From: Roseateles oligotrophus
GTDB taxonomy: Bacteria > Pseudomonadota > Gammaproteobacteria > Burkholderiales > Burkholderiaceae_C
Direction: 5' to 3'
Length of the DNA stretch: 64,000 bases
NCBI RefSeq assembly: GCF_014204525.1
Contig: NZ_JACHLP010000006.1
Span: 290,360-354,359, forward strand
The position numbers and the translations under genes were made by a program. The notes under the pieces were generated by a model, which saw only the letters and a list, made by a program, of their open reading frames with translations, ran no database searches and had not been told where the DNA came from. Of this stretch, positions 1 to 64,000 are shown piece by piece (the stretch's first letter is position 1; every line of letters starts with the position of its first letter).

Positions 1-365
1 CGCTGGAGGGGCTGGATCAGCTGCGCTGGCAGGGCGACCGCCGGGCGCTGTATTCCCTGCTGCAGAACCTGGTGGACAACGCGCTGCGCTACGGTGCCCG
101 CGCGGTGGTGCTGCAACTGCACGACACCCCCACGGGCCCGCTGTTGGCTGTGCGCGACGACGGCCCCGGTATCGCCCCCGAACACCAGGCGCTGATGTTC
201 GAGCGTTTCTGGCGCGGTCCGCAGCGCGATGAGCCCGGCACCGGCCTCGGCCTGGCCATTGTCCGGCAGGCGGCCGAGCGCCTGGACGCCGGGGTGCGCT
301 GCGGCCCCGGCCTCGAGGGGCGCGGTATCGGCTTCGAGCTGAGCTTGCCCCGGCCTCGGCTTTAG
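1..365 (+). CDS. Sensor histidine kinase, C-terminal fragment
   Basis: This is the end of a two-component sensor kinase whose N-terminus lies left of the window. The open frame enters at base 3 and stops with TAG at 363-365. What remains is the ATP-binding (HATPase_c) domain: an N-box (LLQNLVDNALRYG), a G1 box (DDGPGI), an F-box-like segment (FERFWRG) and a G2 box (GTGLGLAIV). These residues bind ATP for autophosphorylation of a histidine encoded upstream. The order fits OmpR-class kinases such as QseC or TctE, but the sensor part is missing, so the signal cannot be named. An internal GTG at 72 is not a real start, because the N-box spans it. Confidence 0.9.
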   Translation, partial: LEGLDQLRWQGDRRALYSLLQNLVDNALRYGARAVVLQLHDTPTGPLLAVRDDGPGIAPEHQALMFERFWRGPQRDEPGTGLGLAIVRQAAERLDAGVRCGPGLEGRGIGFELSLPRPRL

Positions 366-426
366 CGATTCTTTAGGGTCGGACCTCAAGAATGCGCGGC
401 ATCACAACCACGACCTGTCGCCGCAT

Positions 427-1593
427 ATGCACTTCGTCACCCCGGGCCGCCGCGCCCTGCTCCGCCTTTCCCCGCTGATCCTGTCGTTGACCCTGCTGGG
501 CGGCTGTGGCGGTGGCGAGGACTTTGAGGAGATCCGCCATCCTGAGCTGCGCCAGGAGCGCCAGCGCTTGGGCGAGACGGCGCGCGCCAGCCAGGCTGGC
601 GGCCTGGTGGGCGTGCTCTACGGCAGCCAGCATGAGGCCCTGCAGAACGTCTACCTCGGCAAGGCCGGGCTGGACCGCCAGGGCGGAGCTGCACTGCAAG
701 AGGATGCCGTCTTCCAGATCGGCTCGCTGGCCAAGTCCATGACGGCGGCGCTGGCGGCCGAACAGGTGCGGCAGGGCAAGCTGCGCTGGGACAGCCGCCC
801 GGCGGACTGCTTGCCCGAGCTGGCGGGCCGGCAGCGCCCCGCCTATGCCGGCCTCACCCTGGCCCATCTGCTGGACCATCGCGGCGGCCTGCCCGCGCTG
901 CAGGATCCGGCCGAGCTGGAGCAGCTGGCCGTCTTCCTGGCCGCACAGCCCGAGCCGCTGCCCGACACCGACCGCGGCCGCCGCCGTCTGATGAGCCGCT
1001 GGCTGCTGGAGACCGAGCCGGCCAGTCCGCCGGGCCAGCAGGTCAGCTACTCCAACGCGGGCTATGTCATCGCGGGGGCTATGCTGGAGGCGGCGACGGG
1101 GCAGGACTTCGATGTGCTGCTGCGCCACTGGGCACAGGGCCTGGGCCTCGAACTTCGGCAGGCCTCGGCGGTTCAGGGGCATCAGGGCGCGAGTCCGGCC
1201 GCGCTGGCGCCCTACCAGCCCCTGCCTCCGCCCTGGCATGCCTGGGTCGACGGCGCGATGAAGCCGGCCGGCAATGTCTGGCTTGGCGCGGGCGACTATG
1301 GCCGATGGTTGGCGGAGCACCAGCGGGCGCTGCAGGGCAAGCGCCATGGCCTGGCCCCGGACTATGTGCAGCGGCTGCGCGAGCTGCCCGAGGGCGGCTA
1401 TGCGCTGGGCTGGACGGCCGGCCAGGTGCAGGGCCGGCGCGCCCTGGTCCACACCGGCGCCTATGCCGGCTTCATGGGCATGGCCTGGCTGCAGCAGGAT
1501 GGCAAGAAGAGCTTCTTCGCGCTCAGCAACACTGAGGGCGCTTGGGTGCTGGAGACGCTGGGCCAGGGCCTGATGCAACTGGCACTGCGCTGA
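427..1593 (+). CDS. Serine hydrolase of the beta-lactamase/class C family, lipoprotein
   Basis: A 388-residue protein of the penicillin-binding-protein-like serine hydrolase superfamily. The three family motifs are present: SLAK at 100-103 (catalytic Ser and Lys), YSN at 208-210 and HTG at 342-344, the counterpart of KTG. The N-terminus has a basic start, a hydrophobic stretch and a lipobox (LLGGC, Cys at about 27), so it is probably a lipoprotein anchored outside the cytoplasm. Members include esterases, D-aminopeptidases and beta-lactamase relatives; HTG and the absence of typical AmpC context argue against calling it a resistance enzyme. It lies 61 bp after the kinase and may not be cotranscribed with it. 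Confidence 0.85.
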   Translation: MHFVTPGRRALLRLSPLILSLTLLGGCGGGEDFEEIRHPELRQERQRLGETARASQAGGLVGVLYGSQHEALQNVYLGKAGLDRQGGAALQEDAVFQIGSLAKSMTAALAAEQVRQGKLRWDSRPADCLPELAGRQRPAYAGLTLAHLLDHRGGLPALQDPAELEQLAVFLAAQPEPLPDTDRGRRRLMSRWLLETEPASPPGQQVSYSNAGYVIAGAMLEAATGQDFDVLLRHWAQGLGLELRQASAVQGHQGASPAALAPYQPLPPPWHAWVDGAMKPAGNVWLGAGDYGRWLAEHQRALQGKRHGLAPDYVQRLRELPEGGYALGWTAGQVQGRRALVHTGAYAGFMGMAWLQQDGKKSFFALSNTEGAWVLETLGQGLMQLALR

Positions 1594-1652
1594 CCGTCGG
1601 TACGGGCCAGGCGGTCCTGGCTGTCATCGACCAAACAGCGGAGGCGCACGCG

Positions 1653-2132
1653 ATGACGGTGCGAATCTGCAGCAGTTTCTTTCCTGCGCGCTTGGGCCTA
1701 CCGGCTCTGGCGGCTTGGACCCTGGTGGCCTTCTTTTTGGAGGCCGTGGAGGCGGCCGCCCTGCAGGCCGGGCGTGGCATTGTGGCCGTCGCCAGCCTGG
1801 TGGCGCAGGACCGCCGGCGTCTGCTGGCGCATGCCAATTCAGGCCCGGCGAGCTACCGTCTTTTTGAGCTGCTGCCTACGACGCCGCGCTTCATCATCGA
1901 GATGGTGCGCCAGCGCCTGGACACCAGCTTCCCGACCGCCACTGCCGCCGTGAAGCTGCTGCAAGAGCTGGGCATCGTGAACGAGTTGACGGGGCAGAAA
2001 AAGAACCGCAGCTACAGCTACTCGCGCTATATCGAGCTGCTGGCGCAAGAGAGCAAGATTGGCGGCCCCCCAAGCTCAAAAGCTATACCGCGCCCTGGCG
2101 TAGTAAAACGCGCCGTTGAAACCCACCGGTGA
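1653..2132 (+). pseudogene. Remnant of a Fic-family protein (C-terminal winged-helix part only)
   Basis: The frame from about 1720 reads like the C-terminal third of a Fic/DOC AMP-transferase protein: a helical linker (FFLEAVEAAALQAG, then AQDRRRLLAH) followed by a winged-helix domain (SFPTATAAVKLLQELGIV, ELTGQKKNRSYSYSRYIELL). The Fic core with its HPFxxGNGR motif is absent, and the sequence before residue 20 does not resemble the family. An ATG at 1653 follows a good Shine-Dalgarno (GGAGG, 8 nt away), so a 159-residue product could still be made. The last ~25 codons run antisense into the end of the TonB receptor gene. I call it a decayed gene; a retained DNA-binding protein is the alternative. 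Confidence 0.7.
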
Positions 2133-4523
2133 CAGCACGTCGTAGGGGAAGTTGCCGAAGTAACTGATGTCGTCCACGGAGCGGCTGGGGTAGCGGTCGG
2201 TGACGTTGACGCCGCCCAGGCTGAGGCTGAATTGGCGCGTCAGCTTCACCTCCGCCTCCAGGTCCAGCTGCCAGACGGCGGCATAGGTCTGGCTGGGGGT
2301 GTAGCCGCCGCCGAAGTCGAACACCCGGGTGGTCTGGCCGTGGCGGGTGGCGCGGGCCAGCAGCTTCCATTGGCTGTTGTGCCAGTTGGCGCCGATGACG
2401 TGGCGGTCGCGCGGCGCGGCGGCGGTCAGGGTATTGCTTTCCTCCAGGCCGACCAGGGGCTTGTCTATGCCCAGCGCTTTCAAGGCAGCGCCCGTGTTGC
2501 GGACATGGCTGAGCGTGGTCTTGTTATAGCTGGAGGCCAGGGTCCAGCGCAGCTCGCCGCCCAGGATGCCCTGCTGTGTCCACTGGCCGACCAGGTCGAT
2601 GCCGCGGGTATGGGTGTCCACCGCATTGGTGAAGAAGTTGACGCCATTCACGCCGGCCACATTGAAGCGGGTCTGGACCAACTGGGTCAGTGCCTCGTTG
2701 GACAGGCGCTCCGACAGGGTGATGCGGTCCTTGACCCGCACATCAAAGGCGTCGATGGACAGCGAGGCGCTCTTGCTCGGTTGCCAGCTCAGGCCCAGGC
2801 TGGCGTTGCGGGCGTTCTCGGCCTTGAGCTGCTCGGCCCCCAGGGCCTGGGCGATGGCGCTGCCCACCGGCAGGGTGCGCACCTGACTCAGGCTGCCGCC
2901 CTCGCCACGGTCGGTGACGGTGAAGGAGAAGCCGGTCTGCGCCAGCGAGGGCGCGCGGAAATTGCTGGAGGCGGCGCCGCGCAAGGCCAGGCCCTGGGCC
3001 AGCACATAACGGCCGGAGAGCTTGGCGGTCAGAGCGCTGCCGAAGTCGGAATAACGGTCGGCACGCAGGGCCAGGTTGGCGAACAGGTCTTGGCTGAGAT
3101 CGGCGCTCAGGTCGGCATAGGCACCGATCAGCTGACGCGACAGGTCGACGGCATCGCCCGCCTGCAAGCCCGGGCCGGCCTGGGCGCCGGGTGTGCCATC
3201 GAAGGGGCCGACGCTGTAGGAGGCCGCATCACCCGCCCGGGTGCGGAAGGACTCGCGCCGCGCCTCCAGGCCCAGCGCCAGCGTGGCGGGTTTGGCCAGG
3301 CCCAGGGCCAGCTCGCGCCTGAAGTCGGCGCTCAAGCCCAAATGCTGCGTACCGAAGTCGCCCAACTGGAATTGGCTGGGGCTGGCCGCGCCCAGCGAGA
3401 CATTGAGCGAGTTGCGCAGGCCGTAGCTGAAGTCGTTGCGGCCCAGGTTGAAGGAGAGGTCGTAGTCCCAGGCCTTGTCCGCGCCCAGGCTGCCGCGCAG
3501 GCCGGCGGCGATTTGCAGATCGCGGCTCTTGCCCGTGGTCTCGGGGCGGTAGCCCTGGGGGTAGAGGGCTTTGACGTTGGCCGAGCTGTCGGGGTAGCGG
3601 AAGTAGGCGGCGCCCAGGCTCTCGCGCTGCTGCCAGGTGGCGAAGGCATAGGCTTGCGCGTCCGCGCCGAGGGCATAGGCGCTGTTCAGCCACAGGGCCA
3701 GCTGATCCGACTCGGGCTCGCCCGGCGCGTAATTGCGCTTGCCCTGGAAGGCCAGATTGGCCGGGCTCTGATCCTCCCAGGGCGGGAGCTGGTCGGCACC
3801 GGCGCGGTTGGTGTGATCGCGGTGTGCGGCTTCGGCACCCAAGCGCACAAAGCCGGCCTCGCCGAGTTTGAAGCCCAGCTTGCCGCGCAGTTCGCGGCTG
3901 GCGCCGTCCTGGATGGTTTCGTGGGTGGGCTCGAAGCGGGTGTGGAAGCCGCCCACCTGGCCCTGGATCTCGCCGCCGCTGCGCGCCTCGTCCAGGATGA
4001 TGTTGATGACGCCGGCAATCGCGTCGCTGCCGTACTGGGCGCCGGCGCCGTCGCGCAAGACCTCGATGCGCTGGATGGCCGAGAAGGGGATGGCGTTGAA
4101 GTCCACCGGATTCGTGCCCTTGCCGGTCTTGGACTCCAGATTGACGATGGCGGAGTTGTGGCGGCGCTTGCCGTTCACCAGCACCAACACCTGGTCGGGC
4201 GAGAGCCCGCGCAGCTGGGCCGCGCGCACATGGTCGCCGCCGCCCGAATTGCTCTGGCGCGGGAAGTTGAAGGAGGGCAGCAGGGTCTGCAGGGCGGCGG
4301 CCAGATTGCCGTCACCGGCCACGGCGCGCTGCAAGTCCTCCTGGCTCAGCACATCGACGGGCACGGCCGAGTTCAGCAAGCTGCGGTCCTTGGCGCGGCT
4401 GCCCGTCACCAGCACCTGCTCCAGCTGCGCGGGAGGCGGGGTCTGTGCCTGCACCGTCAGCTGGCTCAGGGCCAGCAAGAGCAGGGCGGCTTGGGTGGTG
4501 GGCTTGAGCTTGAGCTTGGGCAT
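2076..4523 (-). CDS. TonB-dependent outer-membrane receptor
   Basis: An 815-residue TonB-dependent transporter that would import a ligand across the outer membrane using TonB/ExbBD energy. It has a signal peptide (cleavage after about residue 26, VQA), a TonB-box-like segment (EQVLVTGSRA), a plug domain (residues ~45-165, with VLVLVNGKRRHNSA and IQRIEVLRDGAGAQYGSDAIAGVINI) and a long beta-barrel ending in Phe (ARARYSF), the outer-membrane assembly signal. The plug pattern is of the type often called vitamin B12/siderophore or carbohydrate receptor, but the substrate cannot be read from sequence. It is divergent from an APC permease across a short region with nested dyads, so the two may be co-regulated. 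Confidence 0.92.
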   Translation of the reverse strand: MPKLKLKPTTQAALLLLALSQLTVQAQTPPPAQLEQVLVTGSRAKDRSLLNSAVPVDVLSQEDLQRAVAGDGNLAAALQTLLPSFNFPRQSNSGGGDHVRAAQLRGLSPDQVLVLVNGKRRHNSAIVNLESKTGKGTNPVDFNAIPFSAIQRIEVLRDGAGAQYGSDAIAGVINIILDEARSGGEIQGQVGGFHTRFEPTHETIQDGASRELRGKLGFKLGEAGFVRLGAEAAHRDHTNRAGADQLPPWEDQSPANLAFQGKRNYAPGEPESDQLALWLNSAYALGADAQAYAFATWQQRESLGAAYFRYPDSSANVKALYPQGYRPETTGKSRDLQIAAGLRGSLGADKAWDYDLSFNLGRNDFSYGLRNSLNVSLGAASPSQFQLGDFGTQHLGLSADFRRELALGLAKPATLALGLEARRESFRTRAGDAASYSVGPFDGTPGAQAGPGLQAGDAVDLSRQLIGAYADLSADLSQDLFANLALRADRYSDFGSALTAKLSGRYVLAQGLALRGAASSNFRAPSLAQTGFSFTVTDRGEGGSLSQVRTLPVGSAIAQALGAEQLKAENARNASLGLSWQPSKSASLSIDAFDVRVKDRITLSERLSNEALTQLVQTRFNVAGVNGVNFFTNAVDTHTRGIDLVGQWTQQGILGGELRWTLASSYNKTTLSHVRNTGAALKALGIDKPLVGLEESNTLTAAAPRDRHVIGANWHNSQWKLLARATRHGQTTRVFDFGGGYTPSQTYAAVWQLDLEAEVKLTRQFSLSLGGVNVTDRYPSRSVDDISYFGNFPYDVLSPVGFNGAFYYARARYSF

Positions 4524-4560
4524 GGCGGGGCAGGCTTTGATTTTTTGATGAGGGGCCGAG

Positions 4561-4627
4561 GCTAAAGCAAAGTCGGCGGCTCTCGCTAGAACTTTGCGCG
4601 ATGCTCATGCCCATCAACTGCTTTAGC
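4561..4627. promoter_or_regulatory. Nested inverted repeats between TonB receptor and permease genes
   Basis: The 143-bp gap between the divergent starts (4523 and 4667) carries two nested dyads: GCTAAAGCA at 4561-4569 pairs with TGCTTTAGC at 4619-4627, and inside it GCAAAGT at 4567-4573 pairs with ACTTTGC at 4591-4597. Both arms match perfectly. They could be operators for a regulator of both genes or a structure in the permease leader. No regulator is assigned. Confidence 0.45.
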
Positions 4628-4666
4628 ATGGCGCGCCCTTCGCTGCTTCATCCCTGTTGTCTGTCC

Positions 4667-6052
4667 ATGTCCCAGCCCTCCCCGCAAGACCTGAGCCCCA
4701 CGCCCATCGCTCTGCCGCAGCGCCAGCTGGATGTGCGGCATGCCGTGGCCCTGTGCGTGGGCATGGTGGTCGGCGCCGGCATCTTCAAGACCTCGCCCAT
4801 GGTGGCGGGGGCGCTCAGCAGCTCTACCGAGCTCTACCTCGCCTGGGCCTTCGGCGGCCTGCTGTCCTTTGTCGGTGCCCTGTGTTTTGCCGAGATGGCC
4901 TCCAGCTTCCCCGACACCGGCGGCGACTATTTTTTCCTGCGCCGCGCCTACGGCCAGCGCCTGGGCTTTCTGTTCGCCTGGTCCCGTTTCGCGGTGATAC
5001 ACACCGGCTCCATGGCCTTGCTGGCCTTTGTGTTCGGCGACTATCTGGCCCAGGTGGTGGACCTGCGGTCCTATTTGGGCGAGTACGCCAGCGCCGTGCT
5101 GGGCGCCGGGCTGATCCTGCTGCTGACCGGCCTGAACCTGCTGGGCTTGCGCGTGGGCATGGGCACGCAAGTGGGCCTGACCAGCATCGTGCTGGGTGGG
5201 TTGATGCTTTTGGGCCTGGGCGCGGCGGTCCATGTGGGCGGCGGCCAGCCGCCGCAGACGGCCCTGGCCGTGGCGGATGCCGGCAGGCAGAGCTGGGGCC
5301 TGGCCCTGGTCTTCGTTTTTCTGGCCTATGGGGGCTGGAGCGATGCGGCCACCTTGTCGGCCGAGATGCGTGATCAGAAAAACGGCATCAAGCGCGCCCT
5401 GTGGTGGGGGCTGCTGCTGGTGTCCGGCCTCTACTTGCTGGCCAACTGGGCCTATCTGCAGGTCTTGGGCCTGGACGGCCTGGCCCGTGCCCAAGCCCCG
5501 GCGGCCGAGCTGATGCGGGCCGTGTTTGGCCGGCCGGGCGAGTTGCTGATGGTGGCCATCGTCAGCCTGACCGCGCTGTCGGTGATGAACGCCATCCTGA
5601 TCGCCGGGCCGCGCACCACCTACGCCGCCAGCCGCGATGTGGCCGGCGCCTTGCGGCTGGCACGCTGGGACGCCAAGCGCGGCACGCCCACCGCCGCCGT
5701 GCTGGCCACCAGCGGCGTGGCCCTGGGCCTGGTCGTGTTTGGCGCGCTGACGCGCGGCGGCTTTGCCACCATGGTGGACTATCTCTCGCCGGTCTACTGG
5801 TTCTTTCTGACGCTCAGCGCCCTGGCCCTCATCGTGCTGCGCCGGCGCGAACCCGCCGTGCACCGCCCCTACAAAGTGCCCCTCTATCCCGTTCTGCCGC
5901 TGGCTTTTGCGGGTTGCTGCCTGTACCTGCTGTGGTCCAGCCTGGTCTATGTGCGGGCCGGGGCCATGGTGGGTGTGGCCGTGCTGGCCTTGGGGGCCTT
6001 GTTGCTGCTGCCCTTGCGTAAGCTGGCTTCGCCCCCAGATCAGGCCGCATGA
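4667..6052 (+). CDS. APC-superfamily amino acid permease
   Basis: A 461-residue inner-membrane transporter of the amino acid-polyamine-organocation superfamily. The first membrane helix holds the family signature (VGMVVGAGIFKTSP), and about 12 hydrophobic segments follow. Further conserved stretches include GGDYFFLRRAYG in the loop after helix 2 and YGGWSDAATL near helix 6, like the LAT/SteT serine/threonine exchangers. The ATG at 4667 begins MSQPSPQDLS; upstream in-frame starts at 4601 and 4628 would add 22 or fewer unconserved residues. The stop overlaps the ATG of the EcsC-like gene by 4 bp, so the two are translationally coupled. The substrate is unknown. Confidence 0.85.
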   Translation: MSQPSPQDLSPTPIALPQRQLDVRHAVALCVGMVVGAGIFKTSPMVAGALSSSTELYLAWAFGGLLSFVGALCFAEMASSFPDTGGDYFFLRRAYGQRLGFLFAWSRFAVIHTGSMALLAFVFGDYLAQVVDLRSYLGEYASAVLGAGLILLLTGLNLLGLRVGMGTQVGLTSIVLGGLMLLGLGAAVHVGGGQPPQTALAVADAGRQSWGLALVFVFLAYGGWSDAATLSAEMRDQKNGIKRALWWGLLLVSGLYLLANWAYLQVLGLDGLARAQAPAAELMRAVFGRPGELLMVAIVSLTALSVMNAILIAGPRTTYAASRDVAGALRLARWDAKRGTPTAAVLATSGVALGLVVFGALTRGGFATMVDYLSPVYWFFLTLSALALIVLRRREPAVHRPYKVPLYPVLPLAFAGCCLYLLWSSLVYVRAGAMVGVAVLALGALLLLPLRKLASPPDQAA

Positions 6053-6672
6053 GCAAGAGCAACAGCAATCTCCCCATGCTGCCCGAGCAGGCCGACGGCG
6101 GCTTCGCGGCCAAGGTCTCGGCCGCCTTGCTGGACCTGGTCTCGACCCGGCCCGACTCCACGCGCCAGCCCGCGCTCAAGCCCGGCGATCTCGCCCATGC
6201 CGCCGGCCAGGAGGCGGCCCGCAAGGCCGCGCTGGCGGCCGGCTCCCTGGCTCTGCCGCCGGGGCCGCTGGGCTGGCTGACCATCCTGCCGGAGCTGCTG
6301 ACGGTCTGGCGCATCCAGCGCCAGGTGGTGGCGGACATCGCCGCGCTCTACGGCCGCACGGCCGATCTGGGCCGCGAGCAGATGCTGTACTGCCTGTTCC
6401 GCCACACGGCGGCGCAGGCGGTGCGCGATCTGGCCGTGCGGGTGGGCGAGCGCCTGGTGATCCAGCCGGTCTCGGCCAAGGTCTTGCAAATCATGGCCAA
6501 CAAGATCGGCCTCAAGCTGAGCGAGAAGTTGCTGCAGAAAACCGTGGCCCGCTGGGTGCCGCTGGCCGGCGCGGCGGCGGTGAGCGCCTACGCTTTTTAC
6601 GACACGCAAAAAGTGGCGCGCACGGCCATCGAGCTGTTTGAAGCCATGCCCCAAGCCCCGCATCAACCCTGA
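6049..6672 (+). CDS. EcsC-like protein
   Basis: A 207-residue protein resembling the EcsC family: a central helical hairpin with a Gly/Pro-rich hydrophobic stretch (LALPPGPLGWLTILPELL), then a helix ending WRIQRQVVADIAALYGR, and a C-terminal hydrophobic segment (VPLAGAAAVSAYAFYDTQKV) typical of the family. EcsC is named from the Bacillus ecs operon, but its biochemical role is not established. It overlaps the upstream permease by 4 bp (ATGA), so it is probably expressed with it. No catalytic residues are apparent. Confidence 0.65.
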   Translation: MSKSNSNLPMLPEQADGGFAAKVSAALLDLVSTRPDSTRQPALKPGDLAHAAGQEAARKAALAAGSLALPPGPLGWLTILPELLTVWRIQRQVVADIAALYGRTADLGREQMLYCLFRHTAAQAVRDLAVRVGERLVIQPVSAKVLQIMANKIGLKLSEKLLQKTVARWVPLAGAAAVSAYAFYDTQKVARTAIELFEAMPQAPHQP

Positions 6673-6732
6673 GCCCGGGGCCAAAGCTGACGCGTAAACT
6701 CGACAGCATCGTTGCCGAACGGGACCGCGCCC

Positions 6733-7236
6733 ATGACCCTGCCTGCCATCCTGGACCTGGAAGCCTCGGGCTTCGGCCGTGGCAGCTATCCCATCGAAGT
6801 GGGTTTTGTGGACGCCGGTGGCGGCCTGTTCTGCTCCCTGATCCAGCCCGAGCCCGAGTGGCAGCATTGGGACGCCTCGGCCGAGGCCTTGCACGGCATC
6901 AGCCGTGCCACCTTGCTGCGCCACGGCAAGCCGCCCGCCTGGGTGGCGCAGCAAATCAATCAACGCCTGGGCGGACAGACCGTCGTCAGCGATGCCTGGG
7001 GCTATGACTACCCCTGGCTGGCGCGGCTCTTCGATGCGGCCGATCTGCTGCCGCAGTTCAAGCTGGTCGATCTGCGCAGCCTGCTCAGCGAGGACGAAGC
7101 CTTGCGCTGGCATGCGGTGCTGAGCCAGGTGCGGGCCGAGAGCCCGCACAGCCGCCACCGCGCCAGCAGCGATGCCCAGGATCTGCGCCAGGCCTTGCAG
7201 CGCCTGCGCCAGAACGTGCTGACGCAGCCGGATTGA
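6733..7236 (+). CDS. DEDD-type 3'-5' exonuclease-like protein
   Basis: A 167-residue protein with the pattern of the RNase H-like 3'-5' exonuclease fold (DnaQ/RNase T group). Exo I is DLEASGFG near residue 7 (D and E are metal ligands), Exo II is the segment around DAWGYDYPWLARLFDAAD, and Exo III is HRASSDAQDL near the C-terminus (H and D). It is a single small domain without other modules, so it may act on short RNA or DNA ends. The ATG at 6733 is preferred to an in-frame TTG at 6712. It stands between the EcsC-like gene and a convergent LacI regulator and has no obvious partner. Confidence 0.75.
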   Translation: MTLPAILDLEASGFGRGSYPIEVGFVDAGGGLFCSLIQPEPEWQHWDASAEALHGISRATLLRHGKPPAWVAQQINQRLGGQTVVSDAWGYDYPWLARLFDAADLLPQFKLVDLRSLLSEDEALRWHAVLSQVRAESPHSRHRASSDAQDLRQALQRLRQNVLTQPD

Positions 7237-7243
7237 ACAGGTA

Positions 7244-8317
7244 TCAGGCCGCTGTCTTGCTGCCGGCCTTGAGCTTGGTGGGCAGGCGCGAGGTCTGACG
7301 CTGCACCAGCTCGGTGGGCAGCAGGGTGGGCAGCACGCGCTCGCCCCCCAGCTGGGCCAGCAAGGCCTGGACCAGGGCCTGTCCGGCCGCTTCGATGGGC
7401 TGGCGTATGGTGCTCAGCGGCGGCTGGTAATGCACGGCCAGGGCGATGTCGTCATAACCGACCACGGCCACGTCCTCCGGCACCCGCCGGCCGTGGCGGC
7501 GCAGGGTGCTGATGGCCGTCATCGCCACCAGATCGCTGGCGGCAAAGAGGGCGTCCAGGGCCTGGCCGCTTTGCAGCAAGGCATCCATATCGCTGGCGAT
7601 GGCGGTGCTGATGAAGGGCACGGGCCGGCACAGCTCGGGCGCGGGCCTGAGGCCGCGGCGCTCGTGCGCCTGCAGATAGCCTTCGTAGCGCTGCGAGATC
7701 TCGGGCAGGCTGGGGTCGCCCAGGAAGGCGATATGGCGCGCGCCCTGCGCCAGCAGATGCTCGGTGGCCAGGCGGCCGCCTGCCAGGTTGTCGCTGCCCA
7801 CGGTGCAGTAGAGCTGCTGGGGCAGCTTGGCGCCCCAGACCACCAGGGGCACGCGGCGCAGGGCCAGGGCATTGAGCTGGTCGTGGTGATGCCACTGGCC
7901 GATCAGGATGATGCCCAGGGCCCGGCCGGTCTGGTAGGGCAGGCCGGCGCGGTCCAGATGCTCGGCATCCACCCGCGAGAGCAGCATGTCAAAACCCTGG
8001 GCGGTGCAGGCGTCGGCGATGCTGCCGATCAAGGACAGGAAGAAGGGGTCCGACAGGCTTTGCCCGGTGGCGGCCTCGTGCGGCACGATCACGGCGATGG
8101 TCTTGCTTTGCTTGAGGCGCAGGTTCTGCGCGCCCACATTGACCGAGTAATTCAGCGAGGCGGCCAGCTCGGCCACGCGGGCGCGGGTTTTCTCGTTGAC
8201 CAGGGGGCTGCCGGCCAGGGCGCGTGAAACCGTGGAGACCGCCACGCCCGCCAGGCGGGCAATATCGGCCATCTGCGCGCGGCCTGGGGCGGGGTTGTGC
8301 TGGGGTTTGCTCGTCAC
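7244..8317 (-). CDS. LacI-family transcriptional regulator
   Basis: A 357-residue regulator with an N-terminal LacI helix-turn-helix (MADIARLAGVAVSTVSRAL, residues ~16-34) and hinge, then a periplasmic-binding-protein-like sugar-sensing domain (IAVIVPHEAATG, GIILIGQ, GSDNLAGGRLATEHLL, FLGDPSLPEISQRYEGY). The spacing resembles GntR/LacI-type regulators that respond to sugars or sugar acids. No sugar pathway genes lie beside it, so its target is not local, unless it controls the receptor/permease pair upstream. It converges with the exonuclease-like gene with an 7-bp gap. Confidence 0.9.
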   Translation of the reverse strand: MTSKPQHNPAPGRAQMADIARLAGVAVSTVSRALAGSPLVNEKTRARVAELAASLNYSVNVGAQNLRLKQSKTIAVIVPHEAATGQSLSDPFFLSLIGSIADACTAQGFDMLLSRVDAEHLDRAGLPYQTGRALGIILIGQWHHHDQLNALALRRVPLVVWGAKLPQQLYCTVGSDNLAGGRLATEHLLAQGARHIAFLGDPSLPEISQRYEGYLQAHERRGLRPAPELCRPVPFISTAIASDMDALLQSGQALDALFAASDLVAMTAISTLRRHGRRVPEDVAVVGYDDIALAVHYQPPLSTIRQPIEAAGQALVQALLAQLGGERVLPTLLPTELVQRQTSRLPTKLKAGSKTAA

Positions 8318-8512
8318 TCGGGGGCTGCGCCCGCAGCCGCGGGCGGGTATCGCTCAAATCAGTTTTTCAGTATAGGGCTGGGCTCTTTGCCCGAAGGGGG
8401 CGGCGCGGGTAAGTCCGGGGTGCAAACGGTTGTGTTTGGGCGATGTCCAGCGAATTGCCGCGAACCGCGGGTGTTTTCCCGAGGGAGTTTGGGCTCAGCA
8501 AGCGGCAATGAA

Positions 8513-8544
8513 AAAGCGCTCTTCGGTGACCCGAAGAGCGCTTT
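8513..8544 (-). terminator. Intrinsic terminator of the indolepyruvate oxidoreductase gene
   Basis: A perfect 14-bp stem (8513-8526 with 8531-8544) with a 4-nt loop, followed on the minus strand by a T run. It sits about 40 nt past the stop codon at 8585, and the LacI gene starts further left. With A residues on the other side it could weakly act in both directions. Confidence 0.85.
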
Positions 8545-8584
8545 GGCGCAGCGGCCGAACCTGGCTCAGCTCAGGGCCTGGCGA

Positions 8585-11500
8585 TCACAGCTCCGCCACA
8601 CCCTTGATGCGGCTGGCGCCGGCCTGGGGCATGGCCACCGGCTTGCTCTCCACGGCGCGGCCGTGGAAACGGTCCAGCAAGTCCTTGCACTGTGCCCGGG
8701 CGCTGACGACATTGGCCAGCTTGACGTGGCCATAACCGCGAATCGTCTCGGGCAGGCGGGCCAGCTTGAGGGCCAGCTCCAATCTGTCCTTGGCGTTCTG
8801 GGCCGTCAGGTTTTGCAGCAGCTCCTCGATCAGGGCTTCGTAGTCGCGGATCAGGCCGCGTTCCATGCGGCGCTCCTCGGTCTTGCCGAAGATATCGAAG
8901 GCGCCGCCGCGCAGGCCCTTGAACTTGGCCATCAGCTTGAGCGCCTGGAAGGTCCAGGAGCCCAGCTCGATTTTCTTGACCCGGCCGTCCTGGCCCGGTT
9001 TGGCCAGCAGGGGTGGGGCCATGTGGAAGCTCAAAGATTCCCAGTTGTCGAACTGGGCCTTCATGCTGGCCTCGAACTTGCCGTCGGTGTAGAGGCGGGC
9101 GACCTCCCACTCGTCCTTGATGGCCAGCAGCTTGGCGTAGTAGCGGGCCACGGCCTTGCTCAGGCGCTCGGCCTTGCCGGCTTCGCCCAGCTGAGCCTCA
9201 GCCGCGCGCACCTTTTGCACCAGATCGGCATAACGCTTTGCGTAGGCGGCGTCCTGGTAGGCCGTCAGATGCTGGACGCGGCGGGCGATCAAGCCCTCGG
9301 GGCCGTCCAGCTTGTCCTGGCCCAAGAGCAGCTGCACCTTCTGCGGCTGGGGGCCGCTCAACCGGGCCAGGGCCTCGGGCGCGCCCATCGCCAGCCGACC
9401 CAGGGCAAAGGCGGTCTTATTGCCTTCGACCGCCACGCCGTTCAGCTCGATGGCGCGCATCAGCGCCGCCTCGCTCAGCGGGATCAGGCCGCGCTGCCAG
9501 CAAGCACCCAGCATGATGATGTTGCTGGGCATGGTGTCGCCCATCATGGTTTGCGCAATCGCCTGGGCGTCGATGGTGGACAGCAAGCTGGCCTCATTAC
9601 CCACCGCATGCAGCATCTTGGCCAGCAGGGATTCGCCCTGCAGATTGGCGTCGGGGTTGCGCACGAAGGCGGCGGTAGGCAGCTCGTGCGTATTGGCCAG
9701 GATGACGGTGCGGCCGGGCTTGACGGTGCCCAGGGCATCGGGCGAGGCCCCCACCACCTTGTCGCAGGCCAAGAGCACATCGGCCTGCTGGGTGTCGATG
9801 CGCACCTGGTTGAGCAGCTCCTTGCTCGGGGCCAGGCGCACAAAGCTCAAGACCGAACCGCCTTTTTGCGCAAAGCCCATGAAGTCCAGCACCGAGGCCT
9901 GCTTGCCTTCCAGATGGGCCGCCATCGAGACCAGCGCCCCCACGGTGACCACGCCGGTGCCGCCCACGCCGGTGACCAGCAAATCAAACGGGCCCGTCCA
10001 GTCCCAGGTGGCGGGCGCCGTCAGCGCCGCCACTTCACGGCTCAGGTCCTGGGCCGTGAAGGCCGCACCCTCGCGCTTCTTCAGCTGAGCACCGTGCACC
10101 GAGACAAAGCTGGGGCAGAAGCCGTTGATGCAGGAGAAGTCTTTGTTGCAGCTGCTTTGCTCGATGGCGCGCTTGCGGCCGAAGTCGGTTTCCACCGGCA
10201 CGACGGACAGGCAGTTGCTGGCCTGGCCGCAGTCGCCACAGCCCTCGCAGACCTGCTCGTTGATGAAGATGCGCTTGGGCGGGTCGACAAATTCCTTCTT
10301 CTTGCGGCGGCGGCGCTTTTCGGCGGCACAGGTCTGGTCGTAGATCAGGACGGTCACGCCCTCGATCTCGCGCAAGTCGCGCTGCACCGCATCCAGCTCG
10401 CTGCGATCGTGAAAAGTGGTGCCGGCCGGGAAGAGGCCGTGATGATCCGCATACTTTTCAATCTCATCGGACACCACCACCAGCTTCTTCACGCCCTCCG
10501 CCTCCACCTGGCGGGCGATCTGGGGCACGCTGGTGGATCCGTCCACCGGCTGGCCGCCGGTCATGGCGACGGCGTCGTTGTAGAGAATCTTGTAGGTGAT
10601 ATTGGTCTTGGCCGCGATGGCCTGGCGGATCGCCAAGTAACCCGAGTGGTAGTAAGTGCCGTCGCCCAGGTTCTGGAACACATGCTTCTCGGTCGTGAAG
10701 CGCGAGGCGGCGGCCCAGTCCACGCCCTCGGCGCCCATCTGGATCAGCCCCGAGGTGCCGCGCTCCATCCAACTGGCCATGAAGTGGCAGCCGATGCCGG
10801 CCAGGGCGCGCGAGCCCTCGGGCAGCTTGGTCGAGGTGTTGTGCGGGCAGCCCGAGCAGAAATAAGGCTGGCGGCGCACGCCGTCGGCGGCGTTGCTGAG
10901 CAGGCAGGGGGTGAGGAAGTCGCGCACCAGCTCCTGGCGGTCCAGCGCGGGCGAGAGCCGCGCCAGCCAGCGGGCCACCGTGCTCATGATGCGCGAGGGG
11001 CGCAGCTCGCCGATGGCGCTGAGCACCGGCTGGCCCAGCTCATCGGTCTTGCCGATGACGTGGGGGCGCTGGGCGTCGGGCAGGTGGTAGAGCAGTTCCT
11101 TGATCTGGCGCTCCACCACCGGGGCTTTTTCTTCGATCACCAGGATGTCGCTCAGGCCCTGGGCGAAGGCGGCCATGCGCGTCGCCTCCAGCGGGAACAC
11201 CAGGCCCACCTTGTAGACCCGCACGCCGGCGCGGGCCAGGTCCTCGGTGCTGAGGTCCAGGCGGCGCAGCACTTCCATGAAGTCGTAATGCGCTTTGCCG
11301 ACGGTCACGATGCCCAGCTTGGCCTGGGGGCTGGTGACGATGTGCTTGTCGATGCTGGCGTTGAGCTGGGCGAAGGCGCGCACGGCGGCGAACTTGTGCT
11401 CCAGGCGCGACTCCAGCTCCAGCGAGGGCAGGTCCACGGCGCGGATGTGCAGGTCCACCGGCGGTGTGTGATCGGGCGTCAGGAACTCGGTCTGGATGGT

Positions 11501-12184
11501 GTCCAGATCCACCGTCATGCCCGACTCCACCACTTCCGAGATGGCCTTGAAGCCCACCCAGGTGGAGGAGAAGCGGCTCAGCGCCCAGCCGTAGAGGCCG
11601 AACTCCAGATACTCCGCCACATTGCCCGGATGCACGATGGGCATATGCCAGGCCTGCAGGGCCAGATCGCTCTGGTGCGGTGTGCTGCTGGAGACGCAGC
11701 CATGGTCATCGCCGCACACCACCAGCACACCGCCTAACTTCGAGCTGCCGTAGACATTGCCATGTTTGAGCGCGTCGCCCGAGCGGTCCACACCCGGGCC
11801 CTTGCCGTACCACATGGCAAACACGCCCTCGGCCGTGCGCTTGGGGTCCAGGGCCACGCGCTGCACGCCCAGGCAGGCGGTGGCGGCCAGGTCTTCGTTG
11901 ATGGCGGGCAGGAAGTTGACCTTTGCAGCGGCTAGGAACTTCTTGGCCTTCCACAGCTGCTGGTCCACCATGCCCAGTGGCGAGCCGCGATAGCCCGAGA
12001 CGAAACCGGCGGTGTTCAGCCCGGCTTTCTCGTCCTGCGCTTTTTGCGCCAGCAGCAGGCGCACGATGGCCTGCGTGCCGGTCAGGAAGACCGCGCCGCT
12101 GGTGGCGGCCAGGTTGTCGGAGAGCTTGTAGGGACGCAGCTCGGGCGGGGTCGGCTGGCTTGTGGAAGCGTTGCTGGCTGACAT
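8585..12184 (-). CDS. Indolepyruvate ferredoxin oxidoreductase (fused alpha/beta type)
   Basis: A 1199-residue fused 2-oxoacid:acceptor oxidoreductase of the indolepyruvate ferredoxin oxidoreductase family, which oxidatively decarboxylates aryl- or branched-chain 2-oxoacids from transaminated amino acids to acyl-CoA with thiamine diphosphate and Fe-S clusters. The N-terminal half carries the IorA-like pyrimidine- and TPP-binding regions (SGYRGSPLGMVDQQL near residue 65; GDGTYYHSGYLAIRQAI near 505). A ferredoxin-like cysteine cluster (CEGCGDCGQASNC) lies near 645-660, and an IorB-like gamma domain (VTGVGGTGVVTVGALV) begins near 730. I start at MSASNASTSQ (12184); an upstream in-frame extension to 12298 would overrun the promoter. 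The divergent Lrp gene is probably its regulator. Confidence 0.9.
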   Translation of the reverse strand: MSASNASTSQPTPPELRPYKLSDNLAATSGAVFLTGTQAIVRLLLAQKAQDEKAGLNTAGFVSGYRGSPLGMVDQQLWKAKKFLAAAKVNFLPAINEDLAATACLGVQRVALDPKRTAEGVFAMWYGKGPGVDRSGDALKHGNVYGSSKLGGVLVVCGDDHGCVSSSTPHQSDLALQAWHMPIVHPGNVAEYLEFGLYGWALSRFSSTWVGFKAISEVVESGMTVDLDTIQTEFLTPDHTPPVDLHIRAVDLPSLELESRLEHKFAAVRAFAQLNASIDKHIVTSPQAKLGIVTVGKAHYDFMEVLRRLDLSTEDLARAGVRVYKVGLVFPLEATRMAAFAQGLSDILVIEEKAPVVERQIKELLYHLPDAQRPHVIGKTDELGQPVLSAIGELRPSRIMSTVARWLARLSPALDRQELVRDFLTPCLLSNAADGVRRQPYFCSGCPHNTSTKLPEGSRALAGIGCHFMASWMERGTSGLIQMGAEGVDWAAASRFTTEKHVFQNLGDGTYYHSGYLAIRQAIAAKTNITYKILYNDAVAMTGGQPVDGSTSVPQIARQVEAEGVKKLVVVSDEIEKYADHHGLFPAGTTFHDRSELDAVQRDLREIEGVTVLIYDQTCAAEKRRRRKKKEFVDPPKRIFINEQVCEGCGDCGQASNCLSVVPVETDFGRKRAIEQSSCNKDFSCINGFCPSFVSVHGAQLKKREGAAFTAQDLSREVAALTAPATWDWTGPFDLLVTGVGGTGVVTVGALVSMAAHLEGKQASVLDFMGFAQKGGSVLSFVRLAPSKELLNQVRIDTQQADVLLACDKVVGASPDALGTVKPGRTVILANTHELPTAAFVRNPDANLQGESLLAKMLHAVGNEASLLSTIDAQAIAQTMMGDTMPSNIIMLGACWQRGLIPLSEAALMRAIELNGVAVEGNKTAFALGRLAMGAPEALARLSGPQPQKVQLLLGQDKLDGPEGLIARRVQHLTAYQDAAYAKRYADLVQKVRAAEAQLGEAGKAERLSKAVARYYAKLLAIKDEWEVARLYTDGKFEASMKAQFDNWESLSFHMAPPLLAKPGQDGRVKKIELGSWTFQALKLMAKFKGLRGGAFDIFGKTEERRMERGLIRDYEALIEELLQNLTAQNAKDRLELALKLARLPETIRGYGHVKLANVVSARAQCKDLLDRFHGRAVESKPVAMPQAGASRIKGVAEL

Positions 12185-12280
12185 GGACGGTCTCCGTCTA
12201 ATTTTTTCGAAAGTAGCCGGGGATTTTTGTGCAGATGCGGCGGAGATACTTACTCCGTTTACCCAAAATCCGGCAGTCAA

Positions 12281-12297
12281 TGAGAGAATTTCTCTCA
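12281..12297. promoter_or_regulatory. 17-bp palindrome, candidate Lrp operator
   Basis: TGAGAGAATTTCTCTCA is a perfect dyad with 8-bp arms about one central base. It lies in the 125-bp gap between the divergent oxidoreductase (start 12184) and Lrp-type (start 12310) genes, 13 bp before the Lrp ATG. Position and symmetry suit a site for the Lrp protein, which would both repress itself and control the oxidoreductase gene. Binding is inferred. Confidence 0.6.
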
Positions 12298-12309
12298 AAG
12301 GTGGACTTA

Positions 12310-12780
12310 ATGGATAGTGAACGTTTCGACCGCGCGACGCGCCAGATTCTGGAGGCCTTGCAGGCCGACAGCCGGCAGAGCACCCAGGCCCTGGCCGACA
12401 AGGTCGGCCTCTCGGCCACGCCGGTGTGGCGGCGCATCAAGGAGCTGGAAGAAAGCGGCGTCATCCGCCGCCATGTGGCCCTGGTGGACCGCGAAAAGCT
12501 GGGCCTCAATATCTGCGTGATGGCTAACGTCAGCCTGGTGCGGCATAGCGAGGGCGCGGTCGAGCAATTCGAACGCCTGGCCCTGGCCAGCCGCGAGATC
12601 ATCGAGTGCTATGGCATCACCGGCGAGGCCGACTACGTTATCAAGGTCGTGGTGCCGGATATGAAGGCCTACGACCTTTTTCTGCAGTCTCAGATCTTCA
12701 AAATCCCCGGCGTGTCCAGCGTGCGCAGCAATGTGGTGCTGAGGGAGGTGAAGTATGAGACGGCCTTGCCGGTGGGGTGA
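12310..12780 (+). CDS. Lrp/AsnC-family transcriptional regulator
   Basis: A 156-residue feast/famine regulator: an N-terminal winged helix-turn-helix (ILEALQADSRQSTQALADKV, SATPVWRRIKELEESGVIRR) and a C-terminal RAM ligand-binding domain (CYGITGEADYVIKVVVPDMK, IPGVSSVRSNVVLREVK). These proteins form octamers and sense amino acids. It resembles the BkdR/Lrp type more than AsnC. The ATG at 12310 gives the conserved MDSERFDRATRQIL start; in-frame codons back to 12229 would be translated from the promoter region. Divergence from an amino-acid-catabolic oxidoreductase suggests it activates that gene in response to an aromatic or branched-chain amino acid. Confidence 0.9.
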   Translation: MDSERFDRATRQILEALQADSRQSTQALADKVGLSATPVWRRIKELEESGVIRRHVALVDREKLGLNICVMANVSLVRHSEGAVEQFERLALASREIIECYGITGEADYVIKVVVPDMKAYDLFLQSQIFKIPGVSSVRSNVVLREVKYETALPVG

Positions 12781-12973
12781 CCGTTGGGTCTTGGCGTGGA
12801 AATCGGTGGGTGTCAAGGCCGCTGGTTCTTGGTGTCACGACTTCATGCTCTTTGTAACGCGATTGGTAGGTGCCCCTCCCGCATTCAGGTGTGCCTGTTT
12901 GACAGGCTGGGGAGCAATGCAGTCCGTCAACAGACGGCTGACTGAGACCCCTCAAGTAGCAAAACATCTCAAA

Positions 12974-13003
12974 AAAGCCAGTCAGGGTTACCTGACTGGC
13001 TTT
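12974..13003 (-). terminator. Intrinsic terminator of the toxin-antitoxin operon
   Basis: Perfect 13-bp arms (12974-12986 and 12991-13003) with a 4-nt loop, followed on the minus strand by six T. It lies about 40 nt past the antitoxin stop at 13044. It could also stop rightward Lrp transcripts, although the plus-strand T run is short (TTTG). Confidence 0.8.
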
Positions 13004-13043
13004 GTGTGCGGGACTTCTGAATGGGCTTAAGCCCACCTCAAGG

Positions 13044-13430
13044 TCAAGCAGCTTTCTTCAGCTTTGTCGACGGAGATTTCCGCGCCGGCATTTTCTGTAT
13101 GGCCTCTTGCTCCGCTACGCGCTGTTTGAGTAGATTTTTCATCTCACATTCTACGAAGCGGGTGAGTATTTGCCGCACCAGCGGTTGGTAGCCAATGCCA
13201 TTGAGTTGCCCTAGAGCCTTGAGGTTTTCGATCAGACTTTTTTGCAGCCGGATAGAGATTGGCTGCAGTTCCAGCGCAGCGTCAATTTCGTCTTCGTGGT
13301 CAGTGGCGATCTTGGCGTGGGCGGCGTCGGCGCCCAATTGTTCGGTTTCCCAAGCCTCAACGGTGCCTGCTATTTTGGCAGCGTGTTGCATAGTCTCTCC
13401 TGAGTGGGTAGCGGGGTACAGTTCTTTCAA
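13044..13430 (-). CDS. Probable antitoxin (BrnA/CopG-like)
   Basis: A 128-residue protein downstream of a small toxin-like gene; its start overlaps the toxin stop by 4 bp (ATGA), which indicates translational coupling. The C-terminal half (LQPISIRLQKSLIENLKALG, IGYQPLVRQILTRFV) has the pattern of a ribbon-helix-helix DNA-binding antitoxin, as in CopG or BrnA families: a beta strand of alternating residues followed by two helices. The N-terminal part is acidic and probably contacts the toxin. An alternative start is the Met at 13391. The terminus is Lys-rich. It should repress its own promoter with the toxin as corepressor, as the palindrome upstream of the operon suggests. Confidence 0.7.
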   Translation of the reverse strand: MKELYPATHSGETMQHAAKIAGTVEAWETEQLGADAAHAKIATDHEDEIDAALELQPISIRLQKSLIENLKALGQLNGIGYQPLVRQILTRFVECEMKNLLKQRVAEQEAIQKMPARKSPSTKLKKAA

Positions 13431-13714
13431 AACGCCTTCTTGTTATACAGGTCAATGGCCTGCTGGCTCGGGCGAAAAGCCGTCTTAATATCGATTATTT
13501 TCGTTGCCGGATCATAGACAAAGCACACTTTAAGAATGATCCCGTAGTCAGTCTGCGCGATGAACCACCGAGTCACCGGATTCGTTTTGTGCTCCTCGCG
13601 ATCATCTATCAAGTAGCGGCCTTCACGATTGGCGAAGCACTGCATGATCTGAACTTCAGTCACACCGTGTTTGACCTTCAGCTTCTGTCGAACCTCGGGT
13701 GAAACGAAGAACAT
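13427..13714 (-). CDS. Probable toxin (small BrnT-like / so-called ADP-ribosyl hydrolase-like protein)
   Basis: A 95-residue protein encoded first in a two-gene operon with an RHH antitoxin, the order of BrnT-BrnA. It matches my memory of a widespread small family often misnamed ADP-ribosyl-(dinitrogen reductase) hydrolase: VEQCF-like region (TEVQIMQCFANREGRYLIDD), REEHK, then WFIAQTDYGIILKVCFVYDP and IKTAFRP. The alternating strand pattern and short length fit a RelE/BrnT-type ribonuclease fold, but no catalytic residue can be assigned with certainty. The local sequence is less GC-rich than neighbouring genes, in keeping with a transferred module. Confidence 0.65.
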   Translation of the reverse strand: MFFVSPEVRQKLKVKHGVTEVQIMQCFANREGRYLIDDREEHKTNPVTRWFIAQTDYGIILKVCFVYDPATKIIDIKTAFRPSQQAIDLYNKKAF

Positions 13715-13744
13715 CCTTGCCTACCTTCCTTCCGTTGAGGATAT

Positions 13745-13764
13745 GCATTGTATATACACAATGC
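13745..13764. promoter_or_regulatory. Palindrome upstream of the toxin-antitoxin operon
   Basis: GCATTGT at 13745-13751 and ACAATGC at 13758-13764 flank an ATATAC core. The dyad lies 31-50 bp upstream of the toxin start in AT-rich DNA, where the promoter should be. This is the expected position of an autoregulatory operator for an RHH antitoxin. Confidence 0.55.
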
Positions 13765-13879
13765 TATCCCGTGGGCATGATGCCCTGTAGGGGACTACCT
13801 CTATTTGACGAAGGACGTCGACGATTTCAAGGAACTGCGAAGTCACAAACGATTTTTTTGGAGCTAGTCCGAACAGTCG

Positions 13880-14090
13880 GTGCATCAGATGACGGACAGC
13901 GAGACCAAAGTTATCCGCTCGCCCGCCATTGAGGCCAGGGAGCGCAACGGCCTACAGCAGTCACAGTTCGCGGCGCTGCTCGAAATGTCGTTAGGTCCCC
14001 GCAGGACTGGAAAAGGGCCGCCAAGAGCCAAGTGGCGCAGCGCGCACATTGCTTGCCAAGTGCTTCGGCATCGGCCGCAGCATTCGATCA
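13880..14090 (+). pseudogene. Frameshifted HigA-like XRE antitoxin remnant
   Basis: One frame encodes EARERNGLQQSQFAALLEMS, a typical start of the HigA-type helix-turn-helix. Its continuation is found in a second frame (RSPQDWKRAAKSQ, compare the family's VRTLQDWEQGRR) and then in a third (ARTLLAKCFGIG, compare GAARTLLKVAA). At least two frameshifts therefore interrupt the gene. No intact HigB-like toxin remains upstream. It is a dead toxin-antitoxin locus next to a live one. Confidence 0.6.
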
Positions 14091-14308
14091 CTTTCGGCGC
14101 GGTCGAGGAAATCTGCTACGTAGTTGCGGAGTTCATCGCCCTTGCGCTTCGGCAGGTTTTTCATGCTTGACCCTCACTCATTCACTCACTCGCCCAGTAA
14201 GCAAGCAGCTGTGAGGGCCAGAGGCGGCGAATGCAAGGCTGCGACGACCTGCTTCGCATAGCTATTCCAGAGGGCATATTGACCGAGCCAGGGTCGACTC
14301 GCCCTCAA

Positions 14309-14584
14309 TCACTCCCTCGCCACCGCCTCCACCTGAATCCGCAGCTTCACCTCCATCTTGAAGCCCCAGTCCTTGCCCGCGCTCAGGCCGAACTCGTCGC
14401 GCTGGAAGCTGCCGGAAGCGTCGGCGCCGCAGAACTCGCGTTTAAGCATGGGGTGGGGCATGTACTTGAGTTGGCGGATCGTCAGGGTCAGGGGCCGGGT
14501 CTGGCCGTTCAGGCTCAGCTCGCCGCGTTCAACAGCCATGCCCATGCCTGGAAGGGCATTGGCAGCCGAGATGAACAAGGTCAA
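14309..14584 (-). pseudogene. Partial second copy of the yceI 3' end
   Basis: Bases 14309-14525 repeat the last 217 bp of the intact yceI gene (15939-16155), including its stop codon, with 10 mismatches (about 95% identity) and the frame preserved ([20 protein letters not shown] versus [20 protein letters not shown]). The part beyond 14525 is unrelated: it reads [20 protein letters not shown], not yceI. The 5' portion is therefore missing and the fragment cannot make a working lipocalin-like YceI. The similarity begins exactly at the stop codon. It forms the left border of the XRE/nucleotidyltransferase islet. Confidence 0.85.
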
Positions 14585-14611
14585 TGCGCATTTTGTGAGT
14601 AGTCTTATAAA

Positions 14612-14651
14612 TTAGACAAAGAATTATATTTTGGCTATTATTTTAGACAAA
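14612..14651 (+). promoter_or_regulatory. Promoter and direct repeats of the XRE gene
   Basis: A strong sigma-70-like promoter: TAGACA at 14613-14618, a 17-bp spacer, and TATTAT at 14636-14641. The start point would be near 14648, only about 3 nt before the ATG at 14651, so the mRNA may be leaderless. The 9-mer TTAGACAAA occurs at 14612-14620 and 14643-14651, overlapping the -35 box and the start codon, a likely autoregulatory operator pair. The DNA is much more AT-rich than its surroundings. Confidence 0.55.
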
Positions 14652-15352
14652 TGATCAACCAAATCACCACCACCAGCGTTTTGGAGCGGCAGCTGCTGCT
14701 CCAGTTGGGGGATCGCCTCAAGCAGCACCGGAAGGCGAGGCGCATGGGCACGGTTGAAATGTGCGAGCGCGCTGGGATCTCGCGCATGACGCTGGCTGCC
14801 ATTGAAGGCGGTAGCCCGAGCCCTTCGCTGGGCAACTATGTGCGCGTGATGTCGGTTTTGGGCCTCAGCGCTGAGCTGGCGCTGTTGGCTGGCGACACAC
14901 TCCAACCTGCGCCGGCAGGCTCTGCTGCAGCCAGATCCACTCGTGAGCGCCCCGAGGTGAGCATCCAGGTTCGCGCCGGGCACGGTGGACGCAGCATTCA
15001 GGAGTTGCAGAGCTTGGTCTTGCACGAGGCCGCGGTGCAGGCGATTGAGCGCGACCCCGCCTTGCTCGGCAAGGCAAAAGCCACCCTGGATGTTTGGATG
15101 GGCCAGGCCCCGGAGTCGCGCTCGATGTCGCTGTGGATGGAGTGGCAAACGATCCTGGATCACCGTCGGTTTAAACGGGTACTTGGCTGGACGCAGCGTG
15201 CCAAGGAATTGCGCCAGGCCTCGCCGCTCGTCACCATCCTCACTGACAGTGAGCGCCAGAGCGTGCTCAGCCAGGTGCGCGGCTTGAAGGCGGGCGTGGT
15301 TCTGGGCAACCCGGGGGGCTTCGGCGATGAGCCGATGGCAGGCCAGCCATGA
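14651..15352 (+). CDS. XRE-family regulator, probable antitoxin of a nucleotidyltransferase pair
   Basis: A 233-residue protein with an N-terminal Cro/C1 helix-turn-helix (residues ~17-72: LGDRLKQHRKARRMGTVEMC, AGISRMTLAAIEGG, SPSLGNYVRVMSVLGL), an Ala/Ser/Arg linker, and a helical C-terminal domain (residues ~115-215: LVLHEAAVQAIERDPALLGK, DHRRFKRVLGW). This architecture occurs paired with DUF6036 nucleotidyltransferases, as here: the next gene overlaps by 4 bp (ATGA). By analogy with AbiEi/AbiEii, it is probably the autoregulating antitoxin. It has its own promoter and lies inside DNA bracketed by yceI repeats. The C-terminal domain is assigned from context. Confidence 0.7.
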   Translation: MINQITTTSVLERQLLLQLGDRLKQHRKARRMGTVEMCERAGISRMTLAAIEGGSPSPSLGNYVRVMSVLGLSAELALLAGDTLQPAPAGSAAARSTRERPEVSIQVRAGHGGRSIQELQSLVLHEAAVQAIERDPALLGKAKATLDVWMGQAPESRSMSLWMEWQTILDHRRFKRVLGWTQRAKELRQASPLVTILTDSERQSVLSQVRGLKAGVVLGNPGGFGDEPMAGQP

Positions 15353-15894
15353 CAAGAGAACAGCTCGAGCACATCATCCGCGCAGCTGGGCGGATCACGA
15401 ACGAGTACGAGTTCGTCATTGTTGGCAGCCAGTCTTTGCTGGGTGCGAAGCCCAATCCCGGCAGCGAGTTCACGGCCTCCATGGAGGCCGACATCTACCC
15501 ACTTCATGCACCGGAAAAGTCCCACGACATTGACGTGCATATCGGGGAAGGCTCCAGATTCCAGGAGGTCTATGGCTACTACGCCGAAGGCGTGGATCCC
15601 TCGACCGCAAAGCTGCCATCCGGCTGGATGGATCGCGTGCACAAGGTGCAGAACGAGAACACCGACCTCTTCATCGGGTATTGCATTGACCCTCTCGACC
15701 TCTTTTTGGCCAAGGCCTATGCGAGTCGGCCTAAGGATCGAGACTTCTGCATTGCGATGCTGAAGCACGGCTTCGTGCAACTCGGCAAGGCGCTTGAGCA
15801 TGCCGACGCGATGCCTCTTGATGCTGAAGAAATGCGCCGGCTGCGTGCGACGGTCCGGCGGTGGGCGAAGGAAGTCCCTGCCGCTTCGGGTTGA
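15349..15894 (+). CDS. DUF6036-type nucleotidyltransferase, probable toxin
   Basis: A 181-residue protein of the minimal nucleotidyltransferase group. The glycine-serine motif is GSQS at 26-29 within FVIVGSQSLLG, and acidic candidates for metal binding follow at EAD 46-48 and D60/D62 (DIDVHIGEG). The middle (FQEVYGYYAEGVDP, LPSGWMDRVHKVQNENTD) and IDPLDLFLAKAYASRPKDRDF match my knowledge of the DUF6036 family. Related folds in AbiEii and MenT transfer nucleotides onto tRNA or other acceptors and arrest growth, so this may be the toxin of a TA or abortive-infection pair with the XRE gene. The target is unknown, and the D-x-D pair is not textbook. Confidence 0.7.
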   Translation: MTREQLEHIIRAAGRITNEYEFVIVGSQSLLGAKPNPGSEFTASMEADIYPLHAPEKSHDIDVHIGEGSRFQEVYGYYAEGVDPSTAKLPSGWMDRVHKVQNENTDLFIGYCIDPLDLFLAKAYASRPKDRDFCIAMLKHGFVQLGKALEHADAMPLDAEEMRRLRATVRRWAKEVPAASG

Positions 15895-15938
15895 GCGTGC
15901 CGCTGGCTGCGCTAACCTGACGACTCACCCCCATTCGT

Positions 15939-16155
15939 TCACTCCCTCGCCACCGCCTCCACCTGTATCCGCAGCTTCACCTCCATCTTGAAGCCCCAGT
16001 CCTTGCCCGCGCTCAGGCCGAACTCGTCGCGCTGGAAGCTGCCGGAAGCGTCGGCGCCGCAGAACTCGCGTTTGAGCATGGGGTGGGGCATGCACTTGAG
16101 TTGGTGAATCGTCAGGCTCATCGGCCGGGTCTGGCCGTTCAGGCTTAGTTCGCCG
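15939..16155 (-). repeat. Right copy of the 217-bp yceI 3'-end direct repeat
   Basis: This is the in-gene copy of the duplicated segment; the other copy lies at 14309-14525 in the same orientation, 1630 bp away. Ten of 217 positions differ, and mismatches concentrate toward the 5'-coding side. Outside the stop codon the flanks diverge at once. The pattern resembles an insertion at the 3' end of a gene in which the incoming DNA restores the coding end. Confidence 0.85.
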
Positions 16156-16529
16156 ACGAGCTGGGTGGGCACCTTGTCTTTGCCGCCGCCTTCAAAGCGG
16201 CCTTTGAAGTTCGCGCTCGCGTCCTTCTTTTCCGCCAGATTGAAGAAGTCCTTGCCGGTGGCCCAGGTGTTCATCGCGGGCAGGCCGAAGTCTATGCTGC
16301 TCAGGTTCATCGTTACCTCGACGCTGCCGCCGCCGCTGGCCTTGTCATAAACGATGCTGCCGGCGTTCTTGTTCAGCTTGCCGCGCCAGAAGGACATGCC
16401 CATATGGTCGGCCTCGAAGCTGGGGTAGGTGTGGGTGGGGTCGATCTCGTAAGTCACCGGCGCGGCCAGCGCGGTCTGCGAGGCGGTGGCCAAGGCGAGC
16501 AGGGCAGGGGCGAGGTGGCGGGATTTCAT
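15939..16529 (-). CDS. YceI family periplasmic protein
   Basis: A 196-residue exported protein of the YceI lipocalin-like family, which binds polyisoprenoids in structural studies. A signal peptide (MKSRHLAPALLALATASQTALA) precedes the mature start APVTYEIDPTHTYPSFEADH; the DxxHS-like opening, GMSFWRGKLNK and the strands up to GTGKDFF-like (ATGKDFFNLAE) are family features. The ATG at 16529 is preferred to an in-frame extension to 16622. Its last 71 codons are duplicated at 14309-14525, and four of those residues differ between copies, so the present C-terminus may have come from another strain or paralogue. Confidence 0.9.
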   Translation of the reverse strand: MKSRHLAPALLALATASQTALAAPVTYEIDPTHTYPSFEADHMGMSFWRGKLNKNAGSIVYDKASGGGSVEVTMNLSSIDFGLPAMNTWATGKDFFNLAEKKDASANFKGRFEGGGKDKVPTQLVGELSLNGQTRPMSLTIHQLKCMPHPMLKREFCGADASGSFQRDEFGLSAGKDWGFKMEVKLRIQVEAVARE

Positions 16530-16678
16530 CGTGTTCCTTTGTGGGTGAAGAGTTTTGGCAGTATCGCCAAACCCTCGACGATCAAGCGGGCTGGTTTTCG
16601 ACAATTGCTCAATCGACTCCACGTAAAGTCTCGGCTGTTTGCCGCCTCTCGCTCCGCCCAGACCTCAGGGACTTTTGC

Positions 16679-17509
16679 ATGTTTTTTGCCCGCTTCTCGT
16701 TTGACCCGTCGCCACCGCGCTCGCGCCCTGGGCTGCTCATAGGCCTGAGTCTGCTGACGGCTATTTTTGCCTCGTCCAGCGCGCTGGCCCAGAAGAGCAA
16801 GCCGGCCCCGCCGGTCTATGGCTACCAGGTCGTTCACAGCTACCCGCACGACCCGGAGGCCTTCACCCAGGGCCTGGTCTACAAGAGCGGTTATCTGTAC
16901 GAGAGCACGGGGCTGCAAGGCCAGTCCACGGTGCGCAAGGTGGACTTGCAAACCGGCCGCGTTCTGCAGCAGGCGGGCCTGCCCGATGCCTTGTTCGGCG
17001 AGGGCATCACGGTGTGGGAGGAGCGCCTGATCGGCATCACCTGGCAGTCACAGTTTGGCTATGTGCTGGATGTGCAGAGCTTCAAGCCGCTGGCCCGCTT
17101 CAGCTACCCCGGCGAGGGCTGGGGCCTGACGCATAACGGCCAGGAAATCATCATGAGCGACGGCACGGCGGAGCTGCGCTTTCTGGACCCGAACAATCTG
17201 CGCGAGCTGCGCCGCCTGCGCGTTAGCGCGGCGGGCAAGCCGGTCACGCAGATCAATGAGCTGGAATGGGTGGAGGGCGAGGTCTGGGCCAATATCTGGC
17301 AGACCGACCGCATCGCCCGCATCGATCCCAAGAGCGGCCAGGTCACCGGCTGGATCGATCTGAGCGGGCTCTTGAGCGCGGCCGAGCGGCGGCAGAGCAA
17401 TGCCGATGTGCTCAACGGCATCGCCTACGACCCGCAGACCCGGCGCATCTTCGTCACCGGCAAGCTGTGGCCCAAGCTGTTCGAGATCAAGCTGCGGCCA
17501 AAGCCCTGA
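16679..17509 (+). CDS. Glutaminyl-peptide cyclotransferase (plant/bacterial type)
   Basis: A 276-residue exported protein of the five-bladed beta-propeller glutamine cyclotransferase family, which turns N-terminal glutamine of peptides into pyroglutamate. After a signal peptide (ending about ASSSALA), family landmarks follow: YPHDPEAFTQGLVY, LYESTGLQGQSTVRKVDL, FGEGITVW, EGWGLTHNG, SDGTAELRFLDP, NELEWVEGEVWANIW and DVLNGIAYDPQTRRIFVTGK WPKLFEI. The Glu residues of EGW and NELEW belong to the known active-site region. I choose ATG 16679 because it begins the signal peptide; earlier in-frame codons run into the yceI promoter. Confidence 0.9.
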   Translation: MFFARFSFDPSPPRSRPGLLIGLSLLTAIFASSSALAQKSKPAPPVYGYQVVHSYPHDPEAFTQGLVYKSGYLYESTGLQGQSTVRKVDLQTGRVLQQAGLPDALFGEGITVWEERLIGITWQSQFGYVLDVQSFKPLARFSYPGEGWGLTHNGQEIIMSDGTAELRFLDPNNLRELRRLRVSAAGKPVTQINELEWVEGEVWANIWQTDRIARIDPKSGQVTGWIDLSGLLSAAERRQSNADVLNGIAYDPQTRRIFVTGKLWPKLFEIKLRPKP

Positions 17510-17511
17510 AT

Positions 17512-17850
17512 TCAAGTCTTTTTGATGAACTCGGCCTTGAGCAGATAGCCCTGGCCATCGATCTTGCAGTCCACCGGATGGTCGCCGGGCACCAGGCGGA
17601 TGCTCTTGATTTTTGTGCCTTGCTTGAGCACGCTGCCGCGCACCTTCAGGTCCTTGATCAGGATGGCGGAGTCGCCGTCGGCCAGGAGCTGGCCGTTGGC
17701 GTCTTTCAGCACCGGGGCGGTTTCTTCGTCCGCTTCGCCGGCTGCGCCATCGGCCGCCCATTCATGGCCGCAGTCCGGGCAGATGAAGAGGGCGCCGTCC
17801 TGGTAGGTGTTTTCAAGCGTGCAGACGGGGCAGGCGGATGGGGTGGACAT
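17512..17850 (-). CDS. PhnA/YjdM family zinc-ribbon protein
   Basis: A 112-residue cytoplasmic protein. An N-terminal zinc ribbon (Cys7, Cys10, Cys24, Cys27: CPVC and CPDC) is followed by an acidic linker and the PhnA domain ([50 protein letters not shown]). In E. coli the homologue (YjdM, formerly PhnA) is not needed for phosphonate use, and its role is unclear. The ATG at 17850 is strongly supported by the conserved N-terminus. It converges with the cyclotransferase gene, leaving 2 bp between the stops. Confidence 0.92.
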
Positions 17851-17955
17851 GCGGGGTACTCCTTGGGCTGGGCCGACAATGTAACGCATGCCTTTCGTCA
17901 GGGCCTGGCGGCAGCGGCCATACTCCGGCCTTCGTTTCCCAACAGAGGATTGCAG

Positions 17956-18792
17956 ATGCGAACCAGCTTTTTTCTGAGCGGCCTGTTCTTGGCCGCCGGT
18001 CTTTCCTCCGCTGCCGCCATGGCCCAGCAAGCGCCCGTGGTGGTCGATGCGGCCTTGCAGGCGGCAATCGCCGGTGCCCAGCGCACGCCCGCCTTTGTGG
18101 CCCGCGACGGCTGGCGCCACCCCGGCGAGACCCTGAGCTTTTTCGGCATCAAGCCCACGCAGACGGTGATCGAGCTCGCGCCCGGCGGCGGCTGGTATAC
18201 CGAGATCCTGGCGCCCTATCTGCGCGAGCGCGGCCGCCTGATCCTGGGCGGTGACGACCCCGAGTCCAGCCAGGCCTATTACCAGCGCAGCGCAGCCCGC
18301 ATGAAGGAAAAGTTAGCCGCCACGCCCGCCGTCTACGACCGGGTGCAGCTGGGCGTGTTCAACCCCGCCGCGGGCAAGCTGGCCTTGGCGCCGGCCGGCT
18401 CGGTCGATCTGGTGCTGACCTTCCGCAATATCCACAACTGGGTGAGCCTGGGCGATGCGCCCACGGCGGCCGTGTTCAAGAGCGTGTTTGACACGCTCAA
18501 GCCCGGCGGCGTGTTCGGCGTGGTGGACCACCGCCGCCCGGCCGCCCAGGAGCAGGACGCCAAGGCCAGCAGCGGCTATCTGCACCAGGCTTATGTGATC
18601 CGCCTGGCCGAGCAGGCCGGCTTCAAGCTGGCGGCCAGCAGCGAGATCAATGCCAACCCCAGGGACAAGGCCGATCACGAGGGCGGCGTCTGGGCTCTGC
18701 CGCCCACCTTGGGCAATAAGGAAAAGGACAAGGAGCGCTATCAAGCCATCGGCGAGAGCGACCGCATGACGCTCAAATTCGTCAAGCCCTGA
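17956..18792 (+). CDS. Exported methyltransferase-like protein
   Basis: A 278-residue protein with a signal peptide (residues 1-23, ending AAAMAQ) and a class I SAM-methyltransferase-like fold. The glycine motif is [19 protein letters not shown], and later strands include [14 protein letters not shown] and [13 protein letters not shown], with the family's [16 protein letters not shown] near the C-terminus. It belongs to a broad proteobacterial group annotated as methyltransferase despite an export signal; periplasmic SAM is not expected, so either it acts before export or the fold has another ligand. It starts 105 bp after the divergent PhnA start and is followed 20 bp later by the DUF2520 gene. 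Confidence 0.8.
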
Positions 18793-18812
18793 TCGACGGG
18801 AGCGCAGTCCCG

Positions 18813-19673
18813 ATGGCCTATCCAAGCATCGCCTTCATCGGCGCCGGCCGCCTGGGCCAGACCTTGGCCCTGGCCCTGGCCCGGCGTGGCGAGCCCTTGC
18901 GGGCGATTGCCTCGCGCCGGCCGGCCTCGGCCCAGGCCCTGGCGGCGCAGATCCCGGGCTGCCAGGCCCTGAGTGCCGAGCAGGCGGTGGCCGCGGCGGA
19001 GCTGGTGTTTCTGAGCGTGCCCGATGACGAGATCGCCGGCCTGGCGCAAGCGCTGCCCTGGCGCGCCGGCCAGGCGGTGCTGCATTGCAGCGGTGCCACC
19101 GAGCTGGCCGCGCTGGGGCCGGCCTTGGCGGCGGGCGCGGCGGTGGGCGGCTTTCATCCGCTGCAGATATTTTCCGACCCGCAGCAGGCCCTGGGCCTGC
19201 TGGCCGGCAGCACGGTGGCGATCGAGAGCGCCGATGCGGGCCTGCAGGCCGAGCTCTTGCGCCTGGCCGGGCGGCTGGAAATGCGGCCGCTGAGCCTGCC
19301 GCCGGGTGCGCGGGCGGCCTATCACGGGGCGGCCAGTTTTGCGGCCAGTTTCATCTTGTCTTTGCTGGACGAGGCGGCCGAGGTCTGGGCCCGCCTGGGC
19401 CTGCCGCGCGAGCAGGCCTTGCCGGCCCTGCTGCCGTTGGCGCAAGGCACTTTGCAGGCGGCGCAATCGCGCGGCCTGGCCGGCGCCTTGTCCGGCCCCA
19501 TCTCGCGCGGGGACTGCGGCGTGGTCGCCGCCCATCTGCAGGCCTTTGATGGCCTGGGCGAGGCGCATGGCCGCTTCTACCGCGAGCTGGCGCGGCGCCA
19601 GCTCGATCTTGCCGCTCAGGCTGGGCGTTTGGATGCCGCCACATTGGCGGCCTTGCGGGCCTTGTTGAGCTGA
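18813..19673 (+). CDS. Rossmann-fold and DUF2520 domain protein
   Basis: A 286-residue protein. The N-terminal Rossmann domain (IAFIGAGRLGQTLALALARR, an NADP-binding glycine motif; LVFLSVPDDEI) resembles F420/NADP oxidoreductases and ketopantoate reductases. The C-terminal helical DUF2520 domain (residues ~130-280: GGFHPLQIFSD, YHGAASFAASFILSLLDEA, LAGALSGPISRGD) matches the family. Its substrate is not known. It follows the methyltransferase-like gene by 20 bp, probably in one transcript. Confidence 0.85.
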   Translation: MAYPSIAFIGAGRLGQTLALALARRGEPLRAIASRRPASAQALAAQIPGCQALSAEQAVAAAELVFLSVPDDEIAGLAQALPWRAGQAVLHCSGATELAALGPALAAGAAVGGFHPLQIFSDPQQALGLLAGSTVAIESADAGLQAELLRLAGRLEMRPLSLPPGARAAYHGAASFAASFILSLLDEAAEVWARLGLPREQALPALLPLAQGTLQAAQSRGLAGALSGPISRGDCGVVAAHLQAFDGLGEAHGRFYRELARRQLDLAAQAGRLDAATLAALRALLS

Positions 19674-19702
19674 GCCAGCTGCGCCCGGTTTTAGAATGGG
19701 GC

Positions 19703-20857
19703 ATGAAACTTGACGTGCCGACACTGTTTGTCGCGGTCACCCTGCTGTCCCTGCTGACGGCCGTCTGGGTGTGCGTCATGGCCTGGGGCCAGCCCTCGCG
19801 CGAGGCTTTGTGGGCCTGGGGCGCCGCGCTGCTGAGCTTTTTTGCCGGCAATCTGCTGTTTGCCCTGCAGGGCCATGCGCCCGATCCCTTGCCGCTGATC
19901 AGCGGCAATCTGGCTTGCGCGGCCTCCCTGGCCTTGATGCAGCTGGCGCTGTGGCGCTTTCAGCTGCGCAAAGGCCTGGGCTTGCGGGGACTGCTGCCCT
20001 TGGCCCTGGTGCCGCTCTTTGGGCTCTTGTTTGCCAACCAGCAACGGGTCTTGCTGGGCTTGTTCACGCTGCTCTTCGTTGTGCAGATCGGCCTGATCCT
20101 CGGTGCCCTGCTGGACCCCGCGCAGAAACAGCATGGGCGCGGCCGCTACATCCTGCTGATCACCTTTGGCGCCGTCGAGCTGATGCTGCTGGCGCGCCTG
20201 CTCGCCGTCGTGCTGGGCTGGGAGCGGGTCGGCAGCGGGGTGGAGCTGGACCAGTGGCAGGCCATGGTGTTCATCGCGACGCTGGCGGCCGTCATCAGCG
20301 TGACCCTGGGCTTTGTGTACATGATCATGGAGCGGGCCGAGCTGCGCAATTTCGAGCTGGCGATGAAGGACATGCTCACCGGCCTCTCCAACCGCCGCGC
20401 CATCAGCGACCAGTTGCATGCGGCGGTGGCGCGGGCGCAGCGCCAGGGGCAGTTGCTCTCGGTCTTGATGATGGACATCGACCACTTCAAGCGCATCAAC
20501 GACAGCTACGGCCATCAGGCCGGCGACCGGGTGCTGCACGGCATCGCCCAGACCCTGAGCAGCCGCCTGCGTGCCCAGGACCAGATCGGCCGCTTCGGCG
20601 GCGAGGAGTTCCTGGTCGTGCTGCCCGATACCGGGCTGGACGGCGCCCTGATCCTGGCCGAGGCCTTGCGCGCCGCGGTGGAGGCCACGCCCACCCAGTG
20701 GGGCGTGCATAGCATCGCGGCCACCATCAGCATCGGCGTGCGCGGCGGGGTTGTCACCGGTGCCGACACGGCCGATGGCCTGGTCGGCGCGGCCGATGCG
20801 GCCATGTACCAGGCCAAGGCGGCCGGGCGCAACCGGGTTGAACAATCAAGCCGCTAG
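19703..20857 (+). CDS. Diguanylate cyclase (GGDEF), membrane-bound
   Basis: A 384-residue inner-membrane enzyme that would make cyclic di-GMP from two GTP. The N-terminal ~210 residues form about six or seven membrane helices (a 7TM-like sensor). The C-terminal GGDEF domain has DMLTGLSNRRAI near 227, MDIDHFKRINDSYGHQAGDR near 256, the active-site loop GGEEF at 299-303 and the inhibitory I-site RAQD at 290-293, five residues before the loop. It is therefore expected to be active and feedback-inhibited. No EAL domain is present. The CBS gene begins 22 bp after its stop, so the two may be cotranscribed. Confidence 0.95.
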   Translation: MKLDVPTLFVAVTLLSLLTAVWVCVMAWGQPSREALWAWGAALLSFFAGNLLFALQGHAPDPLPLISGNLACAASLALMQLALWRFQLRKGLGLRGLLPLALVPLFGLLFANQQRVLLGLFTLLFVVQIGLILGALLDPAQKQHGRGRYILLITFGAVELMLLARLLAVVLGWERVGSGVELDQWQAMVFIATLAAVISVTLGFVYMIMERAELRNFELAMKDMLTGLSNRRAISDQLHAAVARAQRQGQLLSVLMMDIDHFKRINDSYGHQAGDRVLHGIAQTLSSRLRAQDQIGRFGGEEFLVVLPDTGLDGALILAEALRAAVEATPTQWGVHSIAATISIGVRGGVVTGADTADGLVGAADAAMYQAKAAGRNRVEQSSR

Positions 20858-20879
20858 GGCTGAGCAGGAGGCGCAGGCT

Positions 20880-21581
20880 ATGTTCACGGTATACGGTCTC
20901 AACGGGCGGGTTTATAGCGGGCCGCTGGAGGGCTTGCGGGCGCTGGAGCCGGTGCAGGCGGTGGCCCGGGTGCGGGCGCTGGCGCCGCTGTCTTCGACGC
21001 TGGAAACGGAGGCGCAGGCCGAGGCCGGCGTGCTGCGTGCCGAGCCTAACCCTGAATCCCATCTGATGGCGCTGGGCAGCCCGGAGCCGCGCCCGCGCGA
21101 CGCCCTGGCCGCCTATGCCAAGGCCCAGGCCCGGGTGCTGCCCGACGAGAAACGGCAGCCGCTGCGCCTGGTGGAGGAGTTGATGAGCCGCAGCCTGGTC
21201 ACCGTGCCCGCCGCGGCCTCGGTGGCGCAAGGCCTGCGGCTGCTGAGTCAGGCCAGGGTGGGGCAGGCGCCGGTGCTGAATCTGCATGGCCGCCTGGTCG
21301 GGCTTTTGCTGCGCGGCGATCTGCTGCCGGTGCCCGACGAGGTGGAGGACGCCCAGGCCTGGTCGGCCTGGTTCGCCCGGCCGGTAGGCGATGTGATGTG
21401 GTCGCCCGTGCCCAGCGCCCATGTCGACACACCCTTGCGCGAGGTCGCCCAGGCCTTGCTGGACTTCCGCCTGCCGGGCATGCCGGTCTCCGACGAGAAG
21501 GGCGAGCTGCTGGGCTTCATCTCGCGCAGCGATATGCTGCGCGCGCTGACCCGCGAGCCGCCGCTGGAGCTGTGGAGCTAG
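20880..21581 (+). CDS. CBS-domain protein
   Basis: A 233-residue protein. The C-terminal half holds a CBS pair (residues ~105-225: LVEELMSRSLVTVPAAASVA, VLNLHGRLVGLLLRGDLL, VGDVMWSPVPSAHVDTPL, GMPVSDEKGELLGFISRSDM) that normally binds adenine nucleotides. The first ~100 residues (FTVYGLNGRVYSGPLEGL and an Ala/Glu-rich linker) are not recognisable. It is only 22 bp after the diguanylate cyclase stop, with an SD-like AGGAGG, so it may sense energy status in the same pathway; that link is inferred from position. It converges with the SgrR-like gene 4 bp away. Confidence 0.85.
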   Translation: MFTVYGLNGRVYSGPLEGLRALEPVQAVARVRALAPLSSTLETEAQAEAGVLRAEPNPESHLMALGSPEPRPRDALAAYAKAQARVLPDEKRQPLRLVEELMSRSLVTVPAAASVAQGLRLLSQARVGQAPVLNLHGRLVGLLLRGDLLPVPDEVEDAQAWSAWFARPVGDVMWSPVPSAHVDTPLREVAQALLDFRLPGMPVSDEKGELLGFISRSDMLRALTREPPLELWS

Positions 21582-21585
21582 CAGC

Positions 21586-23334
21586 TTATGCGCCCGGCAG
21601 CCATAGCTTGCGGAAATCCATCCACCCGCAGCGGGCCAGCGCCACGCCGCCGAGTTCGGGGGCATGCGTGAGCTGTTGCAGCACATGCCGCATGGGTAGG
21701 AACGCGCCGGCCAATGCCAAGCGCCGGAAGGCTGACTCCATCGCGGCAAGGCGTTGAGCCGGCAGGGCCTCGGCCGCCGTGGCTCGGCATATCGTTGCCA
21801 GTGATTTGCGCAAGGCTGGCGGCAGCCAGGCATGGAAGCCGGCTTCACCCGACAGGGCGCTGTATTGGCCGAACTCCATATCGTCCCCCAGCACCTCGCC
21901 CGCCACGACCAGATCGGCCGGTCCATGCCAGACACCGGCCGCAAACTCGGGCGCTGACACCACTTCGAGGCGGACCGAGCTACCCGCCGCCTCGCAGGCC
22001 TCGATCACGCGGCGCGCCAGGGCGATGTGCTCGTCCAGCTCATAGGTGAACATCAGCAGCTGCCGGGGCAAGGGGGGCGCTGCCGGCGGACGCGGGTCGG
22101 GCCTGAGCAAATGCTGCCAGGCAGGCAGCCAGGCCCGGGCCGGCCGAAAGCGTGTGCCTGGCGTCGTGCCAGCCACATGGCTGCGCAGCCAATGGCCGAT
22201 GGCGCAGCGGGCCGCTGCCGTGGCAAAGGCGGGCCTGGAGGGCTTGAGCAGCACAAAGTCGCAGCCTTGCTCGGCCTGCTGCAAGACCTGCCAGCGCTTT
22301 TGTTGGCCGGGGTGGGCTTGGGTCGATTGCTGGCCCAGCTTGATGTCAACGGCAGGCATGGCGCTGCCCGCCGGCACCACCCACAGATCAATCTGATCCA
22401 GCAAGGGCCGTATGCCCCAATAACCCTCAAAAGCCTGTAGCGTCGCGCGATGCTCGTTATTGCGCAGCAGGCGAAAAGCGCCCGCCCCTATGGGCAGCTG
22501 GGTAAAGTCTGGCCTTGCCCAGTCGCCCTCGGGCAGGATGGCGCAGGCATGGTGGGCCAGGCGGTGTGGCAGCAGATGATCCGGACTGAGCAACTGCAGA
22601 TCCAGCCTTTGTCCCTTGCAGGCAATGTCTTGCAAATGGCTCATCAGCGCGCGATGCGGGCCGGCCGTGTCGCGCAGCCGCAGCAAGGAGGCCGCCGCAT
22701 CCCGTGCGCGCAGCGGCCGCCCGTCTTGAAAGCGCAGCCCCGGCCGCAGCCACAGGCGCCAGCAACGCCCATCCTCGCGGCTTTCCCAGTGGTGGGCCAG
22801 CGCCGGGACTATGGATTCGCTGGTCAGGTCATAAGCGCTCAGGCGTTCGCAAAGCTGGCTCACCATATGGGCCTCGGTGCGCCGGGTGACGTGGATGGGA
22901 TCCAGGGCATGCAGGGGCCGGTAAAAAGGCATGCGCAAGCCGCCCCCAGGGCTTGCCCCCAAGAAGGCCGGCAAGGCTTGCTTGACACGCGAACGCGCCG
23001 CCGGCGGCAGGCCCCGGAATGCGGCCTCGACCCGCCCGTCCTCCAGCAACTGCTGCAATTGCAGAACACGCAGCGCGCCGGGATCCTGGTGCAGCGTCAA
23101 GGTGGACAGCCGGCCGCGCCCGCGGCTCGGTGTCCAGCTGAGCCAGGTTTGCGCCTGCATGCGGGCCAGCAGCAGGCGGGCATTGCGCTCACCGCAGCAA
23201 AGGCGTTCCGCCACGGCGCCCAAGCTCAGCGAGGCTGGCGAGGGCAGGCCTTCGGCCAGGCGGATGTATTGCTCCCGCAGCAGTGATGGGGCGGCCGGCG
23301 GCGCGGGCTTGGGCTTGCTGGCGGTCATGCGCAT
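21586..23334 (-). CDS. SgrR-like transcriptional regulator with solute-binding domain
   Basis: A 582-residue protein with the SgrR layout: an N-terminal winged-helix SgrR_N domain (residues ~15-125: LREQYIRLAEGLPS, LGAVAERLCCGERNARLLLA) and a C-terminal extracellular-solute-binding (SBP_bac_5) domain (YRPLHALDPIHVTRRTEAHMV, WRLWLRPGLRFQDGRPLRARD, FTQLPIGAGAFRLL). E. coli SgrR senses sugar-phosphate stress and controls the small RNA SgrS and setA. Here it is divergent from an MFS exporter, a matching arrangement, but no SgrS-like RNA is evident. The start could be 23334 or the Met at 23328. Confidence 0.88.
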   Translation of the reverse strand: MRMTASKPKPAPPAAPSLLREQYIRLAEGLPSPASLSLGAVAERLCCGERNARLLLARMQAQTWLSWTPSRGRGRLSTLTLHQDPGALRVLQLQQLLEDGRVEAAFRGLPPAARSRVKQALPAFLGASPGGGLRMPFYRPLHALDPIHVTRRTEAHMVSQLCERLSAYDLTSESIVPALAHHWESREDGRCWRLWLRPGLRFQDGRPLRARDAAASLLRLRDTAGPHRALMSHLQDIACKGQRLDLQLLSPDHLLPHRLAHHACAILPEGDWARPDFTQLPIGAGAFRLLRNNEHRATLQAFEGYWGIRPLLDQIDLWVVPAGSAMPAVDIKLGQQSTQAHPGQQKRWQVLQQAEQGCDFVLLKPSRPAFATAAARCAIGHWLRSHVAGTTPGTRFRPARAWLPAWQHLLRPDPRPPAAPPLPRQLLMFTYELDEHIALARRVIEACEAAGSSVRLEVVSAPEFAAGVWHGPADLVVAGEVLGDDMEFGQYSALSGEAGFHAWLPPALRKSLATICRATAAEALPAQRLAAMESAFRRLALAGAFLPMRHVLQQLTHAPELGGVALARCGWMDFRKLWLPGA

Positions 23335-23435
23335 GGGTGTCGATGAAAACCGGAAATTTTGCCGTCATTGTGTCCGCTTATGCCTTCCGCTTTAAGGGCA
23401 AACTCGGCGCCGTCACAGGCTTTGATCGCGATGCA

Positions 23436-24626
23436 ATGTCCACCTCCTCTCTTTGGCAGCACCTGGGTTTTCGCCGCTTGTATCTGTCCTCCATCAGTTT
23501 TGCGCTGGGGACGCAGATCTACCAGCTGGCGTTGCCGCTGATCTTCTATGAGCTGACGCGCTCGCCCACGGTGATGACGGGCCTGCGCGCGGTGGAGTTG
23601 CTGCCCAATCTATTGCTGGCCATGTTCATCGGGGTCTGGGTGGACCGTGTCGACCGCGGGCGCTGGGCCCGGCGCGCCATGAGCGGCATGGTTGTGTTGA
23701 TGGGCTTGCAGGCCTTGCTCCTGCCGCAGGGCGCGGCCATGCTGCCGCTGTTCTTCGTCAGTGCCTTCGCGCTGATGAGCTTGAACTATCTCTACGCCAT
23801 CTGCCGCATGGGCCTGGTCAAGGAGATGCTGCCTGAGCCCTTGCTGCTGCCCGCGACCGGCCAGCTGACCGTGATCTCCCAGGTCGCGGCGGTGCTGGGG
23901 CCCGCGCTGGCCGGTGCCTTGGTGGCATGGCAGATGGCCCTGGGGCTTTGGCTGCCCATGGCCGCGCTGCTCCTGGCCGCGGCCTTGCTGCGCGGCATCG
24001 ATTTGCCCGCGCGCCCCTTCGTCAGCGCCGGCTACTGGCAAGACTGGCGCGAAGGTTGGCGGGTGCTGCGCGCCAACCGGCCCTTGTGGCAGCTGTCCTG
24101 GTGGGTGGTGCTGATCAATGGCAGCGCCGGGGTGGTGGAGGTCTTGTTCCTGTTCCGGGCCCGCGACGAGTTGCAGATTCCTCCCGCCACCCTGGGTCTG
24201 CTCTACGGTCTGGCAGGACTGGGCGGTATTTGCGGCGGGCTGCTTTGCAGCCGCTTGCGCGGCCGGCTGGGCCTGGGGCGGCTGCTGATGTCTGCCCTGG
24301 CTTTGGAGGCCGCCAGCATCTTGATGCTGGCCTGGGGTGAGGCCCTGGCGCTGCTGGTCTGCGGGATGGCTCTCAACAGCTTCGCCATGGTGCTGGGCAA
24401 TGTGTGCGTCTGGGGCTATCGGCAGGAGAGCACGGCCAGTGCCCATATCGGGCGGGTATCGGGCTTGACGGGCTCGCTGTTCAAGCTCCTGATGCCCCTG
24501 GCCTTGCTGGCTTCGGGTCAGCTGGCTTCACACCAAGCCCTGGGTGCCTTGCTGGCAGGCTGCGCCGGGCTTCATCTGCTGGCCTGCCTGGGCCTGCGTT
24601 GTTCGGCGATTTACCGGGTGCCTTGA
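23436..24626 (+). CDS. MFS transporter
   Basis: A 396-residue inner-membrane protein with about 12 hydrophobic helices and the MFS loop motif between helices 2 and 3 (GVWVDRVDRGRWARR). The N-terminus (FRRLYLSSISFALGTQIYQLAL) and overall pattern fit drug or metabolite exporters of the EntS/MFS_3 sort. It is divergent from the SgrR-like gene, which probably regulates it. The ATG at 23436 starts MSTSSLWQHLGF; an upstream in-frame extension to 23283 would overlap SgrR coding sequence and is rejected. The substrate is unknown; a sugar or its analogue is suggested only by SgrR. Confidence 0.85.
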   Translation: MSTSSLWQHLGFRRLYLSSISFALGTQIYQLALPLIFYELTRSPTVMTGLRAVELLPNLLLAMFIGVWVDRVDRGRWARRAMSGMVVLMGLQALLLPQGAAMLPLFFVSAFALMSLNYLYAICRMGLVKEMLPEPLLLPATGQLTVISQVAAVLGPALAGALVAWQMALGLWLPMAALLLAAALLRGIDLPARPFVSAGYWQDWREGWRVLRANRPLWQLSWWVVLINGSAGVVEVLFLFRARDELQIPPATLGLLYGLAGLGGICGGLLCSRLRGRLGLGRLLMSALALEAASILMLAWGEALALLVCGMALNSFAMVLGNVCVWGYRQESTASAHIGRVSGLTGSLFKLLMPLALLASGQLASHQALGALLAGCAGLHLLACLGLRCSAIYRVP

Positions 24627-24651
24627 GAGGCTGTGAGTCGGGCGCGCCGGT

Positions 24652-25521
24652 CTATTGCCAGCTCAGCGGTTGAATCCGGTAGTAACGACTCAGCTGCTCG
24701 TACAGCGCCGGATGCAGCTGGGCCAGCTCCGCCGGGCGCTCGAAGAACAGCTCGCTGCAGACGGCGAAGAACTCCGCCGGGTCGGTGGCGGCATAGGGGG
24801 CTATCAGGCCGACCGTGGTTTGCAGGCCCTGGGCGGCATCGCGCTCGGCCTGGGCCAGCCGGGCCCGCAAGGCGTCGAACTCGGCCTGCATCACGCCGGA
24901 CCAGCGGCGATAGGCCAGGGCCGTGGCGAGCGGCGGTGCGCCGTTGGCAAAGCCCTTGACCTGATCGAGCTGATGGGCGAATTCGTGGATGACGACGTTG
25001 TGGCCATCGGTCGGGTCGGCCGCGCCCTGCAGCACGTCCTGCCAGGACAGCAAGACCTGACCCTGCACCCAGCTCTCCCCGCTGAGGGCGCGGCGCTGCT
25101 CCAGCTGCACGCCGGCCATGCCGGTGTGCGGGCGCTCGACGACAAAGGCCCCGGGGTAGAGCAGGATCTGCTTGAGCTTGGGGTAGTAACCGCGCCGCGC
25201 GCCCAGCAGGGGCAGGCAGGCCTGGGCGGCCAGGGTGACGCGCATCTCGTCCGTCACCTTGAGACCGGCGCAGCCGATGATGGGTTTCTCGGCCAGCAAG
25301 ACCTGGATATCGCCCTTGAGCCGCAGCTGCAGATCGGCCGGCAGGCGCTGCACGGCGGGCACCCGCTTGCGCAGAATGCGGCGCCAGGCCAGCGGAAAGG
25401 GCTGCTCGCGCAATTTCTGCCGCTTGCGCGCCAGCAGCCAGGGGGCCGCGGCCAGCCATAGCGCCAGGCCCAGACCGAAGGCCAGCACGATGAGGAGGGT
25501 GATGAGGCCGGTCTTGTCCAT
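24652..25521 (-). CDS. M90/MtfA-like zinc metallopeptidase
   Basis: A 289-residue protein with the M90 motif HEFAH at 179-183 and a downstream FFAVCSELFFERP segment that supplies the third zinc ligand (Glu). E. coli MtfA is a cytosolic aminopeptidase that binds the glucose-PTS repressor Mlc; this one has an N-terminal hydrophobic helix (LITLLIVLAFGLGLALWLAA), so it may be membrane-anchored. The start at 25521 (MDKTG) is chosen over upstream in-frame codons that reach into the divergent MFS gene. The stop is 25 bp from the convergent MFS stop at 24626. Confidence 0.88.
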   Translation of the reverse strand: MDKTGLITLLIVLAFGLGLALWLAAAPWLLARKRQKLREQPFPLAWRRILRKRVPAVQRLPADLQLRLKGDIQVLLAEKPIIGCAGLKVTDEMRVTLAAQACLPLLGARRGYYPKLKQILLYPGAFVVERPHTGMAGVQLEQRRALSGESWVQGQVLLSWQDVLQGAADPTDGHNVVIHEFAHQLDQVKGFANGAPPLATALAYRRWSGVMQAEFDALRARLAQAERDAAQGLQTTVGLIAPYAATDPAEFFAVCSELFFERPAELAQLHPALYEQLSRYYRIQPLSWQ

Positions 25522-25621
25522 GCTGTGCTGGCACTTGGGCCCGCCCGGCGCGATTGCAAGAGCGGGCGGCAAAATCCCCGCTGCACAGCCGGGGCCTGGG
25601 CTTGGGCTAAGCTGGGGCCCC

Positions 25622-26845
25622 ATGCACACAGCCCATGCCGCGCACAGCCCCCGCCCCCTGCAAGCCTGGCAGGTGATTCTGGGCGGCATCAGCGGCCTGC
25701 TGCTGACCATAGGGCTGGCGCGTTTTGCCTATACGCCCTTGCTGCCGCTGATGCAGGCGCAGGCCGGCCTGTCGGATGTGACGGGCGGCTGGCTGGCCGC
25801 CATCAATTACCTGGGCTATATGAGCGGTGCCCTGCTGGCCTCCTGGCTGGAGGATCCCAGGCTGCGCCAGCGCCTCTACAGCCTGGGCCTGCCGCTCAGC
25901 CTGCTGATCACCGCCTTGATGAGCTTGGGGGAGGGGCAGCTGTGGGTCTGGGTCTTGTCGCGTTATCTGGGCGGCTTGTGCGGCGCGGCCGGCATGTTGC
26001 TGGGTTCGGGCCTGGTGCTGGGCTGGCTGATGCGGGCCGGCCATAGGCCCGAGCTGGGCCTGCACTTCACCGGCCTGGGCCTGGGCATCGCCGTCTCGGC
26101 CCTGGGCGCCATGGCGATGACGGCCCTGCACTGGAACTGGGCCCGGCAATGGCAGGGCTTTGCCCTGCTGGGCCTGCTCTTTTTGCTGCCGGCCTGGGCC
26201 TGGCGGCCGCCCGTACCGCCGGCCTTGCCGGCCAGCCATGCGGCCGAGCCCGGCTCGCGCACGCCCAGCCGCGCCTGGACGGCCTTGATGACGGCCATTT
26301 ACTTCTGTGCCGGCTGGGGCTTTGTCATCAGCGCCACCTTCACCGTCACCATCGTCGAGCGCCAGCCTGTGCTGGCCGGTCTGGGCCCGCTGGCCTGGTT
26401 GCTGGTGGGTCTGGCCGCGACACCGGCCGTGTTTTTGTGGGACCGGGTCGCGCGCCGGGTTGGCGAGCTGCAGGCCTTGTTGATCGCCTTCGGCCTGCAA
26501 TGCCTGGCCGTGCTGGTGCCGGCTTTGTCGGACAGCCTGGCGGCGGCCCTGTGCGGGGCCTTGCTTTACGGCGCCACCTTCATCGGCATCGTCAGCATGA
26601 CGCTGGCCCTGGTGGGCCGGCGCTCGCCCGCCAACCCCGGCAAGGCGATGGCGCGGCTGACGCTCAGCTATGGCGTGGCGCAAGTCTGCGCGCCCGCGCT
26701 CAGCGGCGCCATGGCCCAGGCCAGCGGCAATTACCGCGCGGCCCTGCTGCTGACGGCGGCCGTGCTGCTGCTGGGCATGGTGGGTCTGGCGCTGCTGCTG
26801 CGGCTGGAAGGGCGCGACCCCGCTGGGATCGCAAACAAGTTCTGA
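25622..26845 (+). CDS. YbfB/YjiJ-family MFS transporter
   Basis: A 407-residue membrane protein of the YbfB/YjiJ branch of the major facilitator superfamily, with about 12 helices. Helix 1 has the subfamily sequence LTIGLARFAYTPLLPLMQ, followed by WLAAINYLGYMSGALLA; the second half begins near TALMTAIYFCAGWGFVISAT. Members are often called putative arabinose or sugar efflux proteins without direct evidence. It is divergent from the MtfA-like gene over a 100-bp gap, and 47 bp separate it from the following lectin-like gene. Confidence 0.87.
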   Translation: MHTAHAAHSPRPLQAWQVILGGISGLLLTIGLARFAYTPLLPLMQAQAGLSDVTGGWLAAINYLGYMSGALLASWLEDPRLRQRLYSLGLPLSLLITALMSLGEGQLWVWVLSRYLGGLCGAAGMLLGSGLVLGWLMRAGHRPELGLHFTGLGLGIAVSALGAMAMTALHWNWARQWQGFALLGLLFLLPAWAWRPPVPPALPASHAAEPGSRTPSRAWTALMTAIYFCAGWGFVISATFTVTIVERQPVLAGLGPLAWLLVGLAATPAVFLWDRVARRVGELQALLIAFGLQCLAVLVPALSDSLAAALCGALLYGATFIGIVSMTLALVGRRSPANPGKAMARLTLSYGVAQVCAPALSGAMAQASGNYRAALLLTAAVLLLGMVGLALLLRLEGRDPAGIANKF

Positions 26846-26892
26846 GGTGGGCTGCTTTTAAACTGCGGCCCCAACCATCAGCGGAGCCTGTC

Positions 26893-27729
26893 TTGACGTC
26901 CTCTCCATTCAATCGCCTTGTCTGCGGCCTGAGCCTGGCGGCCATGCTGGCACCCAGCGCCCCGGCCCAGGCGGCCGAGCAAACCGTGGAGCTGCGTTCG
27001 CGCGGCGGCTACGAGTCCATGCCCCTGGCCGCCGGCACGCGGGATGTGGAACTGCTCGAACAGCTGAGCGGCGCCTGCCGCTTCAACCGCAGCTGGGGCT
27101 TTGACCTCAGCAATAAGGAGCTATGGGTCAACCAGGGCTGTGCGGCGCGCTTCAAGATCGTGGGCAAGCCCTTGGACAAGGGCCAGGAAGGCGGCCAGGA
27201 CGAAGCCAAGGAGGGCAGCGGCGTCAACCCCGCCATCGCCCTGGCGGCCTTGGCGGCGATTGCCGGTGTGGCCGTGCTGGCCAGCCGCGACCGCGACCGC
27301 GATGAGGGCAATCACAATAACCAAGACCCGGTGGGCCCCAGCAATCCCGACGCGCGCGAGCGCCCGCTGCGCGCCTACGGCGGTTTGTGTGTGGACGTCG
27401 AGGGCGATGCCCGCCAGGGCGCGGGCGCCATCCTGTTCCGCTGCCATGGCGGCAGCAACCAGCGCTTCAGCCTGGGCCGTGGCGGCGAGCTGCGGGTGGG
27501 CGGCAATCTATGCCTGGATGTGGAAGGTGGCAATGGGGCGGACGGCACTCGCCTGATCGCCTGGCGCTGTAACGGCCAAAGCAATCAGCGCTGGAACTTC
27601 TACGGCGATCAGATCCGCAGCCAACTCAATGGCAAGTGCATGGATGTGCGGGACGGCCGTTTCCGGCCCGGCCAGGCGGTTCAGCTCTACCGCTGCAATG
27701 GCAGCGACGCGCAGCGCTGGAGTTGGTGA
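26893..27729 (+). CDS. Exported DUF3011 and ricin-type lectin protein
   Basis: A 278-residue exported protein. A signal peptide (ending about SAPAQA) is followed by a DUF3011-like cysteine region (VELRSRGGYESMPL, GACRFNRSWGFDLSNKELWV, QGCAARFKI), then a hydrophobic stretch (AIALAALAAIAGVAVLA) and an acidic/Asp-Arg linker. The C-terminal ~130 residues form a ricin B-like beta-trefoil, with repeats ending NQRF, NQRW and AQRW and two Cys per repeat. It may bind carbohydrate at the cell surface. The likely start is TTG at 26893, because the next ATG (26944) would cut away the signal peptide. Confidence 0.8.
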   Translation: MTSSPFNRLVCGLSLAAMLAPSAPAQAAEQTVELRSRGGYESMPLAAGTRDVELLEQLSGACRFNRSWGFDLSNKELWVNQGCAARFKIVGKPLDKGQEGGQDEAKEGSGVNPAIALAALAAIAGVAVLASRDRDRDEGNHNNQDPVGPSNPDARERPLRAYGGLCVDVEGDARQGAGAILFRCHGGSNQRFSLGRGGELRVGGNLCLDVEGGNGADGTRLIAWRCNGQSNQRWNFYGDQIRSQLNGKCMDVRDGRFRPGQAVQLYRCNGSDAQRWSW

Positions 27730-27758
27730 ACTGCGGGGCCTGCCGGGTTCCTGGCGTC

Positions 27759-28235
27759 TCACCCTCTCAGACCCGCCAGTTGCTGGCGGACGGAAGCATT
27801 GATCATGCGCAGCTCGGCCAGGGTGGCCTCGATCTGCGCGCGCTTTTCTTCCAGCGCCTCGATCGCCTGGTTGCTGCGCTCCAGGGTGAATTGCAGCTGC
27901 TTGGTCCGGCCCTCGCCGCGGCTGCCGTAGAGGTCGAGGAACTGCTTGATCTCGGCCAGCGAGGAGCCCAGGCCCTTGGCCCGCTGGATCAGGCTCAGGC
28001 GCACCCGGTCGCGCTGGGTGTAGACCCGCGCGCCGTTGACGCGGCGCGGCGCCAGCAAGCCCTTGTCCTCGTAGAAGCGGATGGCGCGTGGCGAGAGCCC
28101 GAACTCCCGGCACAGCTCGGTGATGCCGAACAAGGCTTCGGCCGGCGCTGCCGCGCCGAGGTCTTCCACCGTGCGGGCCGCGGCGCGGGCTGGGCTGGCC
28201 TTGCGGCGGCTCTTGTCGTTCAGAACGGCTGACAT
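27759..28235 (-). CDS. MerR-family regulator
   Basis: A 158-residue regulator with a MerR winged helix-turn-helix (residues ~36-75: FGITELCREFGLSPRAIRFY, EDKGLLAPRR) and a dimerising coiled coil (SLAEIKQFLDLYGSRGEGRT, IEALEEKRAQIEATLAEL). It lacks metal-binding cysteines and resembles the LiuR/acyl-CoA-catabolism type. No catabolic genes are adjacent. Upstream, TCACCTC at 28360-28366 and GAGGTGA at 28385-28391 form a dyad that could be its operator, although the 18-nt separation is wide for MerR. A tiny frame (28250-28306) lies 14 bp before the ATG. Confidence 0.85.
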   Translation of the reverse strand: MSAVLNDKSRRKASPARAAARTVEDLGAAAPAEALFGITELCREFGLSPRAIRFYEDKGLLAPRRVNGARVYTQRDRVRLSLIQRAKGLGSSLAEIKQFLDLYGSRGEGRTKQLQFTLERSNQAIEALEEKRAQIEATLAELRMINASVRQQLAGLRG

Positions 28236-28249
28236 TCTTGGGCCAGGGT

Positions 28250-28306
28250 TCAGGCCAGGCCTTGCCGGATGGCGTTCAGGCCGGCGGTGATGGCTTGCAT
28301 ATCCAT
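28250..28306 (-). CDS. Possible 18-codon leader or remnant upstream of MerR gene
   Basis: On the minus strand ATG at 28306 opens an 18-codon frame (MDMQAITAGLNAIRQGLA) ending with TGA at 28250-28252, 14 nt upstream of the MerR start. An A/G-rich stretch (AAGAAAG) about 6-12 nt before the ATG could serve as a ribosome site. It might be a leader peptide or the start of a deleted gene. Support is weak. Confidence 0.25.
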   Translation of the reverse strand: MDMQAITAGLNAIRQGLA

Positions 28307-28528
28307 GGCTGGCTTCTTTCTTGTCGGGATCAGGGGCTATGCAGCTTACGCATTTGGTATCACCTCGGCTTCATGGTAATCACTGAGGTGAAAGGGTGCT
28401 GACGTTTACGGCAGCTATACGCCTGGCGAGGCATGCTCGGCCGAGGCCAGGCGGGCGCATCGCCGAAGTAGGGAGGCGCGGCCCGGGCCCAGGACCTATG
28501 CTTGGCAGGCATTCCTCGGGAGGTCACC

Positions 28529-29539
28529 ATGCGCACCGTGCCAAAGCTTGTTGCCGTCTTGCTCCTGCTGGCGAGCAGTTCAAGTGCCCAGGCTTTTGGG
28601 CCGCTAGGCCATCAGACGGTGGGAGGCATCGCCGACCAGCTCTTGCGCGGCAGCGCGGCGGCCGCACGGGTGCGCAGCATTCTGGGCTCGAATCTGCAGA
28701 CGGCGGCCGTCTGGGCCGATTGCGCCAAGGGCGTGGGCCAGGCCAGGTCGGGCGCGCCCTTTGTCTACGATGGCTCCGGCCCTTACCCCGAATGCACGTA
28801 TTACGAGAACCCGGCCAGCCAAAGGGCCATGGAAGCCTTTGTGCGCCGCAATGCCACGCGTTGCTATGCCAATTCCAGCGACGAGGTCTGCCGCCACAAG
28901 TCCTACCACTACACCGATGTGGCGACGACCCAGCCCCGCTATGCCCGCGGCCTGGTCGGCACCAGCGACCATGATCTGGTCGCCGCCATCCAGGCCTGTG
29001 TGGCGGTGCTGCGCGGCCAGCCCGCGCCCGCGCCCTTCAATCTGGCCAGCAAAAAGGAAGCGCTGCGCCTGCTGAGCCACTATCTGGGCGATCTGCACCA
29101 GCCCATGCATGTGCTGTCGGTGTATCTGGACGCGGCCGGTCAGGTGGTGGATCCAGACGCCGGGGTGTTTGATCCCAAGACCAGCACCAAGGGCGCCAAC
29201 ACCATTTGGCTCAAGGGTGCCAAGCTGCATGCCTTGTGGGACGGCGTGCCGGGCCGCCTGGCCACGCGCTTGCTGGCGGGGGAGGGCGCGGCGGCCGCTG
29301 CCCAGGTGCCGGTCACCTCGGGCGGCCCGGAGGGCTGGCCCGAGGCCTGGGCCACCGATACCTTGCTGGCCGGCCGGGCTGCCCTCAGCGTCTTGAGTTT
29401 TGCGCCGCGCGATGCGTCAGGTGTGTGGAAGGCGAGCGCCCCGGCCGATTACAAGGCCAGCCGCGAGGCCTTGCAGCGCGAGCAGATGATCAAGGCCGGC
29501 GCCCGCCTGGCGGCCCTGCTGCAGGATATCTGGCCCTGA
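28529..29539 (+). CDS. S1/P1-type nuclease, exported
   Basis: A 336-residue exported zinc nuclease of the S1/P1 family, which degrades single-stranded nucleic acids or 3'-nucleotides outside the cytoplasm. The signal peptide (MRTVPKLVAVLLLLASSSSAQA) leaves FGPLGHQTVGG at the N-terminus; most relatives begin with Trp, which coordinates zinc through its amino group, so Phe is unusual. Other ligands are visible: YHYTDV, HYLGDLHQPMHV and LHALWD. The ATG at 28529 follows a strong SD (GGGAGG). The family is usually 270-300 residues; the insert around the Cys-rich segment (DCAKGVGQ to EVCRHK) makes this one longer. Confidence 0.9.
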   Translation: MRTVPKLVAVLLLLASSSSAQAFGPLGHQTVGGIADQLLRGSAAAARVRSILGSNLQTAAVWADCAKGVGQARSGAPFVYDGSGPYPECTYYENPASQRAMEAFVRRNATRCYANSSDEVCRHKSYHYTDVATTQPRYARGLVGTSDHDLVAAIQACVAVLRGQPAPAPFNLASKKEALRLLSHYLGDLHQPMHVLSVYLDAAGQVVDPDAGVFDPKTSTKGANTIWLKGAKLHALWDGVPGRLATRLLAGEGAAAAAQVPVTSGGPEGWPEAWATDTLLAGRAALSVLSFAPRDASGVWKASAPADYKASREALQREQMIKAGARLAALLQDIWP

Positions 29540-29561
29540 GCGACTAGAGCCGGCGGCCTGC

Positions 29562-30551
29562 TCAGTCGCTTGGGTCCGCGGCCGGGTCTTCGCTGGCTGA
29601 GGCCGCAGGCGCGGGCGCTGCTTCGGCCAGGGGCTGGGTCTTTTTCTTTTTGCCCTTGCCGGCCTTGGCCTTGCGCTCGGCCTCGATCAGATCGGCCGCG
29701 GCCTGCCAGCGCAGAAACTCTTCCGGTGTTTCCAGCGTGATGCGGCCGAGGATGTTCTGGCGGAATTCGTAGATCAGCACTTCGGCTGCTTTTTGCAGAT
29801 TGACCCGGCCGCCGCTGAGCATGGCGCCGCGCTTCTTGCCGATGGCGCTCAGCAAGGCCTCGTCGCCCAGGCCGGCGACCTCGCTGAGCTTGTAGCGGGC
29901 CTCGATCAGGCCGGCATAGTTGTCGCGCAGATAGGCGATCAGCTCCAGCGCCACTTCTTCCTCGTCAAAGGCATTGCGGCCGATGGCGCCGCTGGCGGCC
30001 AGGTTGTAGCCGCTTTCCTCGACGCTGATGCGCGGCCACAGCATGCCGGGGGTGTCGAAGAGGTAGAAGTCGTTCTCCAGCACCAGTTTTTGCTCCACCT
30101 TGGTGATGCCGGGCTCGTCGCCGGTCTTGGCGGCGCGTTTGGACAGCAAGGTGTTGATCAGCGTGGACTTGCCCACATTGGGGATGCCGCAGATCAGCAC
30201 CCGCACCGGCTTGACCATGCCGCCGCGCAGGGGGGCCAGTTCGCGGCAGGCCTTGATCAGCGCCTGGGCGGGGGCTTTGACGCTGGCGTCCAGGCCGATG
30301 GCGTGGGTGTCGGGCTGGGCCTTGTAATGCGCCAGCCACAGAGCGGTGCGCTCGGGGTCGGCAAGGTCTTGCTTGTTCAGCAGCTTGAGCGTGGGTTTGC
30401 CCTGGGTCAGCTGGGCCAGCAGGGGGTTGGCGCTGGAGCCCGGGCAGCGGGCATCCAGCATCTCGATCACCACATCGAGCCCGGCCTTCATGCGATCGTT
30501 GATCGCGTTCCGGGTGGAATTCATATGCCCGGGGAACCAGTGGATGGCCAT
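29562..30551 (-). CDS. ylqF: Ribosome biogenesis GTPase YlqF/RbgA-like
   Basis: A 329-residue circularly permuted GTPase. The G4 motif NKQD (59-62) comes before G1 GIPNVGKST (122-130) and G3 DTPG (166-169), the family signature. The N-terminus (MAIHWFPGHM) and C-terminal segment with GRVNLQKAAEVLIYEFR match YlqF, which in Bacillus assists 50S subunit assembly; the role in betaproteobacteria is assumed. The C-terminal Lys/Ala/Pro-rich tail (residues ~285-329) is a lineage extension. ATG 30551 begins the conserved MAIHW; in-frame codons extend to 30830 but are not conserved. Confidence 0.9.
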   Translation of the reverse strand: MAIHWFPGHMNSTRNAINDRMKAGLDVVIEMLDARCPGSSANPLLAQLTQGKPTLKLLNKQDLADPERTALWLAHYKAQPDTHAIGLDASVKAPAQALIKACRELAPLRGGMVKPVRVLICGIPNVGKSTLINTLLSKRAAKTGDEPGITKVEQKLVLENDFYLFDTPGMLWPRISVEESGYNLAASGAIGRNAFDEEEVALELIAYLRDNYAGLIEARYKLSEVAGLGDEALLSAIGKKRGAMLSGGRVNLQKAAEVLIYEFRQNILGRITLETPEEFLRWQAAADLIEAERKAKAGKGKKKKTQPLAEAAPAPAASASEDPAADPSD

Positions 30552-30925
30552 CGTCTTGTGCTCTCTCGTGCGGCGGGGGCCGCGCTGCAAAAAATAGCTA
30601 TTGTCCCCGACCCGGGCAGGGCCGGCTTCAGCCGCTCTGCCCAGCGCGGCCCGGGCGGCCTGCGACTTTGTAATCAGCTGTGCGCCGCATCCCCATGAAT
30701 TAGGGGGTGGGCGGCTTACAGCTTGTTGCATGATTCCTGATGGCCTGGGGCAAGATGATGGCGCCTGTTGGCGAAATCCGCTGCGTGTTGGCCTCTTTTG
30801 CAAACGCCGCCGTCTTTCGCCGCTGGGCAAGCCATATCAGGGATGGCAGCAGACGGGCTTGGGCAGCGAGCGGCTTCATATCTCCAACAAAGGTCGCGCC
30901 GGTTTTGGCCAGGCAAGAGGGAATC
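30552..30925. other. Divergent intergenic region, ylqF to cold-shock gene
   Basis: A 374-bp region with no gene I can support. It holds one notable element, the CCCC-N8-GGGG motif at 30689-30707. Short frames here are not conserved in codon use. Confidence 0.5.
30689..30707. promoter_or_regulatory. CCCC-N8-GGGG motif, site 1
   Basis: ATCCCCATGAATTAGGGGG; read on the minus strand it is CCCCCTAATTCATGGGGAT, closely matching sites at 36896-36916 and 57711-57732. It lies about 140 bp upstream of ylqF and 219 bp upstream of the cold-shock gene. A binding site for an unidentified regulator is inferred. Confidence 0.45.
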
Positions 30926-31387
30926 ATGCGCTTCGAGGGCACGCTACAGGATTGGAACTATGAACGGGGTTTCGGCGCCATCGCGCCGGCCCAGGGCGGG
31001 CAGGCCTTGTTTGTCCATGTCTCGGCCTTTCCTGCCGATGGCGTGGCGCCGGCCTTGGGCGAGGCCTTGAGCTTCGAGATGACGGTGGACGCCAAGGGGC
31101 AGAAAAAAGCGGTGCATGTGCTGCGCAGCAAGGGCAAGCAGCTGCCGCCCACCCACACCCTGCTGGTGCCCGCTCCAAAACGCGGGCGTGGCCGCGCCGG
31201 TAGGCGGCGCTGGAAGAGTTATTTATTGCTTGCGCTGGTTCTGCTGGTGGCCGTGCTGTCGCTGCAAGCCTGGTTCAGCAGCATTCGGCCGCGTGACCAT
31301 GGCCAGAATGTGGCCGGCGCGCCGGTGCCGCAGCAGGCGCCCAAGCCGGGCAAGACTCATCAGGTTCAGGGCGTCCCGGGGCGCTGA
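30926..31387 (+). CDS. Membrane-anchored cold-shock-domain protein
   Basis: A 153-residue protein. Residues 1-70 form a cold-shock domain: RFEGTLQDWNYERGFGAIAP (RNP-1-like) and ALFVHVSAF (RNP-2-like), with GEALSFEMTVDAKGQKKAVHV closing the barrel. A basic stretch (KRGRGRAGRRRWK) and one membrane helix (SYLLLALVLLVAVLSLQAWF) follow. This looks like a shortened form of CSD-DUF1294 proteins, in which the usual multi-helix DUF1294 is reduced to one helix. It could hold RNA near the membrane. The ATG at 30926 follows AAGAGGGAA. Confidence 0.8.
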   Translation: MRFEGTLQDWNYERGFGAIAPAQGGQALFVHVSAFPADGVAPALGEALSFEMTVDAKGQKKAVHVLRSKGKQLPPTHTLLVPAPKRGRGRAGRRRWKSYLLLALVLLVAVLSLQAWFSSIRPRDHGQNVAGAPVPQQAPKPGKTHQVQGVPGR

Positions 31388-31394
31388 GCTGGCC

Positions 31395-31898
31395 TCATTC
31401 TTTCGCCCATGGAATGGCGGCGGCCTTGCGCTCGCCATTCTTGCGGGTGCGCAAAATGGCGTCAAAAGCCTGGTTACCGCCGTTGACGATGCTGACCAAC
31501 AGGCTTTTCACGTCCTCGGGGCTGAGCGGCTCGGTGTCTTTGCGGAACTGCTTGACGGCCATGGCCAACATATCGCGTGAGACGGCGGGGTGGGTGGCGA
31601 CGATGACCAGCATGGCGCTGTAGAGATCGGGGAAGCGGCCGCAGATGGCCTTGATGCGGCGCAGGGCCTGGGCCGGCGTCGGGCGGGCGGCCGGGGCGAT
31701 CCAGGCGACCTCGTCATTGGCCGCGCTGAGCGAGGCCTCCAGGCAGCGGATGCGGGTTTGCAGATACTCGAAGTCCTGGGCCGCCAGGGCCATGCCGTCG
31801 GCTTCCACATCGCTTTCCGCCTGGTTGTAGCGCTCCTGCACCATGGCATCGAGGGCAGCCTCCAGTTCGAGCAGAGTCATAGCGGGAACATCGGCCAT
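31395..31898 (-). CDS. Hypothetical protein
   Basis: A 167-residue cytoplasmic protein from ATG 31898 (an in-frame upstream start at 31910 adds 4 residues). It is predicted mostly helical: MTLLELEAALDAMVQERYNQ, then DFEYLQTRIRCLEASLSAAN (possible coiled coil) and LAMAVKQFRKDTEPLSPEDV. No known domain is apparent. It is convergent with the cold-shock gene (7 bp between stops), and codon use is ordinary for the region. Confidence 0.6.
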   Translation of the reverse strand: MADVPAMTLLELEAALDAMVQERYNQAESDVEADGMALAAQDFEYLQTRIRCLEASLSAANDEVAWIAPAARPTPAQALRRIKAICGRFPDLYSAMLVIVATHPAVSRDMLAMAVKQFRKDTEPLSPEDVKSLLVSIVNGGNQAFDAILRTRKNGERKAAAIPWAKE

Positions 31899-32028
31899 GG
31901 TGGAGCGCACTCCTTGCTGCGGCGGTCTTTGGGACTTCGGCCTGGCGAGCCCAAACTTGAGGCCTCGGGAAGTTACTCTTGATCGGCCCGGCGGCTTGCG
32001 TCAGCATGGGCCAGTTCAGGAGACCGCC

Positions 32029-32124
32029 ATGCCCCAAACCCTCGCCCATTTGAAGACCCGCCACAAGCTGATGCTGGCCGTCGTCCTGCTGATGGCCGCA
32101 GCGGGTGCGGTGGTCGTTTTCTGA
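32029..32124 (+). CDS. Small single-helix membrane peptide
   Basis: A 31-codon frame: a basic N-terminus (MPQTLAHLKTRHK) followed by a hydrophobic helix (LMLAVVLLMAAAGAVVVF) that runs to the stop. An SD-like CAGGAGA sits 6-8 nt before the ATG. Small proteins of this shape are common but often missed. No partner is apparent: it lies between the convergent oleate hydratase gene and the divergent hypothetical gene at 31898. Confidence 0.45.
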   Translation: MPQTLAHLKTRHKLMLAVVLLMAAAGAVVVF

Positions 32125-32160
32125 GCGGGGCGGCGGCTCGGCTTTCCACCACCACCCGGC

Positions 32161-33729
32161 TCAGGACAGCAAGGTCTTGAGCGCATCCCGCATCACGCTG
32201 GGCTGGGCCTGGCCCTTGTAGACCGCCGGCGGCGTTTTCTGCAGGCCCAGCAAGGTGTAGACGGCGGTCTGCGCCGCCCGCACCGAGTATTCCACCGTGA
32301 ACACCACGTCCTTGGGCTGCTCGCAGAATTGGCTGACGAAGGCGAAGTTGCTCGAGCCCTGGGGCACGACGGCCGGGCGGTCTGTGCCATCGCGCAGCAG
32401 GAATTCGGCCGTGATATAGGGCAGCTTGACCGGCACGCAGCGGCAATGTTCCAGCACCGCGGCCTCGTGCTGGCGCAGGCGCAGATGGCCCAGCAGCTCC
32501 TGCAGGATCTCGGCGCCCGAGCATTCGCTCATGGGCTTGGCGACGAAATTGCCCACCCGGTCGGGGAACAGGCCGTAGCCCCAGAACACCTCCACCCCGG
32601 CGGGCTGCTTGAGGAAGTGGGGCTGCTTGGCGACGACAAAACTCATCAGCCAGTTGGAGTCGGCCAGGGTCACCAGGGCGCCGGTGCCGGCCGGGTTGCC
32701 GCTGAAGCCCTCGATCAGCTGCAGCAGCAAGGGATCGCGGCAGGTGACGGTGAAGGACTCCCAGAAGGACTCGTCCACATGGTTGCAGAAATTGCCCGGG
32801 TTGCCGAAGTCGCGCCGGTTGCGGGCAATGGTTTCCCACAGTGCCCATTCCGGTGTCTTGGCCACGGACAGCGGCGGGGCCTGCTCGTGCGAGCCCAGGG
32901 TGGCGGCGGCCGTCATCGAGCCATTGGTCAGGAAGACCAGATCGCCCGCTGCCACGCGGACGGTCTTGGCCTCGCCCTGTTCCAGCAGCTGCAAGGCCTG
33001 GGCGGTGATTTCGCCGCGGCCGGGCTTGAAGGCGATGTCTTGCACCACGCAGCCGTTGCGGAAGTTCACGCCCTGGGCACGCAGCCAGGTTTCGATCGGC
33101 AGGATGACCGAGTCGTACTGGTTGTAGGGTGACCGGTCCACGCCGGCCAGGGTGTTGATGCGGGGGAACTCGTGCACAAAGCGGTGCAGATAACGCTTGA
33201 ACTCCACCGCGCTATGCCAGGGCTGGAAGGCAAACATGGTGCACCACATCAGCCAGAAATTGCTCTCGAAGAAATGCGGCTGGAAGCACTCGTCGATGCG
33301 TTTGCGGCCCAGCGCCTCCTCGCTGCCGCTGACGATCTGGGTCAGGTCCAGGCGGTCGCGGGCGTCAAAACCCATGCGATGGCTGTCGGCCACGATCTCG
33401 CCGCCGCGCACCAGGCGCGCCCGCGCATGGGTCTTGTTCGCGGCATTGAAGTCCTGGAATTCCTGCAGCACCGTCTTGCCGGGATCGCTGAGCGAGGGGA
33501 TGAAGCCCAGCAGCTCATAGGTGCAGAGGTAGGAGAAATTGAACATGCGGCCGCCGCGGATCACATAACCCTCTTGCGCATTGCCGCTGCCGTCCATGCT
33601 GCCGCCCTGGATGCCGCTGGCTTCCAGGATGTGGATCTCGCTGCCCTTGAAGCCGCCGTCGCGGATCAGGTGGGCGGCGCTGGCCAGGGCGGCGATGCCG
33701 CCGCCGATCAAATAGGCTTGTCGTGTCAT
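32161..33729 (-). CDS. ohyA: Oleate hydratase
   Basis: A 522-residue FAD-dependent fatty-acid double-bond hydratase that adds water to oleate to give 10-hydroxystearate. The FAD-binding motif is YLIGGGIAALASAAHLI (residues 5-21), followed by HILEASGIQGGSMDGSGN. Other family stretches: GGRMFNFSYLCTYELL, WLMWCTMFAFQPWHSAVEFKR, DFGNPGNFCNHVDESFWESF and the C-terminal CEQPKDVVFTVEYSVRAAQ. It is often a membrane-associated detoxification enzyme. The ATG at 33729 overlaps the TetR stop (33726-33728), so the regulator and enzyme are coupled in one transcript. Confidence 0.95.
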   Translation of the reverse strand: MTRQAYLIGGGIAALASAAHLIRDGGFKGSEIHILEASGIQGGSMDGSGNAQEGYVIRGGRMFNFSYLCTYELLGFIPSLSDPGKTVLQEFQDFNAANKTHARARLVRGGEIVADSHRMGFDARDRLDLTQIVSGSEEALGRKRIDECFQPHFFESNFWLMWCTMFAFQPWHSAVEFKRYLHRFVHEFPRINTLAGVDRSPYNQYDSVILPIETWLRAQGVNFRNGCVVQDIAFKPGRGEITAQALQLLEQGEAKTVRVAAGDLVFLTNGSMTAAATLGSHEQAPPLSVAKTPEWALWETIARNRRDFGNPGNFCNHVDESFWESFTVTCRDPLLLQLIEGFSGNPAGTGALVTLADSNWLMSFVVAKQPHFLKQPAGVEVFWGYGLFPDRVGNFVAKPMSECSGAEILQELLGHLRLRQHEAAVLEHCRCVPVKLPYITAEFLLRDGTDRPAVVPQGSSNFAFVSQFCEQPKDVVFTVEYSVRAAQTAVYTLLGLQKTPPAVYKGQAQPSVMRDALKTLLS

Positions 33730-34445
33730 GGCTGGATGTCCTTGTTGAGTGGAGAGTTCTGGGCATGGGCCAGCAGCTGGGCGCGCAAGCTGGTTCCAAG
33801 CAAGGTCAGCAGTTGCTCCAGCAGGGCCGGGCTCAGGCGCTTCTGCGCCAGATGTTGCAAAAGCACCGGCTCGGCCAGGCGGAAATAAAGCAGCTGGTGC
33901 AGCAGGCTGAAGCTGAGGCTGCGGGTGACGAAGTCCTGCGGCGAGCGCTGCAGGATGCGGCCCACCAGGTCCCGGCACAGGCGCCGGCTGGGCCCCAGCA
34001 CCGCGTCAAAAGCCGGGGCGGCCGGGTTGCCTGCCTCGGACTGGCTGCGCAGAAAGAACTGCAGCCAGCTCTGCGGCACCGCGCCCGACAGCAGGGCGCG
34101 GGCCTGGGCCAGCAGGAAGTCGCTGAGCAGATCGATCAGGCGATCCCGGTCCTGGCAGCCAGCGCTGGCCGCTTGCAAGGCCAGCAGGGGTTGATGCAGC
34201 AAGGCCTCCATGCGCGCGGCCAGGAACTCCGCGGCGCTGCGGCACAAGGCTTCCTTGGTGTCGAAGTGGTAGGGGATGGCCGCCAGATTCACCCCGGCCT
34301 GGGCGGCCAGAGTGCGGGTGGTGGCCAATTCATAGCCATGGCGGCCTATCAGGTCCAGCGCGGCCAGGATCAACTGGTGGCGGGTGTGCTCGCTGCGGGA
34401 GGCCGGCTCGGACCGGGCGGGCTTGGGGCTGTTCTGCTTGGGCAT
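33726..34445 (-). CDS. TetR-family regulator of the oleate hydratase operon
   Basis: A 239-residue TetR repressor: helix-turn-helix at residues ~20-70 (TRHQLILAALDLIGRHGYEL, TTRTLAAQAGVNLAAIPYHF) and a C-terminal all-helical domain of the YbiH/CerR (DUF1956) type (SWLQFFLRSQSEAG). It is upstream of and overlaps ohyA by 4 bp, so it probably autoregulates the two genes, responding to a fatty acid; the ligand is inferred from the enzyme. The start at 34445 is the first conserved ATG. Confidence 0.88.
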   Translation of the reverse strand: MPKQNSPKPARSEPASRSEHTRHQLILAALDLIGRHGYELATTRTLAAQAGVNLAAIPYHFDTKEALCRSAAEFLAARMEALLHQPLLALQAASAGCQDRDRLIDLLSDFLLAQARALLSGAVPQSWLQFFLRSQSEAGNPAAPAFDAVLGPSRRLCRDLVGRILQRSPQDFVTRSLSFSLLHQLLYFRLAEPVLLQHLAQKRLSPALLEQLLTLLGTSLRAQLLAHAQNSPLNKDIQP

Positions 34446-34529
34446 GGGCCCATGGTCCGAGCCCGTGGAAATTCAGTCAAGCGTATGAATTGATGTGGCG
34501 CAAGAAAAGCATGAACAGGGCGCGGGCAT

Positions 34530-34563
34530 GAAAAAACCCACCGGCGCCTGGGGCGGGGTGGGT
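34530..34563 (-). terminator. Intrinsic terminator of the TonB-C-like gene
   Basis: ACCCACC at 34536-34542 pairs with GGTGGGT at 34557-34563. On the minus strand the stem is followed by six T (34535-34530), about 60 nt past the stop of the gene ending at 34621, and upstream of the TetR start. This ends leftward transcription before the TetR-ohyA operon. Confidence 0.75.
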
Positions 34564-34620
34564 CGGGGCGGGAATATCCCGCGCTGTGGCCGAGGCCGCT
34601 TGCAGCGCGGCCCGGCTCTC

Positions 34621-34965
34621 TCAATCCTCGTTCTTGAAGACGAGTTTGACTTCGTGGGTCTGCTTTTCCCCGGATGCTTCAAAGCGCCAGTCCATCAGGG
34701 CGCGGGTGACGGCCTTGTCGAAGACGCGGCGTGGTTCGGCTTCCAGGATGTCGACGCCGGTGACCTTGCCCTCGGCATCGATGGACATCTTGGCCTTGAC
34801 GACACCGCTGGAAATGGATTGCTGGGCGGCTTCGCGCGGGAACTCCGGCGGCACCTTCTTGATCACCTTGGGCGAGGCCTGGGCCGCCAGGGCGAGAGTC
34901 ATGGCGGCGCAGAACAGGCCGGCCGCGCGCAGCAGGGAGGAGGGGGTGAAAGTCTGGGTTTGCAT
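34621..34965 (-). CDS. Periplasmic TonB C-terminal-domain protein
   Basis: A 114-residue exported protein consisting only of a signal peptide (MQTQTFTPSSLLRAAGLFCA to about ALAAQA) and a TonB_C domain (PEFPREAAQQSISSGVVKAK, DAEGKVTGVDILEAEPRRVF, VTRALMDWRFEA). It lacks the inner-membrane anchor and Pro-rich spacer of a full TonB, so it cannot couple ExbBD to receptors by itself. Such stand-alone domains occur in many proteobacteria without assigned function. ATG 34965 follows the SD GGAGG. Confidence 0.8.
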   Translation of the reverse strand: MQTQTFTPSSLLRAAGLFCAAMTLALAAQASPKVIKKVPPEFPREAAQQSISSGVVKAKMSIDAEGKVTGVDILEAEPRRVFDKAVTRALMDWRFEASGEKQTHEVKLVFKNED

Positions 34966-35023
34966 TTTGGCCTCCTGGGGAGTGAGGGGTGGCTGAATCA
35001 TTGAGAAAGAAGTGGCCAGCGGC

Positions 35024-36583
35024 TCAATAGGCCTTGCTGGGCGAGCGGAAGAAGCCCACCGCATCCAGCAGGCGGGAGGAGCTGGACTTCAGCGCGTCGG
35101 TGGAGCGGCCCAGCTCGTCGACCAGGGTGGTGTTCTGCTGCGTGGTGCGATCCAGCTCATTCATGGCGTTATTGACCACGCCCACGCCGGCGGCCTGTTC
35201 CTGCGCCGAGTGCGAAATCTCTTCGATCAGCTGGCCCATATTGTTGACCTCGTCGACCACGCTGCGGATGGTGACGCCGGCGTTATTGACCAGGGAGGTG
35301 CCGTTCTCGACCTTGACCGAGGACTCCTGGATCAGCACCTTGATCTCCTTGGCGGCGGCGGCCGAGCGCGAGGCCAGGGCGCGCACCTCGGAGGCCACGA
35401 CGGCGAAGCCGCGGCCATGTTCACCGGCGCGGGCCGCTTCGACGGCGGCGTTCAGGGCCAGGATATTGGTCTGGAAGGCGATGCCGTCGATGACGCCGAT
35501 GATGTCGCCGATCTTGCGCGAGCTGGCGCTGATCTCTTCCATGGTGTCCACCACCTTGGCCACCACCGTGCCGCCGGCCGAGGCCGACTGGCGGGCCTTG
35601 GCCGCGATGCCGGCGGCGCGGCGGGTCAGGTCGCTGGCGCCGTGCAGATTGGCGGCGATCTGCTCCACCGAGGCGGCGGTGTTCTGCAGGCTGGCGGCCG
35701 AGCGCGAGGTGCGGTCCGACAGATTGACATTGCTCTGCGCGATGGCGGAGGAGTTCTGCGCCACCTCGCCGGCCGCATTGCTGACGCTGCTGACCACGCC
35801 GGAGAGGGCGTTCTGCATCTCCTGCATGGCGCGCAGCATTTGGCTCAACTCGTCCGTGCCCTCGGCCTGGATGGCCAGGGTCAGGTCGCCGGCGCTGATG
35901 GACTCGGCGGCCTCGCGGGCGCGGCGGGCGGGCAGCACGATGGAGCGCGAGATCACATAGCCGCCGCCCACGCCGATGACCGCCGCCACCAGCACCAGGC
36001 CGGCGGTCAGCAGCACCGAGTTGCGGGCCAGTTCGCCGCCGGAGACGGCCAGTTCGCGGGCGCTGTCGAATTGCAGATCGACCAGGCTTTTGAGCCCGTC
36101 CTGATAGGCTTGCTGGGCCGGGCGCACATCGGTGATCAGGCTCTCGCGGGCCTCATCCGGGCTGCCGTCCTGCTGGATCTTCTGGAACTTGGCGACGGCG
36201 GCGAGGAACTTGGCCTCGCGTTCGCGCACCTGGGTGATCAGCTCTTTTTCCTTGGGCGTGTCGAGGGCGGCTTCCAGGCTGCTGAGCTGCTTCTCGCTGT
36301 CCTGGCCGGCCGCGGCGATGGCCGCATTCTGTTTCTTGATCTGGCGCGCTTCGTCCAGCAGCAGCAGGTCACGGGAGGCGCGGGCAATGATGTTGACATT
36401 GCCTTCCAGGGCATTGGCCGCGGCGATCTTGACCAGGCTGGAGTTGGCCGTACGGTCCAGGCCTTTGGCGAGGTGGCTGGCCGTTAGGGCGCCGTAGCTG
36501 CCGATCGCGATCAGCAACACAATCATCAGGCCGAAGCTCACGGCCAATCGGTGGCCAATGCGCAAGTCTGTCAAAAGCTTCAT
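35024..36583 (-). CDS. Methyl-accepting chemotaxis protein
   Basis: A 519-residue transmembrane chemoreceptor. The first helix (residues ~11-33) and second ([21 protein letters not shown], near 190-212) bracket a four-helix-bundle periplasmic domain (4HB_MCP). HAMP follows ([17 protein letters not shown]-like), then the MCP signalling domain with the hairpin-tip sequence [20 protein letters not shown] and [20 protein letters not shown]. It couples to CheA/CheW encoded elsewhere. The C-terminus lacks the CheR pentapeptide (ends SPSKAY). A 404-bp gap precedes it. Confidence 0.95.
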
Positions 36584-36694
36584 GGGTAAGGGTTCTCCTC
36601 AGCAATCCATCTTGTGTTCACTCTCGGGACCGAGCCGACCCTGCGCGGCCCGAGGTGAGTTTGAGCCCGGACGTGGTACGGGGCTTGCAACGAT

Positions 36695-36715
36695 TTCGGT
36701 CCGGGTCCGACCGAA
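36695..36715. promoter_or_regulatory. Dyad TTCGGTC-N7-GACCGAA
   Basis: Perfect 7-bp arms at 36695-36701 and 36709-36715 with a 7-nt GC-rich centre, 112-132 bp upstream of the chemoreceptor start. It could be an operator. The regulator is unknown. Confidence 0.35.
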
Positions 36716-36895
36716 CTTGAGTGAGAACAAACCGCTTTTTGGGGCGGTTATTTCGCCATGCTTGCGAGCGGTCTGCATGAGCGCTTGTTTCCACCTGGAC
36801 CCACTTGAATCGGCGAGCAAGTGTCTGGGCTAAGCGCGGGTTTGGGCGGACCGGACGAGCCGGGAGCGTGAACAATTACGCATGAAGCCGGGCGC

Positions 36896-36916
36896 AAATC
36901 CCCCTGTTCATGGGGA
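36896..36916. promoter_or_regulatory. CCCC-N8-GGGG motif, site 2
   Basis: AAATCCCCCTGTTCATGGGGA. It shares the leading AAATCCCCCT, the central GTTCA and the GGGGA with site 3 (57711-57732), at the same length. It lies about 313 bp upstream of the leftward chemoreceptor gene and 72 bp upstream of the end of the cytochrome gene. Confidence 0.45.
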
Positions 36917-36987
36917 AGGAAGGCCTTGCGCATTGGCCGCAAATAGCGGCGTAGCGCTCGACCAATGGTTTACCCGGATATTGGCCC

Positions 36988-38274
36988 TCAATCCACCCGC
37001 TGGCTCTTCAGTTGCAACACATCCATGGGGCGCACATCGCTGGCGCCCTGTGCCTGGTTGCCCCAGGCGCTGCGCAGATAACTGGCCAGGGCGGCGAGTT
37101 CGCCATCGTCCAGCACGCCGGCGAAAGGCGGCATGCCATAGGGCCGTGGGTTGCCGGCCGTGGCCGGCGCAAAGCCGCCGCGCTGGATCACGCGCAGCAG
37201 ATTGGCCGGCGTGGCCATGGTCACGACGCGATTGCCGGCCAGGGCCGGGTAGGCGCCGGGCGCCCCCTGGCCCTTGTCACCGTGGCAGCTGGCGCAATGC
37301 CTGTCGTAGAGCCGGGCGCCTTGCGCGCGCAGGGTCGGCTCGGCCGGGCGGGCTTGGCTTGGGCGGGCAGGATGCTGGGGCAGGGTTTGCAGATAGAGCA
37401 GCATCGCGTCCAGATCGGGCTCGCTCAGATACTGGGTGCTGCCCAGAATCACCTCGCCCATGGGCCCCAGGGCGCTGGCGTGTTCGTTGCGGCCGCTCTT
37501 CAGCCATTGGCGCAGGGCTTGCGGGCTCCAGCCGGCCACGCTGCCCTCCTGCGGGTCGTGCAGCGAGGGGGCGTACCAGCCCAGGGCGTCCAGCATGCCG
37601 CCGGAGAAGTCATCGGCGCTCGCGACGGCCCCCAGACTGTTGCGGGGCGCGTGGCAGGCATTGCAATGGGCCAGGCCCTGGCTCAGATAGGCGCCGCGAT
37701 TCCACTGCGCGGACTGGTTGGCATCGGCCCGATAAACCGCCGGGCGGAAGTACAGCGCCCGCCAGGCCGCCAGCGCGAGCTGGGTGTTGTAGGGGAAGCG
37801 CAGTTCGTGGGCGCGATTGGGCTGCTCCGATGCCGGCAGTGTGCGCAGATAGGCATACAGCGCATCGGCATCGGCGCGGCTGAGCAGGCTGTAGTTGTTG
37901 TAGGGAAAGGCGGGGCTGAGCAGGCGGCCGTCCCGGCTGCGGCCATTGTGCAGGGCACGCCAGAAATCATCGGCGCTCCAACTGCCCAGGCCCTGGTTTT
38001 TGTCCGGCGTCAGATTGGGGGCGAACACGCTGCCAAAAGGCGTGGCAATGGCGCGGCCGCCGGCATAGGGCGTGCCGCCGCGCTGGGTGTGGCAGCCCAT
38101 GCAATTGCCGACGCGGGCCAGGTAGGCGCCGCGCGCCAGGGCTTGATCCGGGGCGGGGGCCGGCGCCGCTGGGGCGGGCGGGCCTTCGTCCAGGCGATTG
38201 AGCGCGAACAAGGCGGCCGCGGCGCCCAGCAGGCCCGCGCCCAGCAGCAGGCCTAGCTTGAACCGGCGGCTCAT
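36988..38274 (-). CDS. Membrane-anchored triheme c-type cytochrome
   Basis: A 428-residue protein with three haem-c sites, CMGCH (58-62), CNACH (204-208) and CASCH (327-331), after an N-terminal hydrophobic anchor (KLGLLLGAGLLGAAAALFAL). The layout matches the cytochrome subunit of membrane alcohol/sorbitol/gluconate dehydrogenases, which passes electrons to ubiquinone. No dehydrogenase gene is adjacent, so the partner lies elsewhere or it serves another oxidase. ATG 38274 overlaps the c4-type stop by 4 bp, so both are translated from one mRNA. Confidence 0.9.
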   Translation of the reverse strand: MSRRFKLGLLLGAGLLGAAAALFALNRLDEGPPAPAAPAPAPDQALARGAYLARVGNCMGCHTQRGGTPYAGGRAIATPFGSVFAPNLTPDKNQGLGSWSADDFWRALHNGRSRDGRLLSPAFPYNNYSLLSRADADALYAYLRTLPASEQPNRAHELRFPYNTQLALAAWRALYFRPAVYRADANQSAQWNRGAYLSQGLAHCNACHAPRNSLGAVASADDFSGGMLDALGWYAPSLHDPQEGSVAGWSPQALRQWLKSGRNEHASALGPMGEVILGSTQYLSEPDLDAMLLYLQTLPQHPARPSQARPAEPTLRAQGARLYDRHCASCHGDKGQGAPGAYPALAGNRVVTMATPANLLRVIQRGGFAPATAGNPRPYGMPPFAGVLDDGELAALASYLRSAWGNQAQGASDVRPMDVLQLKSQRVD

Positions 38275-38978
38275 GGCTGGAGCCCGCCGCAGTCCAGGGG
38301 CAGGGGCGTGGGCAGGGCCTGGGCCGGCTTGGCGCCCGGTGGCAGGGCCTGGGCGGCCAGCCATTGGCTGATGGCGTTGATCTCGTCTTCCTTCAGCGTC
38401 TTGGCGATCTGTGCCATGCAGTCCGGTGCCAGGGCCCGACGCTGGCCGCTGCGCCAGGCCCCCAGCTGGCCGTTCAGATAGTCGCGCGGCAGGCTCAGCA
38501 AGCCGGGGATGAAGGGCTGCACCCCGCTCAGCTGTTCGCCATGGCATTGCACGCAGGCCGGCAGCTTGCGCGCCGCGTCACCGTGCAAGACCAGCTGGCG
38601 TCCACGCGCCAGGGCCTCGGGCGGCAGGCTGGGGGTTTGCGGCGGCGGGTAGGGCAGCGCCAGCGCGGCGAAGTAGCCGGCCAGCTCGTGCAGATAGGCG
38701 TCGCTCAAGGGGGCTAGCAGATCGCTCATCAAGCCGTAGTGGCGACGGCCGTCGCGGAAATTGAGCAACTGCTTGTAGAGATAGCCCTGCGGCTTGCCGG
38801 CCAGGCGCGGGTAATAGCCGTCGGCCGCGGCCCGGCCTTGCTTGCCGTGGCAGAGGGTGCAGGCCTGGGCGCGCTGGGCAATGCTGTCCTCGACCTTGAC
38901 GGGGGCTGCAGGGGTTGCAAGCGCGGCCGGGCTCAGCAGCAGCAAGCTCAGGGCATACAGGGCGGGCCAGGGCGTCAT
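38271..38978 (-). CDS. Diheme cytochrome c4-like protein
   Basis: A 235-residue exported protein with two haem-binding sites, CTLCH (40-44) and CVQCH (142-146), in two similar domains, after a signal peptide ending about LATPA. The repeats around YYPRLAGKPQGYLYKQLLNF and FIPGLLSLPRDYLNGQLGAW are typical of cytochrome c4, a soluble electron carrier. It overlaps the triheme cytochrome gene by 4 bp and probably donates to or accepts from it. ATG 38978 starts the signal peptide; in-frame codons to 39029 are not conserved. Confidence 0.9.
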   Translation of the reverse strand: MTPWPALYALSLLLLSPAALATPAAPVKVEDSIAQRAQACTLCHGKQGRAAADGYYPRLAGKPQGYLYKQLLNFRDGRRHYGLMSDLLAPLSDAYLHELAGYFAALALPYPPPQTPSLPPEALARGRQLVLHGDAARKLPACVQCHGEQLSGVQPFIPGLLSLPRDYLNGQLGAWRSGQRRALAPDCMAQIAKTLKEDEINAISQWLAAQALPPGAKPAQALPTPLPLDCGGLQP

Positions 38979-39061
38979 GCGGCCATTATGCGCAAGGGCT
39001 TTCGGCGGGACCGGTGCAGGCCGGCGCAATTCCGACCCGAGCAGATCCGCGTTTCAGGTTG

Positions 39062-39787
39062 CTAGACCTGTGGATAAGTGCGGGCACCGAAGATGGCGGA
39101 ACCCACTCTGACCATGCTGGCCCCTTCGGCAATCGCGGCCTCCAGATCGGCGCTCATGCCCATGGACAAGGTGTCGAGGCTCAGGTCTTGGCCCTTGTGC
39201 TGCTGGCCGAGCTGCCGGCGCAGCTGCGCCAGCAAGGCGGCCAGGGCGCGGTGCGGCTGGCGCTGAGTTTCGAAGTCAGCGGCCGGCTCGGGCACGGCCA
39301 TCAGGCCGCGCAGGCGCAGGCGCGGCAGGCCCGCCACGGCCTGGGCCAGGGCGGGCAGATCGGCCGCGCTGACGCCGCTCTTGCTGGCCTCGCCGCTGAT
39401 ATTGACCTGCAGGCAGATGTTCAGCGGCGGCAGCTCCGGCGGGCGCTGTTCCGAGAGGCGCTGGGCGATCTTCAGCCGGTCCACGCTATGCACCCAATCG
39501 AAGTGCTGCGCCACCGGCTTGGTCTTATTGCTTTGCAGGGGGCCGATCAAATGCCATTCCAGCTCAGCGCGCAGCTCGGCCAGCTCTGTGATCTTGTCCA
39601 GGCCCTCCTGCACATAGTTCTCGCCAAAGCGGCGCTCGCCGGCCGCATGGGCGGCGCGCACCGCGCTGGCGGGGAAGGTCTTGCTCACCACCAGCAAGCT
39701 GATGTCTTGCACGGGCCGTCCGGCAGCTTTGCAAGCGGATGCAATGCGCTGCCGCTGTTCTTGTATCTTGTCTGCGATCGTCGCCAT
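39062..39787 (-). CDS. yggS: Pyridoxal-phosphate-binding protein YggS/PLPBP
   Basis: A 241-residue protein of the YggS (PLPBP/PROSC) family, which controls cellular pyridoxal phosphate. The PLP lysine lies in LLVVSKTFPASAVRAA, and FGENYVQEGLDKI, WHLIGPLQSNK, VNISGEASKSG and LSMGMSADLEAAI with the final VRVGSAIFG match the family. ATG 39787 begins the conserved protein. It is divergent from pilT, the arrangement usually seen in betaproteobacteria. Confidence 0.95.
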   Translation of the reverse strand: MATIADKIQEQRQRIASACKAAGRPVQDISLLVVSKTFPASAVRAAHAAGERRFGENYVQEGLDKITELAELRAELEWHLIGPLQSNKTKPVAQHFDWVHSVDRLKIAQRLSEQRPPELPPLNICLQVNISGEASKSGVSAADLPALAQAVAGLPRLRLRGLMAVPEPAADFETQRQPHRALAALLAQLRRQLGQQHKGQDLSLDTLSMGMSADLEAAIAEGASMVRVGSAIFGARTYPQV

Positions 39788-39831
39788 AATGGCCCGCCTG
39801 TTTCTTCCTACAAAGATGATTGCCCCCATCC

Positions 39832-40875
39832 ATGGACATCACCCAACTGCTCGCATTCTCGGTTAAGAACAAGGCCTCGGACCTGCACCTCTCGGCCGGT
39901 CTGCCCCCGATGATCCGGGTCAACGGCGATGTGCGCCGCATCAATGTGGACGCGCTGGAGCACCGCCAGGTGCATGACATGGTGTACGACATCATGAACG
40001 ACTCGCAGCGCAAGATTTACGAAGAGGCGCTGGAGGTGGACTTCTCCTTCGAGATCCAGGGCCTGGCGCGCTTCCGGGTCAATGCCTTCAACCAGAATCG
40101 CGGCGCGGGCGCGGTGTTCCGTACCATCCCGAGCAAGATCCTCTCGCTGGAGCAACTGAACGCGCCCAAGATCTTTGCCGAGTTGGCCCTGCGCCCGCGC
40201 GGCCTGGTGCTGGTGACCGGCCCCACGGGCTCGGGCAAGTCCACCACCTTGGCGGGCATGGTCAACCATCTGAACGAAAACGAGTACGGCCACATCCTGA
40301 CCATCGAGGACCCGATCGAGTTCGTCCACGAATCCAAGAAGAGCCTGATCAATCAGCGCGAGGTGGGTCCGCACACCATGAGTTTCGCCAATGCGCTGAA
40401 GTCCGCCCTGCGCGAGGACCCGGACGCGGTGCTGGTGGGCGAAATGCGCGACCTCGAAACCATTCGCCTGGCCCTGACGGCGGCCGAGACCGGCCACCTG
40501 GTCTTCGGCACCCTGCACACCTCCTCGGCCGCCAAGACGGTGGACCGTATCGTCGACGTCTTCCCCGCGGCCGAAAAAGAAATGGTGCGGGCCATGGTGT
40601 CGGAGTCCCTGGTGGCGGTGATCTCGCAGACCCTGTGCAAGCTCAAGGACGGCTCGGGCCGGGTGGCGGCGCATGAAATCATGCTGGGCAGCTCAGCCAT
40701 CCGCAATCTGATCCGCGAGAACAAGGTGGCGCAGATGTACTCGGCCATTCAGACGGGCAATAACCAGGGCATGCAGACCCTGGACCAGAACCTCACCGAC
40801 CTGGTCCGCCGCAACCTCATTTCCCCGGCGGAGGCGCGCGCCAAGGCCAAGTTTCCTGAGAATTTCCCAGGCTAG
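39832..40875 (+). CDS. pilT: Type IV pilus retraction ATPase PilT
   Basis: A 347-residue hexameric ATPase that retracts type IV pili for twitching motility and DNA uptake. It has a Walker A motif GPTGSGKST (130-138), an Asp box (TIEDPIEFVH), a Walker B region (DPDAVLVGEMRDLETI) and a His box (GHLVFGTLHTSSA). The length is usual for PilT (about 345). The start at 39832 (MDITQLLAF) is conserved. Its stop codon lies inside the perfect palindrome at 40860-40887. pilU follows after a 108-bp gap. Confidence 0.97.
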   Translation: MDITQLLAFSVKNKASDLHLSAGLPPMIRVNGDVRRINVDALEHRQVHDMVYDIMNDSQRKIYEEALEVDFSFEIQGLARFRVNAFNQNRGAGAVFRTIPSKILSLEQLNAPKIFAELALRPRGLVLVTGPTGSGKSTTLAGMVNHLNENEYGHILTIEDPIEFVHESKKSLINQREVGPHTMSFANALKSALREDPDAVLVGEMRDLETIRLALTAAETGHLVFGTLHTSSAAKTVDRIVDVFPAAEKEMVRAMVSESLVAVISQTLCKLKDGSGRVAAHEIMLGSSAIRNLIRENKVAQMYSAIQTGNNQGMQTLDQNLTDLVRRNLISPAEARAKAKFPENFPG

Positions 40876-40887
40876 CCTGGGAAATTC
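40860..40887. repeat. Perfect 28-bp palindrome at the pilT stop codon
   Basis: Two 13-bp arms (40860-40872 and 40875-40887) with a central TA; the pilT stop TAG is 40873-40875. In RNA this would form a very stable hairpin overlapping the stop. It has no T tract and is followed immediately by another hairpin. It may be a transcription attenuator or mRNA-stabilising element between pilT and pilU. Confidence 0.6.
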
Positions 40888-40889
40888 GA

Positions 40890-40922
40890 CGTCACTCATG
40901 TGGCGCAGCCACGTGAGTGACG
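40890..40922. repeat. Second intergenic hairpin between pilT and pilU
   Basis: Fifteen-base arms (40890-40904 and 40908-40922) with one mismatch and a 3-nt loop, right after the first palindrome. Outside it CCTGAGAATTT near 40855 and AAATTTCTCAGG near 40925 form a third, outer pairing. Together they could give a folded structure that sets the PilT:PilU ratio. This is inferred. Confidence 0.55.
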
Positions 40923-40983
40923 GCAAAATTTCTCAGGATGGCGCGCCGCCCTTCCGCCCTCAAAACCTCAGACCAGGAATTCC

Positions 40984-42120
40984 ATGGAACGTGATCAGGC
41001 CACCAAGTTCATCAACGACCTCTTGCGTTTGATGGTGTCGCGCAAGGGCTCGGACTTGTTCCTGACCGCGGAGTTCCCGCCCGCCATCAAGGTGGACGGC
41101 AAGGTGACCAAGGTCTCGCCCCAGCCTCTCTCCGGTCAGCACACCTTGCAGCTGGCGCGGGCCATCATGAACGACAAGCAGGCGGCCGAATTCGAACGCC
41201 ACAAGGAATGCAATTTCGCCATCTCGCCCCAGGGCGTGGGGCGCTTCCGTGTCAATGCCTATCTGCAGCAGGGCTGCGTGGGCCTGGTGCTGCGGACCAT
41301 TCCCGCCACCCTGCCCAGCATCGCCTCGCTGGAGCTGCCGCCCATTCTGCGTGAGGTCGTGCAGTTCAAGCGTGGCCTGATCATCGTCGTGGGCGCCACC
41401 GGTTCGGGCAAGAGCACCTCGCTGGCGGCCATGATCGATGAGCGCAACGAGACCACCTTCGGCCACATCATCACCATCGAAGACCCGGTGGAGTTCGTCC
41501 ATCCGCACAAGAACTGCATCGTCAGCCAGCGGGAGGTGGGCATAGACACCGATAACTGGGAGATCGCGCTGAAGAACTCCCTGCGCCAGGCGCCGGACGT
41601 GATCCTGATGGGCGAGCTGCGCGACCGCGAGACCATGGAGCATGCCGTGGCCTTTGCCGAGACCGGCCACCTCTGCATGGCCACCCTGCACGCCAACAGC
41701 GCCAACCAGGCCCTGGACCGCATCATCAACTTCTTCCCCGAGGAGCGCCGCACCCAGCTGCTGATGGACCTGTCCCTCAATCTGCGCGCCCTGGTCTCGC
41801 AGCGCCTCTTGCCGCGCCGCGAGGGCAAGGGCCGGGTGGCGGCGGTGGAGATCCTGCTCAACACGCCCTTGATTTCCGACCTGATCTTCAAGGGTGAGGT
41901 GGGCGAGATCAAGGAAATCATGAAGCGCTCGCGCGAGCAAGGCATGCAGACCTTTGACCAGGCCTTGTTCGACCTTTACGAGATGGGCAAGGTCACTTAC
42001 GAAGACGCTTTGCGCAATGCCGACTCGGTCAACGATCTGCGCCTGCAGATCAAGCTCAATAGCGAGCGGGCCCGCGCGGGGGATCTATCCTCGGGCACCG
42101 AACATTTCACCATTGTCTGA
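40984..42120 (+). CDS. pilU: Type IV pilus accessory ATPase PilU
   Basis: A 378-residue PilT paralogue that supports strong or surface-specific pilus retraction. It carries Walker A GATGSGKST (137-145), an Asp box (TIEDPVEFVH), the Walker B region (APDVILMGELRDRETM) and a His box (GHLCMATLHANSA), and an extended C-terminus typical of PilU. ATG 40984 begins MERDQATKF. pilU is expected to depend on PilT for activity. The beta-hydroxyacid dehydrogenase gene follows 9 bp after the stop and may be cotranscribed. Confidence 0.95.
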   Translation: MERDQATKFINDLLRLMVSRKGSDLFLTAEFPPAIKVDGKVTKVSPQPLSGQHTLQLARAIMNDKQAAEFERHKECNFAISPQGVGRFRVNAYLQQGCVGLVLRTIPATLPSIASLELPPILREVVQFKRGLIIVVGATGSGKSTSLAAMIDERNETTFGHIITIEDPVEFVHPHKNCIVSQREVGIDTDNWEIALKNSLRQAPDVILMGELRDRETMEHAVAFAETGHLCMATLHANSANQALDRIINFFPEERRTQLLMDLSLNLRALVSQRLLPRREGKGRVAAVEILLNTPLISDLIFKGEVGEIKEIMKRSREQGMQTFDQALFDLYEMGKVTYEDALRNADSVNDLRLQIKLNSERARAGDLSSGTEHFTIV

Positions 42121-42129
42121 GGTCCATCC

Positions 42130-43047
42130 ATGAGCCAAACCCCGGCCGCCACCGTCGCGGAACGTCGTTACGAGGCCATTCCCCAGCGCCGGCTCGCCTT
42201 CCTGGGCCTGGGCGTGATGGGCCACCCCATGGCCGGCCACCTGGCCCGCGCCGGCCATGCGCTGACGGTCTACAACCGCACTTCGGCCAAGGCCCAGGCC
42301 TGGGCCCAGGAGTTTGGTGGCCAGGTGGCCGCGACGCCGGCGGCCGCCGCGGCCGGTGCCGACATCGTGTTCGCCTGCGTGGGCAATGACGATGATTTGC
42401 GCTCCGTCGTGCTGGGCGAGCAGGGCGCTTTTGCCGGCATGCGGGCCGGCGCGGTTTTCGTGGACCACACCACCGCCTCGGCCGAGGTGGCGCGCGAGCT
42501 GTTTGCGCAAGCCAAAGCGCGCGGTCTGCACTTTGTCGACGCCCCGGTGTCCGGCGGCCAGGCCGGTGCGGTGAATGGCGCGCTCACGGTGATGTGCGGC
42601 GGCGACGCGGCGCCGTTCGAAACGATTCGGCCGCTGGCCCTGGCCTTCGCCAAGGCGGTGACCCGGGTGGGTGAATCGGGCGCCGGCCAGCTGGCCAAGA
42701 TGGTCAATCAGATCTGCATCGCCGGCCTGGTGCAAGGCCTGGCCGAGGCCATCGCCTTCGGGCAGAAAGCCGGCTTGGACATGCCGCAGGTGCTGGACGT
42801 TATCGGCAAGGGCGCGGCCCAGAGCTGGCAGATGGACAACCGCGGCAAGACCATGGTCGAGGGCCGCTTCGACTTCGGCTTCGCCGTCGACTGGATGCGC
42901 AAGGATCTGGGCCTGGTGCTGGACGAAGCCCGCCGCAACGGCGCCCGCCTGCCGGTGACGGCCCTGGTGGACCAGTTCTATGCCGATGTGCAGGCCCTGG
43001 GCGGGCAGCGCTGGGATACCTCCAGCCTGATCAAGCGATTGAAGTAG
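42130..43047 (+). CDS. NAD(P)-dependent beta-hydroxyacid dehydrogenase
   Basis: A 305-residue enzyme of the 3-hydroxyisobutyrate/tartronate-semialdehyde reductase family. The N-terminal Rossmann motif is LAFLGLGVMGHPMAGHLARAGH, the substrate-binding signature is DAPVSGGQAGAVNGALTVMCGG, and the catalytic-Lys region is SGAGQLAKMVNQICIAGLVQGLAEA. Substrate choice (3-hydroxyisobutyrate, tartronate semialdehyde or succinic semialdehyde) cannot be settled. It follows pilU by 9 bp; the pairing looks positional, as in other Burkholderiales. Two hairpins and a repeat follow the stop. Confidence 0.9.
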   Translation: MSQTPAATVAERRYEAIPQRRLAFLGLGVMGHPMAGHLARAGHALTVYNRTSAKAQAWAQEFGGQVAATPAAAAAGADIVFACVGNDDDLRSVVLGEQGAFAGMRAGAVFVDHTTASAEVARELFAQAKARGLHFVDAPVSGGQAGAVNGALTVMCGGDAAPFETIRPLALAFAKAVTRVGESGAGQLAKMVNQICIAGLVQGLAEAIAFGQKAGLDMPQVLDVIGKGAAQSWQMDNRGKTMVEGRFDFGFAVDWMRKDLGLVLDEARRNGARLPVTALVDQFYADVQALGGQRWDTSSLIKRLK

Positions 43048-43062
43048 CACCCCTCGTCCGGC

Positions 43063-43086
43063 CTCGCCGCGCTGAACGCGGGCGAG
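43063..43086. repeat. 24-bp palindromic repeat, copy 1
   Basis: CTCGCCGCGCTGAACGCGGG followed by CGAG, a hairpin-forming segment. The reverse complement of 56745-56768 matches 23 of its 24 bases. It lies just past the dehydrogenase stop. It resembles a REP-type interspersed intergenic repeat. Confidence 0.5.
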
Positions 43087-43109
43087 TCCAACCGGTCCCC
43101 CGAGGGGAC

Positions 43110-43144
43110 GGTGCTGCTTGCCGGATTGACCGGCAAGCAGCACC
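43110..43144. terminator. Strong hairpin, possible bidirectional terminator
   Basis: Perfect 15-bp arms (43110-43124 and 43130-43144) with a 5-nt ATTGA loop, between the convergent dehydrogenase (stop 43047) and dolP-like (stop 43201) genes. There is no T run, so termination is not certain, but placement between convergent genes fits. Confidence 0.55.
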
Positions 43145-43200
43145 CACGCGGGCCGGCTTGGGACGGCCCGGCGCTCGGCCCGAAAAACCTTGGCGCGCGA

Positions 43201-43866
43201 TCACTTTTTGGCTTGAGGTGTGATCCGCGCCAGCTCTTCCTCGCTGATGATCTCGAAGGCGCGCACCACCTTCTTCACGCCGCTGACGCCACGCGCCAGC
43301 TCGCTGGCGCGGCCGGCCTCGCGTTCGGTGACGCGGCCCATCAGGTAGACGGCCTCGCGCTCCACCACCACGTAGAAGGCATTGGACAGCAGGTCCTTGG
43401 CGTCAACGAACTGGGCCTTGACCTTGGTGGCGATCAGCACATCGTTGGAGCGGCTGCTGAAGGAGCTGGTGGGCAGGACCGCCGTCTCATTGAGCACGCT
43501 GCGCACGTTTTCGACGCCGGCGACCAAGCTCTCCAGCTTGTTGCGGTCGGCCTCGCTGGCCACCTCGCCGGTGATCAGCACCAGGCGGTTATAGCTATTG
43601 ATATTGACGTGGGCGTTGTTGCCGAAGTGCTCGCGCACCCGGGCGGCGGCCTTGAACTCGACGCCCTCGTCCTCGACCTGGCTGCCCGAGGTGCGGCGGT
43701 CCGTCGCCACCATCGCGCCGCCCACCATGGCACCGCCTATCACCAGGGGCGCACAAGCCGTGTTCAGCAGGCCGGCCATCAGCACGGCGCCGAGCAAGGC
43801 CAGGCGGGGCAGGGCAGGGAAGGAGGCGGAAGTCGACTGACGGCGGTTCAAAGCTGGCTTGCTCAT
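43201..43866 (-). CDS. dolP: BON-domain lipoprotein (DolP/YraP-like)
   Basis: A 221-residue outer-membrane lipoprotein with two BON domains (residues ~75-145 and ~150-215: FKAAARVREHFGNNAHVNIN, VASEADRNKLESLVAGVENV, NDVLIATKVKAQFVDAKDLL, VYLMGRVTEREAGRASELAR). A lipobox (LLNTAC, Cys38) follows the hydrophobic stretch. In E. coli DolP maintains outer-membrane integrity. The start at 43866 gives the signal; starts at 43896 or 43911 are alternatives. It follows the diaA-like gene, recalling the yraN-diaA-dolP order. Confidence 0.88.
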   Translation of the reverse strand: MSKPALNRRQSTSASFPALPRLALLGAVLMAGLLNTACAPLVIGGAMVGGAMVATDRRTSGSQVEDEGVEFKAAARVREHFGNNAHVNINSYNRLVLITGEVASEADRNKLESLVAGVENVRSVLNETAVLPTSSFSSRSNDVLIATKVKAQFVDAKDLLSNAFYVVVEREAVYLMGRVTEREAGRASELARGVSGVKKVVRAFEIISEEELARITPQAKK

Positions 43867-43920
43867 GCGTGTCCTGTGGGTGGAATCGTTCTTCATGCAA
43901 AGAAAAATCAAACGTTCGGT

Positions 43921-44496
43921 TTACTCGTCGGCCTCGCCCAGCAACTGCAAATCGATCGCATCGCAAAGGCAATGGGCCAAGAGGCGCTGGGCCTCGGCCA
44001 CGCGGGCGCTGCGGCCATGGGGGACGCGGATCTGCACATCGGTGTCGCGCATCAGGCCGCGCAATTCGTCGTTGATGCTGCCGGTGATGGCGATCACGCT
44101 CATGTCCTGGCCATGCGCCGCTTCCAGCACCGGGGCCCAGTGCGAGAGATGGGCGGCCAGGGACTCGAACACGATCAGCAGATCGCCGGGGTGGCCAAAA
44201 GCCTGCACCTGGCGGCTCAGCGCCGCTTCCTGGCTATAGCCATGGGTCTGGCCGTCCAGGGCCATGGCCGCGAGGCCGGGCCGGTCCTGTTCGAAACGGC
44301 CCACCAGCAGGGCCGCCATGTATTGCGCATCCAGGGACGAGAGACCCAGGCCGCAACACAGCACGCGGCCACCGCCGGTGATGCCGTCGATCAGCATCTG
44401 CGCGGCGCTGGACAAAGGACGTGAAAGGTTCTCGGCCACCTGGTACAGCAGGTCGGCGCTCTCAAAGAATTGTTGTTGGATGCGTTGCTCTAGCAT
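43921..44496 (-). CDS. diaA: SIS-domain protein, DiaA/GmhA-like
   Basis: A 191-residue SIS-domain protein (LIDGITGGGRVLCCGLGLSS, GDLLIVFESLAA, VIAITGSINDELRGLMRDTD, RVAEAQRLLAHCLCDAIDLQ). DiaA binds DnaA to promote timely replication initiation; GmhA isomerises sedoheptulose 7-phosphate for LPS. The neighbours (yraN upstream, dolP downstream) match the E. coli yraN-diaA-dolP cluster, favouring DiaA. The GmhA catalytic Glu/His pair cannot be confirmed. It is 54 bp upstream of dolP. Confidence 0.75.
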   Translation of the reverse strand: MLEQRIQQQFFESADLLYQVAENLSRPLSSAAQMLIDGITGGGRVLCCGLGLSSLDAQYMAALLVGRFEQDRPGLAAMALDGQTHGYSQEAALSRQVQAFGHPGDLLIVFESLAAHLSHWAPVLEAAHGQDMSVIAITGSINDELRGLMRDTDVQIRVPHGRSARVAEAQRLLAHCLCDAIDLQLLGEADE

Positions 44497-44560
44497 GGGC
44501 GGGGATCATAAGGCTTGCAGGCAAACCCTCGATCGACGCGCTGCAGCAGCCTGTAACGGT

Positions 44561-44953
44561 TTACTCGGCATTGAATGCGGCTTGTAGCCATTCAATCTGC
44601 TCCCCTTCGATCGCGATGACGTCGAAACGGCAGGGCGGTGGCGTGGCCTGGTTCAGCAAAAAGTGCTGGGCCGCGTAGATCAGCCGGCGCTGCTTGGCGG
44701 CGCCCACGCTGGCCGCCGCGCCGCCGTGTGAGGCGTCGGCGCGGGCGCGTACCTCGACGAAGACCAGGGTGCCCTCGGCGTCGCGCATGATCAGGTCCAC
44801 CTCGCCGGCCCGCGCTCGCGGGCCGGCGGCGACCCGATAATTGCGCTCCACGAGGCGCAGGCCGTGCTGCTGCAGAAATTGCAGGGCATGTTCTTCGGCC
44901 GCCTCGCCAAAGGTCTTGGATGAAGCACGGGAAACCCTCCACTTGAACAACAT
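44561..44953 (-). CDS. yraN: YraN (UPF0102) family nuclease-like protein
   Basis: A 130-residue protein of the YraN family, a PD-(D/E)xK-type endonuclease fold. The core motifs are GEVDLIMRD (50-58) and LVFVEVRAR (63-71), with the N-terminal GEAAEEHALQFLQQHGL. The ATG at 44953 (MLFKWRVSRAS) is chosen; in-frame upstream codons to 45058 overlap rsmI. The start is only 22 bp from the divergent rsmI start, so both share a promoter region. Confidence 0.88.
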   Translation of the reverse strand: MLFKWRVSRASSKTFGEAAEEHALQFLQQHGLRLVERNYRVAAGPRARAGEVDLIMRDAEGTLVFVEVRARADASHGGAAASVGAAKQRRLIYAAQHFLLNQATPPPCRFDVIAIEGEQIEWLQAAFNAE

Positions 44954-44975
44954 CGTCGGCAATGCCTCCTCCTTG

Positions 44976-45881
44976 ATGCTGCAGGCCGCGGCGGCGGCCG
45001 CGGGCTCGCAGCAGTATCCCGCAGCCACGCTGTATGTGCTGGCCACGCCCATCGGCAATCTGGCCGATCTGAGCTACCGCGCCGTTCATGTGCTGAGCCT
45101 GGTCGATGCCGTGGCCTGCGAGGACACCCGGGTCAGCGGCGGCCTGTTGCGCCATCTGGGCCTGCACAAACCCTTGATCGCCCTGCACCAGCACAACGAG
45201 CACGAGGCCAGCGCCGGCCTGATCCGGCGCCTGCAGCAGGGCGAGCGCATCGCCTACATCAGCGACGCCGGCACGCCGGCCATCTCCGACCCCGGCGCCG
45301 TGCTGGTGGCGGCGGTGGCGGCGGCCGGCCTGCGTGTCTTCCCGGTGCCCGGCGTCAGCAGCACCGTCACCGCCTTGAGCGTGGCGGGCGATGCCCAGGC
45401 CCAGGGCTTTGAGTTTGCCGGCTTCTTGCCGACCAAGGCGGCCGAGCGCCGCACGGCGCTCTCGGCCCTGTGCAAGAGCCCGCGCAGCCAGGTCTTGTTC
45501 GAGGCCCCGCACCGCATCCAGGCCTTGATCGAGTTGCTGGCCGATGTGTGCCCGCGGCAGAAAGTGACGGTCTGCCGCGAGCTGACCAAGCAGTTCGAGA
45601 CCGTCTACACCGCCCCCGCCGCCGAGCTGCCGGCCTGGCTGGCGGCCGACAGCCAGCGCGAGCGCGGCGAGTTCGTGCTGGTGCTGCATGCCTTGAAGCC
45701 CGAATCGGCGGCGGACAGCGATCTGCCCATCGAGGCCTTGCGGACCCTGCAGATTCTGGCGGCCGAGTTGCCGCTCAAGCAGGCCGTGGCGCTGGCCGCC
45801 GAAATCAGCGGCGCGCCGCGCAACAAGCTTTACGAGCTGGCGCTGGCGCAGAAGAAGGCGCGTGAGTCTCAGGACGATTGA
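44976..45881 (+). CDS. rsmI: 16S rRNA (cytidine-1402-2'-O)-methyltransferase
   Basis: A 301-residue SAM-dependent enzyme that 2'-O-methylates C1402 in the 16S decoding centre. Family motifs: LYVLATPIGNLADLSYRA, EDTRVSGGLLRHLGL, ISDAGTPAISDPGAVLV, FPVPGVSSTVTALSVAG and LFEAPHRIQALIELL with VCRELTKQFETVYT. ATG 44976 is used; an upstream TTG at 44973 is possible. In E. coli it heads the rsmI-lpoA-yraN-diaA-dolP cluster; here lpoA is absent and rsmI is divergent from yraN. Its stop overlaps the convergent DUF4188 gene by 13 bp. Confidence 0.95.
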   Translation: MLQAAAAAAGSQQYPAATLYVLATPIGNLADLSYRAVHVLSLVDAVACEDTRVSGGLLRHLGLHKPLIALHQHNEHEASAGLIRRLQQGERIAYISDAGTPAISDPGAVLVAAVAAAGLRVFPVPGVSSTVTALSVAGDAQAQGFEFAGFLPTKAAERRTALSALCKSPRSQVLFEAPHRIQALIELLADVCPRQKVTVCRELTKQFETVYTAPAAELPAWLAADSQRERGEFVLVLHALKPESAADSDLPIEALRTLQILAAELPLKQAVALAAEISGAPRNKLYELALAQKKARESQDD

Positions 45882-46360
45882 GGCTCTGAATCGCTGGCCT
45901 GCAGCCGCCCGGCCGCCGATTTGCGCAGCCCGCTGGCCGGCTGCAAATGGCCGGCGCGGCCCAGGCCGAAGGCCGGCATATTGAGGTAGACATTTTCATA
46001 ACGGCCCGGCGAGACGGCATAGCTCTCGTGCCAGATGCCTACCGTGCCGTCCGTGCCCACCGCCTGGTTGAAAGCGGCCCAGGCAGGCAGATGCTCGCTT
46101 TCGCGGTTTCTGGCATAGGCCAGCAACTGGTCCATGGAGCGCCAGTACTGCACGAGCAGGATGGTGCGTGAAAACCAGAGATCGGCATGCAGCAGGCCCA
46201 GCTCGGGCTTGGCTTGCAACTCCTTCAGCATGCGTGGCATGGCCTGGGCGACCGGCCACCATTTGTGCAGCAGCCAGGGTTTGTTGATGCGCATGCCGAT
46301 CAGGAAGACGACGAAGTCGCCGTCCAGACTGGCGCATAGGCGTTCGCGGTGAATCATCAT
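45869..46360 (-). CDS. DUF4188 domain protein
   Basis: A 163-residue protein matching the DUF4188 family (GDFVVFLIGMRINKPWLLHK, WSRTILLVQYWRS-like segment LWFSRTILLVQYWRSMDQLL, GIWHESYAV). Members are sometimes called monooxygenase-like because of an alpha-beta dimeric fold, but no cofactor site is visible. Its ATG overlaps the stop of the epimerase gene by 4 bp (46357-46360), so the two are coupled and likely act together. Confidence 0.75.
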   Translation of the reverse strand: MMIHRERLCASLDGDFVVFLIGMRINKPWLLHKWWPVAQAMPRMLKELQAKPELGLLHADLWFSRTILLVQYWRSMDQLLAYARNRESEHLPAWAAFNQAVGTDGTVGIWHESYAVSPGRYENVYLNMPAFGLGRAGHLQPASGLRKSAAGRLQASDSEPQSS

Positions 46361-47346
46361 GGGCTGAGCTTGGTGTTGAGCTTGGGGGCCTTGGCGGGAG
46401 TCAGCAGGGCCGGGATGCTGTCACGCAAGGCCTGCGCTAGCGCTGTGTGGGACGGCGCGCCGATCAGGGCAAGCAGCTCGGTGTCCACCAGGCGATGGGG
46501 CCGCTCCCAGAGGTAACGCATTTCGGTCACGGCGCGCCAGCTGGGGACCAGCAGCCCGCCCAGCTTCATCAAGCCCCAGGGCAGACGGCGGGGCTTCAGC
46601 TTGCGGCCGTGGAGCCGCTCCAGCGTCGAGAGCAAGACCTGACCCTCGATCGCATGGCCGGCGAAGTGATAGCGGTGGTGGCCGCGCAACTGGGCCCGTC
46701 GCTCGGCCACCCGCACAAAGACCTGGGCCAGATCGGGCAGATAGGCCCAGGCATGGACGAGGTTCAGCGGGCCGGGGTAGACGAAGACGCCCCGGTCCAG
46801 CTTGCTCGCGATCGCCAGGTCCAACCAACTGCCGCTGCCGGTGCCGCCGAAAAAATCACCGGCGCGCAGCACCACCGAGTCCAGGCCCTGGGCCGCCGCC
46901 GCGGCCATCCGCGCCTCCAGCGCGATGCGCAGCCGGGCCTTGGATGTGTCGGGCCGCTCGGCTGTGGACAAGTCCAGCCGTTCCGGCAGATCGCGGCCAA
47001 AGTTATACACATTGCCGGGCAGCATCAGCAGGGCGCCCAGGGCCTGGGCCGTGGCCTGCGCGCTCGCGGCCAGGGGCGGCAGCATGGCCTCCCAGCGGTG
47101 ATAGGGCGGGTTCAGCGCATTGATCACGACGGGGATCTCGGCCGCCGCCTGCCTGGCCTGCTGCAGCAGCGCGCCGCTGTCCAGCGCGTCGCAGCGCAGG
47201 GCCTGGATCAGGGGCTGGCCCAGCAGCGGCGCGGGCAAGGGCTTGCGCGCCTGGGCCAGCACCTGCCAGCCGGCTTGGGCAAAGGCCGGGCCTAGCGCCT
47301 GGCCCAGGCGGCCGGCGGCGCCGAGGATGAGAACCGTTTTTTGCAT
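46357..47346 (-). CDS. NAD-dependent epimerase-like protein
   Basis: A 330-residue member of the extended SDR superfamily. The Rossmann motif is VLILGAAGRLGQALGPAFAQ at residues 4-23, followed by PVVINALNPPYHRW, NVYNFGRDLP and VVLRAGDFFGGTGSG. The YxxxK catalytic pair of classical epimerases is not in its usual context, so it may be an atypical reductase or nucleotide-sugar enzyme. ATG 47346 (MQKTVLILG) is used. It is divergent from a LysR gene over a 108-bp gap, the usual arrangement for a LysR target. Confidence 0.75.
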   Translation of the reverse strand: MQKTVLILGAAGRLGQALGPAFAQAGWQVLAQARKPLPAPLLGQPLIQALRCDALDSGALLQQARQAAAEIPVVINALNPPYHRWEAMLPPLAASAQATAQALGALLMLPGNVYNFGRDLPERLDLSTAERPDTSKARLRIALEARMAAAAAQGLDSVVLRAGDFFGGTGSGSWLDLAIASKLDRGVFVYPGPLNLVHAWAYLPDLAQVFVRVAERRAQLRGHHRYHFAGHAIEGQVLLSTLERLHGRKLKPRRLPWGLMKLGGLLVPSWRAVTEMRYLWERPHRLVDTELLALIGAPSHTALAQALRDSIPALLTPAKAPKLNTKLSP

Positions 47347-47454
47347 GGCATGTCTTGTTGAGCTGGCGATGCTTGCAGTGTGTCCATCCACGGAGTTATG
47401 CGGAAGCCATGTTTCTGAATCGCAGCTATGCATCAATGAATTAATAATCGGCGC

Positions 47455-48348
47455 ATGAATCAAGACTTGGATTGGTCCTTGCTGCAGGTCTTTCTGGCCC
47501 TGGCCGAGGCCGGTTCGCTCAACCGGGCGGCTCCCCGGCTGGGCCAGAGCCAGCCCACGCTGAGCCGCCAGCTGGCGGCGCTGGAGGCGGATTTGGGCCA
47601 GACCCTGTTCGAGCGCCATGCCCGCGGCCTGCGCCTGACGGCCGCCGGTCAGGCCCTGCTGCCGGCCGCCCAGCGCATGTTTGATGCCGCGCGCGAGCTG
47701 AGCCTGGCGCTGGCCGCGCGCGACCAGTCCCTGGCCGGCACGGTGCGGCTGACGGCCAGCGAGGTGGTCAGCCATCACTTTTTGCCGCCGGTGCTGCTGG
47801 ACCTGCGGCGCCAGCACCCCGAGATCCAGATCGAGCTGGTGGCCAGCGACCAGGTGGCCAATCTGCAGGAGCGCAGCGCCGACATCGCCCTGCGCATGTT
47901 CCGCCCCGAGCAGCCCACCCTGGTGGCGCGCAAGCTGGGCGACTGGGCGCTGGGCTTTTACGTCCACCGCGACTACCTCGCCCGCCATGGCCGGCCCGAG
48001 ATGGGCAATCTGCTGCAGCACCAGTGGCTGGGTTATGACCAGTCCGAGCTGATGCTGCGCGGTTTTGCCCGGGCGGGATTCCAGATCGGGCGCGAGTTCT
48101 TCGGCTTTCGCTGCGACAACCAGTTGGTGGCCTGGGAATGCATGCGCGCCGGCATGGGCATCGCGGTCGGGCCGCAGGTGCTGGCGGCCAGGGACGCGGC
48201 CCTGCTGCGCGTGCTGCCCGAGATCCCCATCCCGCCCCTGCCTCTGTGGCTGACCGCCCACCGCGAGTTGCGCGACACGCCGCGCCTGCGCCTGGTCTTC
48301 GACGCCCTGGCCCAGGCCTTTGCCGCCCCTCCTACAATGCCCCCATGA
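47455..48348 (+). CDS. LysR-family regulator
   Basis: A 297-residue LTTR with an N-terminal winged helix (DWSLLQVFLALAEAGSLNRA, RLGQSQPTLSRQLAALEADL, LFERHARGLRLTAAG) and a substrate-binding domain (GTVRLTASEVVSHHFLPPVL). It is divergent from the epimerase/DUF4188 pair and probably regulates it. The stop overlaps the tldD ATG (48345-48348), which may be accidental, since TldD is housekeeping. Confidence 0.9.
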   Translation: MNQDLDWSLLQVFLALAEAGSLNRAAPRLGQSQPTLSRQLAALEADLGQTLFERHARGLRLTAAGQALLPAAQRMFDAARELSLALAARDQSLAGTVRLTASEVVSHHFLPPVLLDLRRQHPEIQIELVASDQVANLQERSADIALRMFRPEQPTLVARKLGDWALGFYVHRDYLARHGRPEMGNLLQHQWLGYDQSELMLRGFARAGFQIGREFFGFRCDNQLVAWECMRAGMGIAVGPQVLAARDAALLRVLPEIPIPPLPLWLTAHRELRDTPRLRLVFDALAQAFAAPPTMPP

Positions 48349-49808
48349 TTTCGCGCGAACCCACACTTGCCCGCCTGGTAGCAGCCCGTAGCCAATTGCT
48401 GGAGCCCTATGGTCTCAGCGAAGCGGTGCTCAACAAAGCCTTGCGGCTGATCACCGAGCATCGCGTCGATGATGCCGACCTCTACTTCCAGACCACCCGT
48501 GCCGAGGGCTGGAGCCTGGAGGAGGGCATCGTCAAGAGCGGCAGCTTCAGCATCGACCAGGGCGTGGGCGTGCGCGCCGTGACGGGCGAGAAGACGGCCT
48601 TTGCTTATTCCGACGACATCTCCGAGGCCGCCATCCTGGACGCCGCGCTGACCGTGCGCAGCATTGCCGCCGCCGGCCAGAGCCGTCGCGTCAAGGTGCC
48701 CAGCACGGGCACCGTGGCGGCCAGCCGCGCGCTCTACGGCATGGACGACCCCATCGCCAGCCTGGACAGCACCGAGAAAGTGGCCTTGCTGGAGCGCACC
48801 GAGCGCATGGCCCGCGCCAAGGACCCGCGCGTGGCCCAGGTCATGGCCGGCTTGGCCGCCGAGCATGAGGTGATTCTGGTGGCCCGTGCGGATGGAACAT
48901 TAGCCGCCGATGTGCGCCCTCTGGTGCGCCTGAGCGTGACCGTGATCGCCGAGAGCAATGGCCGCCGCGAGGTGGGCTCGGGCGGCGGCGGCGGCCGCTT
49001 CGGCCTGGCCTATTTCAGCGACGAGATGATTGCCAGTTATGTGGAGCAGGCCGTCACGGCGGCCCTGACCAATTTGGAATCGCGCCCGGCCCCGGCCGGC
49101 GAGATGACCGTGGTGCTGGGCCCGGGCTGGCCCGGTGTGCTCTTGCACGAAGCCATAGGCCATGGCCTGGAGGGTGACTTCAACCGCAAGGGCTCCAGCG
49201 CCTTTGCCGGCCGCATCGGCCAGCGCGTGGCCGCCAAGGGCGTGACGGTGCTGGACGACGGCACCCTGCCGGACCGCCGCGGCTCCATGAATGTGGACGA
49301 CGAGGGCTGTGCCTCGCAGCGCAATGTGTTGATCGAGGACGGCATTCTGAAGGGCTATATCCAGGACGCGATGAATGCGCGCCTGATGAAGGTGGCGCCC
49401 ACCGGCAACGGTCGACGTGAGAGTTATGCCCATGTGCCCATGCCGCGCATGACCAACACCTATATGCTGGGTGGCGACAAAGATCCGAAGGAAATCATCG
49501 CCAGCATCAAGAAAGGCCTCTACGCCAGCAACTTCGGCGGCGGCCAGGTGGACATCACCTCGGGCAAATTCGTGTTCTCCGCCAGCGAGGCCTTCTGGGT
49601 CGAGAACGGCCAGATCCAATACCCCGTCAAGGGCGCCACCATCATCGGTAACGGCCCAGACGCACTGACCCGGGTCAGCATGATTGGCAACGATATGCAG
49701 CTGGACACCGGCGTCGGCGTCTGCGGCAAGGAGGGCCAGAGCGTGCCGGTGGGCGTGGGCCAGCCAACGCTGCGCATCGACGGTTTGACGGTGGGCGGTA
49801 CCGCCTGA
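48345..49808 (+). CDS. tldD: Metalloprotease TldD
   Basis: A 487-residue zinc protease that with TldE (PmbA) degrades unfolded peptides and matures microcins and similar peptides in E. coli. The metal motif is HEAIGH (268-273, within LLHEAIGHGLEGD), and a Cys-containing GKEGQSVPVGVGQPTLRI is conserved near the C-terminus. It starts at ATG 48345, which overlaps the LysR stop. Its partner PmbA is not in the window. A 38-bp gap separates it from the aromatic leader peptide. Confidence 0.93.
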   Translation: MISREPTLARLVAARSQLLEPYGLSEAVLNKALRLITEHRVDDADLYFQTTRAEGWSLEEGIVKSGSFSIDQGVGVRAVTGEKTAFAYSDDISEAAILDAALTVRSIAAAGQSRRVKVPSTGTVAASRALYGMDDPIASLDSTEKVALLERTERMARAKDPRVAQVMAGLAAEHEVILVARADGTLAADVRPLVRLSVTVIAESNGRREVGSGGGGGRFGLAYFSDEMIASYVEQAVTAALTNLESRPAPAGEMTVVLGPGWPGVLLHEAIGHGLEGDFNRKGSSAFAGRIGQRVAAKGVTVLDDGTLPDRRGSMNVDDEGCASQRNVLIEDGILKGYIQDAMNARLMKVAPTGNGRRESYAHVPMPRMTNTYMLGGDKDPKEIIASIKKGLYASNFGGGQVDITSGKFVFSASEAFWVENGQIQYPVKGATIIGNGPDALTRVSMIGNDMQLDTGVGVCGKEGQSVPVGVGQPTLRIDGLTVGGTA

Positions 49809-49845
49809 AAGCTTGGCGTCAAAAGAGCGTGCTACATTCCAGCCC

Positions 49846-49935
49846 ATGATTTCGCGCCCGGTGTGTTTCTTTTTTGCGTATTTTTGGTTCTCTGGCCCAA
49901 GGCGGCTGAGAGGCGATGACGCGAACACGCGATAG
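49846..49935 (+). CDS. Phe-rich leader peptide of the DAHP synthase gene
   Basis: A 29-codon frame (ATG 49846, TAG 49933-49935) whose codons 7-15 read Cys-Phe-Phe-Phe-Ala-Tyr-Phe-Trp-Phe: five Phe, one Tyr and one Trp in a row of nine. No strong SD is present, so it may be translated from a very short 5' end. It is the expected control peptide of a ribosome-mediated attenuator for the downstream aromatic pathway gene. The aromatic codons occupy 49867-49890, just before the first RNA segment that can fold. Confidence 0.75.
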   Translation: MISRPVCFFFAYFWFSGPRRLRGDDANTR

Positions 49936-49986
49936 CGCAGCAGATCTCAGAAAACCGCCCGGCCCCCAGCCAGGCGGTTTTTTTTT
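49901..49986 (+). terminator. Attenuator: antiterminator and terminator before DAHP synthase
   Basis: Terminator: AAACCGCC at 49952-49959 pairs with GGCGGTTT at 49973-49980, followed by eight or more T. Antiterminator: GGCGG-CTGAG at 49901-49910 can pair with CTCAG (49946-49950) and CCGCC (49955-49959), which would sequester the terminator's left arm. A further pairing of CTCT (49890-49893) with AGAG (49909-49912) could block the antiterminator. Ribosome stalling at the Phe codons would favour antitermination. Confidence 0.7.
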
Positions 49987-50026
49987 GCCTCATTCCTTTT
50001 TTCTTTTCAGCCGAGAGACGTCACAC

Positions 50027-51166
50027 ATGAATGCCAAGAATGCCAAGCATGAGAAAGCGGAACACCAGGCCGAACGCTGGTACTCCCCGCAGGACAAGAC
50101 CAGCCAGACGGATGACCAGCGCATCCGTGACGTCACTCCGCTGCCCCCGCCCGAGCACCTGATCCGCTTCTTCCCCATCAGCGGCACGCCGATGGAAAAG
50201 CTGATCAGCGGCACGCGCGAGAACATCCGCAAGATCATGGAGCGCAAGGACGATCGCCTGCTGCTCATCATCGGCCCCTGCTCCATCCACGACCCGGCCG
50301 CCGCCGTCGAGTACGCCCGCCGCCTGCAGGTGCAGCGCGAGAAGTACGCCGACACGCTGGAGATCGTCATGCGCGTCTACTTCGAGAAGCCGCGCACCAC
50401 GGTGGGCTGGAAGGGCTTGATCAACGACCCCTATCTGGACGAGAGCTACCGCATCGACGAGGGTCTGCGCATCGCCCGCCAGCTGCTGCTGGAGATCAAC
50501 CGCCTGGGCATGCCGGCGGGTTCGGAGTTCCTGGACGTGATCTCGCCGCAATACATCGGCGACCTGATCTCCTGGGGCGCCATCGGCGCGCGCACCACCG
50601 AGAGCCAGGTGCACCGCGAGCTGGCCTCGGGCCTGTCCGCCCCCATCGGCTTCAAGAACGGCACCGACGGCAATATCAAGATCGCCACCGACGCCATCCA
50701 GGCCGCCGCCCGCCCGCACCACTTCCTGTCGGTGCACAAAAACGGCCAGGTCGCCATCGTCGAGACCAAGGGCAATAAGGACTGCCACGTCATCCTGCGC
50801 GGCGGCAACAAGGCCCCCAATTACGATGCCGACAGCGTGGCCGCCGCCTGCAAGGAGCTGGCCGCGGCCAAGCTGGACACGACGCTGATGGTGGACTGCT
50901 CGCATGCCAATAGCTCCAAGCAGCACAAGCGCCAGCTCGATGTGGCGCGCGATGTGGCGGCCCAGCTCAAGGCGGGCAGCCGGCATATCTTCGGCCTGAT
51001 GGTGGAAAGCCATTTGTTCGACGGCGCGCAGAAGTTCAGCCCCGGCAAGGATGACCCGGCCCAGCTGGAGTACGGCAAGAGCATCACCGATGCCTGCCTG
51101 GGCTGGGACGACTCCCTGGCCGTGCTGGAGGTGCTGAGCGAGGCGGTCAAGAGCGCCCGCGGCTGA
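50027..51166 (+). CDS. aroG: 3-deoxy-D-arabino-heptulosonate 7-phosphate synthase, class I
   Basis: A 379-residue class I DAHP synthase (AroG/AroF/AroH type) that condenses phosphoenolpyruvate and erythrose 4-phosphate in the first committed step of aromatic amino acid synthesis. Family stretches: LLLIIGPCSIHDPAAAVEYA, MRVYFEKPRTTVGWKGLINDP, ISWGAIGARTTESQVHRELA, IGFKNGTDGNIKIA, HVILRGGNKAPNYD and VDCSHANSSK, with ESHLFDGAQK near the C-terminus. Which amino acid feeds back on it is not certain; the leader suggests phenylalanine. ATG 50027 is used. Confidence 0.95.
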   Translation: MNAKNAKHEKAEHQAERWYSPQDKTSQTDDQRIRDVTPLPPPEHLIRFFPISGTPMEKLISGTRENIRKIMERKDDRLLLIIGPCSIHDPAAAVEYARRLQVQREKYADTLEIVMRVYFEKPRTTVGWKGLINDPYLDESYRIDEGLRIARQLLLEINRLGMPAGSEFLDVISPQYIGDLISWGAIGARTTESQVHRELASGLSAPIGFKNGTDGNIKIATDAIQAAARPHHFLSVHKNGQVAIVETKGNKDCHVILRGGNKAPNYDADSVAAACKELAAAKLDTTLMVDCSHANSSKQHKRQLDVARDVAAQLKAGSRHIFGLMVESHLFDGAQKFSPGKDDPAQLEYGKSITDACLGWDDSLAVLEVLSEAVKSARG

Positions 51167-51260
51167 GCGAAGCAGCCCGGCTCCCCGGCGCTTGCCGCAA
51201 AATAGGGCTGGGCCTCGCTCACAGGGCTCGCATCCGGTGGTTCATTTGAAGGAGTCAGGA

Positions 51261-51572
51261 ATGCACAGCACAGTCAAGGTCGTGTTCGGCCCAGCGCATG
51301 AATTTGATCTGCAGGTCGATGGCAGCGAGGTTCTGTCCTTCGAGGCCGCACGGGCATGGCTGGATGAGCAGTTCGTTCTGCATGGCTGTGTGCCCATGCG
51401 TGGTTCGGGCAAGGTCTTGATCGCCGACAAGATCGTGGCCGTGGCCGCCGCCTTGGGGCCGGCCGCCTTTGCCGATCCGGCCCTGGCCCTGGACTATGCT
51501 CGCGCCGCCAGCGGTGCCCTGAGCAAGGCCTTGCTGCGCGTGGACGTGGCCAAGCACGCCATCTCTTATTGA
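51261..51572 (+). CDS. Hypothetical protein
   Basis: A 103-residue protein with a strong SD (GAAGGAG) before ATG 51261. It is predicted alpha/beta, with a short strand ([16 protein letters not shown]), a helix ([17 protein letters not shown]) and helical Ala-rich segments at the end. I do not recognise a family. It lies between DAHP synthase and htpG with its own likely promoter. It is conserved enough in codon use to be called real. Confidence 0.65.
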
Positions 51573-51729
51573 CGCGGCCTTCGGCAGGCGAAAATCAAGC
51601 CTTGAAATGCAAGCCGGCGACCCCAGGTGCGGGGCGCTGGCTGCTGTTTCTTGCCTGCCTGCGCGCAAGCAGGACCAAGCGGCACTCTCATTTGAATTTT
51701 TCTCTTTCAAGAACAAGCTCAGACAAGCC

Positions 51730-53610
51730 ATGACCAAGCAAACCCATTCCTTCCAGGCCGAGGTCAAGCAGATCCTGCACCTCGTCACCCACTCGCTCTA
51801 CTCCAACAAGGAAATCTTCCTGCGCGAGCTGGTCTCCAACGCTTCTGATGCCTGCGACAAGCTGCGCTTTGAGGCTCTGGACAACGCCGCCCTGTTCGAG
51901 GACACGCCGAATCTGGAAGTTCGGGTCTCCTTCGACGAAGCCGCCCGCACCGTCACCATCAGCGACAACGGCATCGGCATGAGCGCCGAGGAAGCGATTG
52001 CTCATCTGGGCACCATCGCCAAGAGCGGTACGCGCGAATTCATGGCCAAGCTGGAAGGCGATCAGAAGAAGGACGCCAATCTGATCGGCCAGTTCGGCGT
52101 GGGCTTTTACTCGGGCTTTATCGTCGCCGACCGCATCACGGTGGAAACCCGCCGCGCCGGCTTGGCCGCCGAGCAGGGTGTGCGCTGGAGCAGCGAGGGC
52201 ACGGGCGACTACGAGGTCGAGAGCATCAACAAACCCGGCCGCGGCACCGATGTGATCCTGCATCTGCGCGAGGGCGAGGAGGAGTTCCTCAAGACCTGGC
52301 GCCTGAAGTCCATCATCAGCAAATACTCCGACCACATCTCCCTGCCCATCCTGATGCGCAAGGAAGAGTGGGACGCCGAGAAGAGCGAGCAGGTGCTGAA
52401 GGACGAGTGGGAGCCGGTCAACAAGGCCTCGGCCCTGTGGTCGCGCAGCAAGAGCGAGGTCACGCAGGAGCAGTACGAGGAGTTTTACAAGCAGATCAGC
52501 TACGACAGCGAAGCGCCGCTGGCTCACACGCATAACCGCGTGGAAGGACGCAGCGAATACACCCAGCTGCTCTACATTCCCAAGACGGCGCCGTTTGACC
52601 TGTGGAACCGCGACAAGCGTGGCGGCGTCAAGCTCTACGTCAAGCGCGTCTTCATCATGGACGATGCCGAGGCGCTGATGCCGGTCTATCTGCGCTTCGT
52701 CAAGGGCGTGATCGATTCGGCCGATCTGCCACTCAACGTCAGCCGCGAACTGCTGCAGGAAAGCCGCGATGTGAAGGCCATCCGCGAGGGTTCGACCAAG
52801 CGCGTGCTCTCCATACTGGAGACCCTGGCCGATAGCGAGGACGCCGCCGAACGCGCCAAATACGCGGACTTCTGGAAGGACTTCGGCTCGGTGCTGAAGG
52901 AGGGTGTGGGCGAGGACCATGCCAACCAGGAACGCCTGGCCAAGCTCTTGCGCTTTGCCTCCACCCATGCCGACGAGGGCGTCTCCCTGGCCGACTACCT
53001 GAAGCGCGCCAAGGAAGACCAGGACGCGATCTACTACATCACCGCCGACAGCCTCAGCGCCGCCAAGAACAGCCCGCAGCTGGAGATCTTCCGCAAAAAA
53101 GGCATCGAGGTGCTGCTGCTGACCGACCGGGTGGACGAGTGGATGCTGTCCCATCTCTACGAATTCGAGGGCAAGCCCCTGCAGTCGGTGGCCAAGGGCG
53201 CGATGGATCTGGGCAAGCTGCAGGACGAGGAAGAGAAGAAGAAGGCCGAAGAGGTTGCTGAAAACCTCAAGCCCCTGCTGGACCGTCTGAAGGAGGCGCT
53301 GAAGAGCCGCGCCAAGGATGTGCGCGTCTCCACCCGCCTGGTCGATTCCCCCGCCTGCATCGTGGTGGAAGAGGGCGATATGAGCGGCCATCTGGCCCGC
53401 CTGCTCAAGCAGGCCGGCCAGGCCGCGCCGGCCTCCCTGCCCACGCTGGAAATCAATGCCGAGCATGCCCTGGTTAAGAAGCTGGACGGCAGCGCCCAGT
53501 TCGATGAGCTGGCCCAGGTGATCTTCGACCAGGCCGTGCTGGCCGAGGGCGGGCATCTGGAAGATCCTGCCGCCTATGTGCGTCGGGTCAACGCGATGTT
53601 GCTGGCCTGA
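51730..53610 (+). CDS. htpG: Molecular chaperone HtpG (Hsp90)
   Basis: A 626-residue bacterial Hsp90. The N-terminal GHKL ATPase domain has [33 protein letters not shown] and [18 protein letters not shown]. The middle domain includes [20 protein letters not shown] and [20 protein letters not shown], and the C-terminal dimerisation domain follows from about 510. It assists client folding and cooperates with DnaK. ATG 51730 begins [14 protein letters not shown]. The length matches the family. Confidence 0.97.
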
Positions 53611-53643
53611 ACTGATGTTCTGACCGCGCCGTCTCGACGGCGC

Positions 53644-54360
53644 TCAATGGCATTCGGTGCCGAGTTCGGTCTTGCTTCGTTCGAGCGGGCGCACTCCCGC
53701 CGAACGCAGCCTGTTGAGGATGTCCGACCGAAATGCCGCCAGCGCAGCGGGGGTGTCGGCACCTTTCTTCGACACCTCGAGAAAGATGGCAGTCTCTCCG
53801 GCAAGCTTCCAGGACTCTATCGTGACGGTTTCGTCGGCGGACTCGCGCCGTGTCATGGTTGCGGTGCAGCCGCGCTGAGGGCCCACCATGGCTGCTGGCA
53901 ATGCGCTTCCCAGGCTTGCCTTGGTGGTGCAGCTGCGTGAGTAAACCCGGCGAACCGTTTCCTCATCCAGCACGGTGAGGTCGATCTCGTCCTTGTGCTT
54001 GGTTTTGCCGATCAGCGGGCACCAGGCACCGTCGGGGATGTCCGCCCAGCCGACCGTGCTGCGGTATTTCCAGCTCACGTCGGTCTTCTTCTTGCTCTGG
54101 CGCTCGCGAAGAATCGGGCCGGCCGCCGTCGCGTCTGCCGTCTTGTTGCTTGAGAAGTAGCGAATCGAGTACACGGTGGGTGGCCCATCGACCTTCAACA
54201 GCTCGGCGGCCTCGTCAAGCGTGGCCGGCCCACCCTCCGTGGATTTCCACCGAACCGCATATTCGGCATCGGGCTCCGCCGCCGCAGTGGAAGCCATGGC
54301 AAGCGCCGCAGCCAAAGCCATCAGCCAAGGATCAGCGCGCATTCCGGTTTTAAGCGACAT
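53644..54360 (-). CDS. Exported protein of unknown function
   Basis: A 238-residue protein with a signal peptide (MSLKTGMRADPWLMALAAAL to ASTAAA). The mature part is beta-rich with three or four Cys (WCPLIG, SCTT, RGCTATM) and no recognised domain. The ATG at 54360 follows SD GGAGG at 6 nt; a TTG at 54372 is the alternative. Its base and codon use are a little less GC-rich than neighbours. It is convergent with htpG (33 bp between stops). Confidence 0.65.
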   Translation of the reverse strand: MSLKTGMRADPWLMALAAALAMASTAAAEPDAEYAVRWKSTEGGPATLDEAAELLKVDGPPTVYSIRYFSSNKTADATAAGPILRERQSKKKTDVSWKYRSTVGWADIPDGAWCPLIGKTKHKDEIDLTVLDEETVRRVYSRSCTTKASLGSALPAAMVGPQRGCTATMTRRESADETVTIESWKLAGETAIFLEVSKKGADTPAALAAFRSDILNRLRSAGVRPLERSKTELGTECH

Positions 54361-54512
54361 AGATGCCTCCAAAGGCCTGGGATCACATCACAGTGCAAGA
54401 GCATGCGCTTCCAGCGCTTGAGGGATTCCCAGATGACGCGGGATTGCTAGGCTGACTCGCCCGGGTCGGCGCATCGCGTCTGCCGGAGCGTCACCGAGCG
54501 CAAGGAGGTCTC

Positions 54513-55373
54513 ATGAAGATCGTCAACTTCTCTCTCGAACAAGGCAATAAGTACTTTGGCAAAGTGGACGGCCGGCGCTTCTTCATCGGCCGGCGCGTTT
54601 CCTACGAGGGTGGCAAGGGCTTGATGAACATCGAGGGGCAGTCCGGGCAAAGCTACGACCGCAAGACCTTCCGGCCGCGCTTTGGCTTCTGGGCCGACTT
54701 CATCCACCCCACCGCGATGGCCGAGGGCGCACTCTTTCACACCTTGAACACCTATGACCGCGCTCTGTTCACCTTCTCCTTTCTTCAGTTTGCTGCCCAC
54801 GTTCCCGATGGCGACTTCGTCCTGTACTTCCGCAAACTGCTGTCGCTACCGCTCGCCGCAGAGTACTTTCCCGACCTGCAGTTGATTGAAGGGCGGATTT
54901 GTCGGCAAGCGGGCGATGGCAGTTCCGTGCCTCTTGAGACCTCATCCTCCACAGCAGGTCTGCTCGACTACCTCAATCCGACGCGCAACGAGGTCGAAGA
55001 CACCGAGGTCATCCAGTCGGCCAAGTTCATCCACTGGGTGCAGAACGACCCTTTGCACCGTGATGTGCAGGTGGCTGTCGGCATCGACAACTTCAAGTCC
55101 AAGATGGTGGGCTACGCCGCCCAATACAAGCTGAATGGGGCGGAGGATACGGTCTGCGCAGTGATCGCAGACATCCGTCACCAGGGGCGCGCGAAAAGCG
55201 TGGATATCTTGATGGCCTTGTCCTCATCGAGCCCCTTGGCTTCCTTGCTCAAGCTCGGTGAGCCTAAGTACCACGAGCGACTGCTGACACTGAGGCGCGA
55301 GATCGACAAGTTGAGAGCCGATGGAACCCTTGGTCATCGCCACTACGATCTGGCAGCTAGAGATTTCGTTTGA
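54513..55373 (+). CDS. Uncharacterised protein
   Basis: A 286-residue cytoplasmic protein I do not recognise with a name. Conserved-looking stretches are GKVDGRRFFIGRRVSYEGGK, MNIEGQSGQSYDRKTF, FGFWADFIHPTAMAEGALFH, LNTYDRALFTFSFLQFAAHV and LYFRKLLSLPLAAEYFPDLQ. These resemble an uncharacterised family I have seen in other proteobacterial genomes, perhaps hydrolase-like. No catalytic set can be assigned. SD AGGAGG precedes ATG 54513. With the neighbouring exported gene it forms a slightly less GC-rich pair and may be accessory. Confidence 0.6.
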   Translation: MKIVNFSLEQGNKYFGKVDGRRFFIGRRVSYEGGKGLMNIEGQSGQSYDRKTFRPRFGFWADFIHPTAMAEGALFHTLNTYDRALFTFSFLQFAAHVPDGDFVLYFRKLLSLPLAAEYFPDLQLIEGRICRQAGDGSSVPLETSSSTAGLLDYLNPTRNEVEDTEVIQSAKFIHWVQNDPLHRDVQVAVGIDNFKSKMVGYAAQYKLNGAEDTVCAVIADIRHQGRAKSVDILMALSSSSPLASLLKLGEPKYHERLLTLRREIDKLRADGTLGHRHYDLAARDFV

Positions 55374-55394
55374 AGGTCTGGGGCCTGGCTGGCC

Positions 55395-56468
55395 TTATTT
55401 GAAGTTTGAATCGTCGATCTCGTAGTTGTCGCTGGGCGCGCCGACGTCGAGATCGTCTTTTCTGGGCTGCATCAAGTCCAGCTGCTCGCGCAGCTTGGCC
55501 ACTTGGTCGTGCCAGTAATTGCTGCTGCCGAACCAGGGGAAGGCGAGCGGGAAGGCCGGGTCGCCCCAGCGCTTGGCCAGCCAGGCGCTGTGGTGGATCA
55601 TGCGCAGGGTGCGCAGCGGTTCGATCAGGCGCAGCTCGCGGCGGTCAAAAGGGGCGATGGTCTCATAACCCTCCAACACACAGGCCAGTTGCTGGCGGGC
55701 GGCGGCCTCGTCGCCGGGCAGCAGCATCCACAAGTCCTGCACGGCCGGGCCCATCACCGCATCGTCCAGATCGACAAAATGAGGGCCGTGGTCGGGTGTC
55801 CACAGAATATTGCCGGGGTGGCAGTCGCCGTGCAGACGCAGCAATTGCAGCTCGGGCAGGCCGTCAAACGCGGCCTGGATGGCTTGCAGGCAGGCATCGA
55901 CGACGGCGCGCCAGTCGCTCACGATGTCCAAGGGCACGCAGTCCTGCGCCAGCAGCCAGTCGCGCGCCACGCGGCCCGGCTCGGCGCTGGCCCACAGCTG
56001 GCGGTGCTGAAAAGGCTGGCGCCGGCCGACCTCGTGCAGGCGTGCCAGCAGGCGGCCTATCCAGGTGAGCACCTCGGGGTCTTCCAGCTCGGGCGAGCGC
56101 CCGCCTTGGCGGGGTGTGACGGCAAAGCGCTGGGAGCCGATATGGGCCAGCGTCGGCGGATCGCCGGCCAGGGCCAGCAGGCCCCGCGCATCGTTGAGCG
56201 CCCAGGGCGCGGCCACCGGTACCTCGGCCTCGGCCAGCTCGCGGGCGAAGGCGTGTTCCTCGAGGATTTGCGCGTCGCTCCAGCGCTCGGGGCGGTAGAA
56301 CTTGGCCACGGCCACGCGGCCGTCTTCCAGATGCAGTTGCAGCACCCGGTTTTCGTATGAGTTCAGCTGCAGCATGCGGCCATCGCCGTAGAGGCCGGCG
56401 GCGTCCAGGGCGTCCAGCATGAACTCGGGCGTGAGCGTGCCGAAGGCGAGATCTTGTTCAGGATTCAT
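55395..56468 (-). CDS. srkA: Stress-response kinase SrkA-like
   Basis: A 357-residue protein of the SrkA (YihE/RdoA) family, an aminoglycoside-phosphotransferase-like Ser/Thr kinase. The ATP-side is NSYENRVLQLHLEDGRVAVA and FYRPERWSDAQILEEHAF; the catalytic loop is LLRLHGDCHPGNILW, and the metal-binding segment is FVDLDDAVMGPAVQDLWMLL. In E. coli it counters MazF-mediated death and stress-related ROS. ATG 56468 begins MNPEQDLAFG. It converges with the uncharacterised gene, 21 bp apart. Confidence 0.93.
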   Translation of the reverse strand: MNPEQDLAFGTLTPEFMLDALDAAGLYGDGRMLQLNSYENRVLQLHLEDGRVAVAKFYRPERWSDAQILEEHAFARELAEAEVPVAAPWALNDARGLLALAGDPPTLAHIGSQRFAVTPRQGGRSPELEDPEVLTWIGRLLARLHEVGRRQPFQHRQLWASAEPGRVARDWLLAQDCVPLDIVSDWRAVVDACLQAIQAAFDGLPELQLLRLHGDCHPGNILWTPDHGPHFVDLDDAVMGPAVQDLWMLLPGDEAAARQQLACVLEGYETIAPFDRRELRLIEPLRTLRMIHHSAWLAKRWGDPAFPLAFPWFGSSNYWHDQVAKLREQLDLMQPRKDDLDVGAPSDNYEIDDSNFK

Positions 56469-56791
56469 CAATGAAAAACGGCGCCGACCGTTGGGGTGGG
56501 CGCCGCCTGCAGTATCGCAGGCCTGGAATCTCAGTTGTCCATGGTGCTGATGCGCCACCCGCAACGCATGAAACCGGGTATTTCGGGCCGAGCGCCGGCC
56601 CGCCTGAGGCCGCTTGCGGCTCAATGCCGCATGTGGCCTCGTCCCCGCGGGGGCTGAGGCCGGACACATTGCGCCCAGTGGGCGTGATGTGCCTGCCGAA
56701 GGGCTGCGGCCTTGGCCGCAGCGCGGTCTGCAAGACCGACCAGGCTCGCCCGCGTTCAGCGGGGCGAGATTGGGCGAGGGGCAGTTTTACT
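56469..56791. other. Intergenic region with palindromic repeat
   Basis: A 323-bp gap between two leftward genes with no supported gene. It is GC-rich with many small hairpins and contains the reverse copy of the 24-bp repeat (56745-56768). It is probably repeat-derived DNA plus the srkA promoter. Confidence 0.5.
56745..56768. repeat. 24-bp palindromic repeat, copy 2 (inverted)
   Basis: Its reverse complement matches 43063-43086 at 23 of 24 bases. CTCGCCCGC and GGGGCGAG arms flank a TTCA-centred loop, so it can form a hairpin. It lies 24 bp past the DUF2726 stop. Confidence 0.5.
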
Positions 56792-57607
56792 TCAGCGCGG
56801 CAGGCGCGTGCCGTAGCGGGGTGACTCCACCACCATGCCGACGATGTCATTGGGCGCTTCGTCGGGGTATTGCGACTCGGCATTCAACGCTTCGGCAAAG
56901 GGGCGGGAGTTCTGGAAGCCGCGCGGGCCGCCGCTGGCGGGGTCGAAGCGGCTGTCAGGTGCGAAGAAGGAGTCGTTGAAGATGGAGGAGTCCTGCCACA
57001 GGGCCTGGCTGCGGCCAGCGTGGCCGGCCGCATGGCGGCGTGGCGTGTTGCTGTTGATGCTGGACCGGGCCGCGCCCAGAGTACTGGGCACGGGAGCGGG
57101 TTGGGGGCCGCGCGACTGGCTGTTGCTGAAGGGCACCAGCAGCTGCAACTCGGCGGCGCTGGGCAGATTGTCGATGGGGCAGCGCAGATAGCGCACCCGG
57201 CAGGCGCCCAGCACTTGCTGCTTGATCTGCAGGCTGCGGCCGGACATGCCGCGGTCGCTGTCCAGATCCACGGCGGCCAGCACCCGGCCGTTGGGGCTGC
57301 AGACGGCGAAGCTGACGTGGATGGCCCCCAGCAGCTCATACCAGTAGCGCACTTCCTTGGCCTCGGTGGGCTGGCAAAAGCGCACCAGGGGCAGCTTGGA
57401 CAGGATGATGTGGTGGGGCAGGGCTTCTTTGAGCAGGCGGTAGACGCGGCGTTCGTCGGCGCTGAAGACGGGGCGGGCGGTCAGTGACCAGTCTGCCGGC
57501 AAGGGCTTGCCTGAGTTGGCGGGTCGCCGCAAAGCCCAGATGAGGGCAAGTGCCAGAGTGACGAAGCATGCGGCCAACGCAGTCGTCCACAAAATGGTGG
57601 TTTGCAT
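56792..57607 (-). CDS. DUF2726 domain protein, membrane-anchored
   Basis: A 271-residue protein. An N-terminal helix (ILWTTALAACFVTLALALIW) anchors it; a DUF2726-like domain follows (residues ~45-160: FSADERRVYRLLKEALPHHI, VRFCQ, HVSFAVCSPNGRVLAAVDLD, VRYLRCPID), which has a nuclease-like (PD-D/ExK-related) pattern in other members. The C-terminal ~110 residues are low-complexity and Ser/Pro/Arg-rich. Function is unknown. Its promoter region holds the site-3 motif. Confidence 0.75.
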   Translation of the reverse strand: MQTTILWTTALAACFVTLALALIWALRRPANSGKPLPADWSLTARPVFSADERRVYRLLKEALPHHIILSKLPLVRFCQPTEAKEVRYWYELLGAIHVSFAVCSPNGRVLAAVDLDSDRGMSGRSLQIKQQVLGACRVRYLRCPIDNLPSAAELQLLVPFSNSQSRGPQPAPVPSTLGAARSSINSNTPRRHAAGHAGRSQALWQDSSIFNDSFFAPDSRFDPASGGPRGFQNSRPFAEALNAESQYPDEAPNDIVGMVVESPRYGTRLPR

Positions 57608-57710
57608 TTCCCTCGACAGCCTAAATTTTTGATTTTGCGCATCAAATTTAGCGCTTCTCTAGCGAATGTAGCGGATATTTGTGACGCCTACCCCCGTGGC
57701 AACCCAGGCC

Positions 57711-57732
57711 AAATCCCCCTAGTTCAGGGGAT
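57711..57732. promoter_or_regulatory. CCCC-N8-GGGG motif, site 3
   Basis: AAATCCCCCTAGTTCAGGGG followed by AT. It lies 104 bp upstream of the DUF2726 start and just past the end of the GNAT gene (57758). A regulator binding site or small terminator-like hairpin are both possible; sharing with two other upstream regions favours an operator. Confidence 0.45.
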
Positions 57733-57757
57733 GAAAAAGCTTTGCGGCGCAGCTTGT

Positions 57758-58519
57758 TCAGAGCTTGGCGGCCTTGCCGCCGGAATCGAATTTGGACTTG
57801 ACCTCGGCCACGCCCTCGATGATTTCACCGAAGACGCGGGCATGGCGCTTGAACTGAAAGTCCAGTTCGGCCATATGGCGTTCGATCGCCTCGCCCACAT
57901 GGGAGGAGACGGTGTCGGGTGGCAGGCGCAGCCAGGCTTCGGACTCGGAGCCATCGCGCTCCACCGTGGCGCCGGCATTGCGGGCGATCTTCAGCATGGC
58001 GCCGTTCTCGCTCAGGGCGTGGATGAATAAGGTGTCGATGCCGCGATTGCGGGCGTGCAGGGCGGCGCGCTCAAACAAGCGGGCGCCAAAGCCCCGGCCA
58101 CGCACCTGTTTGAGCACCGAGACGCCAAACTCCGCCATCGCCGCCTGGCCTGCGCGCTGCGGGCTGGGGGCATAGGCCAGATGAGCCATGGAGACCAGTT
58201 CCAACCGGCGGTTGAAGATGCCCAGGACCTCATCGCGGGCGAAGTCCAGGGACATGGCGTAGCGGCTGATCTGCTCGTCCGACGCTGGGTAGCCGAAGCG
58301 CAGATAGCGATCCCGCTCATCCAGCTGCAGCAGGTGCTGAGCAATGCGATGGCGGTGGCGGCGGGCCAGCGAACGGATGGGCACCCAGGACGACAGGCGC
58401 TTCAAGGCCGACGTCGGCCCCCAGCCGGACATTTCTTCGGCGACGCTGCCGCCCTGGCCGGGCGTGCCGGTCTGGGTCTGCGAGGGCTCGACTTTTGCTG
58501 CTTCGGGGCTGGATTTCAT
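57758..58519 (-). CDS. GNAT-family N-acetyltransferase
   Basis: A 253-residue acyl-CoA N-acyltransferase. The GNAT core is seen in VSVLKQVRGRGFGARLFERA (motif A, RGxGxG-like) with flanking VSMAHLAYAPSP and GIDTLFIHALSENGAMLKIA. The N-terminal ~45 residues are Ser/Pro/Gly-rich. The substrate is unknown. The divergent neighbour is rplM over a 316-bp region. Confidence 0.85.
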   Translation of the reverse strand: MKSSPEAAKVEPSQTQTGTPGQGGSVAEEMSGWGPTSALKRLSSWVPIRSLARRHRHRIAQHLLQLDERDRYLRFGYPASDEQISRYAMSLDFARDEVLGIFNRRLELVSMAHLAYAPSPQRAGQAAMAEFGVSVLKQVRGRGFGARLFERAALHARNRGIDTLFIHALSENGAMLKIARNAGATVERDGSESEAWLRLPPDTVSSHVGEAIERHMAELDFQFKRHARVFGEIIEGVAEVKSKFDSGGKAAKL

Positions 58520-58614
58520 GCTGAGGCCTGCGGAGGGCTCCTGGTAGTAACCCTGATACTAACCTGGGAAGTCCCTGGATGCTCGCCCGACAAACGATGG
58601 ATCGAACAAAAGAC

Positions 58615-58644
58615 TTCTCAAAAATCACGCTTCGCTGCTAGAAT
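58615..58644 (+). promoter_or_regulatory. rplM-rpsI promoter candidate
   Basis: TTCTCA at 58615-58620 and TAGAAT at 58639-58644 with an 18-bp spacer. The -10 is a good sigma-70 match; the -35 is weaker. The transcript would have a long (about 185-nt) untranslated leader. Confidence 0.5.
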
Positions 58645-58797
58645 GGCGGGCTTTCCCCGATCTTGGTTGCGGGGAGAGAAGTCTTTTCGCTCGTGTGTGA
58701 GAGGTCGCGAGAGTCGGTTCTTTCTAGAGCCACTCCCAATAAGCGGCACCGAACAACAGCGATCAGTAGTGAAAAGACTCCAATCAACCATCCGACC

Positions 58798-58820
58798 GTT
58801 TGCCTTATTTTGAGGCAAAC
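58798..58820 (+). promoter_or_regulatory. Leader hairpin before rplM
   Basis: GTTTGCCT at 58798-58805 pairs with AGGCAAAC at 58813-58820 around a TATTTTG loop, 15 nt before the rplM ATG. It could be the ribosomal-protein autoregulatory structure of this operon. That role is inferred from position. Confidence 0.4.
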
Positions 58821-58835
58821 ATTCGAAAGAAACTC

Positions 58836-59264
58836 ATGAAGACCTTCAGCGCCAAGCCGGCCGAAGTGACGCACGAGTGGTTTGTGATTGACGCCACCGA
58901 CAAGGTGCTCGGACGTGTTGCCAGCGAAGTGGCACTCCGTTTGCGCGGCAAGCACAAGGCCATTTATACGCCTCACGTGGATACCGGCGATTTCATCGTC
59001 ATCATCAACGCAGAAAAGCTGCGCGTCACTGGCAACAAGGCCAATGACAAGGTGTATTACCGTCACTCGGGTTTCCCGGGCGGCATCTACGCCACCAAGT
59101 TCAAGGACATGCAAGCCAAGCACCCGGGCCGCGCCCTGGAAAAGGCTGTCAAGGGCATGCTGCCCAAGGGTCCTCTGGGCTATGCCATGGTGAAGAAGCT
59201 GAAGGTCTATGCAGGTCCTAGCCACCCGCACGCCGCTCAGCAGCCCAAGGCTCTGGAAATCTAA
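58836..59264 (+). CDS. rplM: 50S ribosomal protein L13
   Basis: A 142-residue large-subunit protein. Family sequence is clear: [57 protein letters not shown] and the C-terminal [20 protein letters not shown]. It is followed by rpsI after 9 bp, the universal pair. ATG 58836 gives MKTFSAKP. Confidence 0.98.
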
Positions 59265-59273
59265 GGAACGATG

Positions 59274-59666
59274 ATGATCGGAAACTGGAACTACGGTACA
59301 GGCCGCCGCAAGTCGTCGGTCGCTCGTGTCTTCATCAAGAAGGGCACCGGCCAAATCGTCGTCAATGGCAAGGCCATCGGCGAGTATTTCGGCCGTCAGA
59401 CCTCGATCATGATCGCCAAGCAGCCCCTGCTGCTGACGAACCATGGCGAGACCTTCGACATCAAGGTGAATGTGCACGGTGGTGGTGAGTCGGGTCAAGC
59501 CGGTGCTCTGCGCCACGGCATCACCCGCGCCCTGATCGACTATGACGCGACCCTGAAGCCCGAACTGAGCCGCGCCGGCTTCGTCACGCGTGATGCGCGT
59601 GAAGTCGAGCGTAAGAAGGTCGGTCTGCACGGCGCTCGTCGCCGGAAGCAGTTCAGCAAGCGCTGA
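59274..59666 (+). CDS. rpsI: 30S ribosomal protein S9
   Basis: A 130-residue small-subunit protein: [39 protein letters not shown] and the basic tail ending FSKR, whose last Arg contacts the tRNA anticodon region. The preceding ATG at 59271 is one codon earlier; 59274 gives [10 protein letters not shown]. It is cotranscribed with rplM. Confidence 0.97.
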
Positions 59667-59715
59667 TCGAACTTCCGTCCTGTGGCTGGGTCTTTGCGAT
59701 CCGGCTCAGGCCAAC

Positions 59716-59742
59716 AACAAGGCCGCTTTCAGCGGCCTTGTT
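59716..59742 (+). terminator. Terminator of rplM-rpsI
   Basis: Twelve-base arms (59716-59727 and 59731-59742) with a 3-nt loop, followed by a T-rich stretch (GTTT). It lies 50 bp past rpsI. Confidence 0.85.
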
Positions 59743-59858
59743 TGTTTCTGCGGAGGGATTTTCCGCAATAACCTTATGGGGAGCCCGCCTGTATCGGCGC
59801 CGATACGGCTTCTCCCAGCAAAAGCGTCGACAATAGGCGCAGTTGAAAAAACCGAGGA

Positions 59859-60239
59859 ATGACCATGAGCGCAGTGCTTGAAACAACCGTCCCCCAGGCC
59901 GACGATATGCCTGCACCGCTGGTCTTCACCGACAGCGCTGCGGACAAGGTGCGTGATCTGGTGGCCGAAGAAGGCAATCCCGAACTGAAGCTGCGTGTCT
60001 TTGTGCAAGGTGGCGGCTGCTCGGGCTTCCAGTATGGTTTCACCTTCGATGAGGCCGTCAACGAAGACGACACCGCCATGGTCAAGAATGGCGTGACCCT
60101 GCTGATCGATGCAATGAGCTTGCAGTATCTGATGGGTGCCGAGATCGACTACAAGGAAGACCTGCAAGGCGCCCAGTTCGTCATCAAGAACCCGAATGCC
60201 ACGACCACCTGCGGTTGTGGCTCCAGCTTCTCGGCCTGA
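59859..60239 (+). CDS. erpA: Iron-sulfur cluster insertion protein ErpA
   Basis: A 126-residue A-type Fe-S carrier. Cluster ligands are Cys54 ([10 protein letters not shown]), Cys118 and Cys120 (TTCGCG). ErpA passes [4Fe-4S] to client proteins such as IspG/IspH. An internal Met three codons later is an alternative start. It follows rpsI in the common Burkholderiales order and has its own promoter region after the terminator. Confidence 0.95.
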
Positions 60240-60270
60240 TCACCGGTCGAAGATTCGCTGCCTGAACTGG

Positions 60271-60292
60271 AAAGCCGCCCACGGGCGGCTTT
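60271..60292 (+). terminator. Terminator between erpA and anmK
   Basis: AAAGCCGCC and GGCGGCTTT arms (60271-60279 and 60284-60292) around a CACG loop, then TCTTG. It separates convergent erpA and anmK and may act in both directions. Confidence 0.8.
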
Positions 60293-60310
60293 CTTGTGTC
60301 CGCTTGGGAT

Positions 60311-61411
60311 TCAGGCGGGATAGAGCGCACCCAAGATCCTCGGTCCGGCCGCGCCGGTCACCTGGGGCAGATTGCCGGGCAGGCCGTGGACAAAGCGCTG
60401 GGCCAGCCAGGCAAAGGCTGCGGCCTCCACCTGCATCACCGGCACGCCGCGTGCGTTGCTTGTTAGCACCTGCATCTGTGGCAGCAAGGCCTGCAGGCGG
60501 TGCATCAACTGGCCGTTCAGCGCACCGCCACCGCAGACCAGTAACTCGCCGCTACGCTGGCTTGGGGTCAGGCTGCCGACAATGCTTTGTGCCGTCAGCT
60601 CCAGCAGCGTGGCTTGCACATCCGCCGCGGCCTCATCGCCGCGCAAGGCGCGCGCCAGCCAGGCGCTGTTGAAGAGATCGCGCCCGGTGCTGCGCGGTGG
60701 CGGCTGCTGGAAGTAGGGCTCGGCCAGCAGGCGGGCCAGCAGCTCGGGCAGAACCCGGCCGCTGGCGGCCCAGGCACCATCGGCGTCGAAGTCTTTTTGA
60801 AAGTGGAGGGCGATCCAGCCGTCCATCAGGCAGTTGCCGGGGCCGCAGTCAAAGCCCAGGCTCTTGCCGTCCTGTGAGAGCAGGCTGAGATTGCTGATGC
60901 CGCCGATATTGAGCACGGCTACATCGGCGTCGCTGCGGCCGAACACGGCGCGGTGGAAGGCCGGCACCAGGGGCGCACCCTGGCCGCCCGCTGCCAGATC
61001 GCGGCTGCGCAGATCACAGACAACGGCGACCCCGCTTTGCTCGGCCAGCAGGCTGCCGTTGAGCAACTGGCTGGTGTAGCCGCAGCCATCGAACTCGGTC
61101 GGCCGGTGGCGCACGGTCTGGCCATGGGCGCCCAGGGCGCGGATGTCTTGCTTGCGCTGGCCAGATTTTTCCAAGAGCTTGGTGACGCTGTCGGCATAGC
61201 TGCGGGCCAGGGCATTGGCCGCCAGGGCGGCGCGGTGGAGTTCGTTGTCACCTGGGCTGTTGAGACTCAGCAATTCCTCGCGCAGGGCGGCGGGAAAGGG
61301 GTCGTGCTGATGGGCCAGCAGGCGCACGGCGCCATCGCCCAGATCAACCAACACGGCATCGACGCCGTCCAGCGAGGTGCCCGACATCAGGCCGATAAAA
61401 AGCTCGCTCAT
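60311..61411 (-). CDS. anmK: Anhydro-N-acetylmuramic acid kinase
   Basis: A 366-residue kinase that phosphorylates and opens 1,6-anhydroMurNAc during cell-wall recycling. The N-terminal ATP motif FIGLMSGTSLDGVDAVLVDL is diagnostic; ALGAHGQTVRHRP, LNIGGISNLSLL and DCGPGNCLMDGWIALHF also match. ATG 61411 is used; the frame could extend to 61471. The M23 peptidase gene is 37 bp upstream in the same direction, so wall cleavage and recycling may be coexpressed. Confidence 0.95.
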   Translation of the reverse strand: MSELFIGLMSGTSLDGVDAVLVDLGDGAVRLLAHQHDPFPAALREELLSLNSPGDNELHRAALAANALARSYADSVTKLLEKSGQRKQDIRALGAHGQTVRHRPTEFDGCGYTSQLLNGSLLAEQSGVAVVCDLRSRDLAAGGQGAPLVPAFHRAVFGRSDADVAVLNIGGISNLSLLSQDGKSLGFDCGPGNCLMDGWIALHFQKDFDADGAWAASGRVLPELLARLLAEPYFQQPPPRSTGRDLFNSAWLARALRGDEAAADVQATLLELTAQSIVGSLTPSQRSGELLVCGGGALNGQLMHRLQALLPQMQVLTSNARGVPVMQVEAAAFAWLAQRFVHGLPGNLPQVTGAAGPRILGALYPA

Positions 61412-61448
61412 GGCCGGATGGCGGCTGGCCGCTGTGCTCTTCTTTCTT

Positions 61449-62969
61449 TCAGTCGGCGCTGGTCGAGCCATCCACCGTCTGCGCCACGCTCAGCTGGGTC
61501 TTCACCTGGGCGACGACTTGCTGGAACTGGCCGCGGGCGTAATTGGGCAGCACGACGGCTTCGGCGGCACGGGCAATGGCGCGCGGATCCTGGTGGGCGC
61601 CCTTGACGCGGAACTCGAAGTGCAGATGCGGGCCGGTGGCCCAGCCGGTGGCGCCAACGGCGCCGACGCGCTGGGCCTGCTCGATCTTCTGGCCCTTTTT
61701 CACATCGATGCGGCTCAGGTGGGCGTAAACCGTTGTGCGCTCGCCGCTGTGGCGGATGTGGACCACATTGCCGAAGCCGTTCTGCCAGCCGGCGAACTCC
61801 ACCGTGCCATCGCCCACGCTGCGCACCGGCGTGCCGGTGGGCGCGCCGTAGTCAACGCCCAGATGCTTGCGCCAGGTCTGGTGGATGGGGTGGAAGCGCA
61901 TGGCGAAGCCCGAGGTCACGCGCGAAAACTCCATCGGGCTGGCCAGGAAGGCGCGGCGTTTGCTGCTGCCATCAAAGCCGTAGAAATTGCTCTTGCCGGT
62001 GACGCTGTCCTTGAACCAGACCGAGGTATAGGTCTTGCCGTTGTTGACGAATTCGCCCGCCACCAGGCGGCCGCCCGCACCTTCCCAGTTGATCGGCTCG
62101 CCGTCGGCGGTGAGGCTCTCGAACACGATGGAGAAGCGGTCGCCCTTTTTGAGCTCGCGGTGGAAGTCGATATCGCCGGAGAACATCTCGGCCATCTGCG
62201 AGGCCACGGCATCGGGGATGCGGGCCTCATCGGTGGCGGCGAACAGGGAGCTGCGGATGCTGCCGCTGGCCAGGCGGACCTGGGCCTGCAGAGGCAGGGT
62301 TTCGAACTTGGCGCTGAAGCCCTGGCCCTGGCGGCTGATGCTCAGGCGGCTGAAATGGCTGGACTGCTGTTCGGGCCTCTCGGCCTGGAAGCGGGCCACC
62401 AGGCTTTGCACCGTGCCCGAGGCATCGGCCGTCAGCTGCACCATCTTGCCGGCGCGGCCTTGCAGCAGGCGGCGGGCGTCGGGGTCATTGCGCAGGAACT
62501 GGGCGGCGGCCGGGTCGAAAGCGCCCATGCGCTTGAGCAGGCTGTCGGCGGTGTCGCTGCTGCGGGTCAGCTCATTGCGCGAGAGGCCGATCTGGTGCTC
62601 GGCCAAGGCGGCCAGCTGAGCGTCCAGGTCCGGATGCGGAATGCTTTGCTCGACCAGGGTCTGGGGCAATTCCTTGGCATCCGGAGCCAGGGGGGCGATA
62701 CCGAAAGCGGTGACGGCAAAACCGGTGAGCAGGGTGACGACGGTGCCAGTGAGGGCGCGCGGATGCCGAGCGGCAAAGGCCTCGGCGCCTGTCAGCTGTA
62801 GCTTTAGCTTTTGTGTCAGCGATTCTTTGATGGCAATGATTCGATCAGTCACGCTCAGGAAGTCCCAACGATCTTGTTGTTCTGACGCCGGGCGTTCCGC
62901 AGTGGCAAGACTGCTGTGGCCCGAGGCATCCGAAAAAATGGCCTCAACCCCATCGTTCAAGGCCTGCAA
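61449..62969 (-). CDS. M23-family cell-wall endopeptidase
   Basis: A periplasmic or envelope LytM-type peptidase of up to 506 residues. A membrane/signal segment ([20 protein letters not shown] near 75-95) precedes a long linker domain (OapA/Csd3-like), then the M23 domain: [50 protein letters not shown] and [12 protein letters not shown] (zinc ligands H and HxH). It is probably a MepM-like endopeptidase that opens peptidoglycan cross-links. The start is unclear: TTG 62969 or GTG 62852. It lies just upstream of anmK. Confidence 0.9.
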
Positions 62970-63143
62970 CGTCGCCGCGAATCGGTTCCCGGCAAGCGTC
63001 CACTAGAATTGTCTGAAACGCGCAACAAGCATGCCTTTGTGGGCTTGCCGTTGCGGGCTGCGTCGGAGTATACCGACCCGCCCCCGGCGCCAATGCCGCG
63101 AAAACCCGATAAATCCAAGCTTTACCTAGGCCCTGCTGCTGTT

Positions 63144-64000
63144 ATGTCCGAATTGCGAACACCTGAGAACGACGCCCCCAAGCCCTCTGTGACGGCCTCT
63201 GCCAAGCCCAGCTACCCGGTGACCGAGAGCGTGCAGCAAGCCCTGACCATCAGCTTGCGCGGTGTGGACGAGCTGCTGCCCCAGGCCGATTGGTTGCAAA
63301 AGCTGGCCAGGTCCGAGGCCACGGGCGTGCCCCTGCGCATCAAGCTGGGCCTGGACCCGACGGCGCCGGACATCCATATCGGTCACACCGTGGTGCTGAA
63401 CAAGATGCGCCAGTTGCAGGACCTGGGCCATCAGGTGATCTTTCTGATCGGCGACTTCACCTCCATGATCGGCGATCCCTCGGGCCGCAATGCCACCCGC
63501 CCGCCGCTCACACCCGAGCAGATCAAGCACAACGCCGAGACCTATTACGCCCAGGCCAGCCTGGTGCTGGACCCCGCACGCACCGAGATCCGCTACAACT
63601 CCGAGTGGAGCGATCCGCTGGGCGCGCGCGGCATGATCCAACTGGCGGCCAAGTACACGGTGGCCCGCATGATGGAGCGCGACGACTTCACCAAGCGCTT
63701 TGCCGCGCAGACCCCCATCTCGGTGCATGAGTTCCTGTACCCGCTGATGCAGGGTTATGACTCGGTGGCCTTGAAGAGCGATCTGGAGCTGGGCGGCACC
63801 GATCAGAAGTTCAATCTCCTGATGGGCCGCCACCTGCAGCAGGAATACGGCCAGGAGCCGCAGTGCATCCTGACCATGCCCTTGCTGGAGGGTCTGGACG
63901 GCGTCGAGAAGATGAGCAAGTCCAAGAACAACTACATCGCCATCACCGAGCCGCCCAACAGCATGTTCGCCAAGGTCCTGTCCATCAGCGACATCTTGAT
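63144..64000 (+). CDS. tyrS: Tyrosyl-tRNA synthetase, N-terminal part (cut by window)
   Basis: The first 285 codons of a class I aminoacyl-tRNA synthetase. ATP/tyrosine-site motifs are [20 protein letters not shown] (HIGH at 78-81), IGDPSGRN and the KMSKS loop (256-260). The sequence is of the TyrZ-like long-cluster type common in proteobacteria. The C-terminal S4-like tRNA-binding part lies beyond 64000. It is divergent from the M23 gene, as in other Burkholderiales. Confidence 0.95.

Follow-up and report, generated by a model that had tools for sequence, protein, structure and literature searches.

We have found, directly upstream of the DAHP synthase gene of Roseateles oligotrophus, what is very probably a ribosome-mediated transcription attenuator acting on the first enzyme of the shikimate pathway. 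It lies in a window of 64,000 nucleotides (contig NZ_JACHLP010000006.1 of assembly GCF_014204525.1), the whole stretch of DNA that was analyzed, to which all positions refer unless stated otherwise. Aromatic amino acid synthesis begins with DAHP synthase, for which control by repressors and feedback inhibition is usually described. The features of the region are collected in Table 1.

Table 1. Features of the DAHP synthase attenuator region (positions in the window).
Feature	Position	Strand	Basis
Extended -10 element TGCTACATT, its end separated from the leader ATG by 7 nt; transcription predicted to start at the AUG or within about 2 nt of it	49830..49838	+	family comparison
Leader peptide ORF MISRPVCFFFAYFWFSGPRRLRGDDANTR	49846..49935	+	sequence; aromatic leader in 70/70 inspected family loci
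Control codons FFFAYFWF (5 Phe, 1 Tyr, 1 Trp)	49867..49890	+	unique in the window; variation in relatives mostly silent or between F and Y
Arm 1, CTCT, potentially pairing with AGAG 49909-49912 (pause hairpin)	49890..49893	+	near-invariant columns; weak
Arm 2, GGCGGCTGAGA, 5' half of the antiterminator, within the leader ORF	49901..49911	+	alignment, flank, phase and swap analyses
Arm 3, TCTCAGAAAACCGCC, 3' half of the antiterminator; its CCGCC doubles as 5' half of the terminator	49945..49959	+	alignment, flank and swap analyses
Intrinsic terminator, arms 3 and 4, AAACCGCC...GGCGGTTT, then T run	49952..49986	+	sequence, folding, swap analysis
Type I-alpha DAHP synthase (aroFGH, AroG-like), presumed controlled gene	50027..51166	+	TIGR00034, 527.5 bits (cut-off 173.2)

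The leader ORF opens with an ATG at 49846 and closes with a TAG at 49933-49935, making 29 codons, and the CFFFAYFWF segment of its product is encoded at 49864-49890; every coordinate in the sequence-only reading proved exact. When all frames of both strands of the window were searched for 8-residue stretches with at least seven Phe, Tyr or Trp, that of the leader was the only one. This is a short leader ORF with a run of end-product codons, as in ribosome-mediated attenuators. Among 73 aligned leaders of the family the FWF of the control block is fixed, third codon positions vary and F and Y are exchanged; conservation of the aromatic frame is seen in its amino acids.

The set of leaders compared across families numbered 167, after exclusion of two loci without DAHP synthase (L251 and L252), one in which no ORF was picked (L238) and identical leaders; the starts of L007 and L004 were assigned by hand, and three of the 167 could not be parsed, leaving 164. 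Their aromatic codons were TTT (457), TTC (302), TAC (149), TAT (124) and TGG (121), and the part of a leader upstream of arm 2 contained a mean of 4.6 codons for Phe, 1.7 for Tyr and 0.7 for Trp. At least three Phe codons were present in 160 of the 164, Tyr in 148 and Trp in 116. The Phe codons, whose conservation was to be tested, are indeed conserved, but the signal is better widened from Phe to Phe, Tyr and Trp. The natural reading of this codon content is that the leader would sense a pooled aromatic signal, Phe foremost. As to codon choice, TTT is in excess in leaders of family f1, where it makes up 217 of 369 Phe codons, while three window genes use it for 8 of 41.

An intrinsic terminator lies between leader and structural gene, ending 40 nt before the DAHP synthase start: its two halves, AAACCGCC (49952-49959) and GGCGGTTT (49973-49980), are followed by a T run at 49978-49986. 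The terminator with T run proposed from 49952 onward is borne out by sequence and also by folding, since the attenuator region folds better than all of 200 dinucleotide shuffles (z = -3.41). The median energy of the terminator hairpin over the 164 parsed sequences was -19.3 kcal/mol. For the antiterminator, the sequence-only reading had paired GGCGGCTGAG (49901-49910) with a 3' half at 49946-49959 that includes CTCAG (49946-49950) and CCGCC (49955-49959); this helix was confirmed and is slightly longer than claimed, consisting of GGCGG/CCGCC (5 pairs) and CTGAGA/TCTCAG (6 pairs). The antiterminator is conserved, in comparisons that ignore kinship, and excludes the terminator, and after the whole terminator has been made it no longer is the fold of lowest energy. 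With arm 2 free and the window RNA made through arm 3, the antiterminator fold is obtained (-23.1 kcal/mol); with only the RNA beyond a ribosome at the stop codon free, the terminator fold (-20.8 kcal/mol); and with arm 2 free and the terminator complete, the minimum-energy fold keeps the terminator (-33.6 kcal/mol) together with the CTGAGA/TCTCAG helix only. Because the complete RNA with arm 2 free still folds the terminator, the antiterminator must win by forming first.

The gene behind the attenuator is a DAHP synthase, as had been stated from its letters: it matches TIGR00034, and its nearest solved structures are those of the Phe-sensitive AroG of E. coli. At the position of E. coli AroG Ser211, a site that we take to distinguish Phe- from Tyr-sensitive DAHP synthases, the leader-bearing enzyme has Ser. 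The genome holds a paralogous DAHP synthase (L002:1441-2571), 56% identical, with Gly at that position, and no aromatic leader was seen in the 300 nt read upstream of it.

DAHP synthase was found in 295 of 299 genomes of the family (f1), to which the genome of the window belongs. We inspected 70 of these loci, made up of the 30 best matches and of 40 further genera among the matches listed, with the lower-scoring ones outside the sample, and an aromatic leader plus terminator preceded the gene in all of them (30/30 and 40/40). Their alignment shows four blocks with little or no variation, namely GGCGG, GAGAG, CCGCC and a second GGCGG. Presence in 70 of 70 orthologues argues that the attenuator is not a chance arrangement of letters.

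We then searched more distant genomes with a covariance model built from the 70 loci. Among 80 named loci it matched upstream of DAHP synthase in 61 (E of 0.0056 or lower), including Burkholderia, Caballeronia, Paraburkholderia, Massilia, Rugamonas, Janthinobacterium and one Cupriavidus; the 19 named loci without a match included Polynucleobacter, two Cupriavidus, Rhodocyclus, Thauera, Methylotenera and one with nearly no upstream DNA. Over the order, 101 matches were obtained in 100 of 399 genomes, 99 of them directly upstream of DAHP synthase and distributed over 14 families; the two others were the weakest of the 101. The remaining 299 genomes gave no match, which under the strict filters of these genome searches does not equal absence of the element. 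In this way the conservation across Burkholderiales that the sequence-only reading had asked about was found, within the family for leader, aromatic codons and terminator alike, and beyond it as an element before DAHP synthase. Over the class, 13 of 369 genomes matched, three of them members of the family; among the ten outside it, four (L253-L256, three of f63 and one of f68) have an aromatic leader before DAHP synthase. The other six class matches do not show this arrangement and look like chance hits. By eye, in three Polynucleobacter loci (L094-L096) and one other beta-proteobacterial locus (L119), tldD seems to be the immediate upstream neighbor of DAHP synthase, and neither a leader nor a model match is present; the element may have been lost in these loci.

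The stem core of the attenuator is invariant across the alignment, and the co-adaptation of the arms was examined by exchanging partners between sequences. Own arms paired better than swapped ones over the 164 sequences, with z = -12.1 for the antiterminator and -15.4 for the terminator, and also within the family (z = -4.5 for each), in a comparison that ignores kinship among the sequences. At the base next to the three core arms, 74 of the 164 sequences have C-G-C and 35 have T-A-T, counts that likewise ignore kinship. This flank position pairs between arms 2 and 3 in 130 sequences, between arms 3 and 4 in 144 and in both ways in 117; it does not pair in 34 and 20, respectively. The covariation of the stems by which the proposal was to be judged is thus seen in most sequences as a joint shift of the flanks of all three arms, again with kinship ignored. 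For the pairing of arm 1 with arm 2, both near invariant, the swap gave z = -5.8 overall, -5.7 in the other families and -0.1 within the family. The CTCT/AGAG pairing, offered originally as one of three exclusive structures, exists in the sequence but is the weakest of the three, without co-adaptation inside the family.

The reading frame and the RNA behave differently downstream of the control block. Relative to the leader, the phase of GGCGG is 0 in 58 of the 77 leaders of the family; most other families have it in phase 2, and phase 1 prevails in f3 and f10. The window leader reads PRRLRG there whereas most relatives read HRTGGGE or similar, with the RNA alike. The RNA is kept but the frame is not, and selection in this part looks to be at the RNA level. 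As for spacing, the distance from the first base of the last aromatic codon to the start of GGCGG is 11-15 nt in 148 of the 164 leaders (range 4-21). From toeprinting, a ribosome is known to extend roughly this far beyond its A site. The distance from arm 2 to the stop codon is 6-33 nt. With a ribosome of that reach, the control codons are placed such that arm 2 would be free when the ribosome stalls and hindered when it has finished.

The spacing between the promoter and the leader suggests that the message has no 5' untranslated region. A scan requiring a -35 box found no sigma-70 site, and the extended -10 emerged from the comparison of loci. This element reads TGCTACATT in most cases. If leader starts are assigned blind to it, as the last in-frame ATG before the aromatic block, the motif TGnTAnnnT ends 6-10 nt ahead of the ATG in 65 of the 77 leaders of the family; with starts chosen partly by the -10 score, a choice that favors the leaderless reading, the count is 69 of 77. 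Of 3865 other ATGs in these loci, 2 have the motif at that spacing, and because of this difference between 65/77 and 2/3865 we regard the DAHP synthase leader as probably leaderless. A Shine-Dalgarno-like motif precedes one of the 77 family leaders compared with 44 of 69 DAHP synthase starts. Hence the arrangement of leaderless leader peptides of the trpL type of Sinorhizobium meliloti, a near -10 without a Shine-Dalgarno motif, is found here with a gap of 7 nt.

With starts chosen regardless of the element, TGnTAnnnT was at this distance in 11 of 11 leaders of f23, 7 of 9 of f4, 6 of 7 of f44 and the single one of f40. Counting all 167 leaders, 94 have it. In f13, 9 of 10 leaders have the looser TAnnnT, and in f10, 8 of 11 do (control 54/3865). 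The spacing was absent in f32, f8, f3, f11 and the four sequences outside the order, and also in f20 except for one TAnnnT. Judged by this motif, leaderlessness is common, not universal, among these leaders. Burkholderia, Caballeronia and Paraburkholderia loci (L121, L123-L126, L130, L134, L136, L138 and L139) have the same attenuator; leaders of f32 resemble those of named Burkholderia loci. Where loci of the Burkholderia type have enough upstream sequence, a TATAAA-like box is seen by eye about 35-45 nt before the leader AUG, with no clear Shine-Dalgarno motif. They may represent a shift from or to the leaderless form.

From the anatomy, conservation, geometry, pairings and promoter spacing described above we infer as follows where transcription starts, how it ends in the cell and how amino acids would act on it. 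RNA polymerase would start at the leader AUG or within about two bases of it, and a ribosome would load on the leaderless 5' end. When Phe-, Tyr- or Trp-tRNA is short, this ribosome would stall in FFFAYFWF with its front edge just before arm 2; the free arm 2 would pair with arm 3 as soon as the latter is made, the terminator would be pre-empted and DAHP synthase transcribed. When charged aromatic tRNAs are ample, the ribosome would reach the stop codon and hinder arm 2, so that arms 3 and 4 would pair and transcription would end in the T run. The trp- or pheA-like architecture that the sequence-only reading had seen before DAHP synthase is supported by the anatomy, by the 70/70 conservation, by the arm swaps and by the codon geometry.

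Other readings of the same sequence have been weighed. The hairpin could be the terminator of the upstream gene tldD, with the Phe-rich ORF incidental, considering that the same strand carries tldD, whose end at 49808 is 143 nt ahead of the hairpin, and that a tldD end is found upstream of the leader in 49 of the 70 family loci. However, leader and terminator are both retained in the other 21, where no tldD end occurs within the 273-400 nt examined upstream, and because of them the element goes with DAHP synthase and the assignment to tldD was rejected. The 99 of 101 order matches that precede DAHP synthase and the amino acid level conservation of the aromatic frame also speak against the tldD reading, which we find hardly credible.

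It is very unlikely that the leader works as a TnaC-like arrest peptide, sensing a free amino acid in the exit tunnel instead of tRNA charging. The similarity of the C-terminal part in close relatives (FWFSHRTGGGEANA) would fit such a peptide, but between families this part alters in frame and sequence while the RNA stays, and the control block tolerates the exchange of F and Y. As for action in trans, the terminated leaderless RNA, of about 140 nt, has the same general form as rnTrpL/peTrpL of S. meliloti, a short mRNA from AUG to attenuator terminator, and RNA and peptide might act on other transcripts besides or instead of in cis. Attenuation in cis already accounts for the conservation seen, and action in trans appears improbable to us.

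The pheA (pheL) and trp (trpL) attenuators of enterobacteria have a short leader ORF with clustered end-product codons, and an antiterminator and a terminator that compete for one arm. The leader described here is alike in the end-product codons and in the two structures competing for one arm, and its proposed mechanism is classical ribosome-mediated attenuation as in trp and phe. It differs in that it controls no terminal branch, would respond to up to three aromatic amino acids and is probably leaderless. The ilvGMEDA and thr leaders are cases in which one leader senses several related amino acids, similar in this respect, although they belong to the branched-chain and threonine pathways. 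Leaderless polycysteine attenuators of mycobacteria have reportedly been described (Canestrari, 2020), and the work of Vitreschak (2004) is said to cover gamma- and alpha-proteobacteria. In S. meliloti, trpL (rnTrpL/peTrpL) is a leaderless attenuator transcript that starts at its AUG (PMC7298713). It shares with the mycobacterial cases and with our leader a transcript starting at the AUG; both known cases differ from ours in amino acid, target genes and bacterial group.

Attenuation before DAHP synthase genes has been proposed elsewhere. The uORFC-13-1 motif, with 24 examples and a ribosome binding site, was predicted upstream of aroF in Acholeplasma and environmental DNA (PMC8632094), and the same paper refers to a previous hypothesis that attenuation acts on E. 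coli aroF. Compared by the description given in the accessible part of that paper, the motif is alike in having a predicted uORF with at least one Phe codon and a terminator before a DAHP synthase gene, and differs in its Acholeplasma and environmental origin and in its ribosome binding site. In a database of putative attenuators (Merino; PMC1173090), entries for two Vibrio species precede aroA(I-alpha,Y)-tyrA; from the portion of the paper available, they resemble ours in standing before a DAHP synthase gene but concern a Tyr-type enzyme in an operon with tyrA. The Bordetella entry of its table, in the same portion, precedes gyrA-serC-pheA-tyrA and not DAHP synthase. In the open-access literature we found no description of a DAHP synthase attenuator in beta-proteobacteria. 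This agrees with the remark of the sequence-only reading that it knew of no established example in this group; outside the group there are the proposals for Acholeplasma, E. coli and Vibrio. Within the same open-access literature we did not find described the beta-proteobacterial family of attenuators, the three-aromatic codon set, the leaderless form or the parallel in leuA presented below.

Rfam holds a Phe_leader family. In Rfam 15 no family reached its threshold in 48000-53000, and the three matches up to E = 10 in this region did not include the Phe or Trp leader models; Thr_leader overlapped the terminator with E = 1.7 and 20.6 bits, against a gathering score of 55. Searches up to E = 1 with the locus itself and three relatives (L001, L123, L140 and L254) and with the leuA locus gave only one unrelated snoRNA match and no Phe_leader. 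A conserved DAHP synthase attenuator in many families, unmatched by Rfam, would add a control layer in beta-proteobacteria. It would also explain a set of small ORFs and provide an easily testable case of attenuation on a leaderless message.

A second leader of similar layout was found in the same genome. It is a 17-codon ORF, MNFLRVPALLLGSQRVP, with three CTA codons, followed by a hairpin and a T run, upstream of 2-isopropylmalate synthase (leuA; L264:1501-1640, G000:C4:20668 onward). In three genes of the window CTA accounts for none of the 141 Leu codons. Among 21 leuA loci examined (of 28 best matches; relatives L270-L290), 18 have a leader rich in Leu whose ATG is preceded by TAnnnT at 6-10 nt, and of the three without a leader two are on cut-off contigs. 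The folding of the leuA leader is not clearly above that of shuffles (z = -1.59, 12 of 200 equally good). From its sequence it is a probable second leaderless attenuator in this genome, and because two attenuator-like leaders, those of DAHP synthase and leuA, have one layout, the leaderless reading is supported. With little more than even confidence, we would extend this to leaderless leader peptides being the standard form of biosynthetic attenuator in much of Burkholderiales, on the basis of the -10 shared at 6-10 nt by DAHP synthase and leuA, with initiation at a bare AUG setting attenuation and with the DAHP synthase leader pooling three aromatic supplies into one signal.

Three sites in the genome match the pattern GTGCTANANT-N6-8-ATG, namely the DAHP synthase leader, the leuA leader and a TetR-like gene; the reversed control of the pattern has two, so that taken alone the pattern is not enriched. 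The TetR-like regulator gene, recognized by eye (L263, G000:C1:173601-173619), starts 6-8 nt after the same extended -10, and its mRNA is possibly leaderless as well.
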